Source of the DNA: Alicyclobacillus sp. SP_1
GTDB lineage: Bacteria > Bacillota > Bacilli > Alicyclobacillales > Alicyclobacillaceae
Reading direction: 5' to 3'
Length of the DNA: 64,000 nt
Assembly (NCBI RefSeq): GCF_024706985.1
Contig: NZ_JAMCCX010000028.1
Coordinates: 124,001 to 188,000, forward strand
Shown here: piece by piece, positions 1-64,000 of the stretch
Position numbering within the stretch: position 1 is the first letter of the stretch
How the letters are laid out: each line of letters opens with the position of its first letter
Program-made: the position numbers and the translations under genes
The notes under the pieces: model-generated
Told to the model about the DNA's origin: nothing
The model's input: the letters and a program-made list of their open reading frames with translations, nothing else
The model's database searches: none

Positions 1-54
1 GCATTTCACCCCATGCTAGCCTGAATCGCACTCTATGGGGGACGGGTTTTGGAG

Positions 55-63
55 TGATATACT
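55..63 (+). promoter_or_regulatory. possible extended -10 promoter for the hut genes
   Basis: TG at 55-56 followed one base later by TATACT (58-63) forms an extended -10 element about 80 bases before hutU. No good -35 is visible 17 bases upstream. The same TGATATACT string recurs at 7571-7579. Bases 1-140 hold no other recognisable gene; a hutH gene, if present, lies outside the window. Confidence 0.35.
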
Positions 64-140
64 GAGGAGAAGAGGTTGTCAATGACGTTGTCCACAAGAA
101 GTTTCTGACCATTAGTATAAGGAAGAAGAGGTGTTGCTTT

Positions 141-1799
141 GTGGCGGTAGCAAAAGTCATTCGAGCTTTGCGGGGAGTAGAGAAGCGTTGCAAAGGCTGG
201 GAGCAGGAAGCGGCCATGCGGATGTTGATGAACAACTTGGACCCGGAAGTGGCTGAACGTCCTGATGATTTAGTGGTTTACGGTGGAAGTGGCAAAGCCG
301 CTCGTAATTGGCCCGCGTTTGAGGCTTTGGTTCGGACGCTCGAGACCCTTGAAGATGACGAGACCATGCTTGTGCAGTCCGGCAAGCCAGTCGGCGTGTT
401 CCGCACCCATCGAGAAGCACCTCGAGTGTTGATTGCAAATTCCCTGCTCGTCCCGCACTGGGCAACGTGGGAGAACTTTCGAGAGTATGAGCGAATGGGT
501 TTGACCATGTTTGGTCAGATGACGGCAGGGTCGTGGATTTACATCGGATCGCAAGGGATTCTTCAAGGAACGTACGAAACGTTCGCTGAAGCAGCCGTTC
601 AAGCGGGATTGCAGTCTCTTTCTGGCAAGTGGGTCGTCACGGCAGGCCTTGGCGGAATGGGAGGTGCTCAACCGTTGGCTGTCACTATGAACGGTGGGGC
701 GGTCTTGGCTGTAGAAGTCGACGCCGAGCGGGCAAAGCGAAGGGTGGAGACGAAGTATTGCGACGAGATTGCCTATGACTTGAACGATGCACTAGCGCGT
801 GTGCGCGGGGCTGCGGAGCGTGGGGAAGCAAAGAGTGTCGCCCTCATTGGAAACGTGGCCGATGTGCTGGCGGAGCTGGTGCGGCGTGGCATAACTCCTG
901 ACTTTTTGACGGATCAGACGTCTGCGCACGACCCGCTGAATGGCTATGTCCCGACGGGTTACTCAGTGGAATCGGCGGCAGCACTGCGGTCGAGCGATGC
1001 AACTGCGTACGAGCGACTGTCCCGGCAAACCATCGCGCGGCATGTGGAGTCGATGTTGGAACTGAAGCGTCGCGGAGCTGTCGTTTTCGATTATGGCAAC
1101 AATCTTCGCCAAGTCGCGTTTGACGAAGGCGTCAAAGATGCGTTTGATTTCCCGGGTTTTGTGCCTGCTTACATCAGGCCTCTGTTTTGCGAAGGGAAAG
1201 GTCCGTTTCGATGGGCGGCATTGTCTGGAGACCCGGCGGATATTGCGAGGACAGACGATTTAGTGCTTGAGATGTTTCCGGAAAATGAGCGTTTGTGCCG
1301 CTGGATTCGATTGGCTCGAGAAAGAGTCCAATTTCAAGGATTGCCCGCGCGTATATGTTGGCTTGGCTACGGGGAACGTGCAAAATTCGGATTAGCACTC
1401 AATGAACTGGTGCGGACTGGAGAGATTTCTGCACCCATTGTCATTGGCAGAGACCATCTCGACACAGGGTCCGTTGCAAGTCCGAACCGAGAGACCGAGA
1501 GCATGAAAGATGGTAGCGATGCGATTGCGGATTGGCCCATTTTGAATGCGTTGGTGAATACAGCGGCTGGCGGAAGCTGGATTTCTGTACACCACGGTGG
1601 TGGAGTGGGAATTGGATTTTCTATTCATGCCGGGATGGTCGTCGTGGCGGATGGGTCCGAGATTGCTCGGAGAAAGCTGGAGCGGGTTTTGACAACAGAC
1701 CCAGGCATGGGCATCTTGCGCCATGCCGATGCTGGATATGAGACGGCCATTGCCACGGCGGAACGGACAAAACTGCGCATACCCATGCTGGAGGGCTGA
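141..1799 (+). CDS. hutU: urocanate hydratase (urocanase)
   Basis: Second step of histidine degradation: urocanate to imidazolonepropionate, using tightly bound NAD+ as electrophile in the cytoplasm. The 552-residue product has the usual family length. A glycine-rich NAD-binding stretch ([12 protein letters not shown]) lies near residue 165. The active-site cysteine is in [12 protein letters not shown] near residue 405, followed by the urocanase signature [20 protein letters not shown] and [11 protein letters not shown]. The GTG start at 141 is chosen because GGAAGAAGAGG (121-131) lies nine bases ahead. It is the first of three tightly spaced hut genes; the hutI ribosome site overlaps its 3' end. 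Identification is secure. Confidence 0.97.
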
Positions 1800-1803
1800 G
1801 ACG

Positions 1804-3066
1804 TTGACGGTCACACTGTACAGCGGGATCAAACAATTGGCGACGATGCAAGGCGGGCCTTCGGGGCCGCTTTGCGGCAAAGCGATGCGAACCGCGCAAG
1901 TGATTTGCGACGGAGCTATCGCGGTCAAAGACGGACGGCTGGTGGCGGTGGGGGAGCGGCCTGACGTGGAGGCGGCACTGCCAGCGGATGTGAATCGTGT
2001 GGATGTAGGGGGCAGACTGGTTACGCCCGGCTTGGTCGACCCGCACACGCATGTGGTCTACGCCGGCTCGCGCGCATCGGAGCTGGAACAAAAATTGAAC
2101 GGTGTTCCGTATCTGGATGTCTTAGCGGCAGGTGGCGGGATTTTGTCAACCGTGGAGCAGACGCGTGCCTCCTCACTGGAAGAGCTGATTGCCGCTGCCA
2201 AGGGTCGCTTAGAGACCATGCTGGCGTATGGGGTGACATGTGTCGAAGCAAAAAGTGGTTATGGCTTAGACTGGGCTACAGAGGAGCGCCAGATGCTGGC
2301 GGTTCGTGAATTGGCTCAACGAGGGCCGCAACGCTTGGTCTCCACGTTTCTTGGAGCCCATGCGATGGCTCCAGAGTTTCGTGAGCACCCCAGTGCTTTC
2401 GTGGATGCAGTGGTAGGGATGATGGCACGTGTGGCTGAGCAAGGGCTCGCCGCGTATGCGGACGTTTTTTGCGAGACGGGCGTCTTTTCTGTGGAAGATT
2501 CTCGGCGAATTCTGCAAGCGGCACAGGCGGTTGGGCTTGGCGTAAAAATTCATGCGGACGAAATCAACCCGCTCGGCGGTGCCGCCCTTGCCGCCGAATT
2601 GGGCGCGGCCTCTGCCGACCACCTGTGTGCCGCCGCCACCGGGGATTTAATAAAAATGGCCGAGGCGGGTGTCCTCGCAGTCTTGCTTCCGGCAACTACT
2701 TGGTATCTGGGCAAAGAGATGGCACCAGCCCGACGGATGATCGACGAATGCGGCCTTGCGGTGGCTCTCGCCACCGATTGTAATCCGGGTTCCAGCCCGA
2801 CCGAGAACCTTCAATTGGTCATGCAGTTTGCTGCGCATCAGATGCGGATGACGCCCATCGAAGTCTTGGCGGCAGTGACGCGCAACGCTGCGTACGCGAT
2901 TGGGTGCGGTGCAGTATCCGGTCAGCTCGAAGTGGGCAGGCCTGCGGACTTTGTGATTTGGGACGTTCCAGATGTGTCGCATTTGGTCTATCACTTTGGC
3001 ACCAATCAGGCAGCAGAAGTGTATATCGACGGTCGTCTGGTCGCGAAACGGGGGTGCGTGCTGTGA
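1804..3066 (+). CDS. hutI: imidazolonepropionase
   Basis: Hydrolyses imidazolone-5-propionate to N-formimidoyl-glutamate, the third step of histidine breakdown. This amidohydrolase-fold metalloenzyme of 420 residues shows the metal-binding HTH within VTPGLVDPHTHVVYAGSR near residue 75, then the family motif LAAGGGILSTV. A second metal/substrate region includes KIHADEINPLGG, and a late aspartate is in ALATDCNPGSSP. The frame stays open upstream to 1723, but TTG at 1804 is the likely start: GGAGGG (1790-1795) sits eight bases ahead and the protein then begins TVTLYSG, typical for the family. The stop overlaps the hutG start by four bases, implying translational coupling. Confidence 0.95.
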   Translation: MTVTLYSGIKQLATMQGGPSGPLCGKAMRTAQVICDGAIAVKDGRLVAVGERPDVEAALPADVNRVDVGGRLVTPGLVDPHTHVVYAGSRASELEQKLNGVPYLDVLAAGGGILSTVEQTRASSLEELIAAAKGRLETMLAYGVTCVEAKSGYGLDWATEERQMLAVRELAQRGPQRLVSTFLGAHAMAPEFREHPSAFVDAVVGMMARVAEQGLAAYADVFCETGVFSVEDSRRILQAAQAVGLGVKIHADEINPLGGAALAAELGAASADHLCAAATGDLIKMAEAGVLAVLLPATTWYLGKEMAPARRMIDECGLAVALATDCNPGSSPTENLQLVMQFAAHQMRMTPIEVLAAVTRNAAYAIGCGAVSGQLEVGRPADFVIWDVPDVSHLVYHFGTNQAAEVYIDGRLVAKRGCVL

Positions 3067-4076
3067 ACTATCGCCACTTAGTACCGGCCGGAAAAGGCGG
3101 TTATCGAGATACAGAAGACCGCAAAGTAGTCGACTGGTTTAAGACCTCCAAGGACGTAGGCACCGTGGACGTAGGCACCGTGGACGTAGGCACCGTGGAC
3201 GTAGGCACCGTGGATGTAGGTCTGCTTGGTGTGCCACTCTCGAAGACGTCCATCTCGCACTCGGCCGCGTTTATGTTTCCAGCCTCTGTGCGCCAAACGT
3301 TTGGAGCGTTTTCGACGTACAGTGTGGAATCGGACATCGACCTCTCAGAAATGTTGGGCGCAGCGGATTTTGGCGACGTGGCTATGCATCCAACGGATCT
3401 TCAGCGCTGTTTGCACCAGGTCGAGGAGGCGTTTTTCGACTACTGGACCCGTCCGGGTGCAAAATTGACGCTCGTTCTGGGCGGAGATCACGGTATCACG
3501 GCGCCGATTTTGGCGGCCCGTGCTGCCGTCGACTCTCGTTTCGCCGTCCTGCACTTTGACGCTCATCACGACTTGAGGAATCTCGAAGATGGCGGTCCCA
3601 CGAATGGGACGCCGTTTCGTCGGTTGCTTTCGGGCGGCCATTTGCAAGGGGCGCGGCTGGCTCAAGTGGGACTGAGGGACTTCGTCAATGTGCGGGCCTA
3701 CACGCAGTACGCGCGCGACCACGGCGTACATTTGGTGCCGATGGGGGAAGTCCGCCGAAATGGGCTGCAAACCGTCGTGGAACGTGCCTTGGACGCCATC
3801 GCGCCCGAGCCCGATTGGCCCATCTATGTTTCGTTCGATCTCGATGTGCTCGATCCTGCCATTGCTCCGGGGGTTCCAGCGCCTTCTCCGGGCGGACTGG
3901 GCCTCTTCGAGGTCTATGATGTTCTCCAGTTCCTTGGCGCGGACCATCGTGTTTTCGCACTCGATTTAGTCTGCGCCGATCCGTTGGTGGACGTTCGTCA
4001 AACAACATCGCGATTGGCTACCACCCTGTTGTTGCATTTTTGCTTGGGGCGCGCAAAGGGCAAAGGGAGCCAATGA
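3063..4076 (+). CDS. hutG: formimidoylglutamase (arginase superfamily)
   Basis: Hydrolyses N-formimidoyl-L-glutamate to glutamate and formamide at a binuclear manganese centre, finishing the pathway without tetrahydrofolate. All superfamily metal motifs are present: GGDHG, FDAHHD and SFDLDVLDP. The stretch LEDGGPTNGTPFR after the second motif is characteristic of HutG rather than of arginase or agmatinase. GTG at 3063 overlaps the hutI stop (GTGA), giving 337 residues. Oddity: residues about 31-50 are four exact copies of Asp-Val-Gly-Thr-Val, encoded by four identical 15-base repeats (3153-3212), immediately before the first core beta strand (DVGLLGVPL). The reading frame is intact, so the enzyme is probably active. 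Confidence 0.94.
   Translation: MNYRHLVPAGKGGYRDTEDRKVVDWFKTSKDVGTVDVGTVDVGTVDVGTVDVGLLGVPLSKTSISHSAAFMFPASVRQTFGAFSTYSVESDIDLSEMLGAADFGDVAMHPTDLQRCLHQVEEAFFDYWTRPGAKLTLVLGGDHGITAPILAARAAVDSRFAVLHFDAHHDLRNLEDGGPTNGTPFRRLLSGGHLQGARLAQVGLRDFVNVRAYTQYARDHGVHLVPMGEVRRNGLQTVVERALDAIAPEPDWPIYVSFDLDVLDPAIAPGVPAPSPGGLGLFEVYDVLQFLGADHRVFALDLVCADPLVDVRQTTSRLATTLLLHFCLGRAKGKGSQ
3153..3221 (+). repeat. 15-bp tandem repeat inside hutG
   Basis: Four identical head-to-tail copies of GACGTAGGCACCGTG (3153-3167, 3168-3182, 3183-3197, 3198-3212) are followed by a degenerate partial fifth copy (GATGTAGGT, 3213-3221). The unit is a multiple of three, so copy-number change would lengthen or shorten the protein by five residues without frameshift. 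Confidence 0.95.
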
Positions 4077-4138
4077 TGGTGCCTGCAGTGCGTGTTGCGG
4101 ATGGGGAAAACTTTTTTCGCTCAATGGCCCATCGAGCG

Positions 4139-4167
4139 TTGACATCCCCTCGGAAGCTTGTTATTAT
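4139..4167 (+). promoter_or_regulatory. sigma-A promoter of the tRNA cluster
   Basis: A consensus -35 TTGACA (4139-4144), a 17-base spacer and TATTAT (4162-4167) sit about 55 bases before the first tRNA. It lies just beyond hutG, separating the tRNA operon from the hut genes. Confidence 0.8.
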
Positions 4168-4222
4168 CAAGGGCGTCGCTTTCAAAGGACGAACGAGCAC
4201 AGTAGCATTTCCGCGGGAGCCG

Positions 4223-4299
4223 GGGCCTATAGCTCAGCTGGCTAGAGCGCACGACTGATAATCGTGAGGTCAGAGGTTCAAGTCCTCTTAGGCCCACCA
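4223..4299 (+). tRNA. tRNA-Ile (GAT), copy 1
   Basis: Full cloverleaf with acceptor GGGCCTA/TAGGCCC and anticodon stem CACGA/TCGTG enclosing GAT (4257-4259). The T arm has GGTTCAAGTCC, and the CCA end is encoded. The 77 bases are identical to the last tRNA of the cluster. Confidence 0.97.
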
Positions 4300-4315
4300 A
4301 GAAGACGAAAAGCTC

Positions 4316-4344
4316 TTGCGTGAAACTGCAGGATGTGGTATAAT
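4316..4344 (+). promoter_or_regulatory. internal promoter in the tRNA cluster
   Basis: TTGCGT (4316-4321), a 17-base spacer and a perfect TATAAT (4339-4344) lie between tRNA-Ile and tRNA-Arg. Transcription would start close to 4351, just before tRNA-Arg. Confidence 0.7.
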
Positions 4345-4367
4345 GGTAAGGTCGCTATTTTCGAAAT

Positions 4368-4444
4368 GTGCCCGTAGCTCAGCTGGATAGAGTGCTTGAC
4401 TACGAATCAAGAGGTCGGGAGTTCGAATCTCTCCGGGCACGCCA
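4368..4444 (+). tRNA. tRNA-Arg (ACG)
   Basis: Acceptor GTGCCCG/CGGGCAC; anticodon stem CTTGA/TCAAG encloses ACG (4402-4404), read as ICG after deamination in bacteria. Discriminator G and encoded CCA. Confidence 0.96.
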
Positions 4445-4445
4445 T

Positions 4446-4528
4446 GCCGAAGTGGCGGAATTGGCAGACGCACACGACTCAAAATCGTGCGGGAAACCGT
4501 GCCGGTTCGAGTCCGGCCTTCGGCACCA
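4446..4528 (+). tRNA. tRNA-Leu (CAA)
   Basis: Class II tRNA with a variable arm. Acceptor GCCGAAG/CTTCGGC; anticodon CAA at 4480-4482 between CACGA and TCGTG; CCA encoded. Confidence 0.96.
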
Positions 4529-4532
4529 TAGC

Positions 4533-4608
4533 GGGGCTATAGCTCAGCTGGGAGAGCGCTTGAATCGCACTCAAGAGGTCACCGGTTCAAATCCGGTTAG
4601 CTCCACCA
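4533..4608 (+). tRNA. tRNA-Ala (CGC)
   Basis: Acceptor GGGGCTA/TAGCTCC contains the G3-U70 wobble pair that defines alanine identity. Anticodon CGC at 4566-4568 is closed by CTTGA/TCAAG. CCA encoded. Confidence 0.95.
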
Positions 4609-4616
4609 ATGGATGT

Positions 4617-4691
4617 TCCTCGATAGCTCAGCGGTAGAGCATCCGGCTGTTAACCGGAGGGTCGTAGGTTCGAATCCTACTCGGGGAGCCA
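4617..4691 (+). tRNA. tRNA-Asn (GTT)
   Basis: Acceptor TCCTCGA/TCGGGGA, anticodon GTT at 4649-4651 between TCCGG and CCGGA, discriminator G and encoded CCA. Confidence 0.96.
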
Positions 4692-4696
4692 CTTTA

Positions 4697-4771
4697 GGCC
4701 CCATGGTCAAGCGGTTAAGACACCGCCCTTTCACGGCGGTAACGCGGGTTCGAGTCCCGCTGGGGTCACCA
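4697..4771 (+). tRNA. tRNA-Glu (TTC)
   Basis: Acceptor GGCCCCA/TGGGGTC, anticodon TTC at 4730-4732 closed by CCGCC/GGCGG, CCA encoded. Only one base separates it from tRNA-Val. Confidence 0.96.
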
Positions 4772-4772
4772 T

Positions 4773-4847
4773 GGGCGGTTAGCTCAGCGGGAGAGCACTC
4801 GCTTCACACGCGAGGGGTCGGCAGTTCGATCCTGCCACCGCCCACCA
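4773..4847 (+). tRNA. tRNA-Val (CAC)
   Basis: Acceptor GGGCGGT/ACCGCCC, anticodon CAC at 4805-4807 closed by CTCGC/GCGAG, CCA encoded. A 129-base spacer to the next tRNA holds no convincing promoter or terminator. Confidence 0.95.
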
Positions 4848-4976
4848 GTGAGCCTCTTCGCTTCTTGAAGCTCATCGCTTTATTGGAAGTACTTCGGTTT
4901 GGAAGGCTTTTGGTTCTTGTACGACTTACCTACAGGTACATGAACGTTGTTATGTGAAGTGTTTGTTTTAACTCGT

Positions 4977-5052
4977 CGCGGGGTGGAGCAGTTGGCAGCT
5001 CGTCGGGCTCATAACCCGAAGGTCGCAGGTTCGAGTCCTGCCCCCGCAACCA
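4977..5052 (+). tRNA. initiator tRNA-fMet (CAT)
   Basis: Initiator hallmarks are present: the first acceptor base C is unpaired against A72, and the anticodon stem has three consecutive G-C pairs (TCGGG/CCCGA) around CAT (5010-5012). CCA encoded. Confidence 0.95.
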
Positions 5053-5055
5053 CAT

Positions 5056-5132
5056 GGAGCTGTGGTGTAGTGGCCTAACATGCCTGCCTGTCACGCAGGA
5101 GACCGCGGGTTCGAATCCCGTCAGCTCCGCCA
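5056..5132 (+). tRNA. tRNA-Asp (GTC)
   Basis: Acceptor GGAGCTG/CAGCTCC, anticodon GTC at 5090-5092 closed by CCTGC/GCAGG, discriminator G, CCA encoded. Confidence 0.96.
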
Positions 5133-5161
5133 CTGTTTTATCGTAGCCGCACCCTCTGCGA

Positions 5162-5238
5162 GGGCCTATAGCTCAGCTGGCTAGAGCGCACGACTGATAA
5201 TCGTGAGGTCAGAGGTTCAAGTCCTCTTAGGCCCACCA
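5162..5238 (+). tRNA. tRNA-Ile (GAT), copy 2
   Basis: Exact 77-base duplicate of the tRNA-Ile at 4223-4299, while flanking bases differ. Its 3' acceptor strand also forms the upstream arm of the cluster terminator. Confidence 0.96.
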
Positions 5239-5255
5239 TAGGTGGTCCTTTTTTT
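5230..5255 (+). terminator. intrinsic terminator of the tRNA cluster
   Basis: GGCCCACC (5230-5237) pairs with GGTGGTCC (5241-5248) with one mismatch, followed by seven T residues. The upstream arm is part of the last tRNA, so tRNA folding and terminator folding compete. Confidence 0.75.
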
Positions 5256-5276
5256 ATGTTCTCCATTTCTGTCGGA

Positions 5277-5305
5277 TTGACGAATCCCTCGCACTGCGGT
5301 AGGCT
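5277..5305 (+). promoter_or_regulatory. trp promoter
   Basis: TTGACG (5277-5282), 17-base spacer, TAGGCT (5300-5305). The predicted start near 5312 leaves a leader of about 147 bases before trpG. Confidence 0.6.
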
Positions 5306-5311
5306 GAACGA

Positions 5312-5360
5312 GAGTCGAGCAGAGATGGAACATAGATGAGTTGAGTTTGGTGGAGCCGAG
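5312..5360 (+). promoter_or_regulatory. candidate TRAP (trp RNA-binding attenuation protein) site
   Basis: In the predicted leader RNA, (G/U)AG triplets begin at 5312, 5317, 5322, 5333, 5338, 5343, 5353 and 5358. That is a five-base period with two skipped or degenerate slots (TGG near 5326 and 5348). TRAP of Bacillus binds series of such triplets with two- to three-base spacers. Position directly ahead of trpG-trpE supports tryptophan control. Inference; TRAP itself is not encoded in the window. Confidence 0.65.
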
Positions 5361-5398
5361 AGCGTCTGGCAAAGTCTGTGAAGAGAACGGTTTGCCGC

Positions 5399-5422
5399 AC
5401 ACAGTCAACGGCTGTGTCTTTT
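5399..5422 (+). terminator. weak terminator-like hairpin in the trp leader
   Basis: ACACAG (5399-5404) pairs with CTGTGT (5412-5417), followed by C and four T residues. The T tract is short, so it may be only a leader stem. Upstream CTGTG (5376-5380) and GGCAAA (5368-5373) could pair with parts of its left arm, giving alternative folds. Confidence 0.35.
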
Positions 5423-5432
5423 CGTCGTCCGG

Positions 5433-5451
5433 CCCCCCGATTTTAGGAGGG
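5433..5451 (+). promoter_or_regulatory. SD-sequestering hairpin before trpG
   Basis: CCCCCC (5433-5438) can pair with GGAGGG (5446-5451), the trpG ribosome site, with one C-A mismatch. The competing partner GGAGCCG (5352-5358), inside the triplet array, can pair with CGGCCCC (5430-5436). TRAP bound to the triplets would therefore favour the closed ribosome site, as in Bacillus trpE. Confidence 0.5.
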
Positions 5452-5458
5452 TGTCAAC

Positions 5459-6016
5459 ATGTTGCTGGTCATTGATAATTACGATTCGTTTACTTACAAT
5501 TTGGTCCAGTATTGCGGAGAACTTGGCGCAGAGGTGAGAGTCATTCGGAACTCTGCCCCTCTGGCGCAAGCGTTCGACATACGCCCAACCCATGTGCTTG
5601 TTTCGCCTGGTCCCTGCACTCCTTCAGAGGCTGGAATATCGTTGGAAGCCATTCACCATTTTGCTGGGCGCGTGCCGGTACTTGGTGTTTGTTTGGGGCA
5701 TCAGGCCCTCGGGCAGACGTTTGGAGGGCGGGTCGTTCGAGCGGATCGACTGATGCATGGGAAAACTTCCATGGTTCGGCATGTGGCCGATCCGCTGTTT
5801 GCTTCGGTCCCTCCAGTATTTCAAGCGACGCGCTACCATTCCCTGGTGGTAGATCGCGCCACTCTGCCGAGCGATTTTACAGTCACTGCAGAGACCGACG
5901 ATGCCATCATGGCTCTTCGCCATCGACCAACGGGCGCAGTCGGAGTGCAGTTTCATCCAGAATCCATCTTGACGGAGTCTGGCAAGACGATACTGGCGAA
6001 TTTTCTTGCAAGCTGA
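5459..6016 (+). CDS. trpG: anthranilate synthase glutamine amidotransferase subunit (TrpG/PabA)
   Basis: Supplies ammonia from glutamine to TrpE (and, in many Bacillales, also to PabB for folate). The 185-residue class I amidotransferase starts MLLVIDNYDSFTYNLVQ. It has the nucleophile elbow VLGVCLGHQ (Cys near residue 79) and the catalytic His-Glu pair in VQFHPES near residue 168. ATG 5459 has AGGAGGG (5445-5451) seven bases upstream; that site lies in a potential regulatory hairpin. It precedes trpE by 12 bases, the reverse of the Bacillus subtilis arrangement, and likely forms a two-gene operon. Amphibolic use in folate synthesis cannot be judged here. Confidence 0.93.
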   Translation: MLLVIDNYDSFTYNLVQYCGELGAEVRVIRNSAPLAQAFDIRPTHVLVSPGPCTPSEAGISLEAIHHFAGRVPVLGVCLGHQALGQTFGGRVVRADRLMHGKTSMVRHVADPLFASVPPVFQATRYHSLVVDRATLPSDFTVTAETDDAIMALRHRPTGAVGVQFHPESILTESGKTILANFLAS

Positions 6017-6028
6017 GGGGGTGATGGC

Positions 6029-7573
6029 GTGTTGAACGAGACCGTTCGTGTGGCAAAAGTGGATATAGACCCTTTTTACTTTTATTTGCAGTGTGTTCGT
6101 CAGGCGGGCGACCACGATGTCTATTTGCTCGATGCGGCAAAGGATCGCGAGACAGATACTCGCTATCAATTGTCGATTCTCGGACTGATGCCGCTGTTGG
6201 AAGTGCAAGTGAAGGACGGATGTACAGCCATCTATGTCCGGCATGGCTTAGACCGAGTGGTTCAGGAAGTGTTTGCCGCGGCGCCGCGCCCAGCACAGGC
6301 TCCTATGTTTCGCCCGTCTTCCGTCGGGATGGAGCCGAGTGTTTTGTTAGCCGGGGACCCAATTCCTATTTTGGAACAGTTGCGTCAAACCCTTCGCGGC
6401 ATGGTGGGTACGGAGAACTGGGAACCATTTTCATCAGGCTTTCTCGGGTACTTAGGGTACGATGCCGTGCACTACCTGGAAAAACTCCCGAAGACGACGG
6501 TTGATGACCGGCAGCTTCCCGACATCAGACTGCAATTTCACGCCTTGACAGTTCATTTGCGCGGTCACGAAGCAAAGATTTTTTCGATACCGAACCAAAT
6601 GATTCAGTATCTCACGGGAGCAGACGCGTCAAGGCTGGAGTCGTTGGTGAAAAACGTCTCGCGGTTAGTCGATGTCTATACGGCAGACGAGCCGGAACTC
6701 CTTGCAAGTGCCAGAGACCAATCGCAATCGCCGACTGACATCATCGATGATGTCGCTCCGCAGACTTACATGGATAATGTCAATCGCGCTCGAGAATACA
6801 TTCGCGCAGGCGACATCTTTCAAGTTGTGGTTTCGAAGCGCATGCGTACCGAAGCCAGACTTCACCCTTACGTCGCTTACGACCAACTTCGCAAATTGAA
6901 TCCGTCCCCGTATATGTTCATGACCGAATACCCGGACATGCGACTTTTTGGCGCTAGTCCTGAAGTTCAATTTCGAACGGTCGACGGGTCGGCGGAGATG
7001 AAACCCATCGCAGGAACTTCGCGAGGGCGCGGTCAGACTCCCGAAGAAGATGCCGAACTCATGAACAGACTACTCGCTGATGAAAAAGAGCGCGCTGAGC
7101 ATGTGATGCTCGTCGACCTTTGTCGCAATGATCTAGGCCGCATCAGCGTCATCGGGTCCGTCCATGTTCCGCAGTTTATTGTCGTCGAACCCTATTCTCA
7201 TTTGTTCCATTTGGTCTCTCTTGTTCGATCTCGATTGCGAGACGATGTCTCTGTCTTCTACGCGCTACTCGCCACGTTTCCGGCGGGCACGCTGTCGGGG
7301 GCGCCAAAAATTCGCGCCATGGAGATTATTGATGAACTCGAGACGTTGCGCCGTGGACCGTATGGTGGACTGATTGGCATGGTCGACTTAGAGTCGAATG
7401 CCAATACCGCTATCATCATCCGTTCCATCGTGGAGACAGACGGGCAATATTATATTCAAGTGGGCGCGGGAATTGTGGCAGACAGTGACCCGAGCACAGA
7501 GTGGCAGGAGTGTCATCGGAAGGCGGGCGCACTTGTAGATATTTTGTCACGTCCGTTGACCGTGCAAAAGTGA
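6029..7573 (+). CDS. trpE: anthranilate synthase component I
   Basis: Converts chorismate and ammonia to anthranilate, the committed step of tryptophan synthesis. The 514-residue product has the chorismate-binding C-terminal half with KPIAGTSRGRG, EHVMLVDLCRNDLGR, FPAGTLSGAPKIRAMEIID and YGGLIGMVDLE. PIAGT favours TrpE over PabB, which has PIKGT. GTG 6029 follows GAGGGGGTG at normal spacing. The N-terminal segment that in regulated TrpE proteins carries LLES reads LLDAAKDRE, so the classical tryptophan pocket is altered. No other trp genes follow; the next gene starts 83 bases later behind its own likely promoter. Confidence 0.93.
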   Translation: MLNETVRVAKVDIDPFYFYLQCVRQAGDHDVYLLDAAKDRETDTRYQLSILGLMPLLEVQVKDGCTAIYVRHGLDRVVQEVFAAAPRPAQAPMFRPSSVGMEPSVLLAGDPIPILEQLRQTLRGMVGTENWEPFSSGFLGYLGYDAVHYLEKLPKTTVDDRQLPDIRLQFHALTVHLRGHEAKIFSIPNQMIQYLTGADASRLESLVKNVSRLVDVYTADEPELLASARDQSQSPTDIIDDVAPQTYMDNVNRAREYIRAGDIFQVVVSKRMRTEARLHPYVAYDQLRKLNPSPYMFMTEYPDMRLFGASPEVQFRTVDGSAEMKPIAGTSRGRGQTPEEDAELMNRLLADEKERAEHVMLVDLCRNDLGRISVIGSVHVPQFIVVEPYSHLFHLVSLVRSRLRDDVSVFYALLATFPAGTLSGAPKIRAMEIIDELETLRRGPYGGLIGMVDLESNANTAIIIRSIVETDGQYYIQVGAGIVADSDPSTEWQECHRKAGALVDILSRPLTVQK

Positions 7574-7579
7574 TATACT
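7571..7579 (+). promoter_or_regulatory. extended -10 promoter for the YbjQ-like operon
   Basis: TG-A-TATACT (7571-7579) straddles the trpE stop. A TTGACC lies at 7556-7561 but is too close to be its -35. The identical string occurs near base 55 and a close relative precedes pspA. Confidence 0.45.
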
Positions 7580-7656
7580 GGTTGTGAGATCCATCTGCGA
7601 ATGGAGAGGAAGCTCCTCCAGTCTTTTGGGACACTCCAGCGTGAGGAGGAAAGCAC

Positions 7657-8043
7657 ATGGAGAACGGGTTTCAGTTTGACTTGTCGGCGGCTGCTTGGCG
7701 CAACAGTATTGCGGACGAAAGAGCTTTCGTCGAGGCATTGGCAACACGTTTCGAGGGAGCGCTGCCCGATAAAACAGTCATTGAACGGCAGCACGGCTTG
7801 TTTGTCAAGTCGCCGCGGGTAGAGTGTATTCGTATTAGTTTTGACAGTGAGGAATACACATTGCACTTTTCTGGTAAGCATGGTATTAGGACGGAAATTA
7901 GCAAAGTGGTTCGCGGGATTCGCTTGAAAACAGAGACCGTGCCATTTCCGGACTGGCTCGATGCTCTGTCTCAGGAAATCTCTCGTTATGCCGAAGGACA
8001 CGACGAACTGCACGCCAAGTTGCTGGAGTTTTTAATGTCCTAA
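7657..8043 (+). CDS. hypothetical protein, 128 aa
   Basis: Not recognised. The start ATG is preceded by GAGGAGG at good spacing and the frame is followed closely by two related genes, so it is very likely real. The product is soluble, with no signal peptide, membrane segment or cysteine cluster except a single cysteine near residue 55. It is mixed alpha/beta in appearance, with a hydrophilic alternating middle (SFDSEEYTLHFSG) and a helical C-terminus. It is the first gene of the unit that continues with two tandem YbjQ-like proteins, 27 bases downstream, suggesting a shared role. Confidence 0.8.
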   Translation: MENGFQFDLSAAAWRNSIADERAFVEALATRFEGALPDKTVIERQHGLFVKSPRVECIRISFDSEEYTLHFSGKHGIRTEISKVVRGIRLKTETVPFPDWLDALSQEISRYAEGHDELHAKLLEFLMS

Positions 8044-8070
8044 TAACGGCGAAAGGGGGGATGTTGACCA

Positions 8071-9012
8071 GTGTGGTTTCGCCGAAAAAACCCTGGTGGG
8101 ATGACGCGAGAAGAATTGCAGGAGCGCATTCGTCGCAGCGCGGAGCGCGCGGCCAACGCGGAGGCCGCTCTGGAACGAGGGGAACTGCCGCGTTACGTCT
8201 ATGACCGAGCAAAAGAGCAACTAGCTCACGAATTACCATGGACGAGTGATTTGACTGTCAGTGAATGGGCGGTTTTGTCCCGGTACAAGCTTCGCCCACT
8301 TGGGTTGGTGATGGGATGCTGCGTGTATCACCTGGGAACGCGGGGTAAAGCGAACGCAGCGAGCTACTACGGGTCGTACTCGTTTGTGCAGCAGGAACAG
8401 GCGATGTACGATACGCGAGCTTTGGCGCTTCACCGGCTCAGTCAAGAGGCCGCCTTGTTGGGTGCCAATGCGGTGGTCGGAGTAGAGTTGGAAATTCGTG
8501 AGGGACTCGAGCAAGAAACCTTAGAGCTTCGTGCTTTCGGAACTGCTATTGTGGTAGAGGGATTATCTGTTCCTTCAAGTCCGCTCCTGTGTACCGTGTC
8601 GGGTCAGGACTTAGTTCGCCTGTTGCATGCCGGGAGTATGCCAGTCGGCTTGGCGATGGGTGTGGGAATCTACTATCAACAAAGCGACCGTCAAGACATG
8701 TGGCAAATGGGTAGCTACTACAATCAAGAGATGTATTCGTATTCGGATGCGGTCTATCAGGCGAGACATCGTGCGATTACGGCAATGAAGCATCATGCGG
8801 CGGATGTCGGCGGGAATGTGGTTCTAGCTCATCACACGTCCATGCATGTGGAAGAAGTCGAAGTCGAGGTCGAAGTGGGATTCGAAGAAGTCGATAGCCG
8901 AACGAATCACATTGTTGAATTTTTCGCTATGGGAACGATTGTATCGAATCGCGGTCAAGTTCATCCGGAGCGGCCGCAACTGGTCGTGTCCCTCAACGAT
9001 TCAAATTCATAA
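8071..9012 (+). CDS. tandem YbjQ-like (DUF74 / heavy-metal-binding type) domain protein A
   Basis: The 313-residue cytoplasmic protein has a short basic helical N-terminus (about 1-55), then two diverged copies of one domain (about 57-170 and 178-300). Each copy reads: hydrophobic VLSRY/LHAG entry, PLGLVMGCCVYH or PVGLAMGVGIYY, a tyrosine/glutamine-rich turn, an AMYDTRALALHRL-type helix, ALLGANAVVGVEL, and a closing (E)FxAxGT strand. The GAdavvGv plus helix pattern matches the YbjQ family, whose function is unproven. The second copy carries an acidic Glu-Val repeat (EEVEVEVEV). GTG 8071 follows AAAGGGGGG. Family assignment rests on motif pattern, not on a search. Confidence 0.7.
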   Translation: MWFRRKNPGGMTREELQERIRRSAERAANAEAALERGELPRYVYDRAKEQLAHELPWTSDLTVSEWAVLSRYKLRPLGLVMGCCVYHLGTRGKANAASYYGSYSFVQQEQAMYDTRALALHRLSQEAALLGANAVVGVELEIREGLEQETLELRAFGTAIVVEGLSVPSSPLLCTVSGQDLVRLLHAGSMPVGLAMGVGIYYQQSDRQDMWQMGSYYNQEMYSYSDAVYQARHRAITAMKHHAADVGGNVVLAHHTSMHVEEVEVEVEVGFEEVDSRTNHIVEFFAMGTIVSNRGQVHPERPQLVVSLNDSNS

Positions 9013-9030
9013 CATGAGGAGGCGAGTTGT

Positions 9031-9846
9031 TTGTCGGTGAATGGAGAGGATTTACCAAAACACGCACTGGAACGCTTGCAAGGCTTGCGAAGACAGGGGC
9101 ATCCAGGGGGCGTTTTCACCTCAGACCTGTCCGTCAATGAATATCTTCTTGTTCGGGATGCGGGGTTTGAGCCCATTGGCTTAGTGGTAGGTTCGTCAAT
9201 ATATCACATCGGCTATCAACAAGGGGCCTGGCGCCAGAGCATGGAGATGGATGTACTGACCCAAGCAATGTACCATGCGCGCGAACTCGCCATGAGCCGA
9301 ATGGATGAAGAGGCACAGGCTTTGGGAGCAGATGGAGTGGTTGGCGTCCGCATTGAGGTCAACCGATACGAGTGGGGCGCGGATATGGCCGAATTTATGG
9401 CGATTGGAACCGCGGTGGCGTCTCGTGAAACTCCAGGTAAGTTTCGCTCCAATACGGGTAAGCCGTTTACATCCGATTTGTCAGGACAAGATTTTTGGAC
9501 GCTGCTGCAGGCAGGTTATCGCCCACTCTCGCTCGTTATGGGGAGTTGCGTATACCATGTTGCGCATCAAGGAATGCTGCAGGCCATGCGCAATGTTGGC
9601 CAAAATGTTGAGTTGACAAATTTCACGCAAGCGCTGTATGACGCACGCGAGCTCGCAATGGAAAGAATGCAAATGGAAGCTCATGAAGAGAAGGCAGAAG
9701 GCATTGTCGGGGTGCGCTTAGAAGAGAAATCGCATGGATGGGGGTCTCACGTCATTGAGTTTTTTGCCGTTGGGACTGCTGTAACTCCTATGCGGGAAGA
9801 TCATAGCATTGCTCGCCCGCAGATGATTTTGTCATTGAACGACTAG
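9031..9846 (+). CDS. tandem YbjQ-like domain protein B
   Basis: Paralogue of the preceding gene, 271 residues, also with two copies (about 30-135 and 147-260). Key pieces are FTSDLSVNEYLL, PIGLVVGSSIYHIG, YHARELAMSRM, ALGADGVVGVRIE and EFMAIGTAV in copy one. Copy two has FTSDLSGQDFW, PLSLVMGSCVYHV, YDARELAMERM, GIVGVRLE and EFFAVGTAV. Both paralogues end with the same tail, RPQ(L/M)(V/I)(V/L)SLND, pointing to recent duplication. The TTG start at 9031 is eight bases after GAGGAGG. It ends about 150 bases before pspA. No enzyme motif is visible; metal binding is only the family label. Confidence 0.72.
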   Translation: MSVNGEDLPKHALERLQGLRRQGHPGGVFTSDLSVNEYLLVRDAGFEPIGLVVGSSIYHIGYQQGAWRQSMEMDVLTQAMYHARELAMSRMDEEAQALGADGVVGVRIEVNRYEWGADMAEFMAIGTAVASRETPGKFRSNTGKPFTSDLSGQDFWTLLQAGYRPLSLVMGSCVYHVAHQGMLQAMRNVGQNVELTNFTQALYDARELAMERMQMEAHEEKAEGIVGVRLEEKSHGWGSHVIEFFAVGTAVTPMREDHSIARPQMILSLND

Positions 9847-9869
9847 AACGGACAAAAGGTTCACGAAAT

Positions 9870-9923
9870 GCTCTAGAATTTCCGCTCTAGAACGCTGGCA
9901 AAATCCGGTGACTGTGATATGCT
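9870..9923 (+). promoter_or_regulatory. pspA promoter with repeated GCTCTAGAA element
   Basis: CTGGCA (9895-9900), 17 bases and TATGCT (9918-9923), extended by TG at 9915, form a promoter before pspA. Just upstream are two copies of GCTCTAGAA (9870-9878, 9884-9892), 14 bases apart. A partial third copy, CTAGAACG, lies at 9843-9850. The position suits an activator or repressor of a stress promoter. Confidence 0.5.
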
Positions 9924-9999
9924 GAGACTGTACTCACCCGAAGTGACAGATGTCCTGCTCTTGATGTCGGCTTCGGAAACTCCGAGGAGGATGAACGAG

Positions 10000-10710
10000 A
10001 TGGGATTGTTCAAACGGGCTACGGAAATCGTTGAGTCGCAGGTCAACAAGTTCCTAGATCGCGTGGAAGACCCAAACGCGACGTTGGACTTGTCATATGA
10101 GAAGATGCTGGATGGTTTGCAACAGGTAAAACGTCATCTGGCGGATGTCGTGACGGAGCAAAAGGCACTCGAGATGCAGATTCAAAGTGCTGAGCGTGAA
10201 GTCAAGGAACGCGAGGAAGAAGCTCGTGCGGCGCTCAAGGCAGACCGCGAGGATTTGGCGGCCAAGGCTCTGGAGCGCAAGCAGGCAGCCGTGTCGCGGG
10301 TCAGCACATTGCAAGAATCGCATCAGCGGATAACCGAGCAAGTGGAACGTCTGAAAGATGCCGAGAGGAAGTTCCAAGACCGGATTTCTCAGTTTAAGAC
10401 GACCAAGGAAGTCACGAAGGCGACTTACTCGGCAGCGCAAGCAGAAGTTCGCATCGGTGAGTCGATGTCTGGCATCGGTAAAGAAATCGGCAATGTTGGC
10501 GAGACTGTCCGGCGTGCGAATGACAAAGCAGAACAGATGTCTGCTCGCGCACAGGCTATGCAGTCCTTGCAGGACGATGGGATTTTAGACGATGCGATGG
10601 ACAATCGAGATTCTGTCCAGAAAGAGCTGGATAAAATTCGCAAGGATTCGGCAGTGTCGGAGGAAATGGCTCGCTTAAAGGAAGAAATGAAGGCGAAAAG
10701 CGGTAGCTGA
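10000..10710 (+). CDS. pspA: PspA/IM30 family membrane-stress protein
   Basis: ESCRT-III-like protein that coats and protects the inner face of the cytoplasmic membrane. The 236-residue chain starts with the amphipathic anchor MGLFKRATEIVESQVNKFLD and continues as long charged coiled coil (VKEREEEARAALKADRED and similar heptads). The C-terminal part ends MARLKEEMKAKSGS. The frame opens at 9919, but ATG 10000 is nine bases from GGAGG (9986-9990) and gives the conserved N-terminus. Its neighbours are the YbjQ-like pair rather than pspBC or liaFSR. A hairpin at 10813-10847 ends the transcript. Confidence 0.92.
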   Translation: MGLFKRATEIVESQVNKFLDRVEDPNATLDLSYEKMLDGLQQVKRHLADVVTEQKALEMQIQSAEREVKEREEEARAALKADREDLAAKALERKQAAVSRVSTLQESHQRITEQVERLKDAERKFQDRISQFKTTKEVTKATYSAAQAEVRIGESMSGIGKEIGNVGETVRRANDKAEQMSARAQAMQSLQDDGILDDAMDNRDSVQKELDKIRKDSAVSEEMARLKEEMKAKSGS

Positions 10711-10812
10711 TGTCTTCCCTGATGTGCTTTCTCAGTGCACTGCTTCGTGAGCAGATAGACTAAGAACAGTGTATAGAGAGAGCTAAGAGAGACTTGGTTT
10801 CAGGAAATGTCT

Positions 10813-10847
10813 AGAGACAGACGAAGCATGAGGCTCCGTCTGTCTCT
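10813..10847 (+). terminator. hairpin after pspA
   Basis: AGAGACAGACG (10813-10823) pairs perfectly with CGTCTGTCTCT (10837-10847). Only three T residues follow, so termination strength is uncertain. The rest of 10711-10896 shows nothing else. Confidence 0.6.
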
Positions 10848-10896
10848 TTGCAATCGTTGGTTTTCTGGCAGGTGCTGGTTCTTTTTCAGCGTTCTC

Positions 10897-10925
10897 TTGT
10901 AGTTCGCGCGAGTGCGTGCTATAAT
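10897..10925 (+). promoter_or_regulatory. promoter of tRNA-Arg (CCG)
   Basis: TTGTAG (10897-10902), 17-base spacer and perfect TATAAT (10920-10925), 13 bases before the tRNA. Confidence 0.7.
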
Positions 10926-10938
10926 CTTTGAGTCGCGT

Positions 10939-11014
10939 GCGTCCGTAGCTTAGTGGATAGAGCGCTGGCCTCCGGAGCCAGAGGTCGGGGGTTCAAATCC
11001 CTCCGGACGCGCCA
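10939..11014 (+). tRNA. tRNA-Arg (CCG)
   Basis: Acceptor GCGTCCG/CGGACGC, anticodon CCG at 10972-10974 closed by CTGGC/GCCAG, discriminator G, CCA encoded. Single-gene transcript with its own promoter and terminator. Confidence 0.96.
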
Positions 11015-11047
11015 CGGAGCGAACATCCTCCGAGATTTCTACATGCC

Positions 11048-11092
11048 GCAAACAGGGCAACCCGAAAGGGGTGTCCTGTTTGCGTTTATTTT
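11048..11092 (+). terminator. intrinsic terminator after tRNA-Arg
   Basis: GCAAACAGG and CCTGTTTGC close a hairpin with an inner CCC-GAAA-GGG stem (11048-11083), followed by a T-rich tract. It faces the convergent CoA-binding gene and could serve both strands. Confidence 0.85.
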
Positions 11093-11118
11093 AACTTGAT
11101 ACATTTATCGTGTTGTGC

Positions 11119-11544
11119 TCATGGGGTCGAATGACCTAGCAACACCGAGTGTGCTACGAGAATACAATAATCCATCACCATGGTTTTGCCGCAACGCGCT
11201 GCCTGTTCTGCTGCCGCTTCATGGTATACCCCTTCTTGAGCCCAGAGTACGGGGGCGGAGATGGAGCAGGCGTCGGCAACGACGTCCGGCAGTGCGTCAC
11301 TCTGGCGAAAGATGTTGATGATATCCATGGCCGAGGGGACGTCTTGAAGCCTTCCATAGGCGCGCAGACCACGCCAAGATTGAAGATGAGGATTGACTGG
11401 TATGACTTCGTATCCACGGCGCGCCAACTCGACGCTGATGCTGTAACTTGGGCGGTTAGGGTCGTCAGAAATTCCAACAACGCCAATCCGCTTTGCTTTT
11501 TGTAAGATGGTTCTCAACGATTCTTTTGATGGGTTTTCAAACAT
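11119..11544 (-). CDS. CoA-binding (YccU/YneT-like) domain protein
   Basis: Single-domain Rossmann protein of 141 residues related to the CoA-binding domain of succinyl-CoA synthetase alpha. Visible features are KRIGVVGISDDPNRPSY near residue 18, YEVIPVNPHL, and a central DIINIFRQSDALPDVVADA segment. A late alanine-rich helix carries MDYCILVAHSVLLG. The typical family size is 130-145 residues. GGAGGCG lies at good spacing upstream of its ATG. Cellular role is not established for the family. It sits alone, convergent with tRNA-Arg and upstream of a small membrane protein gene on the same strand. Confidence 0.85.
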   Translation of the reverse strand: MFENPSKESLRTILQKAKRIGVVGISDDPNRPSYSISVELARRGYEVIPVNPHLQSWRGLRAYGRLQDVPSAMDIINIFRQSDALPDVVADACSISAPVLWAQEGVYHEAAAEQAARCGKTMVMDYCILVAHSVLLGHSTP

Positions 11545-11616
11545 CTGAAATCGCCTCCGGCCCGAGCATACTCCGCAGAGAATCCAGACACAAGTTGCGA
11601 GCCGAAGGCAGTTCTC

Positions 11617-11877
11617 TTAACCAATGGAGCTGGCGGACGATCCGTACGTACCATGCATGCCATGCATGCCGCCCATAGGGTATCCCATGGAATATCCCAT
11701 GTGCGGCATGTGATACATCGGCATACCGTGGGCATGAATGGAAGTGGCATCAAAATGGGCGACTGAGGCGTGCTTTCCTACATATATTCCGTCGTCACCT
11801 GGGCAGAGCAGGAAGAACAGAACGAAAATAATCAGAAAGACTACGGCCCAACGCGTATACACTCCGAATGCTCCCAT
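11617..11877 (-). CDS. small membrane protein with His/Met/Gly-rich tail (YjcZ-like)
   Basis: The 86-residue protein has one N-terminal transmembrane helix (about residues 9-26, WAVVFLIIFVLFFLL) followed by PGDDG. The tail is rich in His, Met, Gly and Tyr (MPMYHMPHMGYSMGYPMGG, then MHGMHGTYG). The hydrophobic helix next to a glycine/tyrosine-rich part recalls YjcZ-type small sporulation-associated proteins, but the His/Met tail is unusual and could bind soft metals such as copper. The start is supported by AGGAGG upstream. The homology is tentative; the gene itself is likely real. Confidence 0.65.
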   Translation of the reverse strand: MGAFGVYTRWAVVFLIIFVLFFLLCPGDDGIYVGKHASVAHFDATSIHAHGMPMYHMPHMGYSMGYPMGGMHGMHGTYGSSASSIG

Positions 11878-11995
11878 GAACTCACTCCTCCTTCGTTGGA
11901 TAGTTCACAAAATGCTGGGACATCCGCCCCCGGGCACGGGCATTCGCGGAGAAACCGAAGTGAAATCGAACAAAATTCGTTCGCCATATACACGC

Positions 11996-12030
11996 TGAAT
12001 AAAAATTCATGTATAATGAATAAAAATTCA
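11996..12030 (+). promoter_or_regulatory. argC operator-promoter: two perfect ARG boxes
   Basis: TGAATAAAAATTCA occurs twice, at 11996-12009 and 12017-12030, centres 21 bases apart. Each matches the Bacillus AhrC/ArgR consensus exactly. A perfect TATAAT (12012-12017) lies between and touches the second box, so bound ArgR would block RNA polymerase. The -35 is weak. Confidence 0.9.
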
Positions 12031-12049
12031 AACGAGGAGGTGTCTTGAC

Positions 12050-13111
12050 ATGGTGGTGACACCTCCTGTCCGTGCAGGCATTATCGGTGTGACTGGATAT
12101 TCTGGCACGGAACTGCTGCGCATTTTGTTGCAACATCCGCACCTTGAGGTTACGTATTTGGCCGCTCGCCAAGTCACAGCGGCCACACCAGTAGGCACTC
12201 TGCTTCCTTCCTTTGCAGCCTGTTCAGGAACGCTCTTGGTCCATCCCTTTTGCGAGACGGACTGTGTTGACGCTTGTGACGTGGTGTTTGTGGCGTTACC
12301 TTCTGGGGTTTCTGGGGATATTGCTCTCTCTCTCTCGAACAAGGGGGTCGTGGTGATCGACCTGTCTGGTGACTTACGTCTACCGAAAGAGGTCTACGAA
12401 CAGTGGTATCCGCATCGGTCACCGCTCCCTGCAGATCAAGCCCCCCCTGTATACGGCCTCTCAGAGTGGTTTTCCCATGCCGTGACGGGCGCGACTTTGG
12501 TCAGCAATCCAGGTTGCTATGCGACTGCCGTGGAATTGGCCTTGTTGCCTATCGTTCAGAGTCCGTGGATGGATGCGCGCCAATCGGTGGTGGTGGATGC
12601 GAAGTCGGGCACAACCGGGGCAGGGAAGTCGCCTGCGGCGCACTTGACATTTTCCGAGATGACGGAGAACTTTCGCGCGTATCGTGTAGGCCGTCATCAG
12701 CATCTCCCGGAAATTGAACAGACGTTGACTCAACTCACTGGTAAGTCCGTTTCCATCTGTATGACAACACAGTTGTTGCCAGTCGCTCGTGGGATCTTCG
12801 CAACTTGCTACGTGCCGCTTGTCGGTCCGGTGTCAGACTTGGAACTTCGGACTCTTTACGAGGATGCTTACCGAGAGACAGTCTTCGTGTCTATGCTTCC
12901 GCCTGGAAGCTGGCCCGACCTGCATTCCGTCCGAGGCACGAATCAGTGTCTTCTCAGTATCCATGTCGATGCGCGCAACAACATGTTGCAGGTGTTCAGC
13001 GTGATCGACAATTTGCAAAAAGGTGCAGCGGGGCAGGCCGTGCAAAATTGCAACCGAATCTTCGGTTGGCCGGAAATCAGTGGACTGTCTGTTATTGCGT
13101 CCGCTCTGTAG
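12050..13111 (+). CDS. argC: N-acetyl-gamma-glutamyl-phosphate reductase
   Basis: Third step of arginine synthesis: NADPH reduction of N-acetylglutamyl phosphate to the semialdehyde. The 353-residue protein opens with the Rossmann motif AGIIGVTGYSGTELLRIL. It carries the catalytic cysteine in SNPGCYAT (near residue 155) and a substrate histidine in YRVGRHQHLPEIEQ. ATG 12050 follows GAGGAGGTG. First gene of argC-argB-argD. In most Firmicutes argJ comes next; here argB follows directly, so acetyl groups are not recycled by a neighbouring ArgJ. Confidence 0.96.
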   Translation: MVVTPPVRAGIIGVTGYSGTELLRILLQHPHLEVTYLAARQVTAATPVGTLLPSFAACSGTLLVHPFCETDCVDACDVVFVALPSGVSGDIALSLSNKGVVVIDLSGDLRLPKEVYEQWYPHRSPLPADQAPPVYGLSEWFSHAVTGATLVSNPGCYATAVELALLPIVQSPWMDARQSVVVDAKSGTTGAGKSPAAHLTFSEMTENFRAYRVGRHQHLPEIEQTLTQLTGKSVSICMTTQLLPVARGIFATCYVPLVGPVSDLELRTLYEDAYRETVFVSMLPPGSWPDLHSVRGTNQCLLSIHVDARNNMLQVFSVIDNLQKGAAGQAVQNCNRIFGWPEISGLSVIASAL

Positions 13112-13122
13112 GAGGTGACGTT

Positions 13123-13920
13123 GTGCCGGGAGTTGTTGTCAAAGTTGGAGGGTCACTTCAGGGGAATGGCGAAGCCCTTATGGCGGCGCTTGTGCGTCTG
13201 TGGCAAGAAGGTGTACCGCTCGTCGTGGTTCACGGTGGAGGACCACGGATTAGCGAAGCTTTGGAGTCTGCAGGTATCTCGCTCTCTTTTGCCGATGGAT
13301 TGAGGCGGACGACGCCGGAAGCTATGTCGATTGTCGATGCGACACTTGGAACGACGGTCAATATCGAGTGGGTCAATGCCTTACGTGCGGCACGTCTACC
13401 CGCGATTTCTGTGCATGGCGCGAAAACTGGCCTGTTTTTAGCGGAATCCGCGCATTCAGACCGGACTGGCGAGACGGTGCGAGCCAATACTCGCGCATTA
13501 GACGGGCCGCTGTCGCGGCGAGAAATCCCAGTGGTCGCTCCGATTGCGAAGAATGGTCGTGGTGAACGCATGAATGTCAATGCGGATATTGCGGCCAGCG
13601 CACTTGCAGGGGGAATCTCGGCAGAGCGATTAGTATTCTGCACGGATGTTTCTGGCATTTATGCGGACTGGCCGCAGGGAGAGATGCTCACCGAGATGGA
13701 TTTCGATGAGCTCGAACAGCGACGGCGGAACCGAGAATTCACTGGGGGCATGGTTCCTAAAGTGGATGCTGTGCTCCATGCGCTCGCAGCAGGCGTTTCG
13801 TGTTGTTATGTCGTGGATGGTTGGAATTCAGACAGCGTAGCGTGGGCGGTGCTAGGCGACTCATGCAGTCGGCAGGAGGTAGCTTTAGGAACGCGAGTGA
13901 AGGGACGTGTGCATTCGTGA
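13123..13920 (+). CDS. argB: acetylglutamate kinase
   Basis: Phosphorylates N-acetyl-L-glutamate (second step of arginine synthesis); amino-acid-kinase fold, 265 residues. Motifs are VVKVGGSL at the start, VVHGGGPRIS near residue 40, MNVNADIAASALA near 148 and a TGGMVPKVDA segment near 208. The frame is open far upstream, overlapping argC, but GTG 13123 is placed five bases after GGAGGTGA (13111-13118), itself overlapping the argC stop. It lacks the long N-terminal helix common in arginine-inhibited hexameric forms, so feedback inhibition by arginine is doubtful (inference). The last codons overlap argD. Confidence 0.94.
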   Translation: MPGVVVKVGGSLQGNGEALMAALVRLWQEGVPLVVVHGGGPRISEALESAGISLSFADGLRRTTPEAMSIVDATLGTTVNIEWVNALRAARLPAISVHGAKTGLFLAESAHSDRTGETVRANTRALDGPLSRREIPVVAPIAKNGRGERMNVNADIAASALAGGISAERLVFCTDVSGIYADWPQGEMLTEMDFDELEQRRRNREFTGGMVPKVDAVLHALAAGVSCCYVVDGWNSDSVAWAVLGDSCSRQEVALGTRVKGRVHS

Positions 13921-15113
13921 CAGAGAGACTGGAACAACCAACCATCGAGAAGGAAGATGTGTTGTTCAAGAATTATGGGACACACAGGCTGTCCATGGTT
14001 CGTGGCGATGGAGTCTGGCTCTATGACGATAAAGGCAGCAGGTATTTAGATTTTACGGCGGGAATTGCGGTGTGTAGTCTCGGCCACGCCCACCCGGCGG
14101 TAACGGAAGCCATCGTTCGCCAAGCGCAGACCTTGATTCACTGTTCAAATTTGTACGGGGTTCCTGCTCAACTGCGGGTCGCCAAGAAATTGACGGAGGA
14201 GAGTGGGCTGGGACGTGTACTCTTTTGTAACTCGGGAGCGGAAGCAAACGAAGGAGCGCTGAAGTTGGCCCGTCGTTATGGAACGCGCATTCGAGCAGAC
14301 AAGACGAAGCTGATATCGCTCCCCGGTGCATTCCACGGGCGCACGTTTGGTGCTTTATCGGTCACTCCGAAACCAGCTTATCAGGCTGGCTTTTTGCCGC
14401 TCTTGCCGGACTGTGCGTCTCCGCCTTCCTTGGCCGACGTATTGCAGGAAATTGACGCACGGACCGCCGCGTGTATCGTCGAAGTTATACAGGGTGAGGG
14501 CGGGGTGCACCCGATTCCCGTGTCTTTTCTTCGAGACCTGCAAGCAAAGCTGCGAGAGCATCAAGCTCTGCTTATCGTCGATGAAGTTCAGACGGGAATT
14601 GGTAGAACGGGAGAAATGTTTGCATTTTTGCAAGCATCTCTTCAACCAGACATCCTGACTTTAGCGAAAGGGCTTGGTAATGGTGTGCCAGTTGGTGCCA
14701 TAGTTGCTCGCCAAGAGGTTGCGGACGTGTTTGATGCGGGTTCGCACGGAACGACGTTTGGCGGGAATCCTCTCGCGATGGCGGTTGTCGAAGCAGTGTT
14801 GGAAGTTGTCTCGGAACCAGCATTTCTAAAGCATGTCCGCGAACTAGGGGAAGTTTTGCGGGCAGCTTTGGAGGAACGTTTCACGAACGTGACAGGACGA
14901 GGTTTGATGTGGGGGTTTGATGTACCAATCGATGCAAAAGAGTTCGTTCGCTTGGCAGAAGAGAACGGGTGTCTGCTGACGGCCGTGGGGCCAACGCGGG
15001 TGCGTGCGGTTCCGCCTCTTATCTTAGATAAGCAGCATGTGGATGAATTCGCACGGTGCATGGACTCCATCTTGGCTCTCCCGCAGGTAACAGTACCTGC
15101 TCGGCGACAGTAG
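13917..15113 (+). CDS. argD: acetylornithine aminotransferase
   Basis: PLP enzyme transferring the amino group of glutamate to N-acetylglutamate semialdehyde. The 398 residues include FTAGIAVCSLGHAHP near residue 45, CNSGAEANEGALKLAR, VDEVQTGIGRTG and the PLP lysine in LAKGLGNGVPVGA near residue 250. GTG 13917 overlaps the argB stop (GTGA), giving a typical length. An in-frame ATG at 13863 would add 18 residues. It is followed by a strong terminator and a convergent acetyltransferase. Confidence 0.94.
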   Translation: MTERLEQPTIEKEDVLFKNYGTHRLSMVRGDGVWLYDDKGSRYLDFTAGIAVCSLGHAHPAVTEAIVRQAQTLIHCSNLYGVPAQLRVAKKLTEESGLGRVLFCNSGAEANEGALKLARRYGTRIRADKTKLISLPGAFHGRTFGALSVTPKPAYQAGFLPLLPDCASPPSLADVLQEIDARTAACIVEVIQGEGGVHPIPVSFLRDLQAKLREHQALLIVDEVQTGIGRTGEMFAFLQASLQPDILTLAKGLGNGVPVGAIVARQEVADVFDAGSHGTTFGGNPLAMAVVEAVLEVVSEPAFLKHVRELGEVLRAALEERFTNVTGRGLMWGFDVPIDAKEFVRLAEENGCLLTAVGPTRVRAVPPLILDKQHVDEFARCMDSILALPQVTVPARRQ

Positions 15114-15190
15114 AAATAGAGACACGCAAAGATTCAGGAAAGCCTCTGCCGAAGGAACGGAGCAGCAGTGGCACTGTACGTTCAAATCGA

Positions 15191-15227
15191 GCTAAGGCAG
15201 ACATGAGAGGTCTCTGTTTGCCTTAGC
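15191..15227 (+). terminator. terminator between argD and the convergent acetyltransferase
   Basis: GCTAAGGCA (15191-15199) pairs perfectly with TGCCTTAGC (15219-15227), with an inner GAC/GTC stem, followed by ATAAAATTT. Bases 15228-15337 show no gene. Confidence 0.8.
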
Positions 15228-15337
15228 ATAAAATTTCGCTCTGATTAAAAATTATGCGCATCGGAGGAGCTTCGAGATGGGATGAGTTTAGGGCAATTCC
15301 GCTGTAAAGGCACGATAAATGGCGAAGCAGCCGCGGT

Positions 15338-15835
15338 TCAAGAAGTTTGCACGTACTCCAGTTCTTTTATTTGAGAGTGAATTGATGTATAATAAACCAT
15401 CGCTACTTCGTCACAATGATCGAATTTTTTGCAGTAAATGCAGTCTTTCCAGACTTTGTGCGGAAGCTCGTCTTTCTTCACTGTTTGAAAACTTAATTTT
15501 TCGAAAAAGGTGGTTTGGTAGGTCAGGGAAAGAACTTGGGCAATTCCCATCTGCTCTGCTTGTTGCGTTAGCTGCCGGACGATGAGTCGGCCAATTCCGC
15601 GCCCATGCTGTTCCGCGTCTACCGCTAGTGAACGAATTTCCGCTAAATCCTTCCAAAGGATATGCAATCCAGCGACACCTAATATTTTGTCACCCTCGGC
15701 TGCGACGGTGAAACAGTGCAGATGTTCGTACAAAGATTTTGCGGTTCGTGGCAGCATCAGTCCTTGGTTGGCGAATGTCTGAATCAAAGATTGCATGGCG
15801 TCCACATCGCGGACGGTGGCTTTGCGTATTTCCAT
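15338..15835 (-). CDS. GNAT acetyltransferase, probable N-acetylglutamate synthase (short ArgA type)
   Basis: The 165-residue single GNAT domain has acetyl-CoA loop motif HGRGIGRLIVRQL near residue 78 and then VLSLTYQTTFFEKLSFQ. The tail KVWKDCIYCKKFDHCDEVAMV contains three cysteines (C-x2-C, then C) typical of short ArgA-like proteins. Predicted role: acetylate glutamate to start the arginine pathway. Context supports this: it sits between argD and arg-linked glutamate synthase, the upstream region has two ARG-box-like sites, and argJ is missing. GGGGAG lies eight bases before its ATG. Substrate is inferred, not shown. Confidence 0.75.
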   Translation of the reverse strand: MEIRKATVRDVDAMQSLIQTFANQGLMLPRTAKSLYEHLHCFTVAAEGDKILGVAGLHILWKDLAEIRSLAVDAEQHGRGIGRLIVRQLTQQAEQMGIAQVLSLTYQTTFFEKLSFQTVKKDELPHKVWKDCIYCKKFDHCDEVAMVYYTSIHSQIKELEYVQTS

Positions 15836-15856
15836 GACGAGTCTCCCCTTTCCTGC

Positions 15857-15913
15857 TTGACGTAGTTATATCACGATGTAGTATTTATATGCAAGATAAC
15901 GTATATTATTTCA
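15857..15913 (+). promoter_or_regulatory. divergent promoter region with two ARG-box-like sites
   Basis: On the plus strand TTGACG (15857-15862), 16 bases and TAGTAT (15879-15884) form a promoter. Read on the minus strand, TGCATATAAATACT (15893-15880) matches 12 of 14 ARG-box positions and TGAAATAATATACG (15913-15900) matches 11. Their centres are 20 bases apart, the spacing seen at argC and argF. Confidence 0.6.
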
Positions 15914-15937
15914 TCATAACAAAGGAAGTGAATGAGA

Positions 15938-18900
15938 ATGCACTTGAACGCATGGACCACAAAAGTGAATCAAGAACAGGATGCGTGTGGCATTTTTGCA
16001 AGAATTGAAAAGACGGGTGTGGCCAAACGCGAAGTCGTTGTGGCCGGTGTTCAGGCGCTGTCTGCCATGCGTCATCGCGCCGGTTACGTCGCCGGCGAGG
16101 GAGACGGATGTGGCCTCCAGATGGACGTGCCAAAAGCGCTTTGGCAGAGTCGACTCGCGAGCGCTGGAGTCAATCCTGAGTTGGTCGACCATCCGTCGTT
16201 TTTCGTCGGACATCTCTTTCTACAACGGGAAAATCACGCAGCTTCCGAAGCTGCCATTCGCTCTATTTTTGCAAAACACCAGTTGACCCTATTGGTGGTT
16301 CAGACGGATGGGGTGAATTCCGCTGCGCTGGGAGCTTCGGCCGGATTGGAGAAGCCCGTCTTCTGGCAGGTTGCTGGAATTGTTGCGTTTGATGGAAACG
16401 GGATCGACCCGCTGTATGCTGCTCTCACCGAATTGGAGAAGATGGATGGGGTTCACGTCGCGTCTTTAAGCAAGGACTCGGTGGTCTACAAGGTGGTTGG
16501 AGACGACCAAACTCTCTATAATTACCACAAAGATTTGCAAGATTCGAGAATTGCAAGCTCTTTTGTGATGGCTCATACGCGATACTCTACCAATACGTCC
16601 ACCTCGTTCGCACGCGTCCAGCCGTTCTCGCTGCTCGGCCACAATGGAGAAATTAACACGATTTCTCGCTTTTATTCGGAGGCACACATGATTGGAGTGC
16701 CGCTGTCCTCTGAAAGCAGTGACTCACAGATGATTGACCGGGTCTTGCAAGGCCTCCTTGCGGAACGTGGTTGGTCGCTTATGGAAGCAATGGAACTCGT
16801 GTTTCCGCCGATCCTGCACGAAATCAAGAGCATGCCATCCGACCTCTCGGACCTCTACATGTTCTTTCGAGCTCTCTGGGGACCGTTTGCGCAAGGTCCG
16901 GCTGGCGTTCTTGCCCGCTACGGTGATGAAGTCGTCGTGTCGGTTGATGCGCTCGGACTGCGACCCCTGTGGTGGATGGAGACGGCATCGTATTTTGCCG
17001 TCGCTTCCGAGCAGGGCATTGTTCCACTGAGAGAGTGGGTTGCTTCTCCGAAAGCGCTGGCGCCTGGTGAAAAACTCGCGGTAACCTTGGGGAATGAGCC
17101 GAAATTTTGGACCTATCAAGAGATGCAGCAAGAAGTCTTGCGCCGCGTCTCGCTGCGCTATGCCATCCACGGGGAGCGGCGAACGCTGCGCTTTCCCGGA
17201 TTGCTGACCCGAGAGCACAGCGTGATGCATCCGCACCGCGACAGTCGCCCTTTTTCGGCGCGAGCTGCGGCGTTCGGATTTCGAGAAGAGGACTTTAAGA
17301 TGCTGGAGTTTGAGATGCATACGGGTGTTGAACCCATCAAATCGCTCGGTTTTGACAGCCCGATTGCAGCTTTTGCGGAGGGCATTCATTCCGTTGCAGA
17401 TTTTCTTCAAGAGACTGTGGCCGTGGTGACGAATCCGGCCATTGACCGGGAACGAGAAGTGGAACATTTCAGTACGAGGTCTATCGTTGGTTGCCGACCA
17501 TCGTTTGACCTTAAGAAATCAAATAGCCCTCGTTTGGAAGTTCAATCGCCGCTGCTGCTCGAAGAGTTACCGGAGTACACTGCGGTCGATGGGGCTGCCA
17601 TTCAAGCTACAGCGCACAAGCTGGGAACGCTCCTCTATGAGGATGTTCTCGACCAATTGCACACGTCGCAAGAGGCCACTGTGGAATTGCTCATTCATCG
17701 CCATCCAGAGGAGTCGATTGAGGCGTCTCTCGCGCGCATCTCTGCAGAGGCTGTAGAGGCCGTTTCACGCGGTGCGCATCTGATTGTGCTGGATGACCGT
17801 TTGCAATTTCGGAGAGGTGCTTTTGTCGATCCGCTCCTCGTCCTTGCCTCGGTCCACAAAGCGTTGCTTTGTCCGCAACCGAACGGGCGAGAGCATTTGC
17901 GCCGACAGACAGGGTTAGTGCTCCGTAGCGGCGTACTGCGCAACTTGCACGATTTGGTCATTGCGTTTGGGCTTGGGGCGGATGCTTTAGTACCGTATCT
18001 CATGTGGGAGTTTGTCGCCGATAAAGGCGGGTTGCCCGCTTTGGAGAACCTCTACAAAGCACTGGACAAGGGTCTGGAAAAAGTCATTTCGACGCTTGGT
18101 ATTCATGAATTGCGAGGGTACGAGCGGCTCTTTTCGGGTATTGGACTGTCCCCCGAGATTGCTGAAATCCTTGGCGTACCGAATTTTTGTGGCAGTTCCA
18201 GTAGTGGATTTTCGTTTTCTCATCTCGAGGAGGAAGCGGCCGTGCGGCAAGAGCGATACTCTGCGGATAAGGATCGAGCGATGCCGCGCAACAAATCATT
18301 CCAACTTTATCCCCGGATTTGGAAATCTGCGGGACGAGTGGCCAGTGGCGAAGTGGACTATCAAAGCTATGTGGAAAAGCTTGAGGAATTGGAGCAAAGC
18401 CAACCCATCTCGCTTCGGCATAGTCTCGATTTTGTGCGAGCAGAGACGAGGTTGTCCAAGTCGTGCGTCGATACTTCGGTGGACATTCACTCCCATCCAC
18501 TGGTCATTTCTTCGATGTCTTTCGGTTCTCAGGGAGAGACGGCGTTTCGCGCCTATGCGGAAGCGGCGTATCGGTTGAATGTGGTCTGCGTGAACGGTGA
18601 AGGCGGGGAAATTAAAGACATGTTGCACAAGTATCCTCGTCATCGCGGTCGGCAGATTGCTTCCGGACGATTTGGGGTCAATGCAGAATTGTGCAACGAC
18701 GCGTATCTGCTGGAAATCAAAATTGGTCAGGGAGCAAAACCTGGGGAAGGCGGCCATCTACCGGGATCAAAAGTGACGGCACAGGTGGCGGCTGCCCGCA
18801 ATGCGGCGCTCGGAGTGGACCTGATTTCCCCCTCCAACAATCACGATATTTATTCTATCGAGGACCTGGCACAAGTGATTTACGAACTTAAGCAGGTCAA

Positions 18901-20488
18901 CCCGGATGCCAAGGTGGCAGTCAAAGTCCCGGTTGTCCCAAATATAGGAACAATCGCAGTCGGCATTGTTAAAGCAGGAGCGGATATTGTTACGCTGTCT
19001 GGATTTGATGGCGGCACGGGGGCGGCTCGGGCTCATGCCATCCATCATGTTGGATTGCCCATGGAAATTGGCGTGCGTTTGGCGCACGATGCTTTGTCTG
19101 CATCGGGCCTTCGAGACGTTGCAGAGATATGGGCGGACGGAGGATTGAAGTCTGGTGCGGATGCCATGAAGGCTATTCTGCTCGGGGCCAACCGCGTGGG
19201 ATTTGGAACGATGGCCATGGTTGCGATTGGCTGTACGTCCTGTCGCGCTTGCCACAAAGACACCTGTCATGTGGGCATTGCCACGCAGATGACGGACTTG
19301 GCTGAAGCGCATGAAAAAGGTCTCACGGCATTCTCTCCACGAGAATTTGAAGACTCGGTTCAAAAATTGGTGCGCTTTTTTTCCGCTGTTGGCGAGCACA
19401 TTGCCGAGTTAACGGCAGCGCTCGGGGCGACGCGCACTCAGGACTTAGTCGGTCGGCGAGATTTGCTTCAAGCTCGCGCTGGAATCTCTCAAGTCGATGC
19501 GGCTTGGTTGACGAAGTACGCAGAGTCTTCGAAAGGCCGCGGCACGACCATCCAATTCCGTTCCGCAGATTGGGATGAGGTCTCCCTCGTCGGTGATGCA
19601 ACTGGCACCTTTGGGGTGTCCGGCGTGTCCGAAGATGTCCAAAACTCTGCCAGAAGTTCTGGAACATCTGCCACGGTGTCTCTGTCTGCGGGCGCGTCTT
19701 CTTCGCTTGCAGTGCGGGATAGAGGAAGAGCAGCAGGCGCGCGTGAGAGTGGTTTGGCTGTTCGCCAGCGCGCACAAGGAGCATCCGCACTCTTGGAATC
19801 GACGTCCGTGGCTGGTGCAGGCTTTGCAGCATTCAGCACGGAGGGAATGGTTCACGTGGCGCGCGGTGGAGCGGGGGACGGCGTGGGAAAAGGTGCCCTC
19901 GGTGGACGCATCACAGTGCTCAAAGACCGGTGTGCCGATGGAGTCTGGCGCGGTGGCAGTGTGGGCAAGGGGCTGGCGTATGGCGCCCAGCGTGGCATGT
20001 TCCTCATTCAAGGAGACGCAGATGCGCGCGCTGGCATTCGGCTTTCAGGAGCAGACGTGGTGATTGGCGGCACACTGCGTTCTGTCGGAAAGGGAGCATT
20101 TCTCAGCACAACCGCCAATGTGAAAGGATTCGCCTTTGAGTACATGACCAATGGGCGCGCTTTAGTTTTGGGAGATCCCGGTCCTTGGATATGTTCCGGG
20201 ATGACTGGCGGTTCGGTCTACTTGCGGATGGATGCAGAGTTGGGTCTCACCGAAGATGCGATTCGTCGACGCATTGCCAAGGGAGCGAAGGTGCGTCTCT
20301 CCTATTTGGATGGTCGTGGAGAGGACGATGTTCGCGAACTACTCGAAGCGTATGTGCGAGAATTGCGTCGGAGCGGTCAGTGGGAAGAGGCGGCAGACTC
20401 CACAGACTTGCTGCTGCGCCCAGCGGACCACTTCATGATGATTCGACCCGGGTCGGATATTACGGACCAAGATATCGCGACAGAGTGA
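15938..20488 (+). CDS. gltB: glutamate synthase large subunit-like protein
   Basis: The 1516-residue protein has the GltB domain order. A class II amidotransferase domain carries its nucleophile Cys near residue 17 (DACGIFA) and GHNGEINTI. A central domain and an FMN/2-oxoglutarate-binding barrel (SMSFGSQGE, GGHLPGSKV, SGFDGGTGAA) follow. A cysteine cluster GCTSCRACHKDTCHVGIATQ corresponds to the 3Fe-4S site, with one extra cysteine. The C-terminal GXGXG beta-helix (GGAGDGVGKGALGG) closes it. Differences from standard GltB: the nucleophile Cys lies about 16 residues from the start, and there is a Ser/Ala/Gly-rich linker around residues 1215-1280. No gltD is adjacent. ATG 15938 suits GGAAG spacing better than ATG 15932. 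ARG-box control suggests arginine-linked glutamate supply. Confidence 0.85.
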   Translation: MHLNAWTTKVNQEQDACGIFARIEKTGVAKREVVVAGVQALSAMRHRAGYVAGEGDGCGLQMDVPKALWQSRLASAGVNPELVDHPSFFVGHLFLQRENHAASEAAIRSIFAKHQLTLLVVQTDGVNSAALGASAGLEKPVFWQVAGIVAFDGNGIDPLYAALTELEKMDGVHVASLSKDSVVYKVVGDDQTLYNYHKDLQDSRIASSFVMAHTRYSTNTSTSFARVQPFSLLGHNGEINTISRFYSEAHMIGVPLSSESSDSQMIDRVLQGLLAERGWSLMEAMELVFPPILHEIKSMPSDLSDLYMFFRALWGPFAQGPAGVLARYGDEVVVSVDALGLRPLWWMETASYFAVASEQGIVPLREWVASPKALAPGEKLAVTLGNEPKFWTYQEMQQEVLRRVSLRYAIHGERRTLRFPGLLTREHSVMHPHRDSRPFSARAAAFGFREEDFKMLEFEMHTGVEPIKSLGFDSPIAAFAEGIHSVADFLQETVAVVTNPAIDREREVEHFSTRSIVGCRPSFDLKKSNSPRLEVQSPLLLEELPEYTAVDGAAIQATAHKLGTLLYEDVLDQLHTSQEATVELLIHRHPEESIEASLARISAEAVEAVSRGAHLIVLDDRLQFRRGAFVDPLLVLASVHKALLCPQPNGREHLRRQTGLVLRSGVLRNLHDLVIAFGLGADALVPYLMWEFVADKGGLPALENLYKALDKGLEKVISTLGIHELRGYERLFSGIGLSPEIAEILGVPNFCGSSSSGFSFSHLEEEAAVRQERYSADKDRAMPRNKSFQLYPRIWKSAGRVASGEVDYQSYVEKLEELEQSQPISLRHSLDFVRAETRLSKSCVDTSVDIHSHPLVISSMSFGSQGETAFRAYAEAAYRLNVVCVNGEGGEIKDMLHKYPRHRGRQIASGRFGVNAELCNDAYLLEIKIGQGAKPGEGGHLPGSKVTAQVAAARNAALGVDLISPSNNHDIYSIEDLAQVIYELKQVNPDAKVAVKVPVVPNIGTIAVGIVKAGADIVTLSGFDGGTGAARAHAIHHVGLPMEIGVRLAHDALSASGLRDVAEIWADGGLKSGADAMKAILLGANRVGFGTMAMVAIGCTSCRACHKDTCHVGIATQMTDLAEAHEKGLTAFSPREFEDSVQKLVRFFSAVGEHIAELTAALGATRTQDLVGRRDLLQARAGISQVDAAWLTKYAESSKGRGTTIQFRSADWDEVSLVGDATGTFGVSGVSEDVQNSARSSGTSATVSLSAGASSSLAVRDRGRAAGARESGLAVRQRAQGASALLESTSVAGAGFAAFSTEGMVHVARGGAGDGVGKGALGGRITVLKDRCADGVWRGGSVGKGLAYGAQRGMFLIQGDADARAGIRLSGADVVIGGTLRSVGKGAFLSTTANVKGFAFEYMTNGRALVLGDPGPWICSGMTGGSVYLRMDAELGLTEDAIRRRIAKGAKVRLSYLDGRGEDDVRELLEAYVRELRRSGQWEEAADSTDLLLRPADHFMMIRPGSDITDQDIATE

Positions 20489-20540
20489 CGGATGCGCTCG
20501 GCAAGCGCCTGTCGAGGCGTTGGCACATGAGACTGCGGCC

Positions 20541-20587
20541 ACAGACTGACAAACGCCATGGGTGTTTGCGGACTGTGTCCTTTTTTT
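20541..20587 (+). terminator. terminator after the glutamate synthase-like gene
   Basis: ACAG...CTGT encloses CAAACGCC/GGTGTTTG, and a smaller GGAC-TGT-GTCC stem lies directly before seven T residues (20581-20587). Separates this gene from the argFGH promoter. Confidence 0.75.
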
Positions 20588-20606
20588 AATGGGTCTTATT
20601 TTCTTG

Positions 20607-20640
20607 TTGATAAATATACATATTGATGTATAATAATTCG
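20607..20640 (+). promoter_or_regulatory. argF promoter with ARG-box pair
   Basis: TTGATA (20607-20612), 16 bases, TATAAT (20629-20634). TTGATAAATATACA (20607-20620, 11/14) overlaps the -35 and TGTATAATAATTCG (20627-20640, 12/14) overlaps the -10; centres are 20 bases apart. A perfect TATACAT/ATGTATA inverted repeat (20615-20632) spans them. ArgR repression is inferred. Confidence 0.7.
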
Positions 20641-20713
20641 AGTAACGATGGTTTGCAGTCAGGACGCTAATGGATGCTTACCTGCTGCGACGCGAAGAAA
20701 GAGGGGAACATTG

Positions 20714-21796
20714 ATGAGCGTGTGGCCAATGACTGGTCTGGTTGGACGCGGAACGAAGTCCATTGTTCCGCTGGGCCGCGGTTACTTGTCGGTGCGGTTG
20801 CAAACTGCCTTGTTTGAAGCTCATCGCAGCCTGCGTGGACGCGATTTACTCGATTTTTCCGATTATCAAGGCGAGGAATTGAGACGGCTGCTGGGACTCT
20901 CCCTCGTTCTCAAGGAAGCTCATCAGACTGGATTTACTCACCAGTTGCTGGCCAATAAAACACTCGCGATGATTTTTGACAAGGCCTCGACGCGAACGCG
21001 CATCTCCTTTGAGGTCGGCATGCTTCAACTCGGCGGTCACGCTGTGTTCTTACCTGGTGAGTCTACGCAGATGTCGCGCGGGGAACCGATTTCTGACACT
21101 GCTCAGGTGCTGTCTCGCTATGTGGATGGAATTATGATACGCACCTACGCTCATGCATCCGTGGAGGAACTTGCTCGGCATGCTTCAGTCCCAGTCATCA
21201 ATGGCTTGACGGACGAACATCATCCTTGCCAAGTTCTTGCTGACGCCTTGACCATCCACGAGCAGTTCGGGACGGTCAGTGGCTTGACCGTCGCGTATGT
21301 GGGAGACGGCAACAATATGGCTCACTCTTGGCTGCAATTGGCTCCGAAACTCGGGATGAACATCCGCATTGCATCCCCGAAAGAATATTTGCCATTGCCA
21401 GAGATTGTTGAGCAAGCTAAGAGAGATGCAATCTTTCACGGAACACAGGTCCTTGTGACCACAGATGCAGGGCGCGCAGTGGATGGGGCAGACGTCGTCT
21501 ATACCGACGTCTGGGCGAGCATGGGAGATGAAGCGGAAGCGGAAGACCGAAAAGAACGCTTCGCCCCTTACCAAGTCAATGCCGAATTGGTAGCGGGAGC
21601 GCATCCGAATTTTCGCTTTCTACATTGTCTTCCAGCGCATCGTGGAGAAGAAGTGACGGCTGAGGTGATTGATGGACCTCACTCCGTGGTGTTTGATCAG
21701 GCAGAGAATCGGATGCATGCACAGAAGGCCATTATCGCCGCGTTGATGGCAGATGCGGGCGCATTTGGGGAGGAATCAGAATGGCAGAAAAATTAG
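20714..21796 (+). CDS. argF: ornithine carbamoyltransferase
   Basis: Makes citrulline from ornithine and carbamoyl phosphate; 360 residues. The carbamoyl-phosphate loop STRTRISFE is near residue 95, [10 protein letters not shown] follows, HPCQVLAD is near 170, and the ornithine cysteine is in [13 protein letters not shown] near 303. ATG 20714 follows GAGGGG at eight bases; upstream codons back to 20648 lack family similarity. It carries about 40 extra N-terminal residues before [11 protein letters not shown], so a later start cannot be excluded. It overlaps argG by 16 bases. Anabolic role is inferred from the arg operon. Confidence 0.95.
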
Positions 21797-23166
21797 TACT
21801 CGCATATTCCGGAGGCTTGGACACCTCGGTGGCCATCGCCTGGCTCAAAGAACAATACGGCTATGACGTCATTGCCATGTGTGTGGATGTTGGTGAAGGT
21901 GTTAATTTAGATTTTGTACAGCAAAAAGCTCTGAAAGTTGGTGCCATAAAGTCGTACTGCATCCATGGCGTCGATGCATTTGCCGAGGAGTTCATCCTGC
22001 CGGCGCTGAAGGCGGGAGCCATGTATGAAGGGAAATATCCACTCGCTTCCGCTTTATCGCGACCGCTCATTTCACAATACCTCTGCGAGGTGGCCAAAGC
22101 AGAAGGAGCCACAGCGGTCGCGCATGGTTGCACGGGCAAAGGAAACGACCAAGTTCGGTTTGAAGTATCCGTTCAGGCATTGAACCCTGATTTGAAAGTC
22201 GTGGCGCCGGTGCGGGAATGGGGATTTCATCGGGATGAAGAAATAGCTTTTGCTGAACAGCACGGTATTCCCGTGCCCGTCACGGTCGATAGTCCATACT
22301 CAATTGATGCTAATCTCTGGGGCAGGGCAATTGAATGCGGTGTGTTGGAAGACCCATGGGCGTCTGTACCAGAAGAGGCATTTCTTTGGACGAAGTCGCC
22401 AATGGAGGCTCCGGCCACGCCTTCGGAAGTTGTGGTTTCATTTGAAAGCGGGAAACCGGTGGCGTTGAACGGCGTGTCGCTTTCACTCGTTTCTCTGATT
22501 CATCAATTAAACGAATTGGCAGGTGCACATGGTGTCGGGCGGATTGATTGCGTCGAAAACCGACTTGTGGGCATTAAGTCTCGGGAGGTTTACGAGGCAC
22601 CAGCTGCGATTGCCTTACTCGCTGCAAAGAAAGAGTTGGAAGCGCTGACTCTCACGCGGGAAGTGTCCGAGTTTAAAGCAATGGTTGAATTGCATTACCA
22701 TAAACTGATTTACAATGGGCTGTGGTTTTCACCGCTGCGCACAGCTTTAGATGCTTTTGTCGAAGAGACTCAGCAACATGTGACGGGAGATGTGCGGTTG
22801 CAATTCTACAAAGGGTCGATTCAAGCTACAGGTCGGCGCTCCCAGTACTCTCTTTATCGTCACGACCTTGCGACCTATTCGGTCGGGGACACGTTTGACC
22901 ACCAATCAGCCGTGGGTTTCATCTCACTCTGGGGGATGTCAACACGTATTCATGCCGCGCTGCACACCGAGGCGAAAGACTCACAATTCGCGAAAGAATT
23001 TCATCAAGGATGGTCTGTTCTTGATATCCTGGACACCAAGGACGGAGGTGAGTGGCCTGTGAAAGAGGAACATCAAGATGCTAGAGACGAGGCGTCGGGG
23101 ACGATGTCGCAGGCCAGTGATGAAGATTCTGTGGCTGTCTGGAGTGAGGGAGGACTGCCCGCGTGA
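21781..23166 (+). CDS. argG: argininosuccinate synthase
   Basis: ATP-dependent joining of citrulline and aspartate. The P-loop [16 protein letters not shown] is at the N-terminus, with [15 protein letters not shown] near residue 117 and [16 protein letters not shown] near 258. At 461 residues it is about 55 longer than usual: beyond the normal end, an acidic tail runs through about residues 415-461 ([12 protein letters not shown], then SDEDS). The start overlaps argF and the stop overlaps argH (GTGA), so the three are tightly coupled. The tail is likely disordered; its purpose is unknown. Confidence 0.95.
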
Positions 23167-24560
23167 CGAAATTATGGGGCGGTCGATTCACCGAAGCCAC
23201 CATCGCCGAAGTGGATGCGTTCACTGCGAGCATCGGGTTTGATGCTCGTCTGGCTGTCGCCGACATTCGAGGTAGCATTGCCCATGCGCGAATGTTGGGC
23301 CAGGCTGGCATTATACCGGATCGAGATGCGGAGGAAATTGTTCTTGGCCTAGAAGAGATGCTCGGCGAAGCGACTGAGGGAACCTTGAAATTTCGCGTTG
23401 AAGATGAAGACATTCATATGAATGTCGAGCGATTGTTGACGGAGCGGATTGGGGCTGTGGCTGGTAAGTTGCATACTGCGAGAAGTCGAAATGACCAGGT
23501 GGCTACCTCTATGCACTTGTTTATGCGCTCTGCCGTATGGGAGGTAGTTCAAGAAATTAGAGCGTTGCAAGTCACACTGGTGGAGCAGGCAGAGCGGTAT
23601 ATCGATGTCATCATCCCTGGCTACACGCACTTGCAACGAGCACAGCCAGTCCTGCTCGCGCATCATCTTCTCGCCTATTTTTGGATGTTGGAGCGAGACG
23701 CAGACCGCATGGAATCGACTTTGCAGCGAATGAATGTGCTGCCTCTCGGAGCTGGAGCTTTGGCGGGGACAACTTTTCCGATTCGACGTGAGTTGGTGGC
23801 GGCGGAATTGGAGTTTGACGGACTCTATCAAAATTCGTTGGATGCGGTCTCGAATCGAGACTATCTTTTGGAGTTTTTGTCTAACGCCAGCATTTGTATG
23901 ATGCATTTGTCGCGTTTTTCGGAAGAATTAGTCCTTTGGTCGAGCGAAGAATTTGGGTATATCGAGTTGGCAGACCGATATTGTACCGGGTCGAGTATGA
24001 TGCCTCAGAAGAAAAATCCGGACGTTCCCGAACTCGTTCGTGGTAAAACCGGGAGGGTCTATGGGCATCTTATCGCTTTGTTGACTGTGATGAAAGGGTT
24101 ACCGCTCGCCTACAACAAGGATTTGCAGGAAGACAAAGAAGGAGTATTTGATACCTTGGATACGCTTCTTCCCGCCCTGCGCATCTTTCGAGGAATGATT
24201 TCCACATGGACCGTCCACTCAGAACGGTTGCAGACTGCGTTTGACAAAGATTTTTCAGCGGCAACCGATTTGGCGGATGAATTAGCTCGGCGTGGACTGC
24301 CGTTTCGCCAAGCCCATGCGGTGGTCGGTCAACTGGTGCAGAAGGCACTCTCCAGAGGGATTGGTTTGGCAGACTTGTCGGTAGAGGATTTTCGCGAACT
24401 TTCTCCTCTTTTTGACGAACGCGTCCACGACCTATTGCAATTGAGGCATGTCGTGGACTCTCGGAGTGCGGTGGGTGGTACAGCGACTTGTGCAGTGGTT
24501 CAGCAATTGGCTGCAGCCAAGCAGTCGTCGGCATTTGTAAGCTCAAGCGAAAGGAGTTAG
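23163..24560 (+). CDS. argH: argininosuccinate lyase
   Basis: Final step to arginine plus fumarate; fumarase/aspartase superfamily, 465 residues. Motifs are WGGRFTEAT at the N-terminus, [12 protein letters not shown] near residue 105, [13 protein letters not shown] near 158 and the flexible-loop signature [19 protein letters not shown] near 277. GTG 23163 overlaps the argG stop. The lysC start follows five bases after the stop. Confidence 0.96.
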
Positions 24561-24565
24561 TCGCA

Positions 24566-25822
24566 GTGGGACGAGCAGGGCAGAGACGGACCATCGTGCA
24601 AAAGTACGGAGGAACTTCGGTCGGTTCCGTCGAGCGAGTGGAGCGGGTAGCGGATCGCATTGCCGAAACCGTGAGGAATGGCCACCGGGTGGCTGTGGTC
24701 GTATCGGCAATGGGCCATAGCACCGATGCACTGGTGGATTTGGCTAAGCAAATTATGCCGATTCCAGTGCCGCGAGAACTTGACGCACTGCTTGCAACGG
24801 GTGAACAGGTGTCCGCGGCACTGCTTGCGATGGCACTCTGTAAGCGCGGGATGCACGGGGTGTCTCTGACCGGATGGCAGGTTCCCTTGTTGACGGATGA
24901 AGTGCATGGAGCGGCGCACATCGACAGAATTGTTGGTCATCGCATCGAGACTCTGCTCGAAGCGGGAGACGTTCCGGTTTTATGCGGGTTTCAAGGAATA
25001 GCGAGTGGCGACGTGACGACGCTCGGGCGAGGTGGGTCAGATACCACTGCCGTCGCCTTGGCTGCTCATTTGCGAGCGGACGTTTGTGAAATCTACACCG
25101 ATGTGCGCGGCGTCTTTACAACAGACCCGCGGGTAGTTTCGGATGCCCGCAAATTGCCATGTGTTCTGTACGATGAAATGCTTGAATTGGCAGGACTGGG
25201 TGCGCAGGTGCTGCATCCTCGCGCCGTCGAGGTTGCAAAGCACTTTGGCGTTCCATTAGTCGTGAAATCGACTTTTGAATCCGATGGAGGGACGGAAATC
25301 GTGTCGGAAATAGAAGATGATGGGAGCCGTATTGAGGGACGAGAATCGGTAACGGGCATTGCTTTTTTGCGAGATGTTGCGAAAGTAGTGGTAGTGTCTT
25401 TGCCGCTCGAGAAGCACGGCTTGGCCGTCATTTTTGGGGCCTTGGCGAGCGAGCGCATTAATGTCGACGTCATCGTCCAAAGTGTTGTCACCGAGTCGGA
25501 TATTGATTTGTCGTTCACGGTTCAGGAAGACGATGCTCTGCGAACGCTCAACCTTGTGCAGTATCTGCAAGACCGTCTTGGATTTCGTGATGTGGTTCTC
25601 GAAACAGGCCTTGGCAAAGTCTCGATAGTGGGTGCTGGGATGATCAGCAACCCAGGGGTGGCGGCGGAGATGTTCGGCTATTTGGCCGATGCGTCCATCC
25701 CTATTCGGATGGTGAGTACGTCTGAAATCAAGGTGTCTTGCATCATTGCCGCGGACTTGGTAGACACTGCAGTTCAAGCACTCCACGCCTCGTTCTTCAC
25801 TGCGATTGAAACTGCTCTCTAA
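24566..25822 (+). CDS. lysC: aspartate kinase
   Basis: First step of the aspartate family (lysine, threonine, methionine, diaminopimelate); 418 residues. The kinase domain begins IVQKYGGTSVGSVERV, has LLATGEQVSAAL, GRGGSDTTAVALA near residue 158, and DPRVVSDARKL. Two ACT domains fill the C-terminal 150 residues. GTG 24566 follows AAGGAG by nine bases. Placement behind argH and hence under the ArgR promoter is unusual: aspartate is shared by ArgG and LysC. Internal translation of a separate beta subunit, known in Bacillus, could not be confirmed. Confidence 0.93.
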   Translation: MGRAGQRRTIVQKYGGTSVGSVERVERVADRIAETVRNGHRVAVVVSAMGHSTDALVDLAKQIMPIPVPRELDALLATGEQVSAALLAMALCKRGMHGVSLTGWQVPLLTDEVHGAAHIDRIVGHRIETLLEAGDVPVLCGFQGIASGDVTTLGRGGSDTTAVALAAHLRADVCEIYTDVRGVFTTDPRVVSDARKLPCVLYDEMLELAGLGAQVLHPRAVEVAKHFGVPLVVKSTFESDGGTEIVSEIEDDGSRIEGRESVTGIAFLRDVAKVVVVSLPLEKHGLAVIFGALASERINVDVIVQSVVTESDIDLSFTVQEDDALRTLNLVQYLQDRLGFRDVVLETGLGKVSIVGAGMISNPGVAAEMFGYLADASIPIRMVSTSEIKVSCIIAADLVDTAVQALHASFFTAIETAL

Positions 25823-25988
25823 TCTGGCTTACAATATAAAAAGAAGCGAAGCAACTTTCGTAAGAGTGCTTGGTTGGTGTCTGTGTGAAGTGATACCAGC
25901 AGTTCTTGCCTGTTGAGTCTGCGTCCGTCCGTTCATCCAGCAGAACGGCACGTGTTCGTGAAAATTGAGCTTGTGCGGAGGTGCGTCT

Positions 25989-28931
25989 GTGGAGAAAACA
26001 GAGTCAATGTGCATGGTTCACGTGGATGGACAGCCTGTCGAAGTCAGTCCATCCGCGAACGTACTCGCGGCAGTTCTGAAGACCGGAGAAGACCTTCCCC
26101 ATGTCTGCTATCATCCGGTTTTGGGCCCAATTGAGACGTGCGATACGTGTATTGTCGAAGTCGACGGAAATTTGGTCCGTGCTTGCGCCACGCCGATTCA
26201 AGAGGGAATGACGGTACGCACGAAGTCGGTGGCATCTCGATTTGCGCGCAAAGAGGCGATGGATCGCATTCTGCACAACCATGAGCTCTATTGTACGGTT
26301 TGCGACAACAACAACCAAAATTGCGTCGTTCACAATACGGTCATGTCGATGGGCATCGAACATCAGAAGTATCCCTTCGAAGAGAAGCCGTATGAAAAAG
26401 ACTTTTCCAATCCCTTCTATCGTTACGATCCCGGTCAATGCATTTTGTGCGGACGCTGTGTGGAGGCCTGTCAAAATCTTCAGGTCAGTGAGGTGTTGTC
26501 CATTGACTGGTCCAGAGAGAATCCGCGCGTCATCTGGGACAATGATGTCCCCATCAACGAGTCGTCCTGCGTTAGTTGCGGTCATTGTGTCACCGTTTGT
26601 CCATGCAATGCGCTCATGGAGACGCACATGTTGGGAGAGGCCGGTTATTTGACGGGTATCGAAGAGGGCACGCTCTCGAAGATGATTGAGTTGACGAAAG
26701 TGGTCGAGCCCGGTTATGGGCCCATTTTTGCGGTGTCGGAGATGGAAGCCACGCTTCGCAAAGATCGCATTCAGAAGACCAAGACGGTCTGTACATACTG
26801 CGGCGTGGGTTGTTCCTTTGATGTGTGGACAAAAGGTCGTCAAATTCTCAAGGTGGAGCCTCAAATCGAGGCGCCAGCCAATTCGATTTCGACTTGCGTG
26901 AAAGGTAAATTTGGGTGGGATTTTGTCAACTCCGAGGAGCGCCTGACGACGCCACTGATTCGCCGTGGAAACGAATTTCATCCAGCTACATGGGAGGAAG
27001 CCCTTTCCTATGCAGCAGAACGATTGCTCGCCATACGCGATGAACACGGCCCAGACAGCATCGGTTACATTTCGTCTTCAAAGTGCACCAACGAAGAGAA
27101 CTATTTGATGCAAAAGCTGGCGCGTGCCGTGATGGGGACCAACAACATCGACAACTGTTCGCGGTACTGTCAAGCTCCAGCAACAGAAGGATTGCGAAGA
27201 ACGATGGGACTGGGGGGAGACACCGGATCGATGACCGATTTGGCAAAAGCCGAACTCGTCATCATTATTGGAGCCAATCCAGCAGAGTCCCACCCGGTAC
27301 TCTCGACTCGATTGAGGCGAGCTAAGAAAAAATTTGGACAGAAGTTAATCGTGGCTGACCTGCGCAAGAATGACATGGCCAATCGTGCCGACCTCTTTTT
27401 GCATCCACGGCCAGGGACGGATTTTGTTTGGCTACAAGCGGTGACAAAGTACTTGTTAGACAGCGGATATGCGGATTCTGAATTTGTGCGTGAACGGACG
27501 ACCGGATTGGAAGATTACCAGTCATCTCTAGAGCGTTACACGCTTGAGTTTGCCATTGAGATGACGGGTTTGACGCGAGAAGAGTTAATTCGCACTGCGG
27601 ACATGATTCGGGCGGCGAATTCCGTCTGCATTGCCTGGGCAATGGGGGTTACGCAACATCTTGGTGGCAGTGAAACGTCGACCGCGATTTGCAATCTTCT
27701 TTTGGTGACTGGCAACGCTGGTCGGGAAGGAACGGGTGCGTATCCACTGCGTGGGCATAACAATGTTCAAGGCGCAGGCGATTTTGGTTGTGCACCAGTC
27801 TATTTGCCGGGTTATGAGCGGATTGATGATGCTGCTGTTCGCGCACGGTATGAGGCGGCATGGGGGGTGCATCTACCGACCAACCCAGGATTGGACAATC
27901 ATCAAATGGTGGATGCAATTCATAAGGGGACCTTAAAAGCGATGTACCTGTTTGGAGAAGACATGGCGCTGGTCGACTCAAATGCGAACTATGTGCATGA
28001 TGCGTTCACCAAGCTCGAATTCTTCATCGTGCAAGATGTCTTTTTCAGCAAAACTGCTCAGTACGCAGATGTGATTTTCCCAGCAAGCCCAAGTCTTGAG
28101 AAAGAAGGTACTTTCACGAGCACAGAGCGTCGCATTCAGCGTTTGTATCAGGTGCTCAATCCGCTCGGCCAGTCAAAGCCGGATTGGATGATTTTGATGG
28201 AACTTGCAAATCGTTTGGGGGCGAATTGGACTTACACGCATCCGCAGGAAATTTTCGAGGAGGCAGTTTCTCTCACGGAGTTGATGCGCGGTGCTACGTA
28301 TGAGCGGTTGGAGGGTTACAAAAGCCTTCAATGGCCCGTATTTGAAGATGGCACGGATAGCCCACTCCTCTATAAGGAGTCCTTTTCCAAACCGGATGGT
28401 AAAGCTGTGCTCTATCCAGTGGAGTGGAAGAGGCCGATTGAAATGCCGGACTCGTACGATTTGCATTTGAACAATGGGCGTATGTTGGAGCATTTTCACG
28501 AGGGCAACATGACCTATCGAGTGCCTGGGCTCGAGCAGAAGGTACCCTCGACTTATGTGGAAATCTCGCGGGAATTGGCGGCTATGCGGGGAATTACCGA
28601 TGGCGCGCTGGTTCGCCTGGTGTCGCCCTACGGGAAAATCAAGGTGCGTGCCGTTGTCACCCATCGTGTTCAAGGCAAGGAATTGTATCTGCCAATGAAT
28701 ACGTCGCGGGACGAAGAGGCTGTGAACTATCTGACCAGTAGTTATCATGACTCTGTAACGCACACGCCAGCTTATAAAGAAACAAGCGTGTGGATGGAAG
28801 TTTTAGAAACGGACGGCGAGTCTCCGATGAAGAAAGGAAATTTTCGCCTAGGTCACCCTAATCCGCAACCTGGTGTCCGCGTGGAGTTAAAATGGTCGCG
28901 ACCAGACTATGTGGACCTTCTTCAATCCTGA
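25989..28931 (+). CDS. molybdopterin formate dehydrogenase, fused FeS/catalytic subunit (YjgC/YrhE type)
   Basis: Cytoplasmic formate oxidation to CO2. Order in 980 residues: NuoG-like 2Fe-2S domain (CYHPVLGPIETCDTC), His-Cys cluster (CTVCDNNNQNC), two 4Fe-4S motifs (CILCGRCVEAC, CVSCGHCVTVCPC), then the catalytic part with its own cluster (CTYCGVGCSF). The catalytic residue is cysteine, TGT, in NCSRYCQAPATEGL, not selenocysteine. A molybdopterin-dinucleotide domain (GRMLEHFHEGNMT) closes it. GTG 25989 follows GGAGG at seven bases. Followed by DUF1641 and fdhD genes; no NAD-binding partner is present, so the electron acceptor is open. Confidence 0.9.
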   Translation: MEKTESMCMVHVDGQPVEVSPSANVLAAVLKTGEDLPHVCYHPVLGPIETCDTCIVEVDGNLVRACATPIQEGMTVRTKSVASRFARKEAMDRILHNHELYCTVCDNNNQNCVVHNTVMSMGIEHQKYPFEEKPYEKDFSNPFYRYDPGQCILCGRCVEACQNLQVSEVLSIDWSRENPRVIWDNDVPINESSCVSCGHCVTVCPCNALMETHMLGEAGYLTGIEEGTLSKMIELTKVVEPGYGPIFAVSEMEATLRKDRIQKTKTVCTYCGVGCSFDVWTKGRQILKVEPQIEAPANSISTCVKGKFGWDFVNSEERLTTPLIRRGNEFHPATWEEALSYAAERLLAIRDEHGPDSIGYISSSKCTNEENYLMQKLARAVMGTNNIDNCSRYCQAPATEGLRRTMGLGGDTGSMTDLAKAELVIIIGANPAESHPVLSTRLRRAKKKFGQKLIVADLRKNDMANRADLFLHPRPGTDFVWLQAVTKYLLDSGYADSEFVRERTTGLEDYQSSLERYTLEFAIEMTGLTREELIRTADMIRAANSVCIAWAMGVTQHLGGSETSTAICNLLLVTGNAGREGTGAYPLRGHNNVQGAGDFGCAPVYLPGYERIDDAAVRARYEAAWGVHLPTNPGLDNHQMVDAIHKGTLKAMYLFGEDMALVDSNANYVHDAFTKLEFFIVQDVFFSKTAQYADVIFPASPSLEKEGTFTSTERRIQRLYQVLNPLGQSKPDWMILMELANRLGANWTYTHPQEIFEEAVSLTELMRGATYERLEGYKSLQWPVFEDGTDSPLLYKESFSKPDGKAVLYPVEWKRPIEMPDSYDLHLNNGRMLEHFHEGNMTYRVPGLEQKVPSTYVEISRELAAMRGITDGALVRLVSPYGKIKVRAVVTHRVQGKELYLPMNTSRDEEAVNYLTSSYHDSVTHTPAYKETSVWMEVLETDGESPMKKGNFRLGHPNPQPGVRVELKWSRPDYVDLLQS

Positions 28932-28936
28932 GAAGA

Positions 28937-28965
28937 GGCACAGCGGTGAAAGTCGCCGCTGTGCC
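28937..28965 (+). other. perfect hairpin after the formate dehydrogenase gene
   Basis: GGCACAGCGG (28937-28946) pairs perfectly with CCGCTGTGCC (28956-28965) around a nine-base loop. Only a delayed TTTT (28977-28980) follows, so it may attenuate or protect mRNA rather than terminate fully. Confidence 0.55.
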
Positions 28966-29103
28966 AAGGACCGGACTTTTCTGCGAATTCATTTTGGCTA
29001 TGTAATGCACTATGGATTCAGGTAAACTAGAGAATGGCTTAGGCGAACGCTGACTTGGCTTGCGTAGGGTCAGCGGTTGGATTCTCAGGGGAGGAGTGTA
29101 TGT

Positions 29104-29802
29104 ATGGCACAAGCGACAACGACCATTGCGACGAACGAACCATCGCTGCAAGAGCAACAAGCAGAGATGATGGAGCAGTTGTTCGATGTTCTGATGCAAA
29201 ACTCTGAAGGAATTTCTACAGGTGCGGTACTGCTTCAAGAGTTGCATGAGAAAGGCTTGCTCGACTTATTGGTAGGGTTAGTTCGCCAAGGTAATGACAT
29301 TGTCCGCATCGTTGTGGAACTGCTTACGAAAGAAGAGTACATGAACAGTGTCAAGAAAGTTGTTGGGACAGTACAAGGGCTTTCTGAGGTGAATTCGGAA
29401 AGCTTGGCGGCGGCGATGAAGAGTGTCATTCGCTTGCTTCAGGAACTTTCCGACAAAGGCTTATTGGATTTTGTCGTGGGACTTTTAGAGCATGGTAACG
29501 ACATCGTCAAAGCTACCTTGGATATCGCGGCGAAAGCGGCACAGTCCAAGTCGATTCAAACTCTTTTAGCAGTGATGGAGGACGTTGGGTCGCTCGATGC
29601 AGAAGCGCTCGGCAAGACGTTCAAAGGCGTGTCCGCTGGTCTTGCTAAGATGACGGAAACCGCGCCCACGAATCGGCCAATGGGGTTTTTTGAACTGTTG
29701 CGCATGATGAAAGACCCGGACGTCAGTGCTGCTTTGCAAAGTGGCTTCGCTTTCCTCAAAGGTATGGGGCAGGCTTTACGCCAGACGGGAGAAAGAAACT
29801 AG
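29104..29802 (+). CDS. DUF1641 family protein (YjgD/YrhD type)
   Basis: Soluble alpha-helical protein of 232 residues. It contains an internal repeat: LLQELHEKGLLDLLVGLVRQGNDIV near residue 44 recurs as a similar LLQELSDKGLLDFVVGLLEHGNDIV segment near residue 118 (quoted here in pieces: QELHEKGLLD / QELSDKGLLD). ATG 29104 follows GGGGAGGAG. This family is repeatedly encoded beside YjgC/YrhE-type formate dehydrogenases in Bacillales, so a role as accessory or electron-coupling partner is likely, though its biochemistry is not settled. Ends ten bases before fdhD. Confidence 0.82.
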   Translation: MAQATTTIATNEPSLQEQQAEMMEQLFDVLMQNSEGISTGAVLLQELHEKGLLDLLVGLVRQGNDIVRIVVELLTKEEYMNSVKKVVGTVQGLSEVNSESLAAAMKSVIRLLQELSDKGLLDFVVGLLEHGNDIVKATLDIAAKAAQSKSIQTLLAVMEDVGSLDAEALGKTFKGVSAGLAKMTETAPTNRPMGFFELLRMMKDPDVSAALQSGFAFLKGMGQALRQTGERN

Positions 29803-29812
29803 GTGAGCCATC

Positions 29813-30643
29813 ATGAGGCCTGTCGACGGCGCACGTTCGGTAAGGGATTTACCCGGTCGGACGGCGGCAAACATTTGGCGATATGAAGCAGGCAAAATGT
29901 CGGTCATCCGCGACGAAATTGCCACGGAATACGCGCTGACCATCCTTGTGAATGACCGCGAATTGGCCACGATGGTTTGTACACCTGACCATATGGACGA
30001 ACTCATCTTGGGCTTTTTGGCTTCCGAAGGTGTGATTCGCAATTACGGTCAAATTGAATCGATGGACATCAGCACGTACCGCGGCGTAGTTCGCGTCAAG
30101 ACGAAGCACGACTTGAACATCAATCAAGACTTTTATAACAAACGGTATATCGGTTCTTGCTGCGGGAAGAGCCGACAGTCGTTTTACTTTTTTAACGATG
30201 CTCAAACGGCTAAGTTTGTCGAGGATGAGACGAAAATTTCCCCAGCGGAAATTTTTCAGTCGATGGACGCGATGGACGCAGAAGCGTGCTTGTTTCATGC
30301 CACAGGTGGAGTGCACATTGCTTGCCTGTGTCAGGCTGGGAAGCAGCAGGCAGCGAGATTGGATATTGGCAGACACAACGCGCTCGACAAACTGTACGGC
30401 TACATGATGATGGGAGATAGAACGCCTTCTGGATTAGCCGTTGCATTCAGTGGCAGAATCTCCTCGGAAGTCCTTCTCAAAGTGGCGAAAATGGGGATTG
30501 GCATCGTACTTTCTCGCAGCGCGCCCACGGCACTGGCTCTTCAGATGGCCGAGGAACTCAACATCACAACGGTGGGGTTTGTGCGCAATACGTCGTTCAA
30601 TGTCTACACCCATTCGTGGCGTGTTGAACAGTCTTGTTCTTGA
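29813..30643 (+). CDS. fdhD: formate dehydrogenase accessory sulfurtransferase
   Basis: Transfers sulfur to the molybdenum cofactor of formate dehydrogenase. The 276-residue protein has the catalytic cysteine pair in YIGSCCGKSRQSF near residue 117. It also shows LFHATGGVHIACLC near 160 and DIGRHNALDKLYGYMM near 182, both signature regions. It is in operon order behind the enzyme it matures. The 225 bases after it (30644-30868) hold TTGACG (30640-30645) and TATAGG (30665-30670) at a poor 19-base spacing, and no recognised riboswitch or T-box. Confidence 0.92.
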   Translation: MRPVDGARSVRDLPGRTAANIWRYEAGKMSVIRDEIATEYALTILVNDRELATMVCTPDHMDELILGFLASEGVIRNYGQIESMDISTYRGVVRVKTKHDLNINQDFYNKRYIGSCCGKSRQSFYFFNDAQTAKFVEDETKISPAEIFQSMDAMDAEACLFHATGGVHIACLCQAGKQQAARLDIGRHNALDKLYGYMMMGDRTPSGLAVAFSGRISSEVLLKVAKMGIGIVLSRSAPTALALQMAEELNITTVGFVRNTSFNVYTHSWRVEQSCS

Positions 30644-30868
30644 CGAGATGGACTTCATATGGGCTATAGGGTATGTTTACGAATATCGTATTTTTTCGAA
30701 ACTGCATAGTACACGTCGCATGACTGGCGGAAGTGGAATGACCACAGGGGAGTGCGATGGAGATTTCTTTGCCGACCGCCTGGGCACCTTTATCGCGTTT
30801 TGGGGTGATTCAGGCGGTTTGTTGTTGTCGATTCCTTCGAAACCAACGGATGGAAATGAGGAGAATGT

Positions 30869-32455
30869 ATGATGAAGATTTTAGTAACAGACGGTATTTC
30901 ACAGTTAGGTGTCGAGAAGCTTCAGAAATTGGAAGATGTCGAGGTGGTCGTCCGCAACGACCTGTCCACGGAGCAACTCCTTGCGGAAGTGGCTGATTGT
31001 GATGCGCTTCTGGTTCGCTCGCAAACGAAGGTTCAGGAAACCGTGTTTGCGGCGGCCAAGCGCTTAAAAGTGGTTGGACGAGCTGGCGTGGGTGTGGATA
31101 ACATCGACGTTGCTGCGGCGACTCGTCACGGAGTAGTGGTTCTCAATGCTCCCGATGGCAACACCATTTCTGCCGCGGAGCATACGTTTGCGATGATGAT
31201 CGCTTTGGCTAGGCACATTCCCCAAGCGAACGCCACCGTTCAAGGCGGAGGTTGGGACCGCAAGCGGTTTGTGGGAGTAGAGTTGCAAGACAAGACGCTG
31301 GCGGTCCTTGGCATGGGACGCATTGGTTCGGAGGTAGCGAAACGTGCGCGGGTGTTCGGTATGCGAGTACTTGGGTACGATCCGTTTTTGACAGCGGATC
31401 GCGCAAAGTCATTGGGAGTAGAACAAAAGTCACTGGAGGATGCGATTGCGGAAGCGGACTTCATCACCGTGCACACTCCACTGACGAAAGAGACGCATCA
31501 TCTGCTGTCTGCGGCAGCCTTTGCTACCATGAAACCTGGGGTACGCATCATCAACTGTGCGCGCGGTGGCATCATCGATGAGACCGCTTTAGCGGCTGCA
31601 TTGGACGCTGGCACGGTGGCGGGCGCAGCGCTGGATGTGTTTGAACACGAGCCAGTTGAATCGACGCACCCTCTGGTCGGCCGCTCCAATGTCATTCTGA
31701 CGCCGCATTTAGGGGCTTCAACGGTGGAAGCACAAGTGAACGTTGCCATCGACGTGGCCGAAGAGGTTGGGCGCGTTCTCTTGGGGCTCCCTTTTCGCAA
31801 TGCCGTCAATCTCCCTTCGCTCAGTGCGGAACAGACCCAAGAATTGTCGCCCTACTTCTCACTGGCAGAGCAACTCGGCCGATTTGCGGCGCAACTTGCC
31901 ACTGGTGCACCCGATGATGTGGAGATTGTGTATAGTGGGGGATTAGCCCATCAAGACGCGTCCTTTCTTACAAGAACCGTGATTAAAGGATTGTTGTGGT
32001 ATCGCTATCAAGATGAAGTCAACTATGTGAATGCTCCGTTGATGGCAGACTCGCTCGGCATTCGAGTGCGGGAGGTTCGCGAAGCGAAGGGAAAAGTGTT
32101 CACCAATTTGATTTCTCTCAAACTCGCACATGGAAGCGGGACAGTGCGTGTTGCAGGTACGCTCTACAACGGTTTTGGACCACGGATTGTCGAAGTTGAT
32201 GGATATGCTGTCGATGCGCCTATTGAGGGCAGTATGTTGTTTACTCGACATACGGACCAACCCGGAATGATTGGACGAATGGGAACCATTCTTGGTGATG
32301 CGGGTATCAACATTGCTGGTATGCAAGTGGGACGCCGCGAAAGTGGGGGCGAGGCCATTATGATTTTAAGTGTCGACAAACCGATACCCAAGGAATTGCT
32401 CGCTGAATTGACAGCGGTGGGCGGCATTCGCGTTGCGCGAGGGATTGATTTGTAA
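30869..32455 (+). CDS. serA: D-3-phosphoglycerate dehydrogenase
   Basis: First step of serine synthesis. The 528 residues show the long bacterial form: substrate domain, NAD-binding Rossmann (VLGMGRIGSEVAKRAR near residue 147), catalytic Arg/Glu/His set (NCARGGIIDE, TPHLGAST), an intervening domain and a C-terminal ACT domain (DQPGMIGRMGTILGDAGINIAGMQVGR region) for serine feedback. GAGGAG precedes two adjacent ATG codons (30869, 30872); the second has better spacing. serC follows 20 bases later. Confidence 0.95.
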   Translation: MMKILVTDGISQLGVEKLQKLEDVEVVVRNDLSTEQLLAEVADCDALLVRSQTKVQETVFAAAKRLKVVGRAGVGVDNIDVAAATRHGVVVLNAPDGNTISAAEHTFAMMIALARHIPQANATVQGGGWDRKRFVGVELQDKTLAVLGMGRIGSEVAKRARVFGMRVLGYDPFLTADRAKSLGVEQKSLEDAIAEADFITVHTPLTKETHHLLSAAAFATMKPGVRIINCARGGIIDETALAAALDAGTVAGAALDVFEHEPVESTHPLVGRSNVILTPHLGASTVEAQVNVAIDVAEEVGRVLLGLPFRNAVNLPSLSAEQTQELSPYFSLAEQLGRFAAQLATGAPDDVEIVYSGGLAHQDASFLTRTVIKGLLWYRYQDEVNYVNAPLMADSLGIRVREVREAKGKVFTNLISLKLAHGSGTVRVAGTLYNGFGPRIVEVDGYAVDAPIEGSMLFTRHTDQPGMIGRMGTILGDAGINIAGMQVGRRESGGEAIMILSVDKPIPKELLAELTAVGGIRVARGIDL

Positions 32456-32475
32456 AGTAGAGGAGACGAGTCGTC

Positions 32476-33570
32476 ATGACCATGGAGAGAGTAGACAACT
32501 TTGGCGCAGGTCCGGCCGCTTTGCCGCTAGAAGTTCTTCAGCTTGCGCAGCAGGAGTTGTTGTCGTATCGACATCAGGGACTATCTATTTTAGAAATGTC
32601 TCATCGGGATGCACTATTTGACGAGATTCATCAGGGGGCGGTTTCTGCGTTTCGCCGTTTGATGAACGTCTCATCCGAGTATGAGGTGCTCTTTCTGCAA
32701 GGTGGTGCAAGCCTCCAGTTTGCCGCGATACCCATGAATTTTTTGACGAAGGAAACGGTCGGCGCGTACGTGCTCACTGGGTCGTGGTCGGAAAAAGCGT
32801 TGGCTGAGGCGAGCACTGTGGGAAAAACCCGAGTCGTCTGTTCGACAGCGGAGGGTCACTATCGCTCCATTCCCGAGATTTCAGACGTTGTTGCACAGGC
32901 GGAGGATGCATACGTTCACCTCACGACAAATAACACGATTTTTGGAACACAGTGGAAGCTGCTTCCCGAAAATGTCGGCAAGCCGTTGATAGCAGATGCC
33001 TCCAGCGACATCCTCTCACGACCTTTGCCGGTCGACAATTTTCATCTTGTCTACGCGGGTGCGCAAAAGAATCTGGGTCCTTCTGGACTAACTGTAGTCG
33101 TGATCCGCCGAGATTGGCTGGCAAGTGCCAATGACTCGTTGCCCGTCATGCTTCGCTACGCGACTCATGTGAAGCACGATTCTCGATACAACACACCTCC
33201 GACGTTTGCCGTCTACCTTTTAAAATTGGTCCTGGAGTGGACAGAAAAAATAGGCGGAGTGGCAGAAATGGAGCTGCGGAGCCGGGCTAAGTCGGACGCT
33301 ATCTATAGCGTGATGGATGAGTTTCCGAATATCTATGAAGGGCATGCGGTGACGTCAGCGAGATCCACCATGAATGTCACGTTTCGGTTCTCGTCTGAGG
33401 AGTTGACTCAGAGATTTTTGGAAGGAGCTTCGGAGCGACACTTTGTGGGATTGGCGGGGCATCGTTCTGTCGGTGGATGCCGTGCTTCGCTCTACAATGC
33501 GGTACCGTTAGAGTCAGCCTATCGATTGGCTGATTACATGCGTTCGTTTGCACGATCTCACAGCCGTTAA
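32476..33570 (+). CDS. serC: phosphoserine aminotransferase
   Basis: PLP enzyme converting 3-phosphohydroxypyruvate to phosphoserine; also used in pyridoxal phosphate synthesis in some bacteria. The 364 residues open NFGAGPAALPLEVL and have FLQGGASLQFAAIP, NNTIFGTQW and the PLP lysine in YAGAQKNLGPSGL near residue 197. The end is VGGCRASLYNA. Ribosome site GAGGAG precedes ATG 32476. Forms a unit with serA and the HAD gene that follows after 48 bases. Confidence 0.95.
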   Translation: MTMERVDNFGAGPAALPLEVLQLAQQELLSYRHQGLSILEMSHRDALFDEIHQGAVSAFRRLMNVSSEYEVLFLQGGASLQFAAIPMNFLTKETVGAYVLTGSWSEKALAEASTVGKTRVVCSTAEGHYRSIPEISDVVAQAEDAYVHLTTNNTIFGTQWKLLPENVGKPLIADASSDILSRPLPVDNFHLVYAGAQKNLGPSGLTVVVIRRDWLASANDSLPVMLRYATHVKHDSRYNTPPTFAVYLLKLVLEWTEKIGGVAEMELRSRAKSDAIYSVMDEFPNIYEGHAVTSARSTMNVTFRFSSEELTQRFLEGASERHFVGLAGHRSVGGCRASLYNAVPLESAYRLADYMRSFARSHSR

Positions 33571-33618
33571 AGCGATAGCGGACGTTTCTCCAAGAGACAA
33601 TTTCACGGAGGGGATAAT

Positions 33619-34839
33619 GTGTTTCGAACGGTTTTGTTCGATGTCGACGGAGTGCTGTTGAGTGAGGAACGATACTTTGATGCGACTGCGTTGACTGTGC
33701 ATGAACTGTGCTTCTCTGCAAACTTCTTGGACCTCGCTGCTGCGTCAACTGTCCCTTTTACGCCAGCGCCGACGGAGGCGCAGATGCGTGCGATTCGAAC
33801 GCAAGTGATGGATGGGGATAGGGCGCTACACCACATGAAAAGTCGGGGTATCAATGCAAATTGGGACATGGTTTATCTGCTTTTCGCTTGGCAATTCGCA
33901 GAACTTTGTCGTTTCGGGGAGGTTCATCGATTCCATCAAGTTACAGCTGAAGATGTGGACCAACGAGGCTCGACAACAGTCAAGAAGACGCTTCGAGACG
34001 GGGGTGCTCGCCGAGAGAAGTTGCGCGTTTGGATGGTGCGCATGGCCGAGGTAGTACGCGCAAAAGGGGCAGTGTATCATCCCGATTTCCACGCCTTCGT
34101 CGAGGTTGTGGACGCGTGTTCGAACAAATCGGAACTGTTTGCGGCGGTGAACAGTGCGTTGCAGACAGCGCTCGGAGCACATTGGTTTGCGTCGCTTCCG
34201 GAGGACCTCTGGGAACTCGGTAGGGAGGTCTTCCAACAGTGGTATTTAGGGGATGAGTATCTTATGGAACAGTCCTCAACGTCTGGACCACTGGATGTGC
34301 ACAAGACGGGCAAACGAGGGTTCCTTCGAGACGAAGTTGCCATCGTGGACATGCAGAAGTTGGCTGACATCTTGAAGCAGTTGGCGGCTCGCGGGGTGAC
34401 GCTTGGCATTGCCACCGGTCGTCCAGAGTTGGAAACGAAAGTTCCGTTAGAGGCGCTTGGGATTTTATCCTATTTTGATGCAAATCGGATTTCCACCGCT
34501 TCCGACGTCCTCGTGGCGGAAGCCGAGTGCCCTCAAGCGGCGCCTTTGTCCAAGCCACATCCGTACAGCTATCTGCGGAGCCTCATGGGCCGCAGTCAAC
34601 CTGCAGAGTTGCTCGAAACCGTGCTACCTGTTCCGCGCGAAGTAGGCGAGGCCACGCTGATTGTCGGCGATTCTGTGGCCGACGCACTCGCTGCAAGAGC
34701 TCTTGGCTGTCGATTTGCCGCCGTTTTGACGGGCCCTGCGGGTGATTTGGCGCGCAAAGAGTTTGAAGACTTGCAAGCTGATTATATCCTTGCGGATGTG
34801 CTGGAATTGGCGAAAATAGGTGGTTGCAAAGTGTTATAG
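33619..34839 (+). CDS. HAD-family hydrolase, candidate phosphoserine phosphatase
   Basis: HAD core with motif I FDVDGVLLSEERYFD at residue 6, a very large helical cap (roughly residues 20-230), motif II GIATGRPE near 273, the lysine motif KPHPYSY near 313 and motif IV IVGDSVADALAARALG near 348. At 406 residues it is about twice the usual size for this subfamily. GTG 33619 follows GGAGGGG. Position third in serA-serC suggests it removes the phosphate from phosphoserine. Against this, motif I is DxDG rather than the DxDS of classical SerB, so the substrate is unproven. Confidence 0.75.
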   Translation: MFRTVLFDVDGVLLSEERYFDATALTVHELCFSANFLDLAAASTVPFTPAPTEAQMRAIRTQVMDGDRALHHMKSRGINANWDMVYLLFAWQFAELCRFGEVHRFHQVTAEDVDQRGSTTVKKTLRDGGARREKLRVWMVRMAEVVRAKGAVYHPDFHAFVEVVDACSNKSELFAAVNSALQTALGAHWFASLPEDLWELGREVFQQWYLGDEYLMEQSSTSGPLDVHKTGKRGFLRDEVAIVDMQKLADILKQLAARGVTLGIATGRPELETKVPLEALGILSYFDANRISTASDVLVAEAECPQAAPLSKPHPYSYLRSLMGRSQPAELLETVLPVPREVGEATLIVGDSVADALAARALGCRFAAVLTGPAGDLARKEFEDLQADYILADVLELAKIGGCKVL

Positions 34840-34852
34840 GTCATGCTATGAT
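34824..34852 (+). promoter_or_regulatory. promoter of tRNA-Ser/Met/Thr
   Basis: TTGCAA (34824-34829), 17-base spacer and TATGAT (34847-34852), overlapping the 3' end of the HAD gene. Confidence 0.65.
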
Positions 34853-34909
34853 ACACCTTGTCGTCTCGGGCTGAACTTCAGTTTTCGAGGAAACAGATGT
34901 GACGGGCTT

Positions 34910-35003
34910 GGAGAGATGTCCGAGTTGGTCGAAGGAGCACGATTGGAAATCGTGTAGGCGGTTTAAACCCGTCTCGAGGGTTCGAATCCCTCTCTCTCCG
35001 CCA
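34910..35003 (+). tRNA. tRNA-Ser (GGA)
   Basis: Class II tRNA with long variable arm. Acceptor GGAGAGA/TCTCTCC, anticodon GGA at 34945-34947 closed by CACGA/TCGTG, discriminator G, CCA encoded. Confidence 0.96.
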
Positions 35004-35008
35004 GGTAA

Positions 35009-35085
35009 GGCGGCGTAGCTCAGCTGGTTAGAGCACACGGTTCATACCCGTGGTGTCGGGGGTTCGAGTCCCTCCGCCGCTACCA
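35009..35085 (+). tRNA. elongator tRNA-Met (CAT)
   Basis: Acceptor GGCGGCG/CGCCGCT with a terminal G-U pair, anticodon CAT at 35043-35045 closed by CACGG/CCGTG. Sequence is close to Bacillus elongator tRNA-Met, which argues against a lysidine-modified tRNA-Ile. Confidence 0.92.
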
Positions 35086-35115
35086 TTAGACTTGGGTTGT
35101 CAGTCCGTCCTATGT

Positions 35116-35190
35116 GCCACTTTGGCTCAGGGGTAGAGCGGCTCACTCGTAATGAGCAGGTCCCCGGTTCGAATCCGGGAAGTGGCTCCA
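35116..35190 (+). tRNA. tRNA-Thr (CGT)
   Basis: Acceptor GCCACTT/AAGTGGC, anticodon CGT at 35148-35150 closed by GCTCA/TGAGC, discriminator T, CCA encoded. Confidence 0.95.
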
Positions 35191-35223
35191 TAAAGAAATC
35201 TGTTATAGCAAGGATTTCGGGAA

Positions 35224-35250
35224 GGTCATCCAGAGATGGGTGGCCTTTTT
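35224..35250 (+). terminator. terminator of the tRNA-Ser/Met/Thr unit
   Basis: GGTCATCC (35224-35231) pairs with GGGTGGCC (35238-35245), including two G-U pairs, then five T residues. Confidence 0.75.
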
Positions 35251-35292
35251 CCCGGATTTGTGTGTCGCTTGCGTGTCAAGCCTCTCGGCAAC

Positions 35293-35427
35293 CTAGTCAT
35301 CCAATTGTGTTTCTAGTTCTTCTGTGGCTTCGTCCTCCATGTCCGGAAGATCGTGTCTGTATGTGTCCAAAGTCGTTGTACTTTGATTCAACCGTTCGAA
35401 TGGGCTACGCTGCGATTTAGGATGCAT
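35293..35427 (-). CDS. possible small acidic protein, 44 aa
   Basis: An ATG-initiated minus-strand frame encodes MHPKSQRSPFERLNQ followed by an acidic end (DMEDEATEELETQLDD). Composition looks protein-like, but no convincing ribosome site is visible. It could be noise in the 230-base gap between the tRNA terminator and the next gene. Confidence 0.2.
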   Translation of the reverse strand: MHPKSQRSPFERLNQSTTTLDTYRHDLPDMEDEATEELETQLDD

Positions 35428-35485
35428 CGAACGCCTGTTCTTGGAGGCGCATTGAAATGTGGCTATGAGGAAAGGTGGGAAGTGC

Positions 35486-36436
35486 GTGGGAAATTCCCTG
35501 GAGATTGCAGTGTATGCGGGTGAAAGCAGCGAAAAATATGCTAACATCTTGCGCGCACACGGTTGCGAGCGAGTGACGTGTGCGAAGAATTTGGAAGAAG
35601 CGCGAACGAGTTTGCGGGAAGCAGAGATCCTTTTAGCCTGGAGATTTCCGATTCACTTGCTGACAAGCAACGAAGCAGGCAAGATTCGTTGGATTCAATC
35701 GCTTGGCGCTGGCGTGGACGACTGGGTTGCCGATGACATGACAGAAAGGGGAATTACGTTGACCCGCATGGTCGGGCAGTTCGGACATGCTATGGCGGAA
35801 CATGTTTTTGCCTATTTGTTGGCGTTGGAAAAGGAAATAGAATCCATTCGCCAGCAACAGATGGAACGTGTTTGGAAACCGCGATGGACCGGATTGCTTG
35901 GCGGACAAACCATCGGCATCGCCGGACTTGGGTCCATCGGGGCAGAAATGGTGCGTCTTGCACGCGCTTTCGACATGAAAGTTTACGGATTGAGCCGTAC
36001 AGGTGAGCGCGCACATCTTGTGGATCGTCACTTTACACCAGATGAATGGACAGAATTCGCGAGACATCTCGATGTTCTCGTACTCACCTTGCCTCTGACT
36101 ACACGCACCTACCATGTGATAGATACAACGGTTTTGTCAGCCCTTCCGTCGAATGCTGTGCTCGTCAACGTAGGGCGGGGAAAATTGGTAAACGAGTCGG
36201 CTTTAACGGAATTTCTAAGGAAAGGGCGAATTCGTGCTGCCATCTTGGATGTTTTTGAAACGGAACCTCTTCCGATGGACAGTCCGCTCTGGACTCTCTC
36301 GAATGTCTATGTGACTCCGCACATGTCAGGTCCGACGCGCATCGAAAATGCTGCACGTTTCTTTTTGGGGAATTTACAGAGATATTTGGAGGGTCTTCCG
36401 TTACAAGGAGTAGTGGAGCCAAAGCGTGGCTATTGA
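35486..36436 (+). CDS. D-isomer-specific 2-hydroxyacid dehydrogenase family protein
   Basis: NAD(P)-dependent reduction of a 2-keto acid, substrate unknown. The 316 residues contain the Rossmann motif GIAGLGSIGAEMVRLAR near residue 139, the substrate arginine in VNVGRGKLVNE near 222 and the catalytic histidine in VTPHMSGPTR near 280. It is short, like GhrA/hydroxypyruvate reductase or YoaD types, with no ACT domain. GTG 35486 follows AAAGGTGG by seven bases; earlier in-frame starts at 35459 and 35465 are possible. It stands alone and is convergent with the formaldehyde dehydrogenase gene. Confidence 0.85.
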   Translation: MGNSLEIAVYAGESSEKYANILRAHGCERVTCAKNLEEARTSLREAEILLAWRFPIHLLTSNEAGKIRWIQSLGAGVDDWVADDMTERGITLTRMVGQFGHAMAEHVFAYLLALEKEIESIRQQQMERVWKPRWTGLLGGQTIGIAGLGSIGAEMVRLARAFDMKVYGLSRTGERAHLVDRHFTPDEWTEFARHLDVLVLTLPLTTRTYHVIDTTVLSALPSNAVLVNVGRGKLVNESALTEFLRKGRIRAAILDVFETEPLPMDSPLWTLSNVYVTPHMSGPTRIENAARFFLGNLQRYLEGLPLQGVVEPKRGY

Positions 36437-36518
36437 AGTACAGAATTCTGTCCGTCTTTGCGGTGTGTGAATCACGTCGAAAAGAGTGAAAGGGTTGTTT
36501 ATAAAAGCATGCGGGGAG

Positions 36519-36546
36519 GGGTCCGCAGTCTGTGGACCCCGTTTTC
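36519..36546 (+). terminator. terminator after the 2-hydroxyacid dehydrogenase gene
   Basis: GGGGTCC (36519-36525) pairs with GGACCCC (36535-36541), then GTTTT. Lies just before the 3' end of the convergent gene. Confidence 0.75.
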
Positions 36547-36557
36547 TCTGGCATTCT

Positions 36558-37778
36558 TTATGCGCGTTGCAACAGTCCGTGTGGGTCAAGCACAAATTTG
36601 CGCGCCACGCCACGGTCAAAACTTTGATACCCAGTGGGAGCCTCTGACAGTGGCAGAACCGTTGCGTTGACAGCTTTCGCAATGTGCGCTTTATCGTTGA
36701 GGATAGCCATCATCAAATCACGGTGGTAACGCATGACGGGCGTCTGGCCTGTGGTGAAGGTATGCGCTTTCGCCCAACCAAGACCAATTCGAATGCGCAA
36801 AGACCCGATTTTCGCTTCTTCGTCCACGGCACCGGGATCGCCCGTTACATACAAACCGGGAATACCCAAACGACCCGCAGCTCGTGTGATGTCCATGATG
36901 GTGTTGAGCACGGTGGCTGGGGACTCTTTATGATTCTGCCCGTGACCATGAGCCTCGAAGCCGACACAGTCGATGGCACAGTCTACTTCTGGAACCCCTA
37001 GGATTTGCTCAATTTGTTCGCCAATGTCGGCGTGTTGCGCTAAATTGATGGTTTCACAGCCGAAGCTACGCGCTTGAGCCAAGCGCTCTTCATTGAGGTC
37101 CCCGACAATCACGACCGATGCTCCAAGTATTTGTGCGGAATGTGCGGCAGCTAATCCAACCGGTCCTGCGCCTGCAACGTACACGGTCGATCCGGTTTTG
37201 ACCCCTGCACTCACTGCTCCGTGATACCCGGTAGGAAAGATATCCGAGAGCATGGTCAGGTCGAGAATTTTTTCCATCGCCGCGTCTTTGTCGGGAAATT
37301 TCAAAAGTTGAAAGTCAGCGTATGGGACCATGACATACTCAGCTTGACCACCGACCCATCCACCCATGTCGACATAACCGTATGCCGACCCTGGCCGATC
37401 CGGATTGACGTTGAGGCAGACGTGCGTGTTTTGCTCACGACAATTGCGACACCGACCACATGCGATATTGAAGGGGACGGAGACAAGGTCTCCCTTTTTC
37501 ATGAATTCCACATCCCGCCCTATTTCGATAATTTCGCCTGTGATTTCATGACCGAGCACCAGACCTGAAGGCGCCGTAGTTCTGCCCCGCACCATGTGCT
37601 GGTCACTTCCGCAGATGTTGGTCGACACGACTTTGAGGATAACACCATGTTCGCATTTGCGGCCAACATTTAACGGATTGACGCCAGGGCCGTCCTTGAC
37701 CACCAATTCCGGATATTCTGTGTTTTCCACTGCAACTTGACCTGCTCCCTTGTAGACGACTGCGCGATTTCCACTCAT
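36558..37778 (-). CDS. fdhA: glutathione-independent formaldehyde dehydrogenase (zinc alcohol dehydrogenase family)
   Basis: NAD-linked oxidation of formaldehyde to formate, or dismutation of formaldehyde. The 406-residue length and motifs fit the Pseudomonas putida FdhA type: zinc ligand STNICGSDQHM near residue 53, LGHEITGEIIEIG, structural-zinc cysteines CGRCRNCREQNTHVC, the Rossmann segment VAGAGPVGLAAAHSAQ, and the distinctive late segment CVGFEAHGHGQNHKE. GAGGAGG precedes the ATG. It is the last gene of the minus-strand OpuA transporter unit, 67 bases after opuAC, consistent with detoxifying formaldehyde released from betaine methyl groups. Confidence 0.92.
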   Translation of the reverse strand: MSGNRAVVYKGAGQVAVENTEYPELVVKDGPGVNPLNVGRKCEHGVILKVVSTNICGSDQHMVRGRTTAPSGLVLGHEITGEIIEIGRDVEFMKKGDLVSVPFNIACGRCRNCREQNTHVCLNVNPDRPGSAYGYVDMGGWVGGQAEYVMVPYADFQLLKFPDKDAAMEKILDLTMLSDIFPTGYHGAVSAGVKTGSTVYVAGAGPVGLAAAHSAQILGASVVIVGDLNEERLAQARSFGCETINLAQHADIGEQIEQILGVPEVDCAIDCVGFEAHGHGQNHKESPATVLNTIMDITRAAGRLGIPGLYVTGDPGAVDEEAKIGSLRIRIGLGWAKAHTFTTGQTPVMRYHRDLMMAILNDKAHIAKAVNATVLPLSEAPTGYQSFDRGVARKFVLDPHGLLQRA

Positions 37779-37845
37779 GAATAGACATCCTCCTCTGTGT
37801 CGAATCTCTGGTTGTTCGTGCGAAATGAAAGACCCATTAGGTCAT

Positions 37846-38796
37846 TTATTTCAACCAACTCATAGCAGCAGCTTCATTGGCAGAGTTGGACAACCACGTT
37901 GAAACCCCTTCTGCTGGTGTCGAAGAACTGTTGATGTCTTCTTCGAGCGCCCCCAGCTGGTCCGGTGTTAATTTGAAGTTTTGAATCCAACCGCTGACCG
38001 TGGGATTTTTAGCAGCCCAGGCCTTGTTCGCTTCGGTTTGAATCCAGCCGCTTGCACCAAAAATAAGTTTCGGGTCGGTAACGTATTTCAATTTATATTT
38101 TGAAAAGACCCAATTGGGACTCCAGAGGGTGACAACAATTGGTTTCTTTGCCGCATAAGCTTTTTCCAATGCTGCGACCATGGCAGGACTGGAACTGGCT
38201 ATCAATTTCATCGGCAGACCATAGACTTTGATGGCTTTCGCAGCAAGACCCATTTCACCCGCGCCAGCATCAATTCCGACAATTTGATTCCCGAATTCAG
38301 ACGCATTGGCTTTCAACTGTTGAATGGTGTTGACATTGGTGACATATTGGGGAACAACAAATCCCTCATTCGTGGTTCCTTCGTACCATTTGCCGAGGTC
38401 GGTCAGATTCGCGCCGTATTTCTTCATATATACTGCGTGCGTCGTGGGTAGCCATGTGTCAAAAAAGACATTCAGTCCACCCTCTGACAGTCCAGCAAAC
38501 AGCGGACCAGCGTCTAGCATTTTCATCTCGACCTTGTAGCCTTTGGACTGCAGCAAATTTTGCCATAAGTACGAAGTCGCAACATCTTCCGGCCAGTCGA
38601 CGTAACCAATGATGACAGTCTTGCCGGCCCCTGGTGAGGAAGTGGATGATGTGCTGGTAGACGTGGTGGTGGTGGACGTGTTCGAACTACCTGAATTGCT
38701 CGGTTGATTGCTGTTTGAATTGTCGCATCCAGACAGGGCGAGACATACCAGCATGGCACTCGACAGCGATAATACTGCCTTTGTCTTCTTGTTCAT
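37846..38796 (-). CDS. opuAC: glycine betaine ABC transporter substrate-binding lipoprotein
   Basis: Captures betaine outside the membrane. The 316 residues begin with a lipoprotein signal (MNKKTKAVLSLSSAMLVCL, lipobox LSGC near residue 24), then a Ser/Thr/Asn-rich linker to about residue 55. The mature domain opens VIIGYVDWPEDVATSYLWQ. Aromatic positions for caging a quaternary ammonium occur in FFDTWLPTTH and TLWSPNWVFSKYKLKY. It follows opuAB by 12 bases. Family is OpuAC/ProX-like; betaine is the probable ligand, and carnitine or proline betaine cannot be excluded. Confidence 0.92.
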   Translation of the reverse strand: MNKKTKAVLSLSSAMLVCLALSGCDNSNSNQPSNSGSSNTSTTTTSTSTSSTSSPGAGKTVIIGYVDWPEDVATSYLWQNLLQSKGYKVEMKMLDAGPLFAGLSEGGLNVFFDTWLPTTHAVYMKKYGANLTDLGKWYEGTTNEGFVVPQYVTNVNTIQQLKANASEFGNQIVGIDAGAGEMGLAAKAIKVYGLPMKLIASSSPAMVAALEKAYAAKKPIVVTLWSPNWVFSKYKLKYVTDPKLIFGASGWIQTEANKAWAAKNPTVSGWIQNFKLTPDQLGALEEDINSSSTPAEGVSTWLSNSANEAAAMSWLK

Positions 38797-38808
38797 TTGA
38801 CACCCTCC

Positions 38809-39654
38809 TCAATCGGATTCCACCATTATTGGTTTGTCTCTACCGAGTTTTTGGGAGACCCGGTCGAGAATGATGGCTAAAATGACAATACTGATGCCGG
38901 CTTCAAAGCCTTGACCAACGTTGACCGTTTCCAGAGCGGACATAACGTCCGCGCCGAGACCGCCAGCGCCAATCATGGACGCGATGACCACCATGGACAG
39001 GGAGAGCATGATGGTCTGGTTCACACCGGCTTTAATACTGGGAATGGCCAATGGAATTTGCACTTTCCACAGCAATTGCCAGTCGGTCGTGCCGAAAGCG
39101 GTAGCAGCTTCCACTAAATTTCCCGGCACTTGAAGGATGCCTAGTCTCGTCAGGCGAATTGCCGGTGGCATCGCAAAGATGACCGTCGCAAAAATTGCAG
39201 GTACGAGTCCGATGTCGAAGAAAATAAGGACAGGCACGAGGTAGACAAAGGACGGCATAGTTTGCATCAAGTCGAGCAGCGGAGCGATGACGCGATACGC
39301 CTTCCGGCTTTTTGCCGACCAAATCCCGAGTGGCAGACCGATGACCACAGATACGAGGGCGGATAAAATGACCAATACTAACGTGGTGATCATGTCATCC
39401 CAGAGCCCAAGGTCGAAGATAAGAGTGAGCCCGATGATCGTACCTAGCGTCAATTTCCATTTTCCGGACAGGTAAGCTAGAACCGCTAGAACGAGGACAA
39501 CAATCCACCACGGTACGGCGCTGAGGCCATTGGTTGCTCCGTCCACGACTACGCGAATGACATTGGCCACATCGCCCAGAAACGGACCTATGAGAACATA
39601 GAGCCAGTGAACAATGTCATTGACCCATGCTGCTAGCGGCAACCGCGGGAGCAT
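38809..39654 (-). CDS. opuAB: glycine betaine ABC transporter permease
   Basis: Membrane channel of the OpuA/ProW type, 281 residues with six to seven hydrophobic helices (for example IVVLVLAVLAYLSG and LVLVILSALVSVVIGLPLGI). The cytoplasmic coupling EAA-like loop is EAATAFGTTDWQLLWKVQIPLA. ATG at 39654 is preceded by AGGAGGAG; the start lies inside the 3' end of opuAA, a 38-base overlap. The amphipathic start (PLAAWVNDIVHWLYV) resembles OpuAB. Confidence 0.93.
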   Translation of the reverse strand: MLPRLPLAAWVNDIVHWLYVLIGPFLGDVANVIRVVVDGATNGLSAVPWWIVVLVLAVLAYLSGKWKLTLGTIIGLTLIFDLGLWDDMITTLVLVILSALVSVVIGLPLGIWSAKSRKAYRVIAPLLDLMQTMPSFVYLVPVLIFFDIGLVPAIFATVIFAMPPAIRLTRLGILQVPGNLVEAATAFGTTDWQLLWKVQIPLAIPSIKAGVNQTIMLSLSMVVIASMIGAGGLGADVMSALETVNVGQGFEAGISIVILAIILDRVSQKLGRDKPIMVESD

Positions 39655-40852
39655 AAGCGTCTCCTCCTTGGGAGGCAAAAGCCTCCAAAATTGAACTTTT
39701 AAAAATCAATCCACAGAGAACGCCCTCGTCGTCGATAACGGGAAGTGGATACTTAGAGCGTAAAATCATGTTGACTAAATGGTCGAGGTGCGCGTTCGCG
39801 TGCACAGGTGTCACGACTTCTATGTCGCTCTCGGTGAGTACTTCACGCTGTTGGGCGATTGCGTTGGCCAGTCGGTCGGCACTGACAATGCCGAGCAATC
39901 GTTTCGCGGAGTCGACGACGAAACCGCTGGACAGACCTGTTTCATTGAGGACGCGAAGGGCAATCCGCGGTGAATCGTTTTGAGACAGCAGCGGCAGCGC
40001 CGGGCGCATGACGTCGGATGCGACCAACACTTTCGTGATGTCCACTCCTCGGACAAACTTGGCTACGTAGTCGTTGGCGGGATTTGCAATGATGTCGTCC
40101 GGTGTGCCGATTTGAACAATTTCGCCGTCCTTCATCAGTGCGATGCGCGCACCGAGCCTCAAGGCTTCGTTGAGGTCGTGTGTAATGAAGACGACAGTTT
40201 TGTGTAACTTGTCCTGCAAATTTAAAAGTTCACGCTGCATTTCGTCTCGAATCAGCGGATCCAGCGCGCTGAAGGCTTCATCCATCAGTAGAATGGCTGG
40301 GTCGTTCGCCAGTGCGCGTGCCAGTCCCACGCGCTGTTTCATACCACCGCTTAGGTTTTCTGGGTATTGGTTGCCCCAGCCTTCCAATCCAACTAGGCTC
40401 AACTTTTCTTCGGCCACTCTCTGGCGCTCCGACTTGGGCACGTTTTGAATCTCCAACCCAAAGGCGACATTTTCAGCGACCGTTCGGTGAGGAAGCAAAG
40501 CGAATTGCTGAAATACCATAGATACCTGCTTCTGTCGGAATTTCAGCAGGTCTTGCTTAGACATGGTCACAATATTTTGATTATTAATGATGATGTTTCC
40601 TGAAGTTGGCTCAATCAGACGATTGAGACATCGAAGCAAGGTCGATTTTCCGCTTCCCGACAAACCCATAATGACGAATAACTCTCCATGCTGAATGTTG
40701 AAACTGGCCTGGTTGACTCCAACGTTACAGCCGCACCGCTCGCGAATTTCTCCTTTGTCCACACCGGACCGCAGTAACTGCAGCGCTTGTTCCGTCTTGG
40801 AGCCGAAGATTTTTGTCACCTGATGGACTTCAATAGAGCTGTCCAAGGCCAT
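39617..40852 (-). CDS. opuAA: glycine betaine ABC transporter ATPase with CBS domains
   Basis: Energises the OpuA importer. The 411 residues contain Walker A GLSGSGKSTLLRCLN near residue 62, Q-loop QQFALLPHRTV, signature LSGGMKQRVGLARAL, Walker B ILLMDEAFSALDPL and the switch histidine in VFITHDLNEA. Two C-terminal CBS motifs (about 285-400) are the ionic-strength sensor of OpuA systems. ATG 40852 is adjacent to AAAGGGGG; a TTG at 40846 has better spacing and may be the true start. Linkage to a catabolic operon rather than to osmotic-stress genes is notable. Confidence 0.93.
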   Translation of the reverse strand: MALDSSIEVHQVTKIFGSKTEQALQLLRSGVDKGEIRERCGCNVGVNQASFNIQHGELFVIMGLSGSGKSTLLRCLNRLIEPTSGNIIINNQNIVTMSKQDLLKFRQKQVSMVFQQFALLPHRTVAENVAFGLEIQNVPKSERQRVAEEKLSLVGLEGWGNQYPENLSGGMKQRVGLARALANDPAILLMDEAFSALDPLIRDEMQRELLNLQDKLHKTVVFITHDLNEALRLGARIALMKDGEIVQIGTPDDIIANPANDYVAKFVRGVDITKVLVASDVMRPALPLLSQNDSPRIALRVLNETGLSSGFVVDSAKRLLGIVSADRLANAIAQQREVLTESDIEVVTPVHANAHLDHLVNMILRSKYPLPVIDDEGVLCGLIFKSSILEAFASQGGDAYAPAVAASSMGQ

Positions 40853-41345
40853 CCCCCTTTGTTCTCTGAATAGAGTAAGTTGCTGTCCGGCAACTTCCGG
40901 TCTTCGGGACGATGGAATACGTTCTCGACGAAGGCGAACTAAAAAAGCTTGCAAGCTAAAAAAGTGAACTGTCTCGCAGGGATGCATCACCACTTCTCTG
41001 TGTTTTTTGTTCAGTTAAAATATTTAGTTATTTCGATGGATTGTGTCTGACTTGGTGATTGTGTCTGACTATGGTCGTAGGTGGATACTGATGTGATGAA
41101 CTTAAACTGCGCTTTAAAAATCGTGATTTCTCAGTGAGTATGTTCGTAATCATGATTGAATAACGCAAGTATAGCGATGCTTGTCGTTTCGGTCAATCAT
41201 ATTTTTTTCTATGTCCCTATTTACAATCTTGATTAGACATCGTAATATTCAAAATATAATCATGATTACAGAAACCGCAAAGAGGTCCGATACACGCGGT
41301 GGATGGATGGTCAAGACATTTTGTAACGTTTGAGGAGAGATGAGA
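40853..41345. promoter_or_regulatory. shared control region of the betaine regulon (493 bp, no gene)
   Basis: Divergent regulatory region. AATCnTGATT occurs four times: 41119-41128, 41148-41157, 41225-41234 and 41258-41267. The last overlaps a perfect TATAAT (41255-41260) likely serving the rightward genes. GATTGTGTCTGACT is repeated at 41039-41052 and 41057-41070, upstream of the leftward unit. The leftward leader has a perfect AAGTTGC/GCAACTT hairpin (40877-40896). On the minus strand it has AGCTTGCAAGCT followed by six T residues (40957-40941), which resembles a weak terminator. The regulator is unknown. Confidence 0.6.
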
Positions 41346-43322
41346 ATGGGACAATTCGACATGTTGCTGTCCCCGGCCAAAATCCGTCATGTGGAGGTGA
41401 AAAACCGCATTGCGGTCACAGCCCATGCTACAGGGCTGAATCCCAATAGTTACCCATCCGATAAGTTCATTGCTTACAATGCCGAGAAAGCCCGGAATGG
41501 TGTGGGCTTGTTGATGACCATGGGTTCCGGTTCTGTCCACCCGACTTCTCCTAATTCAGACTGGGGGGGCATTCACAACTGGGACGAATCCATTCTTCCT
41601 TATCTCCGAAAAATGTCCGAAGCCATCAAGCCGCATGGCGCGATTTTAATGGCGCAAATTTCGCATCGGGGCCGGCGCGCCAATCGGGATGTGACGTGGT
41701 TGCCAATTTATGCTCCGTCGGACGACCCGGAGCCGCTGCACCGAGACATGCCTCACGAAATTCAATCCGAGGATGTTGATTGGCTCGTTGATGCTTATGT
41801 TCAAGCCGCATTGCGGCTGAAACGTGGTGGATTTGACGGCGCGGAAATTTCGGCTGCGCATGGACACCTCATTGACCAATTTTGGTCTCCCATCTCCAAC
41901 CACCGTTCGGATGCCTATGGAGGGTCTCTTGAGAATCGCATGCGCTTTGGAATGCAAGTGATTGACGCTGTGCGCGATGCAGTTGGGGACGACTTTTTAG
42001 TCGGCTTGCGCATGACTGGAGACGAATTGATTGAAAACGGATTGACGGTCGAAGATATGCAACAGATTGCACTCAAGATAGCGGAGACCGGGAAAATAGA
42101 CATTTTGAATGTGATTGGCTCCATTGGCACGACTGAGTACCATCAAGCACTCACTGTACCTTCCATGAATTATCCGGCGGGTATTTTTACCGGCTTTGCC
42201 GCTTCAATTCGAGCGACTTTGCAAGAGAATGGATTCGATATTCCGGTTTTGGCATGTGGGAAAATTGTCCACCCGCTTCAAGCGGAGACCATTTTAGCAG
42301 AAGGTCAGGCTGATTTTGTGGGCATGAACCGTGCCATCATTGCCGACCCGGAGATGCCGCAAAAGACCATGGATGGCAGAATTGACGACATTCGCTTATG
42401 TATGGGTGCGAACGAGGGCTGCATTGGCCGAATTTATGTCGGCAAGCCGATGATTTGTGTACAAAACCCTGTCATCAGCCGCGAGAGTGAACTCATTCCC
42501 TGGCGTCCCGCGACTGCACAAAAACGCGTTGTTGTGGTTGGTGGTGGGCCCGGTGGACTGGAGGCTGCAAGAATGGCGGCCGAACGCGGACATCAGGTCA
42601 CGCTCTTGGAAAAATCGAGCCAACTTGGAGGGCAAATTCGCCTGGCCGGGAAAGCTCCCAACCGCGATGCTTATACGCAATCCGTTGATTGGCTAGAGGG
42701 TCAGATTCGCAAACTCGGTATCGACGTAAGGCTCGGTGTCAACGCTGATGAGGAGGACATCTTGGCCTTGCAGCCAGAGGCGGTCATTATTGCAACGGGA
42801 TCGACCGCAAGAAGACTTCATCTGCCCGGTGCGGATGCTCCTTTTGTGTTTACGGCGAGAGATGTGCTGGAGGGAGGGGAGGACATTGGGCACAAGGTTC
42901 TCTTCATCGACGAGCACCATCATCAAGAGGGGCTCTCCACAGCGGAATATTTGGCGCAGCGTGAACATGAGGTGACCGTCATTTCACGCCTGTGGATTGT
43001 CGGCGAGGAAATTGATGGAACGCTTCGACCAGATTTGTACGCACGGCTGGACAATTTAGGGGTGGTGATTCACCCTAACGTGTTGGCGAAACAAGTGGAA
43101 GCAGACGGCAGTGTGCTGGTGGAAAACTATCATTCCCATCGAGAGTGGACGATGGGTCCGTATGATGCCATCGTGGTCGCTGCGAAAGGCGTAGCGAATG
43201 ACGGACTGTGGAAAAAACTGAAAGGCAAAGTTCCCGAGTTGCATCTTATTGGCGATGCGGTTGCTCCACGGGGGCTGCATGACGCGCTTCTTGAAGGAAC
43301 TCGCGTGGCGCGTGTGGTCTGA
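41346..43322 (+). CDS. dgcA: dimethylglycine dehydrogenase-like flavoprotein (DgcA / OYE-TMADH family)
   Basis: Probable oxidative demethylation of dimethylglycine to sarcosine and formaldehyde. The 658 residues combine an N-terminal FMN barrel (LMAQISHRGRR, GAEISAAHGHLIDQFWSP near residue 163), a cysteine cluster (CMGANEGCIGR and a later VQNP segment preceded by Cys), and a C-terminal FAD/NAD-type domain (VVVVGGGPGGLEAARMAAERG near 393). This is the trimethylamine dehydrogenase/dienoyl-CoA reductase plan. ATG 41346 is eight bases from GAGGAG; ATG 41340 is too close. Downstream EtfAB, a DgcB-like protein and a GbcA-like oxygenase argue for DgcA over a dienoyl-CoA reductase. Confidence 0.8.
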   Translation: MGQFDMLLSPAKIRHVEVKNRIAVTAHATGLNPNSYPSDKFIAYNAEKARNGVGLLMTMGSGSVHPTSPNSDWGGIHNWDESILPYLRKMSEAIKPHGAILMAQISHRGRRANRDVTWLPIYAPSDDPEPLHRDMPHEIQSEDVDWLVDAYVQAALRLKRGGFDGAEISAAHGHLIDQFWSPISNHRSDAYGGSLENRMRFGMQVIDAVRDAVGDDFLVGLRMTGDELIENGLTVEDMQQIALKIAETGKIDILNVIGSIGTTEYHQALTVPSMNYPAGIFTGFAASIRATLQENGFDIPVLACGKIVHPLQAETILAEGQADFVGMNRAIIADPEMPQKTMDGRIDDIRLCMGANEGCIGRIYVGKPMICVQNPVISRESELIPWRPATAQKRVVVVGGGPGGLEAARMAAERGHQVTLLEKSSQLGGQIRLAGKAPNRDAYTQSVDWLEGQIRKLGIDVRLGVNADEEDILALQPEAVIIATGSTARRLHLPGADAPFVFTARDVLEGGEDIGHKVLFIDEHHHQEGLSTAEYLAQREHEVTVISRLWIVGEEIDGTLRPDLYARLDNLGVVIHPNVLAKQVEADGSVLVENYHSHREWTMGPYDAIVVAAKGVANDGLWKKLKGKVPELHLIGDAVAPRGLHDALLEGTRVARVV

Positions 43323-43410
43323 GATGCACCGATTCAGCCGGAATGGTCGAACAGATGCATGACCGGGATTCCCGTTCATCCGAGTTACCTGATGTCTGGG
43401 GGGACAGACG

Positions 43411-44472
43411 ATGTCTTTCGATGGAGCGATAGTAGAACCGACCGTGCTCGTGCTGGCGGATAAGTCGGCGGGAGATTGGTCGACTGTCACGCTGGAGTTG
43501 CTCGGTGATGCAGAGCTGTTGGCCAATAAAGTGGGGTGGACGGTCAAGGTTATGGTGTTCGCCGCACCAGGGGCGGTGCGCGACGAGGATGCCCGAAAAC
43601 TTGCAGCGCACGGAGCGAAGGAAGTACATGTCTGGGAGCATGAGAAGTTTGGTCCTGTGCTGGTGCCTGCACAGTACACTCATACTCTGCGCTCTTATCT
43701 CGACGAGAGTATGCCACGATTAATCCTCTGTCCGTCCACTCCTCTATGGGTGGAAGGCGTGGCCGCCGCAGTGGCACCGTACGGAGCGCTGGTGGCATCC
43801 GACTGTGTCAGCGTGAAATTAAACGTTCGTTCAGACCTTGAACTCGTTCGAAACTATTGGAATCAAAAAACGCACGCTACGTGGACTTTTTCTGGTCAAA
43901 GACCATGGGTCGTTTGCTTGCATCCAGGAGTTGCAGGTGTGGGTCGGCCAAATCCGGCTTTATCTGCTCCCGTCGAGCGGCATCAAGCCATCGTTTTGGA
44001 AGAAAACGTTGAGACTCTGGAATGGTTTCCTCCGCATCCAAGTCGACTGGATTTGGTGGAAGCAGAGAGAGTGGTCGCGGGCGGGCGTGGCATTGGCGGT
44101 CCCGAAGGATTTGCCGAATTAACGCAGCTCGCGGAACTCCTTCATGCTGCAGTTGGGGCCAGTCGAGTCGCGGTCGATCTCGGTTGGATTCCCTACTCTC
44201 GTCAAGTCGGCCAAACTGGCAAGACGGTGCGGCCGCGCCTGTACATGGCTTTTGGTATTTCTGGCGCCTCCCAACATCTGGACGGCATGCGCGATGCGGA
44301 GACGGTGGTCGCCGTCAATCTCGACAAAGAGGCAGCTATTTTTTCCGTCGCTGAATTGGGGCTGGTTGGCGATGCACGGGCAGTCATTGAAGAATTAGTC
44401 CGCCTGTTGAAACCTTCGGAGCGAGCAGAAGGGGCGCGTGCGGGTGCCGCCGCAGCGCTGTCGAACGTGTGA
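43411..44472 (+). CDS. etfA: electron transfer flavoprotein alpha subunit
   Basis: FAD-binding half of the ETF that carries electrons from the demethylase. The C-terminal signature is clear: [18 protein letters not shown], then a [22 protein letters not shown]-like segment near residue 310. An earlier [13 protein letters not shown] also fits. Length 353. A GGGGGGA ribosome site precedes ATG 43411. The pair of ETF genes is specific to this cluster and probably distinct from the housekeeping fatty-acid ETF. Confidence 0.9.
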
Positions 44473-44485
44473 GGGAGGGAAGGCC

Positions 44486-45385
44486 ATGAAAGTACTGGTG
44501 TGTGTTCGTTCAGATCTACCTGCGCCAATGGCAAGAGTGGACAATATCCAACGCCTGATGGAGGAGTGGTCTGCCGAGTGGGCGGGGGTGCTGGAGCCTT
44601 CCTGCCGCAGTGCGTTGCAGTTGGCGAAAGACTTGTCTGGTCCATCCGGTGGGTTTACGGCGCTCTCGTACGGTAGAGGAGAGTGTAGAGCCGCGCTGGA
44701 GGTTGCAAGAGCCTACGGAGCCGTTGACGCCGTGCACTTGCAAAGCGCAGAGGGGTCCTTGCGCCATGACGGGAACACCATTGCACGGGCACTGGCAGCA
44801 TGGGTTGGCGAACGCTCGTTCGATGTAGTCGTGTGTGGAAACTCGAGTGGTGTCGGGCCAGTCCCAGCTCTCGTTGCGGGCCACCTAGGCTGGCCCGTGG
44901 TGACGCGAGTTGATGGATTCAAAAAGTTTCTGCCGCAGGATGACAGCTTCCGCGCTATCGAGCTGACTCAGCGGCTTGATGCGGGTTGGAAGCGGCAGGT
45001 ATTGGCCCGCTACCCGGTCGTGCTCTCAGTTCAGAGTGGCTTTATCCCTCCGCAATATGTGTCGGTGCGTCGGCGCAAAGAGGCAGTGCACGGTCTCGCG
45101 TCAAACGTCACGGAGTGCGAACTGCCCGTGTGGACGGATGGGCATGCTCCGGCGGTTCTTCAAGCGTTGACTCCACCGAAGCCGAGAACGAAGCGAACAG
45201 CGGTGCCGGACGCCAAGTCGAGCGCAGCGGATCGACTAAAATCTTTGATGGGTCCGGCAGCCACTAAAAAAGTGGAAAAGCCGAAGGAAGACGAAGGACC
45301 GCGCGTGGTGGAAGGAAGCGCGGTGGAATTGGCAGAAGAACTGCTTCGCTTCTTGCGCAAAAAAGAATTTTTGTCCAACTCCTAA
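44486..45385 (+). CDS. etfB: electron transfer flavoprotein beta subunit
   Basis: AMP-binding partner of EtfA. The 299-residue protein begins [10 protein letters not shown] and has [23 protein letters not shown] near residue 112 (quoted in part), with [13 protein letters not shown] and [10 protein letters not shown] later. It is about 40 residues longer than usual, with a Lys/Pro/Ala-rich linker (about 225-270) and a helical end. ATG 44486 follows GGGAGGGAAGG; the frame is open from 44438 within etfA, but that start lacks support. Confidence 0.88.
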
Positions 45386-45434
45386 ACGACATGGCTTGTC
45401 CTTTGACGGCGACAAGCAGAAAGGAGGAGTTTGA

Positions 45435-47486
45435 ATGGCTTTACGGATTGTGTTGGCACTCTTCACTCTAGTTCTCGCGATCACCATGTTGGGACTCCTC
45501 ATCGTCCGGATGCGTCCGATTCTCCGGGCTATGGCCAGTGCTCGCCAGGTTGTTCGGTGGGACCAGCCGCTATACCGCATTCGCTCGACCGCGGCTCAAG
45601 TGTTTGGTCACAAAAGACTACTGCGCCAGAGACTCTCCGGGATACTTCATTTGTTCATTTTTAGCGGCTTTGTCGTCCTCTTGCTCGATATTATCGAAAC
45701 CATCGGACAACTTGTTTATCCGGAGTTTTCGATTGGGCCAGTGCTTGGTTTTCTCGTGGACTGTTTTGTCCTACTGGTCCTAGCGGGCGTGGTTCTTGCG
45801 CTGTATCAGCGCAAAGTGCTGCACCCCAAACGGTTTGAAGGTTCGGACGAGAAGGATGGAGAGTTGATTCTTGGAATGATCACACTGATTGTAGTGGGAA
45901 TTGCCATTCATAACTCATTCTTCCGATTGTTGGAGCACCCCGTGTTTGGTATGACCACGAGTGCCGATGGTCATTTCCTGTCCTATCTGCTCGATCCACT
46001 TTGGGTCCGCCTGGGATGGGGTACGCCCATGGCTGCTTCCATCGGATACAGTGTGGGGTATGCTCTCGACATTGGCACCATTCTCTGGTTTCTAGCATAT
46101 CTACCCACTTCAAAACATCTGCATGTGTTTTTTGGAGCTCCCGCCGTCTTCTTTCGTAAGCTTGGTACTCCGGGACGTTTTTTGCCAACCGCCACGGAGG
46201 TGCATTCGTCGGGTGACAGTGGGATAAGCGCGACGAGGGACATGACGGTCCAGCCTATTCAATCGTTTGCGGATATGACATGGCGAGATGTGCTCGACTT
46301 GTTCACGTGTACCGAGTGTGGTCGCTGTCAAGACGTTTGTCCGGCGCATCAAGCCGGTCAACCACTGTCTCCCAAAATGTTGATTCTCGACTTGCGAGAC
46401 GCTCTCGTTCAGCAGACGCGTGGAGTTGAGTCTTCAGTGGTCCGTTCGCTGTCTTTGGCAGGTGACGTGATTTCGGCCGAGACGCTCTGGTCGTGTACGA
46501 CTTGCGGTGCATGCCAAGAGGCTTGCCCTGTATTCATTGAACATGTGCCGAAAATCGTCGGATTGCGAGCCGCTCTTGTGGAGAGAGGTGAAGTCGAGGA
46601 AAGACCGCAAGAAGTTCTCGAGCACTGGGGCGAGGAACGCAACGCTTACGGAAAGATGCCAGAAACTCGTCCAGCTTGGCGCAATCGAGTGACTTACCAT
46701 TTCAAAGATTTGCGCCGTGAGTCCGCCGAGTGGCTGTGGTTCGTTGGAGACGTGGCTTCCTTTGACAACGATTTAGGGGTGGCACGGTCAGTGGATGCGA
46801 TTGCCACGTTGCTCGGCGGCGCTGGTCTGGATGTAGGACTTCTCTATGACTGGGAAGGCAGTTCTGGTAACGACGTCTTGCGGATGGGTGAATACGGTTT
46901 GTTTGAGCAACTCGCGACGGAAAATATGCGAGCCATGGAGCGGGCGCAGTTTGAGCGTGTCCTAACCTCTGACCCACACAGCTTCAATGCACTACGCAAC
47001 GATTACCCACAGTTGGGATTTAAAAAGCCCATTTACCACTATAGCCAGGTCTTGCAACAGTTGATGACAGAAGGGAAAGTTGCTCCCACACATTCTCTGG
47101 GCATTCGAGCGACATTCCACGACCCTTGCTATTTAGGGCGGTGGAACCAAGTTTTCGAAGCGCCTCGTGACATCTTGCGGCGTTGTGGCGTCGACATTGT
47201 TGAGATGCCTCGCAGTTTTGCCAACAGCTTTTGCTGCGGCGCCGGTGGAGGTCGCATGTGGATGAATGAGGCAGGCATGAAGGAACGCCCCTCAGAAGCA
47301 CGAATTCGCGAAGCGCTGGAGCTGCCGGGGGTTACTCATTTTGTGGTGAGCTGTCCTAAGGACATGGTGATGTACTCGGCAGCCGTGACCGCGCTCGGTT
47401 GTCAGGACCGTCTGTCGGTGGTAGATGTCGGAGAATTAGTGCTTGAATCGACGGGTTGGCAGTTTGCGAGAACTTCTGCTAGTTGA
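45435..47486 (+). CDS. dgcB: membrane Fe-S oxidoreductase, DgcB-like (ETF to quinone)
   Basis: Predicted route for ETF electrons into the quinone pool. In the 683 residues an N-terminal NarI-like membrane domain of about five helices (residues 1-235) precedes two 4Fe-4S motifs (CTECGRCQDVCP near 292, CTTCGACQEACP near 356). Two CCG-type cysteine domains follow: the first region is degenerate, and the second has HDPCYLGRWN and NSFCCGAGGGRMW near 595, plus VVSCPKDM. This matches the HdrD/GlpC-fused Fe-S oxidoreductases named DgcB in dimethylglycine catabolism. Ribosome site AAGGAGG precedes ATG 45435. Confidence 0.82.
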   Translation: MALRIVLALFTLVLAITMLGLLIVRMRPILRAMASARQVVRWDQPLYRIRSTAAQVFGHKRLLRQRLSGILHLFIFSGFVVLLLDIIETIGQLVYPEFSIGPVLGFLVDCFVLLVLAGVVLALYQRKVLHPKRFEGSDEKDGELILGMITLIVVGIAIHNSFFRLLEHPVFGMTTSADGHFLSYLLDPLWVRLGWGTPMAASIGYSVGYALDIGTILWFLAYLPTSKHLHVFFGAPAVFFRKLGTPGRFLPTATEVHSSGDSGISATRDMTVQPIQSFADMTWRDVLDLFTCTECGRCQDVCPAHQAGQPLSPKMLILDLRDALVQQTRGVESSVVRSLSLAGDVISAETLWSCTTCGACQEACPVFIEHVPKIVGLRAALVERGEVEERPQEVLEHWGEERNAYGKMPETRPAWRNRVTYHFKDLRRESAEWLWFVGDVASFDNDLGVARSVDAIATLLGGAGLDVGLLYDWEGSSGNDVLRMGEYGLFEQLATENMRAMERAQFERVLTSDPHSFNALRNDYPQLGFKKPIYHYSQVLQQLMTEGKVAPTHSLGIRATFHDPCYLGRWNQVFEAPRDILRRCGVDIVEMPRSFANSFCCGAGGGRMWMNEAGMKERPSEARIREALELPGVTHFVVSCPKDMVMYSAAVTALGCQDRLSVVDVGELVLESTGWQFARTSAS

Positions 47487-47511
47487 CGTGTGCCGCTTCA
47501 AAGGCCGAGTT

Positions 47512-47907
47512 ATGACTTCGCAAAGCTGGCAATGGAAAGACACGAAGGAGTGGGAAAGGCGAGTGACGACCGTGGAAGAACAAGAATATTTGGTGCTTGC
47601 TCGTAGCCAAGACGTCCGCGAAGGAGAGCCAACGTCTGTGGTGTCGGATGGCGAAGTGATTTTACTCACACGTGTGCACGGGCAGTTGCATGCGGTCAGC
47701 GGTATATGCACCCACGCATATTCAGAATTGGCGGACGGAGAGCTGGACGGAACTCGGCTTTACTGCTCTCTTCACTTTGCATGTTTTGATGTGAGGACGG
47801 GTGCCGTGTTGGAAGGGCCAGCAGAGCACCCGCTGCGCGTCTATCCGGTGTTTGAACAAGATGGGGATATTTTGCTGCGACGCGAACGGAGGGTTCAGGG
47901 TGCATAG
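47512..47907 (+). CDS. Rieske-type [2Fe-2S] ferredoxin
   Basis: Soluble electron carrier of 131 residues. The cluster ligands are CTHAYSELADGELDG, then CSLHFACFD (C-x-H and C-x2-H about 17 residues apart), as in ferredoxins of three-component aromatic oxygenases. ATG 47512 lacks a strong ribosome site, and GTG 47488 is an alternative. The gene overlaps the following reductase gene by eight bases, implying a functional pair feeding the GbcA-like oxygenase. Confidence 0.87.
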   Translation: MTSQSWQWKDTKEWERRVTTVEEQEYLVLARSQDVREGEPTSVVSDGEVILLTRVHGQLHAVSGICTHAYSELADGELDGTRLYCSLHFACFDVRTGAVLEGPAEHPLRVYPVFEQDGDILLRRERRVQGA

Positions 47908-49114
47908 TCCGACGTCCATTGTCATCGTAGGCGCAGGAGTTGCTGGTGTGCAAGCGGTCGAGACACTGCGCAGAGAAGGGTATGAAGGTGCACTGACGGT
48001 GGTCGACAAAGCGGCCGAGATTCCTTACGACAGGCCGCCACTGTCAAAAGAATTTCTTGCCGGTACGGTTACTGCAGAAGACATCGCATTGCGCTCGCCG
48101 GGCCATTGGAATCAGTGGGATGTCGATTTGCGACTGACGGTCGAGGCGACCCAGATCGATCCACGTGAGCACACCCTCACCACTGCGAGTGGCGACGTCA
48201 TTGCGTGGGATAAGGTGTTGTTGGCGACGGGATCGACCCTTCGAGAATTGAAGGTACCAGGAATAACGCTCGACGGGGTCTTTTATCTCAAGACGCTGGA
48301 AGACGCCGCTCGCCTGCGTGCCGCCTTGTCGGAGGTTCAAGAATTGGTGGTCGTTGGAGCTGGGTTTATTGGTGCAGAGGTAGCCTCTACGTGTCGAAAA
48401 CGTGGCCTTCACGTCACGGTTCTCGAGATGATGAAGTATCCGCTGGCGCACATTCTAGGTGAAGATTTAGGACACTACTTCGCTCGTCTCCACGAAGCGC
48501 ACGATGTCGACCTGCGCACGGAAGAGTCGATTGTTGCCGTTCATGGTAAGACGCGAGTTGAGTCAGTTGAGACTTCTAAAGGGCAGACGATCTCTTGCCA
48601 AGCGGTCGTGGTGGGAGTTGGCGTGATGGCCAACACGCCTATTTTGCACGAGCAGTTGGAGGTGAGTCGAGGATATGTCGTGGACGCTTTTGGAAGGACG
48701 TCCCTGCCCGGCGTGTTTGCGGCTGGCGACTGCACTGTTTGGCCGTATCGCGGCCACATGATTCATGTTGAACATTGGGATCACGCCGTTCAACACGCGA
48801 AAACGATTGCAAGAAACATGTTGGCCGAAGAGATGGTTCCATATGACACGGTTCCGTATTTTTGGTCAGACCAATATGGTAACCGTTATCAGTACGTAGG
48901 TCATGCTGCGAAGTGGTCACAAACCGTGACGCGGGGTTCGCAGGCGGAGCATCGGTTCACACAGATGTATCTCGATGAAGAAAACAGGCTCTTGGCAGCA
49001 CTGGTCGCGAATCGGCCCAAAGATGTGATGAGCCTCCGTCGATTGATTGATGCAAGGCGACCGGTCGACCGCATGCAACTGGAAAACGAAGCACTGTCTT
49101 TTACCCAATTGTGA
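47900..49114 (+). CDS. FAD-dependent ferredoxin reductase
   Basis: NAD(P)H to Rieske ferredoxin electron transfer. The 404 residues have the FAD motif IVIVGAGVAGVQAVETLRRE at the N-terminus, YDRPPLSKEFL typical of BphA4/putidaredoxin reductases, an NADH motif LVVVGAGFIGAEVAS near residue 153 and VFAAGDCTVWPY near 271. GTG 47900 follows GGAGGG. With the ferredoxin it replaces the single fused reductase (GbcB) known from Pseudomonas. Confidence 0.9.
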   Translation: MHSPTSIVIVGAGVAGVQAVETLRREGYEGALTVVDKAAEIPYDRPPLSKEFLAGTVTAEDIALRSPGHWNQWDVDLRLTVEATQIDPREHTLTTASGDVIAWDKVLLATGSTLRELKVPGITLDGVFYLKTLEDAARLRAALSEVQELVVVGAGFIGAEVASTCRKRGLHVTVLEMMKYPLAHILGEDLGHYFARLHEAHDVDLRTEESIVAVHGKTRVESVETSKGQTISCQAVVVGVGVMANTPILHEQLEVSRGYVVDAFGRTSLPGVFAAGDCTVWPYRGHMIHVEHWDHAVQHAKTIARNMLAEEMVPYDTVPYFWSDQYGNRYQYVGHAAKWSQTVTRGSQAEHRFTQMYLDEENRLLAALVANRPKDVMSLRRLIDARRPVDRMQLENEALSFTQL

Positions 49115-49127
49115 GGAGGAATTTTAT

Positions 49128-50288
49128 ATGGCAACTAAGCTTGTGGAAGGCGGATGGCCTGAAGGGACGATTGTCCGTCCCACTTTGCCGGGAAAAGACT
49201 ATTACGACGTTCAAAACTATCAAAGAGAGTTGGAGAAAATCTGGTTTCGGACATGGCTCTGTATAGGCCGGGTTGAAGAGTGGAAGAACGCTGGTGACTT
49301 TATAACGACTCAAGTGGCCCACGAGAACGTCATGAGTGTGTTGACCAGCGATGGCCAGATAAAGTCTTACTACAATGTCTGTAGGCACAAGGGCTCTCGC
49401 CTGTGCGAGGGGTCTTCAGGACATTTCCATCAGGGGCGCATCTTCTGCCCTTATCACAGTTGGGGATACAACGCTGACTCTGGTGCCTTAATTCGCACAC
49501 CCAATCTACCAGACGACTTAGAAGGCTTTTGTCGTGATGATTTTAGTCTCTTTCAGGTGCGGACCGAGACGGCTCACGGTTTTGTTTTCATTAACTTTGA
49601 CAAGGATACGGAATCTCTGGAACAAGCGCTGGGACTGCCCGAATCGTTTGACATCTATGAGCGATATCATTTTCAGAGATTGCGGTTAGGGCATAAAAAA
49701 TCGTATGTGGTCGAAGCAAACTGGAAATTAATCATGGAAAATGCTTTGGAGTGTTACCACTGTTCTACGATTCATCCAGAGTTGAGTCGTTGCACACCGC
49801 CAACCATCGCTCGTCACTGGGTTCACGATGAAGTTCCCGGTACGAAAATTTTGATGCATGCAGGAGCCATGCAGTTGGCGCCAGGATTTGAGCGTATGAC
49901 GATGGACGGGGTGGGGCGACGCCCGTTCTTTCCTGATATTACGGAGCAGGACCGCAAAGGAATTTATTATTTCTTTATTTTCCCTCATCTTTTCTTCGCC
50001 GTGGCATCGGACTACGTATTCTATTTCTCTGCTTGGCCTATGGCTGGAGATAAGACACTGGTCGTAGGACATTGGTTGTTTGAACCAGAAGTTCTGGAAA
50101 ATCCCGAATATGATATTTCGGATGCCGTCGACTTTTGGGATATTACGAGTGTCGAAGATTGGAAAGCAAGTGAACTGGTTCAACAAGGAAATCAATCCAA
50201 GGCTTACGAGCACGGTGGCGTGTTGATTCCAAACGACTGGCGTGTAGGTAAGTTTAGTGACTATGTTCGCAATGAGTTAGCCGACTAG
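49128..50288 (+). CDS. gbcA: Rieske oxygenase alpha subunit, probable glycine betaine monooxygenase
   Basis: Predicted to demethylate glycine betaine to dimethylglycine and formaldehyde using O2. The 386 residues have the Rieske cluster CRHKGSRLC (near residue 84) and CPYHSWGYN (near 107). Mononuclear iron histidines are in NALECYHCSTIHPEL near 210 and an aspartate in the DAVDFWDITSVEDW end region. Gly-betaine, choline, carnitine and proline-betaine oxygenases share this group, but the betaine transporter and DgcAB-like genes favour betaine. AGGAGGA lies upstream of ATG 49128. Confidence 0.82.
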   Translation: MATKLVEGGWPEGTIVRPTLPGKDYYDVQNYQRELEKIWFRTWLCIGRVEEWKNAGDFITTQVAHENVMSVLTSDGQIKSYYNVCRHKGSRLCEGSSGHFHQGRIFCPYHSWGYNADSGALIRTPNLPDDLEGFCRDDFSLFQVRTETAHGFVFINFDKDTESLEQALGLPESFDIYERYHFQRLRLGHKKSYVVEANWKLIMENALECYHCSTIHPELSRCTPPTIARHWVHDEVPGTKILMHAGAMQLAPGFERMTMDGVGRRPFFPDITEQDRKGIYYFFIFPHLFFAVASDYVFYFSAWPMAGDKTLVVGHWLFEPEVLENPEYDISDAVDFWDITSVEDWKASELVQQGNQSKAYEHGGVLIPNDWRVGKFSDYVRNELAD

Positions 50289-50373
50289 TCGTCAGGCAAA
50301 TGCTGTGGGTGGCCAGGTTATCAACCTGTGACGATAGAAGAGCACCCAAATTATCGGAGAGGAAGTTGAGAAA

Positions 50374-50787
50374 ATGTCAAAAGTAACTTTGGAAGTAGCT
50401 AAAAAGTTAATAGAGAGTGCAGAGCAGGAAGCGCACAGATTAGGTGTGGCGATGATTATCGCTGTTGTTGACGAAGGTGGAAACTTCGTTGCTTGCCAGC
50501 GCATGGACGATGGATGGTTGGCGAGTGTCGAAATTGCCCAGTCTAAGGCATGGACAGCGGTGGCACTGAAGACACCTACCTCAGGACTTGCGGAAGCAAC
50601 CGTGCCGGGTGCAGAATTGTACGGATTGACGACAACAAATTCTGGAAGAATTATCGTCTTTGGTGGCGGCATACCACTCGTCAAAGACGGCAAAGTGGTG
50701 GGTGGCGTGGGTGTAAGTGGTAGTTCATGGGAAAACGACGTGCGCGTTGCAGAGGCTGCAGTCGCTGCGTTTGAGAGTCTGTCATAG
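50374..50787 (+). CDS. GlcG/HbpS family (DUF336) protein
   Basis: Small soluble protein of 137 residues: AKKLIESAEQEAHRLGVAM, VVDEGGNFVACQRMD, SKAWTAVALK, FGGGIPLVKDGKVVGGVGVSG. The family includes the heme-binding HbpS and cob(I)alamin-related proteins and often sits in catabolic operons without a proven role. It follows gbcA by 85 bases on the same strand and probably closes the betaine unit. No signal peptide is present. Confidence 0.88.
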   Translation: MSKVTLEVAKKLIESAEQEAHRLGVAMIIAVVDEGGNFVACQRMDDGWLASVEIAQSKAWTAVALKTPTSGLAEATVPGAELYGLTTTNSGRIIVFGGGIPLVKDGKVVGGVGVSGSSWENDVRVAEAAVAAFESLS

Positions 50788-50958
50788 AAAACGTTCTCGC
50801 AACGAAAAATCTGCCTTTTTCGAAAACGTATGAATTTAGACCTATCAAAATTAAGAGCAAGAGCGGCATGCCTTCGTGCATGCCGCCTGCTCCGTCCTCT
50901 TGGAACGTGCGCGGTGTGTTGGGTTGAAACGAATTTCGCGGTGAGGCGAGGGGATTGT

Positions 50959-51672
50959 ATGGCAGTCATGAACACCCACATTGAGTGGACGGATGTGACG
51001 TGGAATCCGACGACTGGGTGCACAAAGGTCAGCGAAGGTTGCCGACACTGCTACGCGGAAACGATGGCGAAACGGCTGCATGCGATGGGGCAGTCTCGAT
51101 ATGCGAAAGGCTTTCAGTTGACGCTGCACGAAGATTTGCTGGAGTTGCCTTTGCATTGGAAGAAACCGCGGCGGATTTTCGTCAACAGCATGTCGGATGT
51201 GTTTCACAAAGACGTACCCGATGACTTTGTCTTTCGGATCTTCGAAACGATGAATCGTGCGACACAACATACTTTTCAAGTATTGACCAAGAGGCCAGAA
51301 CGATTGGCCAGAATGGCCAGTGCTCTGTCTTGGACTTCGAATATATGGATTGGAACCAGTGTTGAAGACATGAAAGTCGCGCGGAGAGTAGATTTTTTAA
51401 GAGTGGTTCCCGCTCAAATTCGCTTTCTTTCTTGTGAACCGCTGCTCGGTTCGCTTGCAGAATTAGATTTAACTGATGTAGACTGGGTTATCACAGGTGG
51501 CGAGTCTGGCCCTGGAGCTAGACCTGTGCATCCAGACTGGGTTCGTGAACTGCGTGATAGTTGTGTTCGGGCGGAGGTTGCATTCTTCTTTAAGCAGTGG
51601 GGCGGCGTTCAGAAACATCGGACTGGCAGAACTCTCGATGGACGAACGTGGGATGAACAACCAGGACGATGA
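50959..51672 (+). CDS. DUF5131 (phage Gp37/Gp68-like) family protein
   Basis: The 237-residue protein starts [18 protein letters not shown] cysteine trio ([16 protein letters not shown]) recalls a radical-SAM cluster, and [41 protein letters not shown] and [13 protein letters not shown] follow. This set defines DUF5131, a family found in bacteria and phages with no established reaction. ATG 50959 follows GAGGGGA; a second ATG at 50968 is possible. No phage genes surround it. The region 50788-50958 shows no other gene. Confidence 0.88.
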
Positions 51673-51721
51673 GCGCAACATTCACTCTCTTTGAGAATTT
51701 GCTAGACAAAGGTGATGGACT

Positions 51722-52411
51722 TTGGCACACAGTGAGTCGCAAAAGGCGCAGATTCGCCAGTTGTTCATTGACGCAACGGCGCGCATCATCGAAGAAGAAG
51801 GTATTGAGAACGTCACCATCCGAAAAATTGCTGATTTAGCGGGATTCAATAGCGCGACCATTTATAATTATTTTGACGAGTTGTCACACCTCGTGTTTTT
51901 TGCGTCCATGAAATTCCTGAAGCGCTATACGGACGATTTACCCCATTACATGGCTCGAGCCCAAGATGTTTTGGACGAATATTTGTTAATCTGGGAATGT
52001 TTTTGTCACCATTCGTTTCGCCAGCCGCAGATTTATCACGCGATTTTTGGAGCGAATTTAGGGGATGTTCCAGGCGACATTCTCAGAACCTACTATAACC
52101 AGTCCCCGGAAGACCTGGATAACTTTCAAAGTGAATTAATTCCTATGTTTTTAGAGCCGGACTTGAAGAAACGGTCAGAGATTTCTCTGCGCAAATGCAT
52201 TGCCGCCGGATATGTCGCGGAAAGTGAGGCAGCAGAAATTAACGAACTGGTCGTTTTAGTGTATCACGGCATGTTTTCTCTGTTTTTGAACAATCGGAGG
52301 AGCTACACTGTAGAGGAGGCCACCAAGCGAACGGTTCGCTACATTCGAGGCATTGTCTGCCATTCACACCTTCTCCTCGAGACCTCTCCAACTTCCGTAA
52401 CCACGCCTTAA
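51722..52411 (+). CDS. TetR family transcriptional regulator
   Basis: DNA-binding repressor of 229 residues with the N-terminal helix-turn-helix IEEEGIENVTIRKIADLAGFNSATIYNYF (quoted in parts: VTIRKIADLAGF, SATIYNYF), followed by an all-helical ligand domain. TTG 51722 is preceded by AAAGGTGA. It lies between the betaine genes and the sugar-type ABC operon, so either could be its target. The 277-base gap after it (52412-52688) holds TATGAT at 52638-52643 and inverted sequence around GGGTCGTGAG but no clear operator. Confidence 0.88.
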   Translation: MAHSESQKAQIRQLFIDATARIIEEEGIENVTIRKIADLAGFNSATIYNYFDELSHLVFFASMKFLKRYTDDLPHYMARAQDVLDEYLLIWECFCHHSFRQPQIYHAIFGANLGDVPGDILRTYYNQSPEDLDNFQSELIPMFLEPDLKKRSEISLRKCIAAGYVAESEAAEINELVVLVYHGMFSLFLNNRRSYTVEEATKRTVRYIRGIVCHSHLLLETSPTSVTTP

Positions 52412-52688
52412 TTTGCCTGCAAGAAAAGTTCAGAAAGCCTATTACTCTATAACGACCGTGTAACGGGCGGAGAATTTTGTCATAGCTCATGTCCCGAAGG
52501 GTCGTGAGTGTTTTATCGGACGAGAACACTGGGCCGGAGAAATTCGGTCGTCTGTTTTCGTCCTTTCTTTACGTTTGCTTTACATAGACGTGACAAGAGT
52601 TTTACAAGGATTTCACGGAAACTTAATCTTAGAATCCTATGATAAAAAACGTGATGTGTTTCGACCAATAAACGAGGGGGTTATATCT

Positions 52689-54059
52689 GTGAAAGTGAAG
52701 TCTGTTGGCCTTGCGGTGAGTGCATTGGCGATGACCGCTCTGGTGGCTGGCTGCGGTACTCAGGCTGCGACGAGTGCGAATTCCTCGAACAGCGCCGCTA
52801 CAAATACCAGTTCGAACAAAACGGCTACCAATACCTCGAATACGACCAGTTCGACGACTACCAGCGGTGTCACGGATATCACGTTTTGGGTAGGACATCC
52901 TTCAGGAGCACTCCACAAAGCGATTCTTGCAGAGGTCAAACACTTTAACGACACCCATCCGACGATTCACGTCGATGTAAAAATCGTACATGTTACCAAC
53001 AAGGGTATTCCCGCGTTTATCGCCCACAAGGCGCCGAACGTTGGTGAAATTGAGACTGCGTCCATTAAAAAGTTCATCAATGCTGGTGCCGTTGTCAATT
53101 TGGCCCCGTATGTCAGTGGGTCGAATGGATTGTCGGCGTCGCAAATCAAGGAACTTTACTATCCGTCTGTGTGGAAAGATATGCAGGGCCCAGGGAGCGC
53201 TCAGTATTTAATGCCGCTTGAGAAAAAGTCTGCCGTGGTCATCTATTACAACGAGACGCTCTTCAAAAAGGCAGGTATCCATTCTGCTCCACAGACTTGG
53301 AACCAGGTCTTTGACGACATTCAAAAAATTACGGCTCTCGGCGGGAAAATTCATGGTTGGGCGTGGACACCGCTGTTGCGCGAGTTCTTCGTAATGGTGA
53401 AAGACTATGGAGGACACATTTACAAAAACTCCGAACATACAAAATTTGACATGGACAGCCCGCAGGCGACGCAAGTCTTGACAAAACTGCGCTCACTCGT
53501 GGCAGGCGGAGATGTCATTGTGGGAAAGAAATATGAATACCAGCAAGACTTTGGGACGGGAGATATTGGCTTGCTCGTCGATGCTTCCGCAGGTTGGACG
53601 TATGACTACGGCTCCGTAGGTGGAAAATTCCCAATGCTTGCGACTCCTGCTCCGCGAGGAACAGCACCCATACCTTACAATTGGATTAATGGCGGGTCGC
53701 TCATCATGTTTAACACGGGAACGACGGCTCAGAAGAATGCCGCTTGGACGTTCATGAAATGGATGTCTAGCCCGGATAACAATGCTTATTGGAATGAGCA
53801 TACGAACTACTTGCCACTCGGACCCGCAGCGGATGCAAAGATGGCTTCCTTCTACCAAACCAACAAGGCATATGCGGCATCCTTCTCTGACCCAGCGGGC
53901 TGGATTATGAAACCGCGCAGTAACCGTTATTCGGAAGCACAAACGGCGATGACCAATGACTTCTTGGAGGCATTAAATGGTCAAATGCCCGTGACACAGG
54001 CTTTGCAGATGATGGATAAGGTTGGCGACAAATATATGTCAGGTAACGAGAGGCTGTAA
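52689..54059 (+). CDS. sugar-type ABC transporter substrate-binding lipoprotein (family 1)
   Basis: Extracellular binding protein of 456 residues. The lipoprotein signal KSVGLAVSALAMTALVAGC has its lipidated Cys near residue 24, followed by a Ser/Thr/Asn-rich linker to about residue 60. The mature domain has ITFWVGHPSG, a YLMPLEKKSAVVIYYNETLFKK region (in parts), and NEHTNYLPLGP, typical of maltose/glycerol-3-phosphate type binding proteins. GTG 52689 follows GAGGGGG; the open frame back to 52575 is non-coding in character. Ligand unknown. The permease gene begins six bases after the stop. Confidence 0.9.
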   Translation: MKVKSVGLAVSALAMTALVAGCGTQAATSANSSNSAATNTSSNKTATNTSNTTSSTTTSGVTDITFWVGHPSGALHKAILAEVKHFNDTHPTIHVDVKIVHVTNKGIPAFIAHKAPNVGEIETASIKKFINAGAVVNLAPYVSGSNGLSASQIKELYYPSVWKDMQGPGSAQYLMPLEKKSAVVIYYNETLFKKAGIHSAPQTWNQVFDDIQKITALGGKIHGWAWTPLLREFFVMVKDYGGHIYKNSEHTKFDMDSPQATQVLTKLRSLVAGGDVIVGKKYEYQQDFGTGDIGLLVDASAGWTYDYGSVGGKFPMLATPAPRGTAPIPYNWINGGSLIMFNTGTTAQKNAAWTFMKWMSSPDNNAYWNEHTNYLPLGPAADAKMASFYQTNKAYAASFSDPAGWIMKPRSNRYSEAQTAMTNDFLEALNGQMPVTQALQMMDKVGDKYMSGNERL

Positions 54060-54065
54060 GATTCG

Positions 54066-55025
54066 ATGGGAATATTGCAGAGTACTCCGGTGTCGGACGT
54101 TTCTGGACTGGAGGCCGAACGCTCGCTTCTTCGCAAGAAGCGAGCCGCTCGTCTTCGGCAGGCTTGGATGGCACTTTTGTTTCTTGCTCCAGCGGCTCTG
54201 TTTTTGTTGGTCTTCGTCTATCTGCCGTCGTTCGTTGCCTTGGCTATTGCCTTTTTTCACTACCATTTGGGGGGAGCATCAAGCCCCTACATTGGTATGA
54301 CGAATTTTAGCGACGCATTGCAGTTCAACATTTTTCAAAAGTCACTTCTGAATACTGGGTACTATGCATTGCTGATGGTGCCAAGTATTCTCATCGTCTC
54401 GGTCTGTCTCGCGCTACTGCTGAATCGAGTCGGTACGTACTACAACTTTTTGAGAACGTTGGTCCTTTTGCCGTATGCAACGCCAGCTGTTGGAACGGCG
54501 ATTGGATGGTTGTGGATTTTCAATCCAACGTACGGGTTAGCCAATGGTTTTCTGCACTGGCTCGGACTACCTGTCTCCGGGTGGTTACAGTCGCCTCGCA
54601 TGGCTATGCCATCTATCGCCATTTATTCTTTGTGGCATGGAGTGGGATTCGACGTGATCATCGTACTTGCGGCGATTGCTGGACTTCCGAAGCAGATGCT
54701 CGAGGCGGCGGCTGTAGACGGTGCGTCTGCTTGGAAGCGGTTTTGGAAAGTGACTCTACCGCTGATCTCGCCGACGATGTTTTTCATTCTCATCATCACG
54801 ACCATCGGTACGCTCCAGAGTTTTTCGCAAATATATGCATTGTCTGGAGGAACGGGTGGACCAGAGTATTCGACGATGACAACGTTGCTTCTCATCTACG
54901 ATACTGCCTTCAAATACAGTCATTTGTCCTACGGGTCTGCGATGGCCATTTTGATGGTTATTGTCATCATCGTGCTTACGCTGACGCAGCGCTATGCTTC
55001 TAAGAGGTTTGTCTTTTATCAATAA
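54066..55025 (+). CDS. ABC transporter permease (MalF/UgpA-like)
   Basis: Inner-membrane permease of 319 residues with six helices. The first is LLFLAPAALFLLVFVYLPSF near residue 38, and the coupling loop reads EAAAVDGASAWKRFWKVTLPL near 215. It is encoded between the binding protein and the second permease. Start ATG 54066 immediately follows the upstream stop, suggesting coupling. Confidence 0.92.
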   Translation: MGILQSTPVSDVSGLEAERSLLRKKRAARLRQAWMALLFLAPAALFLLVFVYLPSFVALAIAFFHYHLGGASSPYIGMTNFSDALQFNIFQKSLLNTGYYALLMVPSILIVSVCLALLLNRVGTYYNFLRTLVLLPYATPAVGTAIGWLWIFNPTYGLANGFLHWLGLPVSGWLQSPRMAMPSIAIYSLWHGVGFDVIIVLAAIAGLPKQMLEAAAVDGASAWKRFWKVTLPLISPTMFFILIITTIGTLQSFSQIYALSGGTGGPEYSTMTTLLLIYDTAFKYSHLSYGSAMAILMVIVIIVLTLTQRYASKRFVFYQ

Positions 55026-55083
55026 ACGCATACTCGAATGCTGCTTCCGTAGGGAACTTTGGTTGATTGAAGGAGGTTGAATC

Positions 55084-55905
55084 GTGGCGCGCGCTTTGAA
55101 AAAAATACCGCGTCCTGTGTTCGGATTACTCATCGGGCTGTCATTTCTGCTCCCCCTCTATTTTACGTTGGTCACGTCACTTGACACGAAGGCAGACGTT
55201 TTTCGTTTTCCGCCACATTTGACATTTGATTGGCAATGGAGTGTATACGCGCGGGCTTGGCACATGTTTCGTTGGCCCATGTATTTTGGCAACACAGTAT
55301 TGATTGCTGCAGTGACGATTGCGTTGGCCTTGACGACGTCTATCTTGGCCGCATATGCGCTGAGTTTCATAGAGTTTCGTGGACGCAATCTCGTGTTTAG
55401 TCTCATTTTGCTTGTGCTGATGATTCCGGCAGAGGCGCATCTCATCCCGAACTACATCACGCTGGCTAAAATGAATTTGGTCGATACGTATTGGGCTCAA
55501 ATTTTGCCATATGGTGCGTCGGTCTTCGGCATCTTTCTGTTGCGCCAATTTTTCTTGACGTTGCCGAAAGACTACTGGGAAGCTGCGCGCATGGACGGCT
55601 GCGGGCACCTGCGGTTTCTCTGGAGCGTCGCGTTACCACAATGTAAGCCAATTTTGTTCACGATTGGCCTCTACATTTTTATTGGTTCGTGGAACTCCCT
55701 GATGTGGCCCTTGATGGTCACGCAAAGTCACCACGTACAACCTGTCGAGGTGGCGTTAGCCCGATTCTTGGATGGCAATTCTGTCGATTGGCGGCGACTC
55801 TCCGCGGCGAGTGTGTTTACCACGCTTCCAGTGGTAATCATGTTCCTGATTTTTCAAAAGCACATCATCCGCGGTATCTCTCGAGGAGAGGGAGTCAAAG
55901 GTTGA
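55084..55905 (+). CDS. ABC transporter permease (MalG/UgpE-like)
   Basis: Second permease, 273 residues, six hydrophobic segments. The coupling loop is EAARMDGCGHLRFLWSVALP near residue 171, and the C-terminus is FLIFQKHIIRGISRGEGVKG. GTG 55084 follows AAGGAGG. No ATPase gene accompanies the three-gene importer; a shared MsmX-like ATPase encoded elsewhere is the likely energy source. Confidence 0.92.
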   Translation: MARALKKIPRPVFGLLIGLSFLLPLYFTLVTSLDTKADVFRFPPHLTFDWQWSVYARAWHMFRWPMYFGNTVLIAAVTIALALTTSILAAYALSFIEFRGRNLVFSLILLVLMIPAEAHLIPNYITLAKMNLVDTYWAQILPYGASVFGIFLLRQFFLTLPKDYWEAARMDGCGHLRFLWSVALPQCKPILFTIGLYIFIGSWNSLMWPLMVTQSHHVQPVEVALARFLDGNSVDWRRLSAASVFTTLPVVIMFLIFQKHIIRGISRGEGVKG

Positions 55906-55999
55906 CAAGAATGCTTTTTCTCGCTTCTGTCGGATGGCGAGAAACATGGTAGACTGGGTGCGTGTCGTTCGCACTTGGTCTATTTTTTTGTGGGAGTTG

Positions 56000-56470
56000 A
56001 TGAGAACGTTGGACGGATATCATTTTGCACATCCCTTGCGCGTGCGGTTTGCAGAGGTGGATGCGCAACAGGTCGTCTTCAATGCGCACTATCTTACATA
56101 CTTGGATATCGCCTTTGCCGCCTATTTGAAACGAGGCGTACAAGTTTGGCAGGAGGGGCTGCCGCGGACCGTGATCGCCCGGACGACGTTGGAGTTTAAA
56201 AACTCGGCTCGATACGACGACGACTTGTTGGTGTCTGTGCGAACGGCTCACATTGGCCGCACCAGCTTGCGAGTCGAATTTGCGGTACTGCGAGTGGTTG
56301 GCGAGTCCGAAGAGTTGTTGGCGACGGCGGAGACGACCTATGTTTACATCCATCAAGATTCCAAGCGGCCAGCTCCTGTTCCGGACGACTGGCGCGAAAC
56401 CATTCTGCGCTATGAGGGTCGAACAAGCCTCGACCCATCGGCTGCCGAGAAGAGGGAGGGAGACCGATGA
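56000..56470 (+). CDS. 4-hydroxybenzoyl-CoA thioesterase family (YbgC-like) hotdog protein
   Basis: Acyl-CoA (or acyl-ACP) thioesterase of 156 residues. The hotdog active-site motif is RFAEVDAQQVVFNAHYLTYLD near residue 15 (quoted in part), with Asp before the conserved N-x-HY; then TTLEFKNSARYDDDLLV. ATG 56000 gives the family length, with TGGGAG just upstream. It overlaps the SDR gene by four bases (ATGA), so the two are coupled. Substrate unknown; it may hydrolyse cyclic or aromatic acyl-CoA given the neighbours. Confidence 0.85.
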   Translation: MRTLDGYHFAHPLRVRFAEVDAQQVVFNAHYLTYLDIAFAAYLKRGVQVWQEGLPRTVIARTTLEFKNSARYDDDLLVSVRTAHIGRTSLRVEFAVLRVVGESEELLATAETTYVYIHQDSKRPAPVPDDWRETILRYEGRTSLDPSAAEKREGDR

Positions 56471-57255
56471 ATTCTCAGGAAGCGTCGCAAAGAGACGGTC
56501 GGCTCTATCAGAAAGTCGCGCTCATCACGGGAGCTGCAGGAGGGATTGGGGCAGCGACCGCTCGCCAGTTTGCCCGAGAAGGAGCACAGGTGGTGCTCGC
56601 CGACCTGCGCCTTGAGGCAGCAACGGAACTCGCTGAGGAGATTGTCAGCCTCGGTGGCGCGGCGACCGCTGTCCGAGTTGACGTGAGTGACTACGACAGC
56701 GTCCAAGCGGCAGTTCAATTTGCAGAGCAGACCTACGGGCACCTCGACATTCTTTTCAACAATGCGGGCATCTTTGGCGACGGTCAACGCGATGTCACAG
56801 ACCTCTCACTGGACGAGTACCATCGCACCGTTCGCATCAATCAAGACGGTGTCTTTTATGGCATCAAGGCTGCCGGCGCGGCCATGAAAGAGCAGGGCGG
56901 CGTGATTATCAACACCGCGTCGATATACGCGTTTATCGCGGACCGTCGCCAATTCTCCTATCATGCGACGAAAGCCGCCGTCGTCGGAATGACGAGAGCC
57001 GCGGCTCTGGATTTGGCGAAATACAACATTCGCGTGGTTGCGATCGCACCGAGTATGATTGACACTCCACTGATTGACCCGTGGCGATCCGATGAGAGAG
57101 TCTGGAACACGGTTCGCAAAGCGCAGATGCGCCAACAGTTTGGCCGGCCAGAACAGGTTGCCGCCGTAGTGACTTTCTTGGCCAGCGACGAAGCGTCCTT
57201 TGTGAATGGGCATGAGTTTTTTGTGGATGATGGCGCCGCATCGTTCAAGCGGTGA
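56467..57255 (+). CDS. short-chain dehydrogenase/reductase
   Basis: NAD(P)-dependent SDR of 262 residues. The cofactor motif is ALITGAAGGIGAATARQF near residue 18, then ILFNNAGIFG, a catalytic Ser in NTASIYAF, YHATK (Y-x3-K) near 162, and a C-terminal FLASDEASFVNGHEFFVDDG. Aspartate in VVLADLR after beta-2 suggests NAD(H). Classical SDR; within this cluster it may oxidise a ring hydroxyl. A GCGCTG/CAGCGC hairpin (57259-57281) follows, without a T tract. Confidence 0.9.
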   Translation: MNSQEASQRDGRLYQKVALITGAAGGIGAATARQFAREGAQVVLADLRLEAATELAEEIVSLGGAATAVRVDVSDYDSVQAAVQFAEQTYGHLDILFNNAGIFGDGQRDVTDLSLDEYHRTVRINQDGVFYGIKAAGAAMKEQGGVIINTASIYAFIADRRQFSYHATKAAVVGMTRAAALDLAKYNIRVVAIAPSMIDTPLIDPWRSDERVWNTVRKAQMRQQFGRPEQVAAVVTFLASDEASFVNGHEFFVDDGAASFKR

Positions 57256-57305
57256 CGGGCGCTGCCGAGGGCGGCCAGCGCTTGACGTTTCGCCGCCCCA
57301 AAAGC

Positions 57306-58439
57306 TCACGCGTCTGTGAGCAGTCGCCGAGCAATGACCATCTTCTGCGTCTCTGCGGTGCCTTCCTCAAACCGCTGCATCCTCGCATCCCGGTAAATTC
57401 GCTCCATTTCGGACGATTTGAAGTAGCCAATGCCGCCGTGAATCTGCAGCGCTTTGTCCGTGACACGCTGAAGCATGTCGGCGGCAAAGTATTTTGCCAT
57501 GGCCGCCATATCTGGAGGCAGATGGCCGTCATCGAAGGATTTAGCTGCCGCTCGTGTCAAGTGACGGGCCGCTTCAATATCGGTCGCCATTTCCGCGAGC
57601 CAAAATTGAATCGTGGGTCGGTCTGCCAAGGATTTTCCGAATGTGACGCGTTCTTTGGCATGTGCCACGGCTATTTGAAGTGCCCGGTTTGCGAGTCCCA
57701 CACAAGTCATCGCAATCGCGGTCCGACTTGGATGGAGAAAGCCGTCGAAGGCCACGCGCAGTCCATCGCCTTCGCTCCCAATGCGATACTGCTCCGGCAC
57801 AAAACAGTCATCAAAGCGGAGATGTCCATGTACGGTGCCGGTAATGCCCATCGCGCCTGCCATCGGTTCGACGGTCAGTCCGGGCGTATCGCGGGGGACG
57901 AGTAGGGCCATCGTCCCTTCCTTGCCACGCGTCCCTTCGAGGCGGCAAAAGGTCAGAAAGTAGTCGGTGAAGTCGGAGAAAATAATCATCCACTTTTCGC
58001 CTCGAAGGGTGTAACCGTTGGTCTGTCGCCGTGCGGTCGTCCGGATGTCGGTGCCTGACCCTGAATTGGGTTCCGAGAGCGTGAACGTCATCCACCGTTC
58101 GCCAGAAAGCAGGGACTGCCCAAAACTTCGCATCTGGGCCTCAGTCAAATGGCCGTCCAAGGTTCTCCATATACTGTTTGCTACATGCACGAGAACGCGC
58201 AAAGACCCATGCATTTCGGACAAGGTACCGAGGAGTTCTAGATAGTCGGCGAAAGGCAGACCAAGGCCGCCGTAAGTGGTCGGCCGGGCGAGGCGGAACA
58301 AGTCATGCCGTTCCAGTTCCCGGCGCATGTTGGGCGTAACCACGCCGTCCGCTTCAATCGAATCGGACATCGCGCGAGCTGGGCCGTTTACAAATTGTTC
58401 AATCCGCTCTTGCAATTGAAGGAAATTTTCGTGCTCCAT
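57306..58439 (-). CDS. acyl-CoA dehydrogenase family flavoprotein
   Basis: FAD enzyme of 377 residues. Features are FTLSEPNSGSGTDIRTTA near residue 125, GEKWMI, RVTFGKSLADRP near 260, and the C-terminal QIHGGIGYFKSSEMERIYRDAR. The usual base glutamate region reads FEEGTAETQ, so Glu-Gly-Thr is kept. ATG 58439 shares one base with the upstream ligase stop (TGATG). AnsL/PlmL of cyclohexanecarboxyl pathways and CHC-CoA dehydrogenases belong to this family; exact substrate is inferred only. Confidence 0.88.
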   Translation of the reverse strand: MEHENFLQLQERIEQFVNGPARAMSDSIEADGVVTPNMRRELERHDLFRLARPTTYGGLGLPFADYLELLGTLSEMHGSLRVLVHVANSIWRTLDGHLTEAQMRSFGQSLLSGERWMTFTLSEPNSGSGTDIRTTARRQTNGYTLRGEKWMIIFSDFTDYFLTFCRLEGTRGKEGTMALLVPRDTPGLTVEPMAGAMGITGTVHGHLRFDDCFVPEQYRIGSEGDGLRVAFDGFLHPSRTAIAMTCVGLANRALQIAVAHAKERVTFGKSLADRPTIQFWLAEMATDIEAARHLTRAAAKSFDDGHLPPDMAAMAKYFAADMLQRVTDKALQIHGGIGYFKSSEMERIYRDARMQRFEEGTAETQKMVIARRLLTDA

Positions 58440-60100
58440 CAGTGCTGCACCTCGCTTGTTGGTCCGACTGTCTGCTCCTCTTGGAGTTTGCCTGCAATGT
58501 CTTGGCGCAGAATGTATTTCTGCACCTTTCCACTCGCCGTTCGCGGCAATTCTGAGACGCATTCGACGCGTTCTGGCCAATAGATCTTGGCCACGCCACG
58601 CGATTCGAGAAAATCCGTCAGGTCTTGCAACGACAAAGACTGTCCTGCTTGGACGACGACGTACGCACAGGCACGTTCGCCGAGCCGCTCATCGGGCATA
58701 GCCACGAGGGCCATATCCACCACAGCAGGATGTTGATACAGAATATCTTCCAGTTCGGCGACGGGGATTTTCTCGCCACCGCGGTTGATCACGTCCTTTT
58801 TTCGGCCGGTCAGGTGCAAAAATCCTGCGCTGTCGATGGTGGCTAAGTCGCCGGTGTCAAAGAAACCGTCCTCCGTAAATCCAGCAGCGTACAGGTCGTG
58901 CCGGTGCAGATAGTCCACGAACATGGCCGGTGTTTTGACTTGGAAGTTGCCTTCGACGCCAGCAGGTACTTCGCGTCCCGCATCGTCTACAACGCGCATC
59001 TGCATGCCGTCCATGACGCGACCGTCCGTTCCCCACAGAGACTGTGGTGGGTCGCTCGGACGACCGACGGCAACGAGACACGCTTCGGTCGATCCCCAAC
59101 CGCCTACCACTTGACAGGCGAGGAGGCTGGACGCGCGCTCGGCGAGAGCGCGCGGAATGGCGGCACCCGTCGCAACAAAAGTCCGCAATCCCTGGGGAGG
59201 GGTATTTTGACGAACGAGATCCGCCAAAAAAGGCATGGCCGCCTGCACGAATCGTGCCCCATGCTGCTCGATGGCTCTGCGGGCTGTCTCGGTGTCCCAA
59301 ATGGCTTGATAAATTCCGGTGCTGCCGAGATACAGCGAAACCATCATGCCGTAAAGAAATCCAGTCTGGTGGGCCAGCGGAGAGGGGACGTAGACCGAAT
59401 CAGCATCGGTCAAGGCCAGGGTTTGCGTATGGTGCATAAGCGCAGCCAACAAGGTCCCGTGGGTGTGCAGGGCTCCTTTCGGTGCACCCGTGGTGCCGGA
59501 TGTGAAGAGGAGCTCCGCGAGAGCATCTCTGTCCGGGGACCTAGCGTCAATGGCGGATTTGTTATAACTATCTGCCATGAGTGTGCCGAGGTTGCTCTTC
59601 TCTGGATGGCGGTTGTCCATCGGCAAAATACAGATTTCCAGTGTCTGTGGAACGGTAGCTGCTATGTTCTCGGCGAGCGGTCGATAATCGAAATTCCGGA
59701 ATGAGTCGGGGACGGCCAGCAGGCGGCTGCCGGACTGTTCGACAATATAGCTCACTTCGCGTTCGCGCAAACTGGGCAGAATTGGGCAAGGCAGGGCGCC
59801 AATCCTCCAGATGCCGAGCGTGAGGGCGATAAACTCCCAACCCGTTGGCCACTGATAGCAGACAGCTTCTCCGGGTTGAATGTCACGCGCCAAAAGCTGC
59901 TCTGCAACTCGATAGGACTTATCGACCAGTGAGGCGTAAGACAGTTGCCAGGCCTCTCCTTTGGGGAGCAGGTCAACGATGGCGGTGCGCTCTGGCGTCG
60001 CCGCCGCGACGGTATCGATACGGGACAGGATGGTTTCTCGGGAATGGCACGTTTCGTTGTTCCAATGCTGGATGCTTTCAGAAGCATGAATGGATGACAT
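58439..60100 (-). CDS. AMP-dependent acyl-CoA synthetase/ligase
   Basis: Activates a carboxylic acid as acyl-AMP then CoA thioester. The 553 residues contain the P-loop ELLFTSGTTGAPKGALHTHG near residue 180, a VVGGWGSTEA motif, YAAGFTEDGFFDTGDLATID near 405, and the C-terminal RTASGKVQKYILR with the catalytic lysine. It most resembles cyclohexanecarboxylate/medium-chain or aryl-acid ligases in motif pattern. ATG 60100 follows AAGGAG; the open frame continues upstream to 60466 across the divergent promoter region, which is not coding. Confidence 0.88.
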   Translation of the reverse strand: MSSIHASESIQHWNNETCHSRETILSRIDTVAAATPERTAIVDLLPKGEAWQLSYASLVDKSYRVAEQLLARDIQPGEAVCYQWPTGWEFIALTLGIWRIGALPCPILPSLREREVSYIVEQSGSRLLAVPDSFRNFDYRPLAENIAATVPQTLEICILPMDNRHPEKSNLGTLMADSYNKSAIDARSPDRDALAELLFTSGTTGAPKGALHTHGTLLAALMHHTQTLALTDADSVYVPSPLAHQTGFLYGMMVSLYLGSTGIYQAIWDTETARRAIEQHGARFVQAAMPFLADLVRQNTPPQGLRTFVATGAAIPRALAERASSLLACQVVGGWGSTEACLVAVGRPSDPPQSLWGTDGRVMDGMQMRVVDDAGREVPAGVEGNFQVKTPAMFVDYLHRHDLYAAGFTEDGFFDTGDLATIDSAGFLHLTGRKKDVINRGGEKIPVAELEDILYQHPAVVDMALVAMPDERLGERACAYVVVQAGQSLSLQDLTDFLESRGVAKIYWPERVECVSELPRTASGKVQKYILRQDIAGKLQEEQTVGPTSEVQH

Positions 60101-60184
60101 GAAGCAACACTCCTTGGGTGCACGTTGTCGCGTGAACGCGCGCTTTCGGCCGTGCAAAGCGCGATGCTTTGATTCGTTTTTCAG

Positions 60185-60223
60185 TCTAGTGATAGTATAA
60201 TACAGCAAGAATTCTAGTAATAA
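60185..60223 (+). promoter_or_regulatory. divergent promoter region of the acyl-metabolism cluster
   Basis: In the 177-base gap, a perfect TATAAT lies at 60196-60201 for the rightward genes. TCTAGT-G-ATA and TCTAGT-A-ATA are repeated about 28 bases apart around it (near 60185 and 60213), a possible operator pair. Confidence 0.4.
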
Positions 60224-60277
60224 TTGAACGGTTGCCAGCAGTGAGTCCCTAGTGCGCCTCTTTGGGAAAAAGGAACG

Positions 60278-62335
60278 GTGATAGAGTTGTTTGAAGATAA
60301 ATGGTATACGGCTTCCGGGAGTGAGCGATGGCGCCAACCGGGGAAAATCGGGACTCTGGAGTTGCCCCACCGCTTGTTGATGGGCTCGATGCATCTCGGA
60401 TTGGAGGCGAGCAGCGAACATCTGCCGCGGCTTATCGCTTTTTATGTCGAGCGCGTTCGAGGGCAAGCGGCACTCATCATCACGGGAGGCGTCGCGGTTT
60501 CTCGAGAAGGTTCATCGCATCGCATGTTCTGTCTACTCGAAGAAGAGCACGCTGCTATGCTTCAGAAACTGGCTGGGGCAGTGCATGAAGCTGGCGGCCG
60601 TATCGCTATGCAACTCTTTCACTCGGGTCGCTACGCCCATTCAGCGGAGACTGGGGAAGCGGCGGTTGCTCCCAGTCCGGTCGCCTCGCGATTGACCGGA
60701 GAAATGCCGCGAGAACTGAGCGTCGAGGACATCCTGCACCTTGTCGGGCGTTATGCGGCGGCGGCCGTCAAGGCTCGTCAGCTGGGCTACGATGCGATTG
60801 AAATCATGGGTTCTGAAGGATATCTGCTCAATCAGTTTCTCTCGCCGCTGACGAATCATCGGGAGGATGACTATGGCGGCTCTGCAGAGAAGCGGCGCAA
60901 ATTCCCTCTCGATGTGGTCAAAGGGATACGAGCGGCGGTCGGTTCCGACTTTCCAATCATTTTTCGGATGTCTGGTGTGGACTTGATGGCGGGAAGCACT
61001 ACTCTCGAAGAAACCTATGATTTGGCTGTCGCGCTCGAGGAGGCGGGGGTGGATGCGCTCAACATCGGCGTTGGCTGGCATGAGTCGACCGTGCCGACGG
61101 TCGCTGCAGTCGTTCCCCGCGCCGCCTTTTCCCCTATTGTTGCGGCCATTCGTCAGCACGTGCAAGTTCCAGTCATCGCGGCCAATCGGATGAATGTACC
61201 GGAGGCATTTCAGCCGCTGTTTGAATCGGGTCAGGTGGACTTTGTGGCAGCAGCTCGACCATGGCTGGCAGATGCGGAGTTTGGCCGAAAAGTGTTGGAG
61301 GGTCGGCGCAGTCAAATGAATGTGTGCATTGCCTGCAACCAATCGTGTCTCGACCACACGCTGGTGAGACCGCTCATTCCGGCCAGTTGTCTGGTCAATC
61401 CTCGCGCCGGGTTTGAGGCGGAGCGCCCGCTTTCAAAAGCAGACGTTGCACTTCGGGTTGCCGTCCTTGGCGGTGGTCCGGCAGGCTTGGAAGCGGCGAG
61501 AGTGGCGGCGCTGCGCGGCCACGCCGTCACGCTGTTTGAAGCGGCTGCGGAACTCGGAGGGCAGTTTCGGTATGCAGCGCGTATTCCTGACAAGGAAGAA
61601 TTTTACGAGACCTTGCGCTATTATCGCGTGATGTTGGCAGAGTTGGGAGTGGACGTCCGCCTTGAGACCGAGCCAACGGCCGCCGACTTGCAGGGATTTC
61701 AGTCGATTCTGGTGGCGACGGGTGTGCGTCCTCACATCCCAGACTTGCCTGGCACGGAGCTTCCGCACGTGCGCACCTACGTCGACATCTTGACGCAAGG
61801 CTTTGCTGATGCACAAGAGATTGTCTTGGTCGGCGCAGGAGGAATTGCCTGTGATGTGGCCAAATATATAACAGAGCGGGTTCGGCCGAATGCGGCGGTG
61901 AATCAGTTTTTGACGGAGATTGGCGCTCCGTTGACGTCGGTTCACAGGCCCAACGTCACGATGGTCGCTCGGTCGAAGCGCGTTGCGTCCGGCGTTGGCA
62001 GGACGACAAGATGGATTGTCCGCAGCGAGTTGACGGCGAGTGGGGTCCGCATATTGACGGAGTGTAGGCCAGTGGAAATTGTTCCAGGAGGCCTTCGCGT
62101 TCAAGGTCAAGGCGTGACAGAAGCGACTCTGATTGGCGCGGATTTAGTCGTGCTCTGCACCGGACAGCGACCACAACAGGCGGTGCTTCAGGAACTCGGA
62201 GACGACCCACGCGTTCTTTGCATCGGCGGCGCGCGGGACAGCGCAGGGCTGACTGCGGCAAGGGCGATACGCGAGGGTTTTGATGCGGCTTACCGACTGG
62301 GGCAGGAGACTGCTGAAGACGGACAGGCCGTTTGA
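60278..62335 (+). CDS. 2,4-dienoyl-CoA reductase-like FMN/FAD/Fe-S flavoprotein
   Basis: The 685 residues follow the FadH plan: FMN barrel with MQLFHSGRYAHS near residue 111 and EIMGSEGYLLNQFLSPLTNHR near 172 (quoted in part), Fe-S ligands CIACNQSCLDHTL and a later Cys in PASCLVNPRAG near 350, FAD domain VAVLGGGPAGLEAARVAALRG near 388, and a NAD-binding segment VLVGAGGIACDVAKY near 517. Unlike the DgcA-like relative at 41 kb, the canonical four-cysteine cluster of dienoyl-CoA reductases is kept. GTG 60278 follows AAAAGGAAC. AnsM-type enzymes of cyclohexanecarboxyl synthesis belong here. Confidence 0.88.
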   Translation: MIELFEDKWYTASGSERWRQPGKIGTLELPHRLLMGSMHLGLEASSEHLPRLIAFYVERVRGQAALIITGGVAVSREGSSHRMFCLLEEEHAAMLQKLAGAVHEAGGRIAMQLFHSGRYAHSAETGEAAVAPSPVASRLTGEMPRELSVEDILHLVGRYAAAAVKARQLGYDAIEIMGSEGYLLNQFLSPLTNHREDDYGGSAEKRRKFPLDVVKGIRAAVGSDFPIIFRMSGVDLMAGSTTLEETYDLAVALEEAGVDALNIGVGWHESTVPTVAAVVPRAAFSPIVAAIRQHVQVPVIAANRMNVPEAFQPLFESGQVDFVAAARPWLADAEFGRKVLEGRRSQMNVCIACNQSCLDHTLVRPLIPASCLVNPRAGFEAERPLSKADVALRVAVLGGGPAGLEAARVAALRGHAVTLFEAAAELGGQFRYAARIPDKEEFYETLRYYRVMLAELGVDVRLETEPTAADLQGFQSILVATGVRPHIPDLPGTELPHVRTYVDILTQGFADAQEIVLVGAGGIACDVAKYITERVRPNAAVNQFLTEIGAPLTSVHRPNVTMVARSKRVASGVGRTTRWIVRSELTASGVRILTECRPVEIVPGGLRVQGQGVTEATLIGADLVVLCTGQRPQQAVLQELGDDPRVLCIGGARDSAGLTAARAIREGFDAAYRLGQETAEDGQAV

Positions 62336-62432
62336 CACAGTAAAAAATCAGATGTTGGGGGGGAGGTAGAAACGTGCATCGAGGTAGGCCCCGCGCACGT
62401 GCCTGGTCCTCGTTTGCCTGGTTCTACCGAGG

Positions 62433-63218
62433 TTGATGACGGGTGTACTCGAAGGGAAAAATGTTCTGGTGACGGGCAGCAGTCGTGGCATTGGCCGGGC
62501 GTCAGCCCTTGCGATGGCGCGGGCTGGAGCAAACGTCGTCGTCCATTATCGACGAGACGGCAACGCAGCTGAAGAGACAGCGAATGAAATCCGCGGCTTG
62601 GGTAAACAAGCACTGGTGTTGAAAGCGGAAATCGAGTCAGAGGACGAACTTCGTGCGATGTTTGACCGCATCAAGGACGAATTTGGGCACCTCGATGTGC
62701 TCATGGCCAATGCTGCGGCCAGCGCCTTTAAGCCGATTGCCGACCTTAAGGGTTATCATTTAGACCGTACATATCGCGTCGTGTTACACAGCCTGGTGCA
62801 GTGTGTGCAGTTGGCGGTACCACTGATGGCTGGCCGCCAAGGCAGGATTATCACCATGTCAAGCATGGGCAGTCGCTTCACGTTGCCGCGCTATGCTGCG
62901 CTTGGCACGGCGAAAGCCGCACTGGAGTCTCTGACCCGTTACATCGCGGCAGAGTATGGTCCAGAGGGAATCACCTGCAACGCCTTGAATCCTGGCGTGG
63001 TCGCGACCGAATCCGCGAAGTTTTACGGAGCGGACCACTACGACGCTTACGAGCGAGATGTACTCGCTCACACGCCGCTAGGACGGCTTGCAGAACCGGA
63101 AGATATCGCGGATGTAGCGGTGTTTTTAGCGAGTGATGCGGCGCGTTTCATCACCGGTCAGACGATTCGCGTTGATGGCGGTTTGACGCTTACGACCGGA
63201 GGATTCGAGAGTTTCTAA
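62433..63218 (+). CDS. FabL/ChcA-like enoyl reductase of the SDR family
   Basis: SDR of about 260 residues: LVTGSSRGIGRASALAMARAG near residue 11 (in part), VHYRRDG (basic residues suggest NADPH), VLMANAAASAFKPIADL. The active-site tyrosine and lysine are spaced Y-x6-K (RYAALGTAKAALE). Y-x6-K rather than Y-x3-K is the mark of enoyl-ACP reductase III (FabL) and related enoyl reductases, so an enoyl rather than ketone substrate is expected. Adjacent TTG 62433 and ATG 62436 starts have only CGAGG nearby. An ACP gene follows 33 bases after the stop. Confidence 0.87.
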   Translation: MMTGVLEGKNVLVTGSSRGIGRASALAMARAGANVVVHYRRDGNAAEETANEIRGLGKQALVLKAEIESEDELRAMFDRIKDEFGHLDVLMANAAASAFKPIADLKGYHLDRTYRVVLHSLVQCVQLAVPLMAGRQGRIITMSSMGSRFTLPRYAALGTAKAALESLTRYIAAEYGPEGITCNALNPGVVATESAKFYGADHYDAYERDVLAHTPLGRLAEPEDIADVAVFLASDAARFITGQTIRVDGGLTLTTGGFESF

Positions 63219-63251
63219 GACGACAGACACACAGCGAGGGGTGCTTTCACC

Positions 63252-63500
63252 ATGACGAGAGAAGAAATTCAGAACCGGATTGCCAAGGTCATCACCGCAC
63301 AACTTCAAATGTCCGAGGATTCCATTCAGCCGGACAGTCACTTTGTGGACGATCTCGGTGCAGACTCCCTAGACTTGACAGAGCTTGTGGTTGCGTTTGA
63401 AGATGAGTTCAATTTGGAGATTCCAGACTCGGATTTCAATCATGTGACGACCGTTCGTGGGGTTGTCGATTACCTTGAAAAGCGCATTCAGCAGTCCTGA
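63252..63500 (+). CDS. acyl carrier protein
   Basis: 82-residue ACP with the phosphopantetheine serine in DDLGADSLDLTELVVAFED near residue 39; acidic helix II follows. The sequence is close to fatty-acid ACPs. Its place among ligases and reductases, without fabD/F/G-type neighbours, suggests a dedicated carrier for pathway intermediates. The start ATG has only a moderate ribosome site (GAGGGG at 63237-63242). Confidence 0.93.
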   Translation: MTREEIQNRIAKVITAQLQMSEDSIQPDSHFVDDLGADSLDLTELVVAFEDEFNLEIPDSDFNHVTTVRGVVDYLEKRIQQS

Positions 63501-63559
63501 CGTGCTCGCATTTGGGTACATTCTGTCGAGCGGAGGATGAAGTAAAGGAGACGACTGCC

Positions 63560-64000
63560 ATGCATCACTTTCCCGGAATGGTGTTGACGGAGGCGCGCGC
63601 CAAGGCATATCTGGAGCAGGGGATATGGGCGAACGAGTCGTACGTGGACGTTCTCATGAAACAAGTCGCTGCCCATCCGAACGTCGAGCACCGCGATGAA
63701 AACCGCACCCTCACTTACCATGCATTGTGGCAAGAGGTGGAGAGCTTTGCCGCTTCGCTTTATCAACTCGGCGTGCGAAAGGGAGACCGTGTTGCGCTAC
63801 AACTGCCCAATTGCCTGGATTATGTTGTGGCGCTCTTTGCGACGGCGCGTCTCGGTGCTGTGTCCGTTCTGCTGCAAACCGACTTAGGGCGTGACCAACT
63901 TTTGTACAGCCTGAAAGCCTCTGGAGCGAAGGTTTGGGTGGTGACGGACAGTTTTCGCGGGGAGTCGCTTCTTGACACCGCGATGTCGGTACGCCAATCC
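63560..64000 (+). CDS. AMP-dependent ligase, EntE-like (5' part, runs off the window)
   Basis: An open frame of 147 codons continues to the window edge without a stop. ATG 63560 is nine bases after AAAGGAG (63544-63550). The product begins MHHFPGMVLTEARAKAYLEQ and has the N-terminal adenylate-forming fold: YVDVLMKQVAAHP, RTLTYHALWQEVESFAASL, LGVRKGDRVALQLPN, ALFATARLGAVSVL. The RVALQLPN segment resembles aryl-acid-AMP ligases that load a carrier protein. Adjacent to the ACP gene, it may charge that ACP. Catalytic motifs lie beyond the window. Confidence 0.85.
   Translation, partial: MHHFPGMVLTEARAKAYLEQGIWANESYVDVLMKQVAAHPNVEHRDENRTLTYHALWQEVESFAASLYQLGVRKGDRVALQLPNCLDYVVALFATARLGAVSVLLQTDLGRDQLLYSLKASGAKVWVVTDSFRGESLLDTAMSVRQS

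What the first reader, a model, noticed from the sequence alone, without database searches (positions are those of the whole stretch)
55934..64000. Candidate shikimate-to-cyclohexanecarboxyl (omega-alicyclic starter) biosynthesis cluster
Seen: AMP ligase, acyl-CoA dehydrogenase, four-Cys dienoyl-CoA reductase-like flavoprotein, Y-x6-K enoyl reductase, ACP, second EntE-like ligase, SDR and thioesterase in 8 kb. There is no enoyl hydratase, thiolase or ring hydrolase, as expected for degradation. Established: cyclohexanecarboxyl-CoA synthesis in ansatrienin-type clusters uses an acyl-CoA dehydrogenase (AnsL type), a dienoyl-CoA reductase-like flavoprotein (AnsM type) and the SDR enoyl reductase ChcA. 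Alicyclobacillus lipids carry omega-cyclohexyl chains from such a starter. Inference: this cluster makes that starter, possibly on the dedicated ACP.
Basis: partly seen in the sequence, partly recalled or inferred. Interest (0 to 1): 0.8.

Follow-up and report, generated by a model that had tools for sequence, protein, structure and literature searches.

The report
Cyclohexyl-lipid starter biosynthesis gene cluster
This Alicyclobacillus-family genome carries the genes that very probably turn shikimate into the cyclohexane-carboxyl starter of its ring-tipped membrane lipids, in a version that lacks the extra EPSP-synthase-like enzyme found in most relatives of the cluster.

Summary
In detail: TE, SDR, acyl-CoA dehydrogenase, AMP ligase, FadH-like flavoprotein, Y-x6-K reductase, ACP and a second ligase lie at the stated positions. 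Past 64000 the run continues with a second acyl-CoA dehydrogenase, a zinc alcohol dehydrogenase and FabL. The core ligase/ACAD/OYE/SDR set equals the published phoslactomycin CHC-CoA gene set (plmJK, plmL, plmM, chcA). It recurs in 11 of 25 same-family genomes and, with similar neighbours, in Paenibacillaceae, Sporolactobacillaceae, Eremiobacterota and Conexibacter. In most relatives the cluster also holds a DAHP synthase and/or a dedicated EPSP-synthase-like paralogue, which argues for synthesis from shikimate and against degradation. All six named carriers with a published lipid type contain omega-cyclohexane fatty acids. The unexpected part: the EPSP-synthase-like gene is absent from the whole window genome and from nine Alicyclobacillus species tested. 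In 11 of 12 clusters lacking it, an ACP-ligase-ACAD-alcohol dehydrogenase module sits beside the core. How these species replace that step is open. No functional test was possible, the strain's lipids are unknown to me, and a 2025 taxonomic paper I could not read may already describe the cluster.

The parts
56000..56470 (+). TE: 4HBT/YbgC-FadM-type acyl thioesterase (likely start 56000, not 55934; overlaps SDR1 by ATGA)
   Evidence: Pfam/NCBIfam; orthologues 42-59% identical next to SDR1 in Alicyclobacillus clusters
56467..57255 (+). SDR1: classical SDR with YxxxK (YHATK)
   Evidence: orthologues 64-73%. A DAHP synthase gene sits between SDR1 and ACAD1 in most relatives and is missing here (51-bp gap)
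57306..58439 (-). ACAD1 (PlmL/AnsL-type acyl-CoA dehydrogenase); catalytic Glu at residue 359 in EEGT motif
   Evidence: orthologues 51-64% in Bacillota, 47-49% in Eremiobacterota/Conexibacter
58439..60100 (-). LIG1: AMP-forming acyl ligase (PlmJK/AnsK-type), stop overlaps the ACAD1 start (TGATG)
   Evidence: best NCBIfam model is cyclohexanecarboxylate-CoA ligase TIGR03208, 437.6 bits against a cut-off of 792
60101..60277 (.). 177-bp divergent intergenic region; in many relatives an EPSP-synthase-like gene (AROL) lies here
   Evidence: one weak sigma-70-like match only, hardly above shuffles
60278..62335 (+). OYE: FadH-like FMN/FAD/4Fe-4S dienoyl-CoA reductase family protein (PlmM/AnsM-type)
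   Evidence: (best solved relative 1ps9, 2,4-dienoyl-CoA reductase)
62436..63218 (+). SDR2: FabL-like Y-x6-K reductase, proposed ChcA counterpart (1-cyclohexenylcarbonyl thioester reductase)
   Evidence: (248.6 bits against FabL cut-off 328); orthologues 57-74% in most Bacillota clusters
63252..63500 (+). ACP with GADSLD phosphopantetheine site
   Evidence: orthologues 53-65% next to LIG2
63560..64000 (+). LIG2: second AMP-forming acyl ligase, continues to 65206 outside the window; followed by ACAD2 (65234-66385), zinc alcohol dehydrogenase MDR (66382-67443) and FabL/SDR3 (67465-68238)
   Evidence: L002 read from the same contig

Best explanation
The cluster makes a cyclohexanecarboxyl thioester from shikimate as the starter of omega-cyclohexyl fatty acids. 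Shikimate (C7H10O5) must lose three waters and gain eight hydrogens to become cyclohexanecarboxylate (C7H12O2). Proposed steps, all inferred: LIG1 (and/or LIG2, onto the ACP) activates shikimate or an early product as a thioester. Ring hydroxyls are removed by eliminations that need the thioester and, in most relatives, an EPSP-synthase-like enzyme. The flavoprotein (OYE) reduces ring dienoyl thioesters to the 1-enoyl form. ACAD1 moves or introduces ring double bonds. SDR2 reduces cyclohex-1-enecarbonyl thioester to the saturated ring. The product enters fatty acid synthesis, perhaps from the ACP. TE could free stalled or excess thioesters, as AsuC15 is reported to do for CHC. Shown here: gene content, conserved neighbourhood, conserved catalytic residues, clade membership, and co-occurrence with shikimate-pathway enzymes.
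For: Core LIG1/ACAD1/OYE/SDR2 matches the published phoslactomycin CHC-CoA genes plmJK (ligase), plmL (CoA dehydrogenase), plmM (FMN oxidoreductase), chcA. The core is conserved in neighbourhood at 34 of the 80 best OYE loci, across Bacillota, Eremiobacterota and Conexibacter (link defined). In relatives the cluster contains a DAHP synthase (NCBIfam 450 bits, cut-off 335) and an AroA-family paralogue (307.5 bits, cut-off 287) beside the housekeeping AroA. In Eremiobacterota the AroA-like and ligase parts lie in a single open frame of about 1000 aa, recalling the double name plmJK. OYE tree: operon-linked genes need 3 label changes, shuffles average 26.9, none of 500 as low. Presence is bimodal in the family: 11 of 25 genomes at 53-62% identity, the rest at about 35% or less. 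Six named carriers with published lipids (sendaiensis, acidiphilus, fastidiosus, sacchari, hesperidum, and montanus as a synonym of tolerans) are all omega-cyclohexane species. [quoted passage not shown]
Against: No enzyme or mutant was tested and the window strain's lipids are unknown. No gene in the cluster is an obvious dehydratase. The AroA-like gene typical of the operon is absent from this genome, as is a cluster-linked DAHP synthase. Core carriers such as Cohnella and Scopulibacillus are not known to me as omega-cyclohexyl producers, so the core alone need not mean cyclohexyl lipids. Module 2 also occurs in family members that lack the core. I could not compare directly with ansatrienin or phoslactomycin protein sequences. 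Species with omega-cycloheptane or no alicyclic acids could not be tested by name.
Confidence: 0.86

Rival explanations
1. A shikimate-derived cyclic acid other than fully reduced cyclohexanecarboxylate (for example a cyclohexenyl or hydroxylated ring acid) is made, for lipids or a secondary metabolite.
For: Enzyme families fit any partial reduction; the core occurs in Cohnella, Paenibacillus and Eremiobacterota, where cyclohexyl lipids are not known to me.
Against: Carriers in this family with published lipids have omega-cyclohexane as their alicyclic type; the gene set matches the published CHC-CoA set.
Confidence: 0.08
2. A catabolic cluster for cyclohexanecarboxylate or a related acid (bad-ali type: ligase AliA, dehydrogenase AliB, hydratase BadK, dehydrogenase BadH, ring hydrolase BadI).
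For: LIG1's best NCBIfam model is cyclohexanecarboxylate-CoA ligase and both ACADs match cyclohexanecarboxyl-CoA dehydrogenase models, all below cut-off.
Against: No hydratase, ring hydrolase or thiolase; two shikimate-pathway enzymes (DAHP synthase, AroA-like) are embedded in orthologous clusters; ACP and FabL genes. Bad-ali genes are described in PMC9795900.
Confidence: 0.03
3. Ordinary fatty acid or beta-oxidation genes lying together, with the core reading over-interpreted.
For: All families are large and promiscuous; FabL is a housekeeping enzyme.
Against: Conserved arrangement across phyla and a tree that separates operon-linked OYEs from stand-alone ones.
Confidence: 0.02

Closest known systems
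CHC-CoA biosynthesis genes of phoslactomycin/lactomycin and ansatrienin (plmJK, plmL, plmM, chcA; ansJ-M)
   Same: AMP ligase, acyl-CoA dehydrogenase, FMN oxidoreductase and a cyclohexenylcarbonyl-CoA reductase in one cluster (PMC5852498 Table 2)
   Different: No polyketide synthase here; carries its own ACP, second ligase, second ACAD, zinc alcohol dehydrogenase, FabL and TE; reductase is FabL-like with Y-x6-K; no EPSP-synthase-like gene in this genome. Direct sequence comparison was not possible
AROL-LIG1-ACAD1-OYE-SDR2 operons in Cohnella, Paenibacillus, Scopulibacillus, Eremiobacterota, Conexibacter (among loci L087-L154)
   Same: Core genes 44-63% identical, same neighbourhood
   Different: They include the EPSP-synthase-like paralogue; most lack the ACP-LIG2-ACAD2-MDR module (Scopulibacillus has most or all of it)
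bad-ali cyclohexanecarboxylate degradation
   Same: Ligase plus acyl-CoA dehydrogenase acting on a cyclohexane ring
   Different: Lacks BadI/BadK equivalents; orthologous clusters hold anabolic shikimate enzymes

Membership tests
CHC-CoA biosynthesis cluster (plm/ans type) | AMP ligase + ACAD + FadH-like flavoprotein + enoyl reductase together | tested here: met
CHC-CoA biosynthesis cluster (plm/ans type) | Sequence orthology to PlmJK, PlmL, PlmM, ChcA | not tested
   no such sequences reachable; the plasmid collection gave only ordinary AroA hits
CHC-CoA biosynthesis cluster (plm/ans type) | Link to shikimate supply or a shikimate-converting enzyme | tested here: inconclusive
   met in orthologous clusters (DAHP synthase, AroA-like), not in the window's own cluster
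CHC-CoA biosynthesis cluster (plm/ans type) | Makes cyclohexanecarboxyl-CoA | not testable with these tools
   needs enzyme assay or gene deletion
omega-cyclohexyl fatty acid producer | Carriers have omega-cyclohexane lipids | tested here: inconclusive
   6 of 6 named carriers with a published type agree, but non-producers could not be tested by name and the window strain is unnamed
bad-ali CHC degradation | AliA and AliB equivalog cut-offs; hydratase and ring hydrolase | tested here: not met
   TIGR03208 437.6 of 792; TIGR03207 132.6 of 575; no hydratase or hydrolase gene
FabL enoyl-ACP reductase | NF005975 cut-off 328 bits | tested here: not met
   SDR2 scores 248.6; SDR3 scores 340.5 and meets it

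The most novel reading that the evidence does not exclude
Two chemically different routes from shikimate to the cyclohexane starter exist: an ancestral one using the EPSP-synthase-like paralogue, and a second one in the window strain and the well-known omega-cyclohexyl Alicyclobacillus species, which lost that enzyme more than once and use the ACP, LIG2, ACAD2 and alcohol dehydrogenase instead, perhaps on ACP-bound intermediates.
Probability: 0.3. Interest if true: 0.75.

Novelty: new variant of a known kind. Interest (0 to 1): 0.6.

Why it matters
The ring-tipped lipids gave Alicyclobacillus its name, and their origin from shikimate was reported in 1972, yet I found no open paper naming the genes. 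The cluster gives a concrete gene set to delete or express, a genetic marker to predict which species carry these lipids, and a thermophilic source of CHC-CoA enzymes of the kind used for doramectin production. The repeated absence of the EPSP-synthase-like enzyme makes the unresolved deoxygenation steps testable by comparison.

Tried and rejected
Looked for an EPSP-synthase-like or dehydratase gene beyond 64000: none in the downstream run, and the genome holds only a housekeeping AroA and two further EPSP-family genes that do not rank as this paralogue. Looked for Streptomyces CHC clusters in plasmids: only ordinary AroA hits. A draw of 396 Actinomycetota gave five carriers of the paralogue, with no polyketide synthase recognised in the stretches read. 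Considered that module 2 simply replaces the AroA-like enzyme; not accepted as proven because carriers of that enzyme often hold module 2 elsewhere in the genome. The key 2025 paper on Alicyclobacillus chemotaxonomy and the A. curvatus/mengziensis description were not held.
Full report
What is there. The window is bases 124001-188000 of contig C28 of a 3.4-Mb, 105-contig genome. It shares a genus-level group with a genome (G001) whose contig matches A. montanus by length (158,980 bases), which a 2026 list treats as a synonym of A. tolerans (PMC13426508). Likely starts are TE 56000, SDR2 62436, ligase 2 63560. Tight overlaps (TE/SDR1 ATGA, LIG1/ACAD1 TGATG, ACAD2/MDR) suggest co-transcribed groups: LIG1-ACAD1 and OYE-SDR2-ACP-LIG2-ACAD2-MDR-FabL read away from the 177-bp gap at 60101-60277, and TE-SDR1. 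The run continues past the window with ligase 2, ACAD2, a zinc alcohol dehydrogenase (MDR) and FabL, then unrelated genes.

Enzyme readings. The flavoprotein is FadH-like: best solved relative 1ps9, 2,4-dienoyl-CoA reductase, with four Fe-S cysteines and the Glu/Tyr/His positions invariant in nine orthologues; the assignment of those residues to catalysis rests on my knowledge of FadH. ACAD1 keeps the catalytic Glu. SDR2 aligns with FabL through a Y-x6-K site but scores 248.6 against the FabL cut-off of 328, whereas SDR3 scores 340.5. So SDR2 is a FabL-like paralogue and SDR3 is ordinary FabL.

Conserved neighbourhood. The flavoprotein has orthologues of 53-62% identity in 11 of 25 same-family genomes (the window's own included); the rest have only generic homologues of about 35% or less. 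Around these orthologues the same genes recur. Two further genes appear in the gaps: a DAHP synthase between SDR1 and ACAD1, and an EPSP-synthase-like gene (here called AROL) between LIG1 and OYE. In a named scan, the 80 best loci were read: AROL-LIG1-ACAD1-OYE-SDR2 occurs in Cohnella, Paenibacillus, Scopulibacillus, Pullulanibacillus and Sporolactobacillus, and similar sets in Eremiobacterota (most with DAHP synthase) and Conexibacter, while Brevibacillus and many Bacillaceae have the flavoprotein alone. A tree of 82 flavoproteins groups the operon-linked ones: 3 label changes against a shuffled mean of 26.9, none of 500 as low. In Actinomycetota four more genomes have AROL-LIG1-ACAD1-SDR sets.

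AROL. Thirty AROL proteins against 28 AroA-type proteins show fixed differences: Tyr for Ser23, His for Asn26, Gln/Tyr for Arg100, Leu for Ser169 and Ile for Lys411, while K22, R27, R124, D313, E341, R344 and R386 are kept (E. coli numbering assigned by motif from memory, not by a direct alignment to the E. coli protein). From known EPSP synthase structures this suggests an active enzyme with an altered substrate, possibly without the 3-phosphate; that is inference. One idea is that it turns a ring hydroxyl into a pyruvate-type leaving group.

What it makes. Published phoslactomycin CHC-CoA genes include plmJK (AMP ligase), plmL (CoA dehydrogenase), chcA (cyclohexenylcarbonyl-CoA reductase) and plmM (FMN oxidoreductase) (PMC5852498). 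The core set here is the same by function. With DAHP synthase and AROL in orthologous clusters, synthesis from shikimate is the economical reading; shikimate to cyclohexanecarboxylate needs three dehydrations and four two-electron reductions by composition. Named carriers with a published lipid type, from PMC5023266 Table 1, are A. sendaiensis, acidiphilus, fastidiosus, sacchari and hesperidum, all omega-cyclohexane; montanus joins through tolerans, with the caution that tengchongensis, also merged there, was reported as omega-cycloheptane. None of the omega-cycloheptane or alicyclic-free species appeared among the hits, but known omega-cyclohexane species such as acidocaldarius and acidoterrestris did not appear either, so absence from the list proves nothing. 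Thioesterase control of omega-cyclohexyl lipids has a precedent in AsuC15 (PMC4147253).

The twist. AROL is absent from the entire window genome and from A. sendaiensis, fructus, mali, acidiphilus, fastidiosus, suci, sacchari, hesperidum and montanus, each with a single AroA-type gene. Eleven of twelve family clusters without AROL have ACP-LIG2-ACAD2-MDR directly after SDR2; five of five with AROL do not have it in that place (Fisher p 0.001, not corrected for relatedness). G012, a draft genome, is the exception. A four-protein tree needs three changes for either label and starred branches force at least two, so the exchange probably happened more than once. But carriers of AROL also hold LIG2-ACAD2-MDR elsewhere, Scopulibacillus darangshiensis has everything together, and some family members have module 2 without the core. 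So module 2 is not simply a substitute; its role (starter transfer to fatty acid synthase, or an ACP-bound deoxygenation route) is open.

Novelty. [quoted passage not shown] I therefore rate it a new variant of a known kind.

Noticed in passing
L164:9539-14323 (G000 contig C83, about 78.5-83.3 kb): A second set of a LIG2-like ligase (51%), a LIG1-like ligase (37%; TIGR03208 509 bits, below cut-off) and a divergent FabF-like ketosynthase; similar ketosynthase sets near ligase, FabL or ACP genes occur in G009, G011 and G016. May feed another acyl starter into fatty acid synthesis.
   Followed up: partly
L157 (G009), L158 (G011), L159 (G014): Parts of the ACP-LIG2-ACAD2-MDR module occur in family members that lack the core cluster; possibly a general or cycloheptyl starter-loading module.
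   Followed up: partly
L103, L119, L126, L133, L138, L144: In Eremiobacterota the EPSP-synthase-like and ligase parts lie in one open frame of about 1000 aa, beside a DAHP synthase; cyclohexyl or related ring acids are not known to me in this phylum.
   Followed up: no
L154: Cohnella zeiphila has LIG1-ACAD1-OYE-SDR2 without the EPSP-synthase-like gene anywhere in its genome, an independent case of its absence.
   Followed up: no
window 41340-43322: A second FadH/OYE-type flavoprotein about 32% identical to the cluster's one; its role was not examined.
   Followed up: no
window 49047-50288: Rieske-type ring-hydroxylating oxygenase alpha subunit resembling glycine betaine monooxygenase, below its cut-off.
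   Followed up: no
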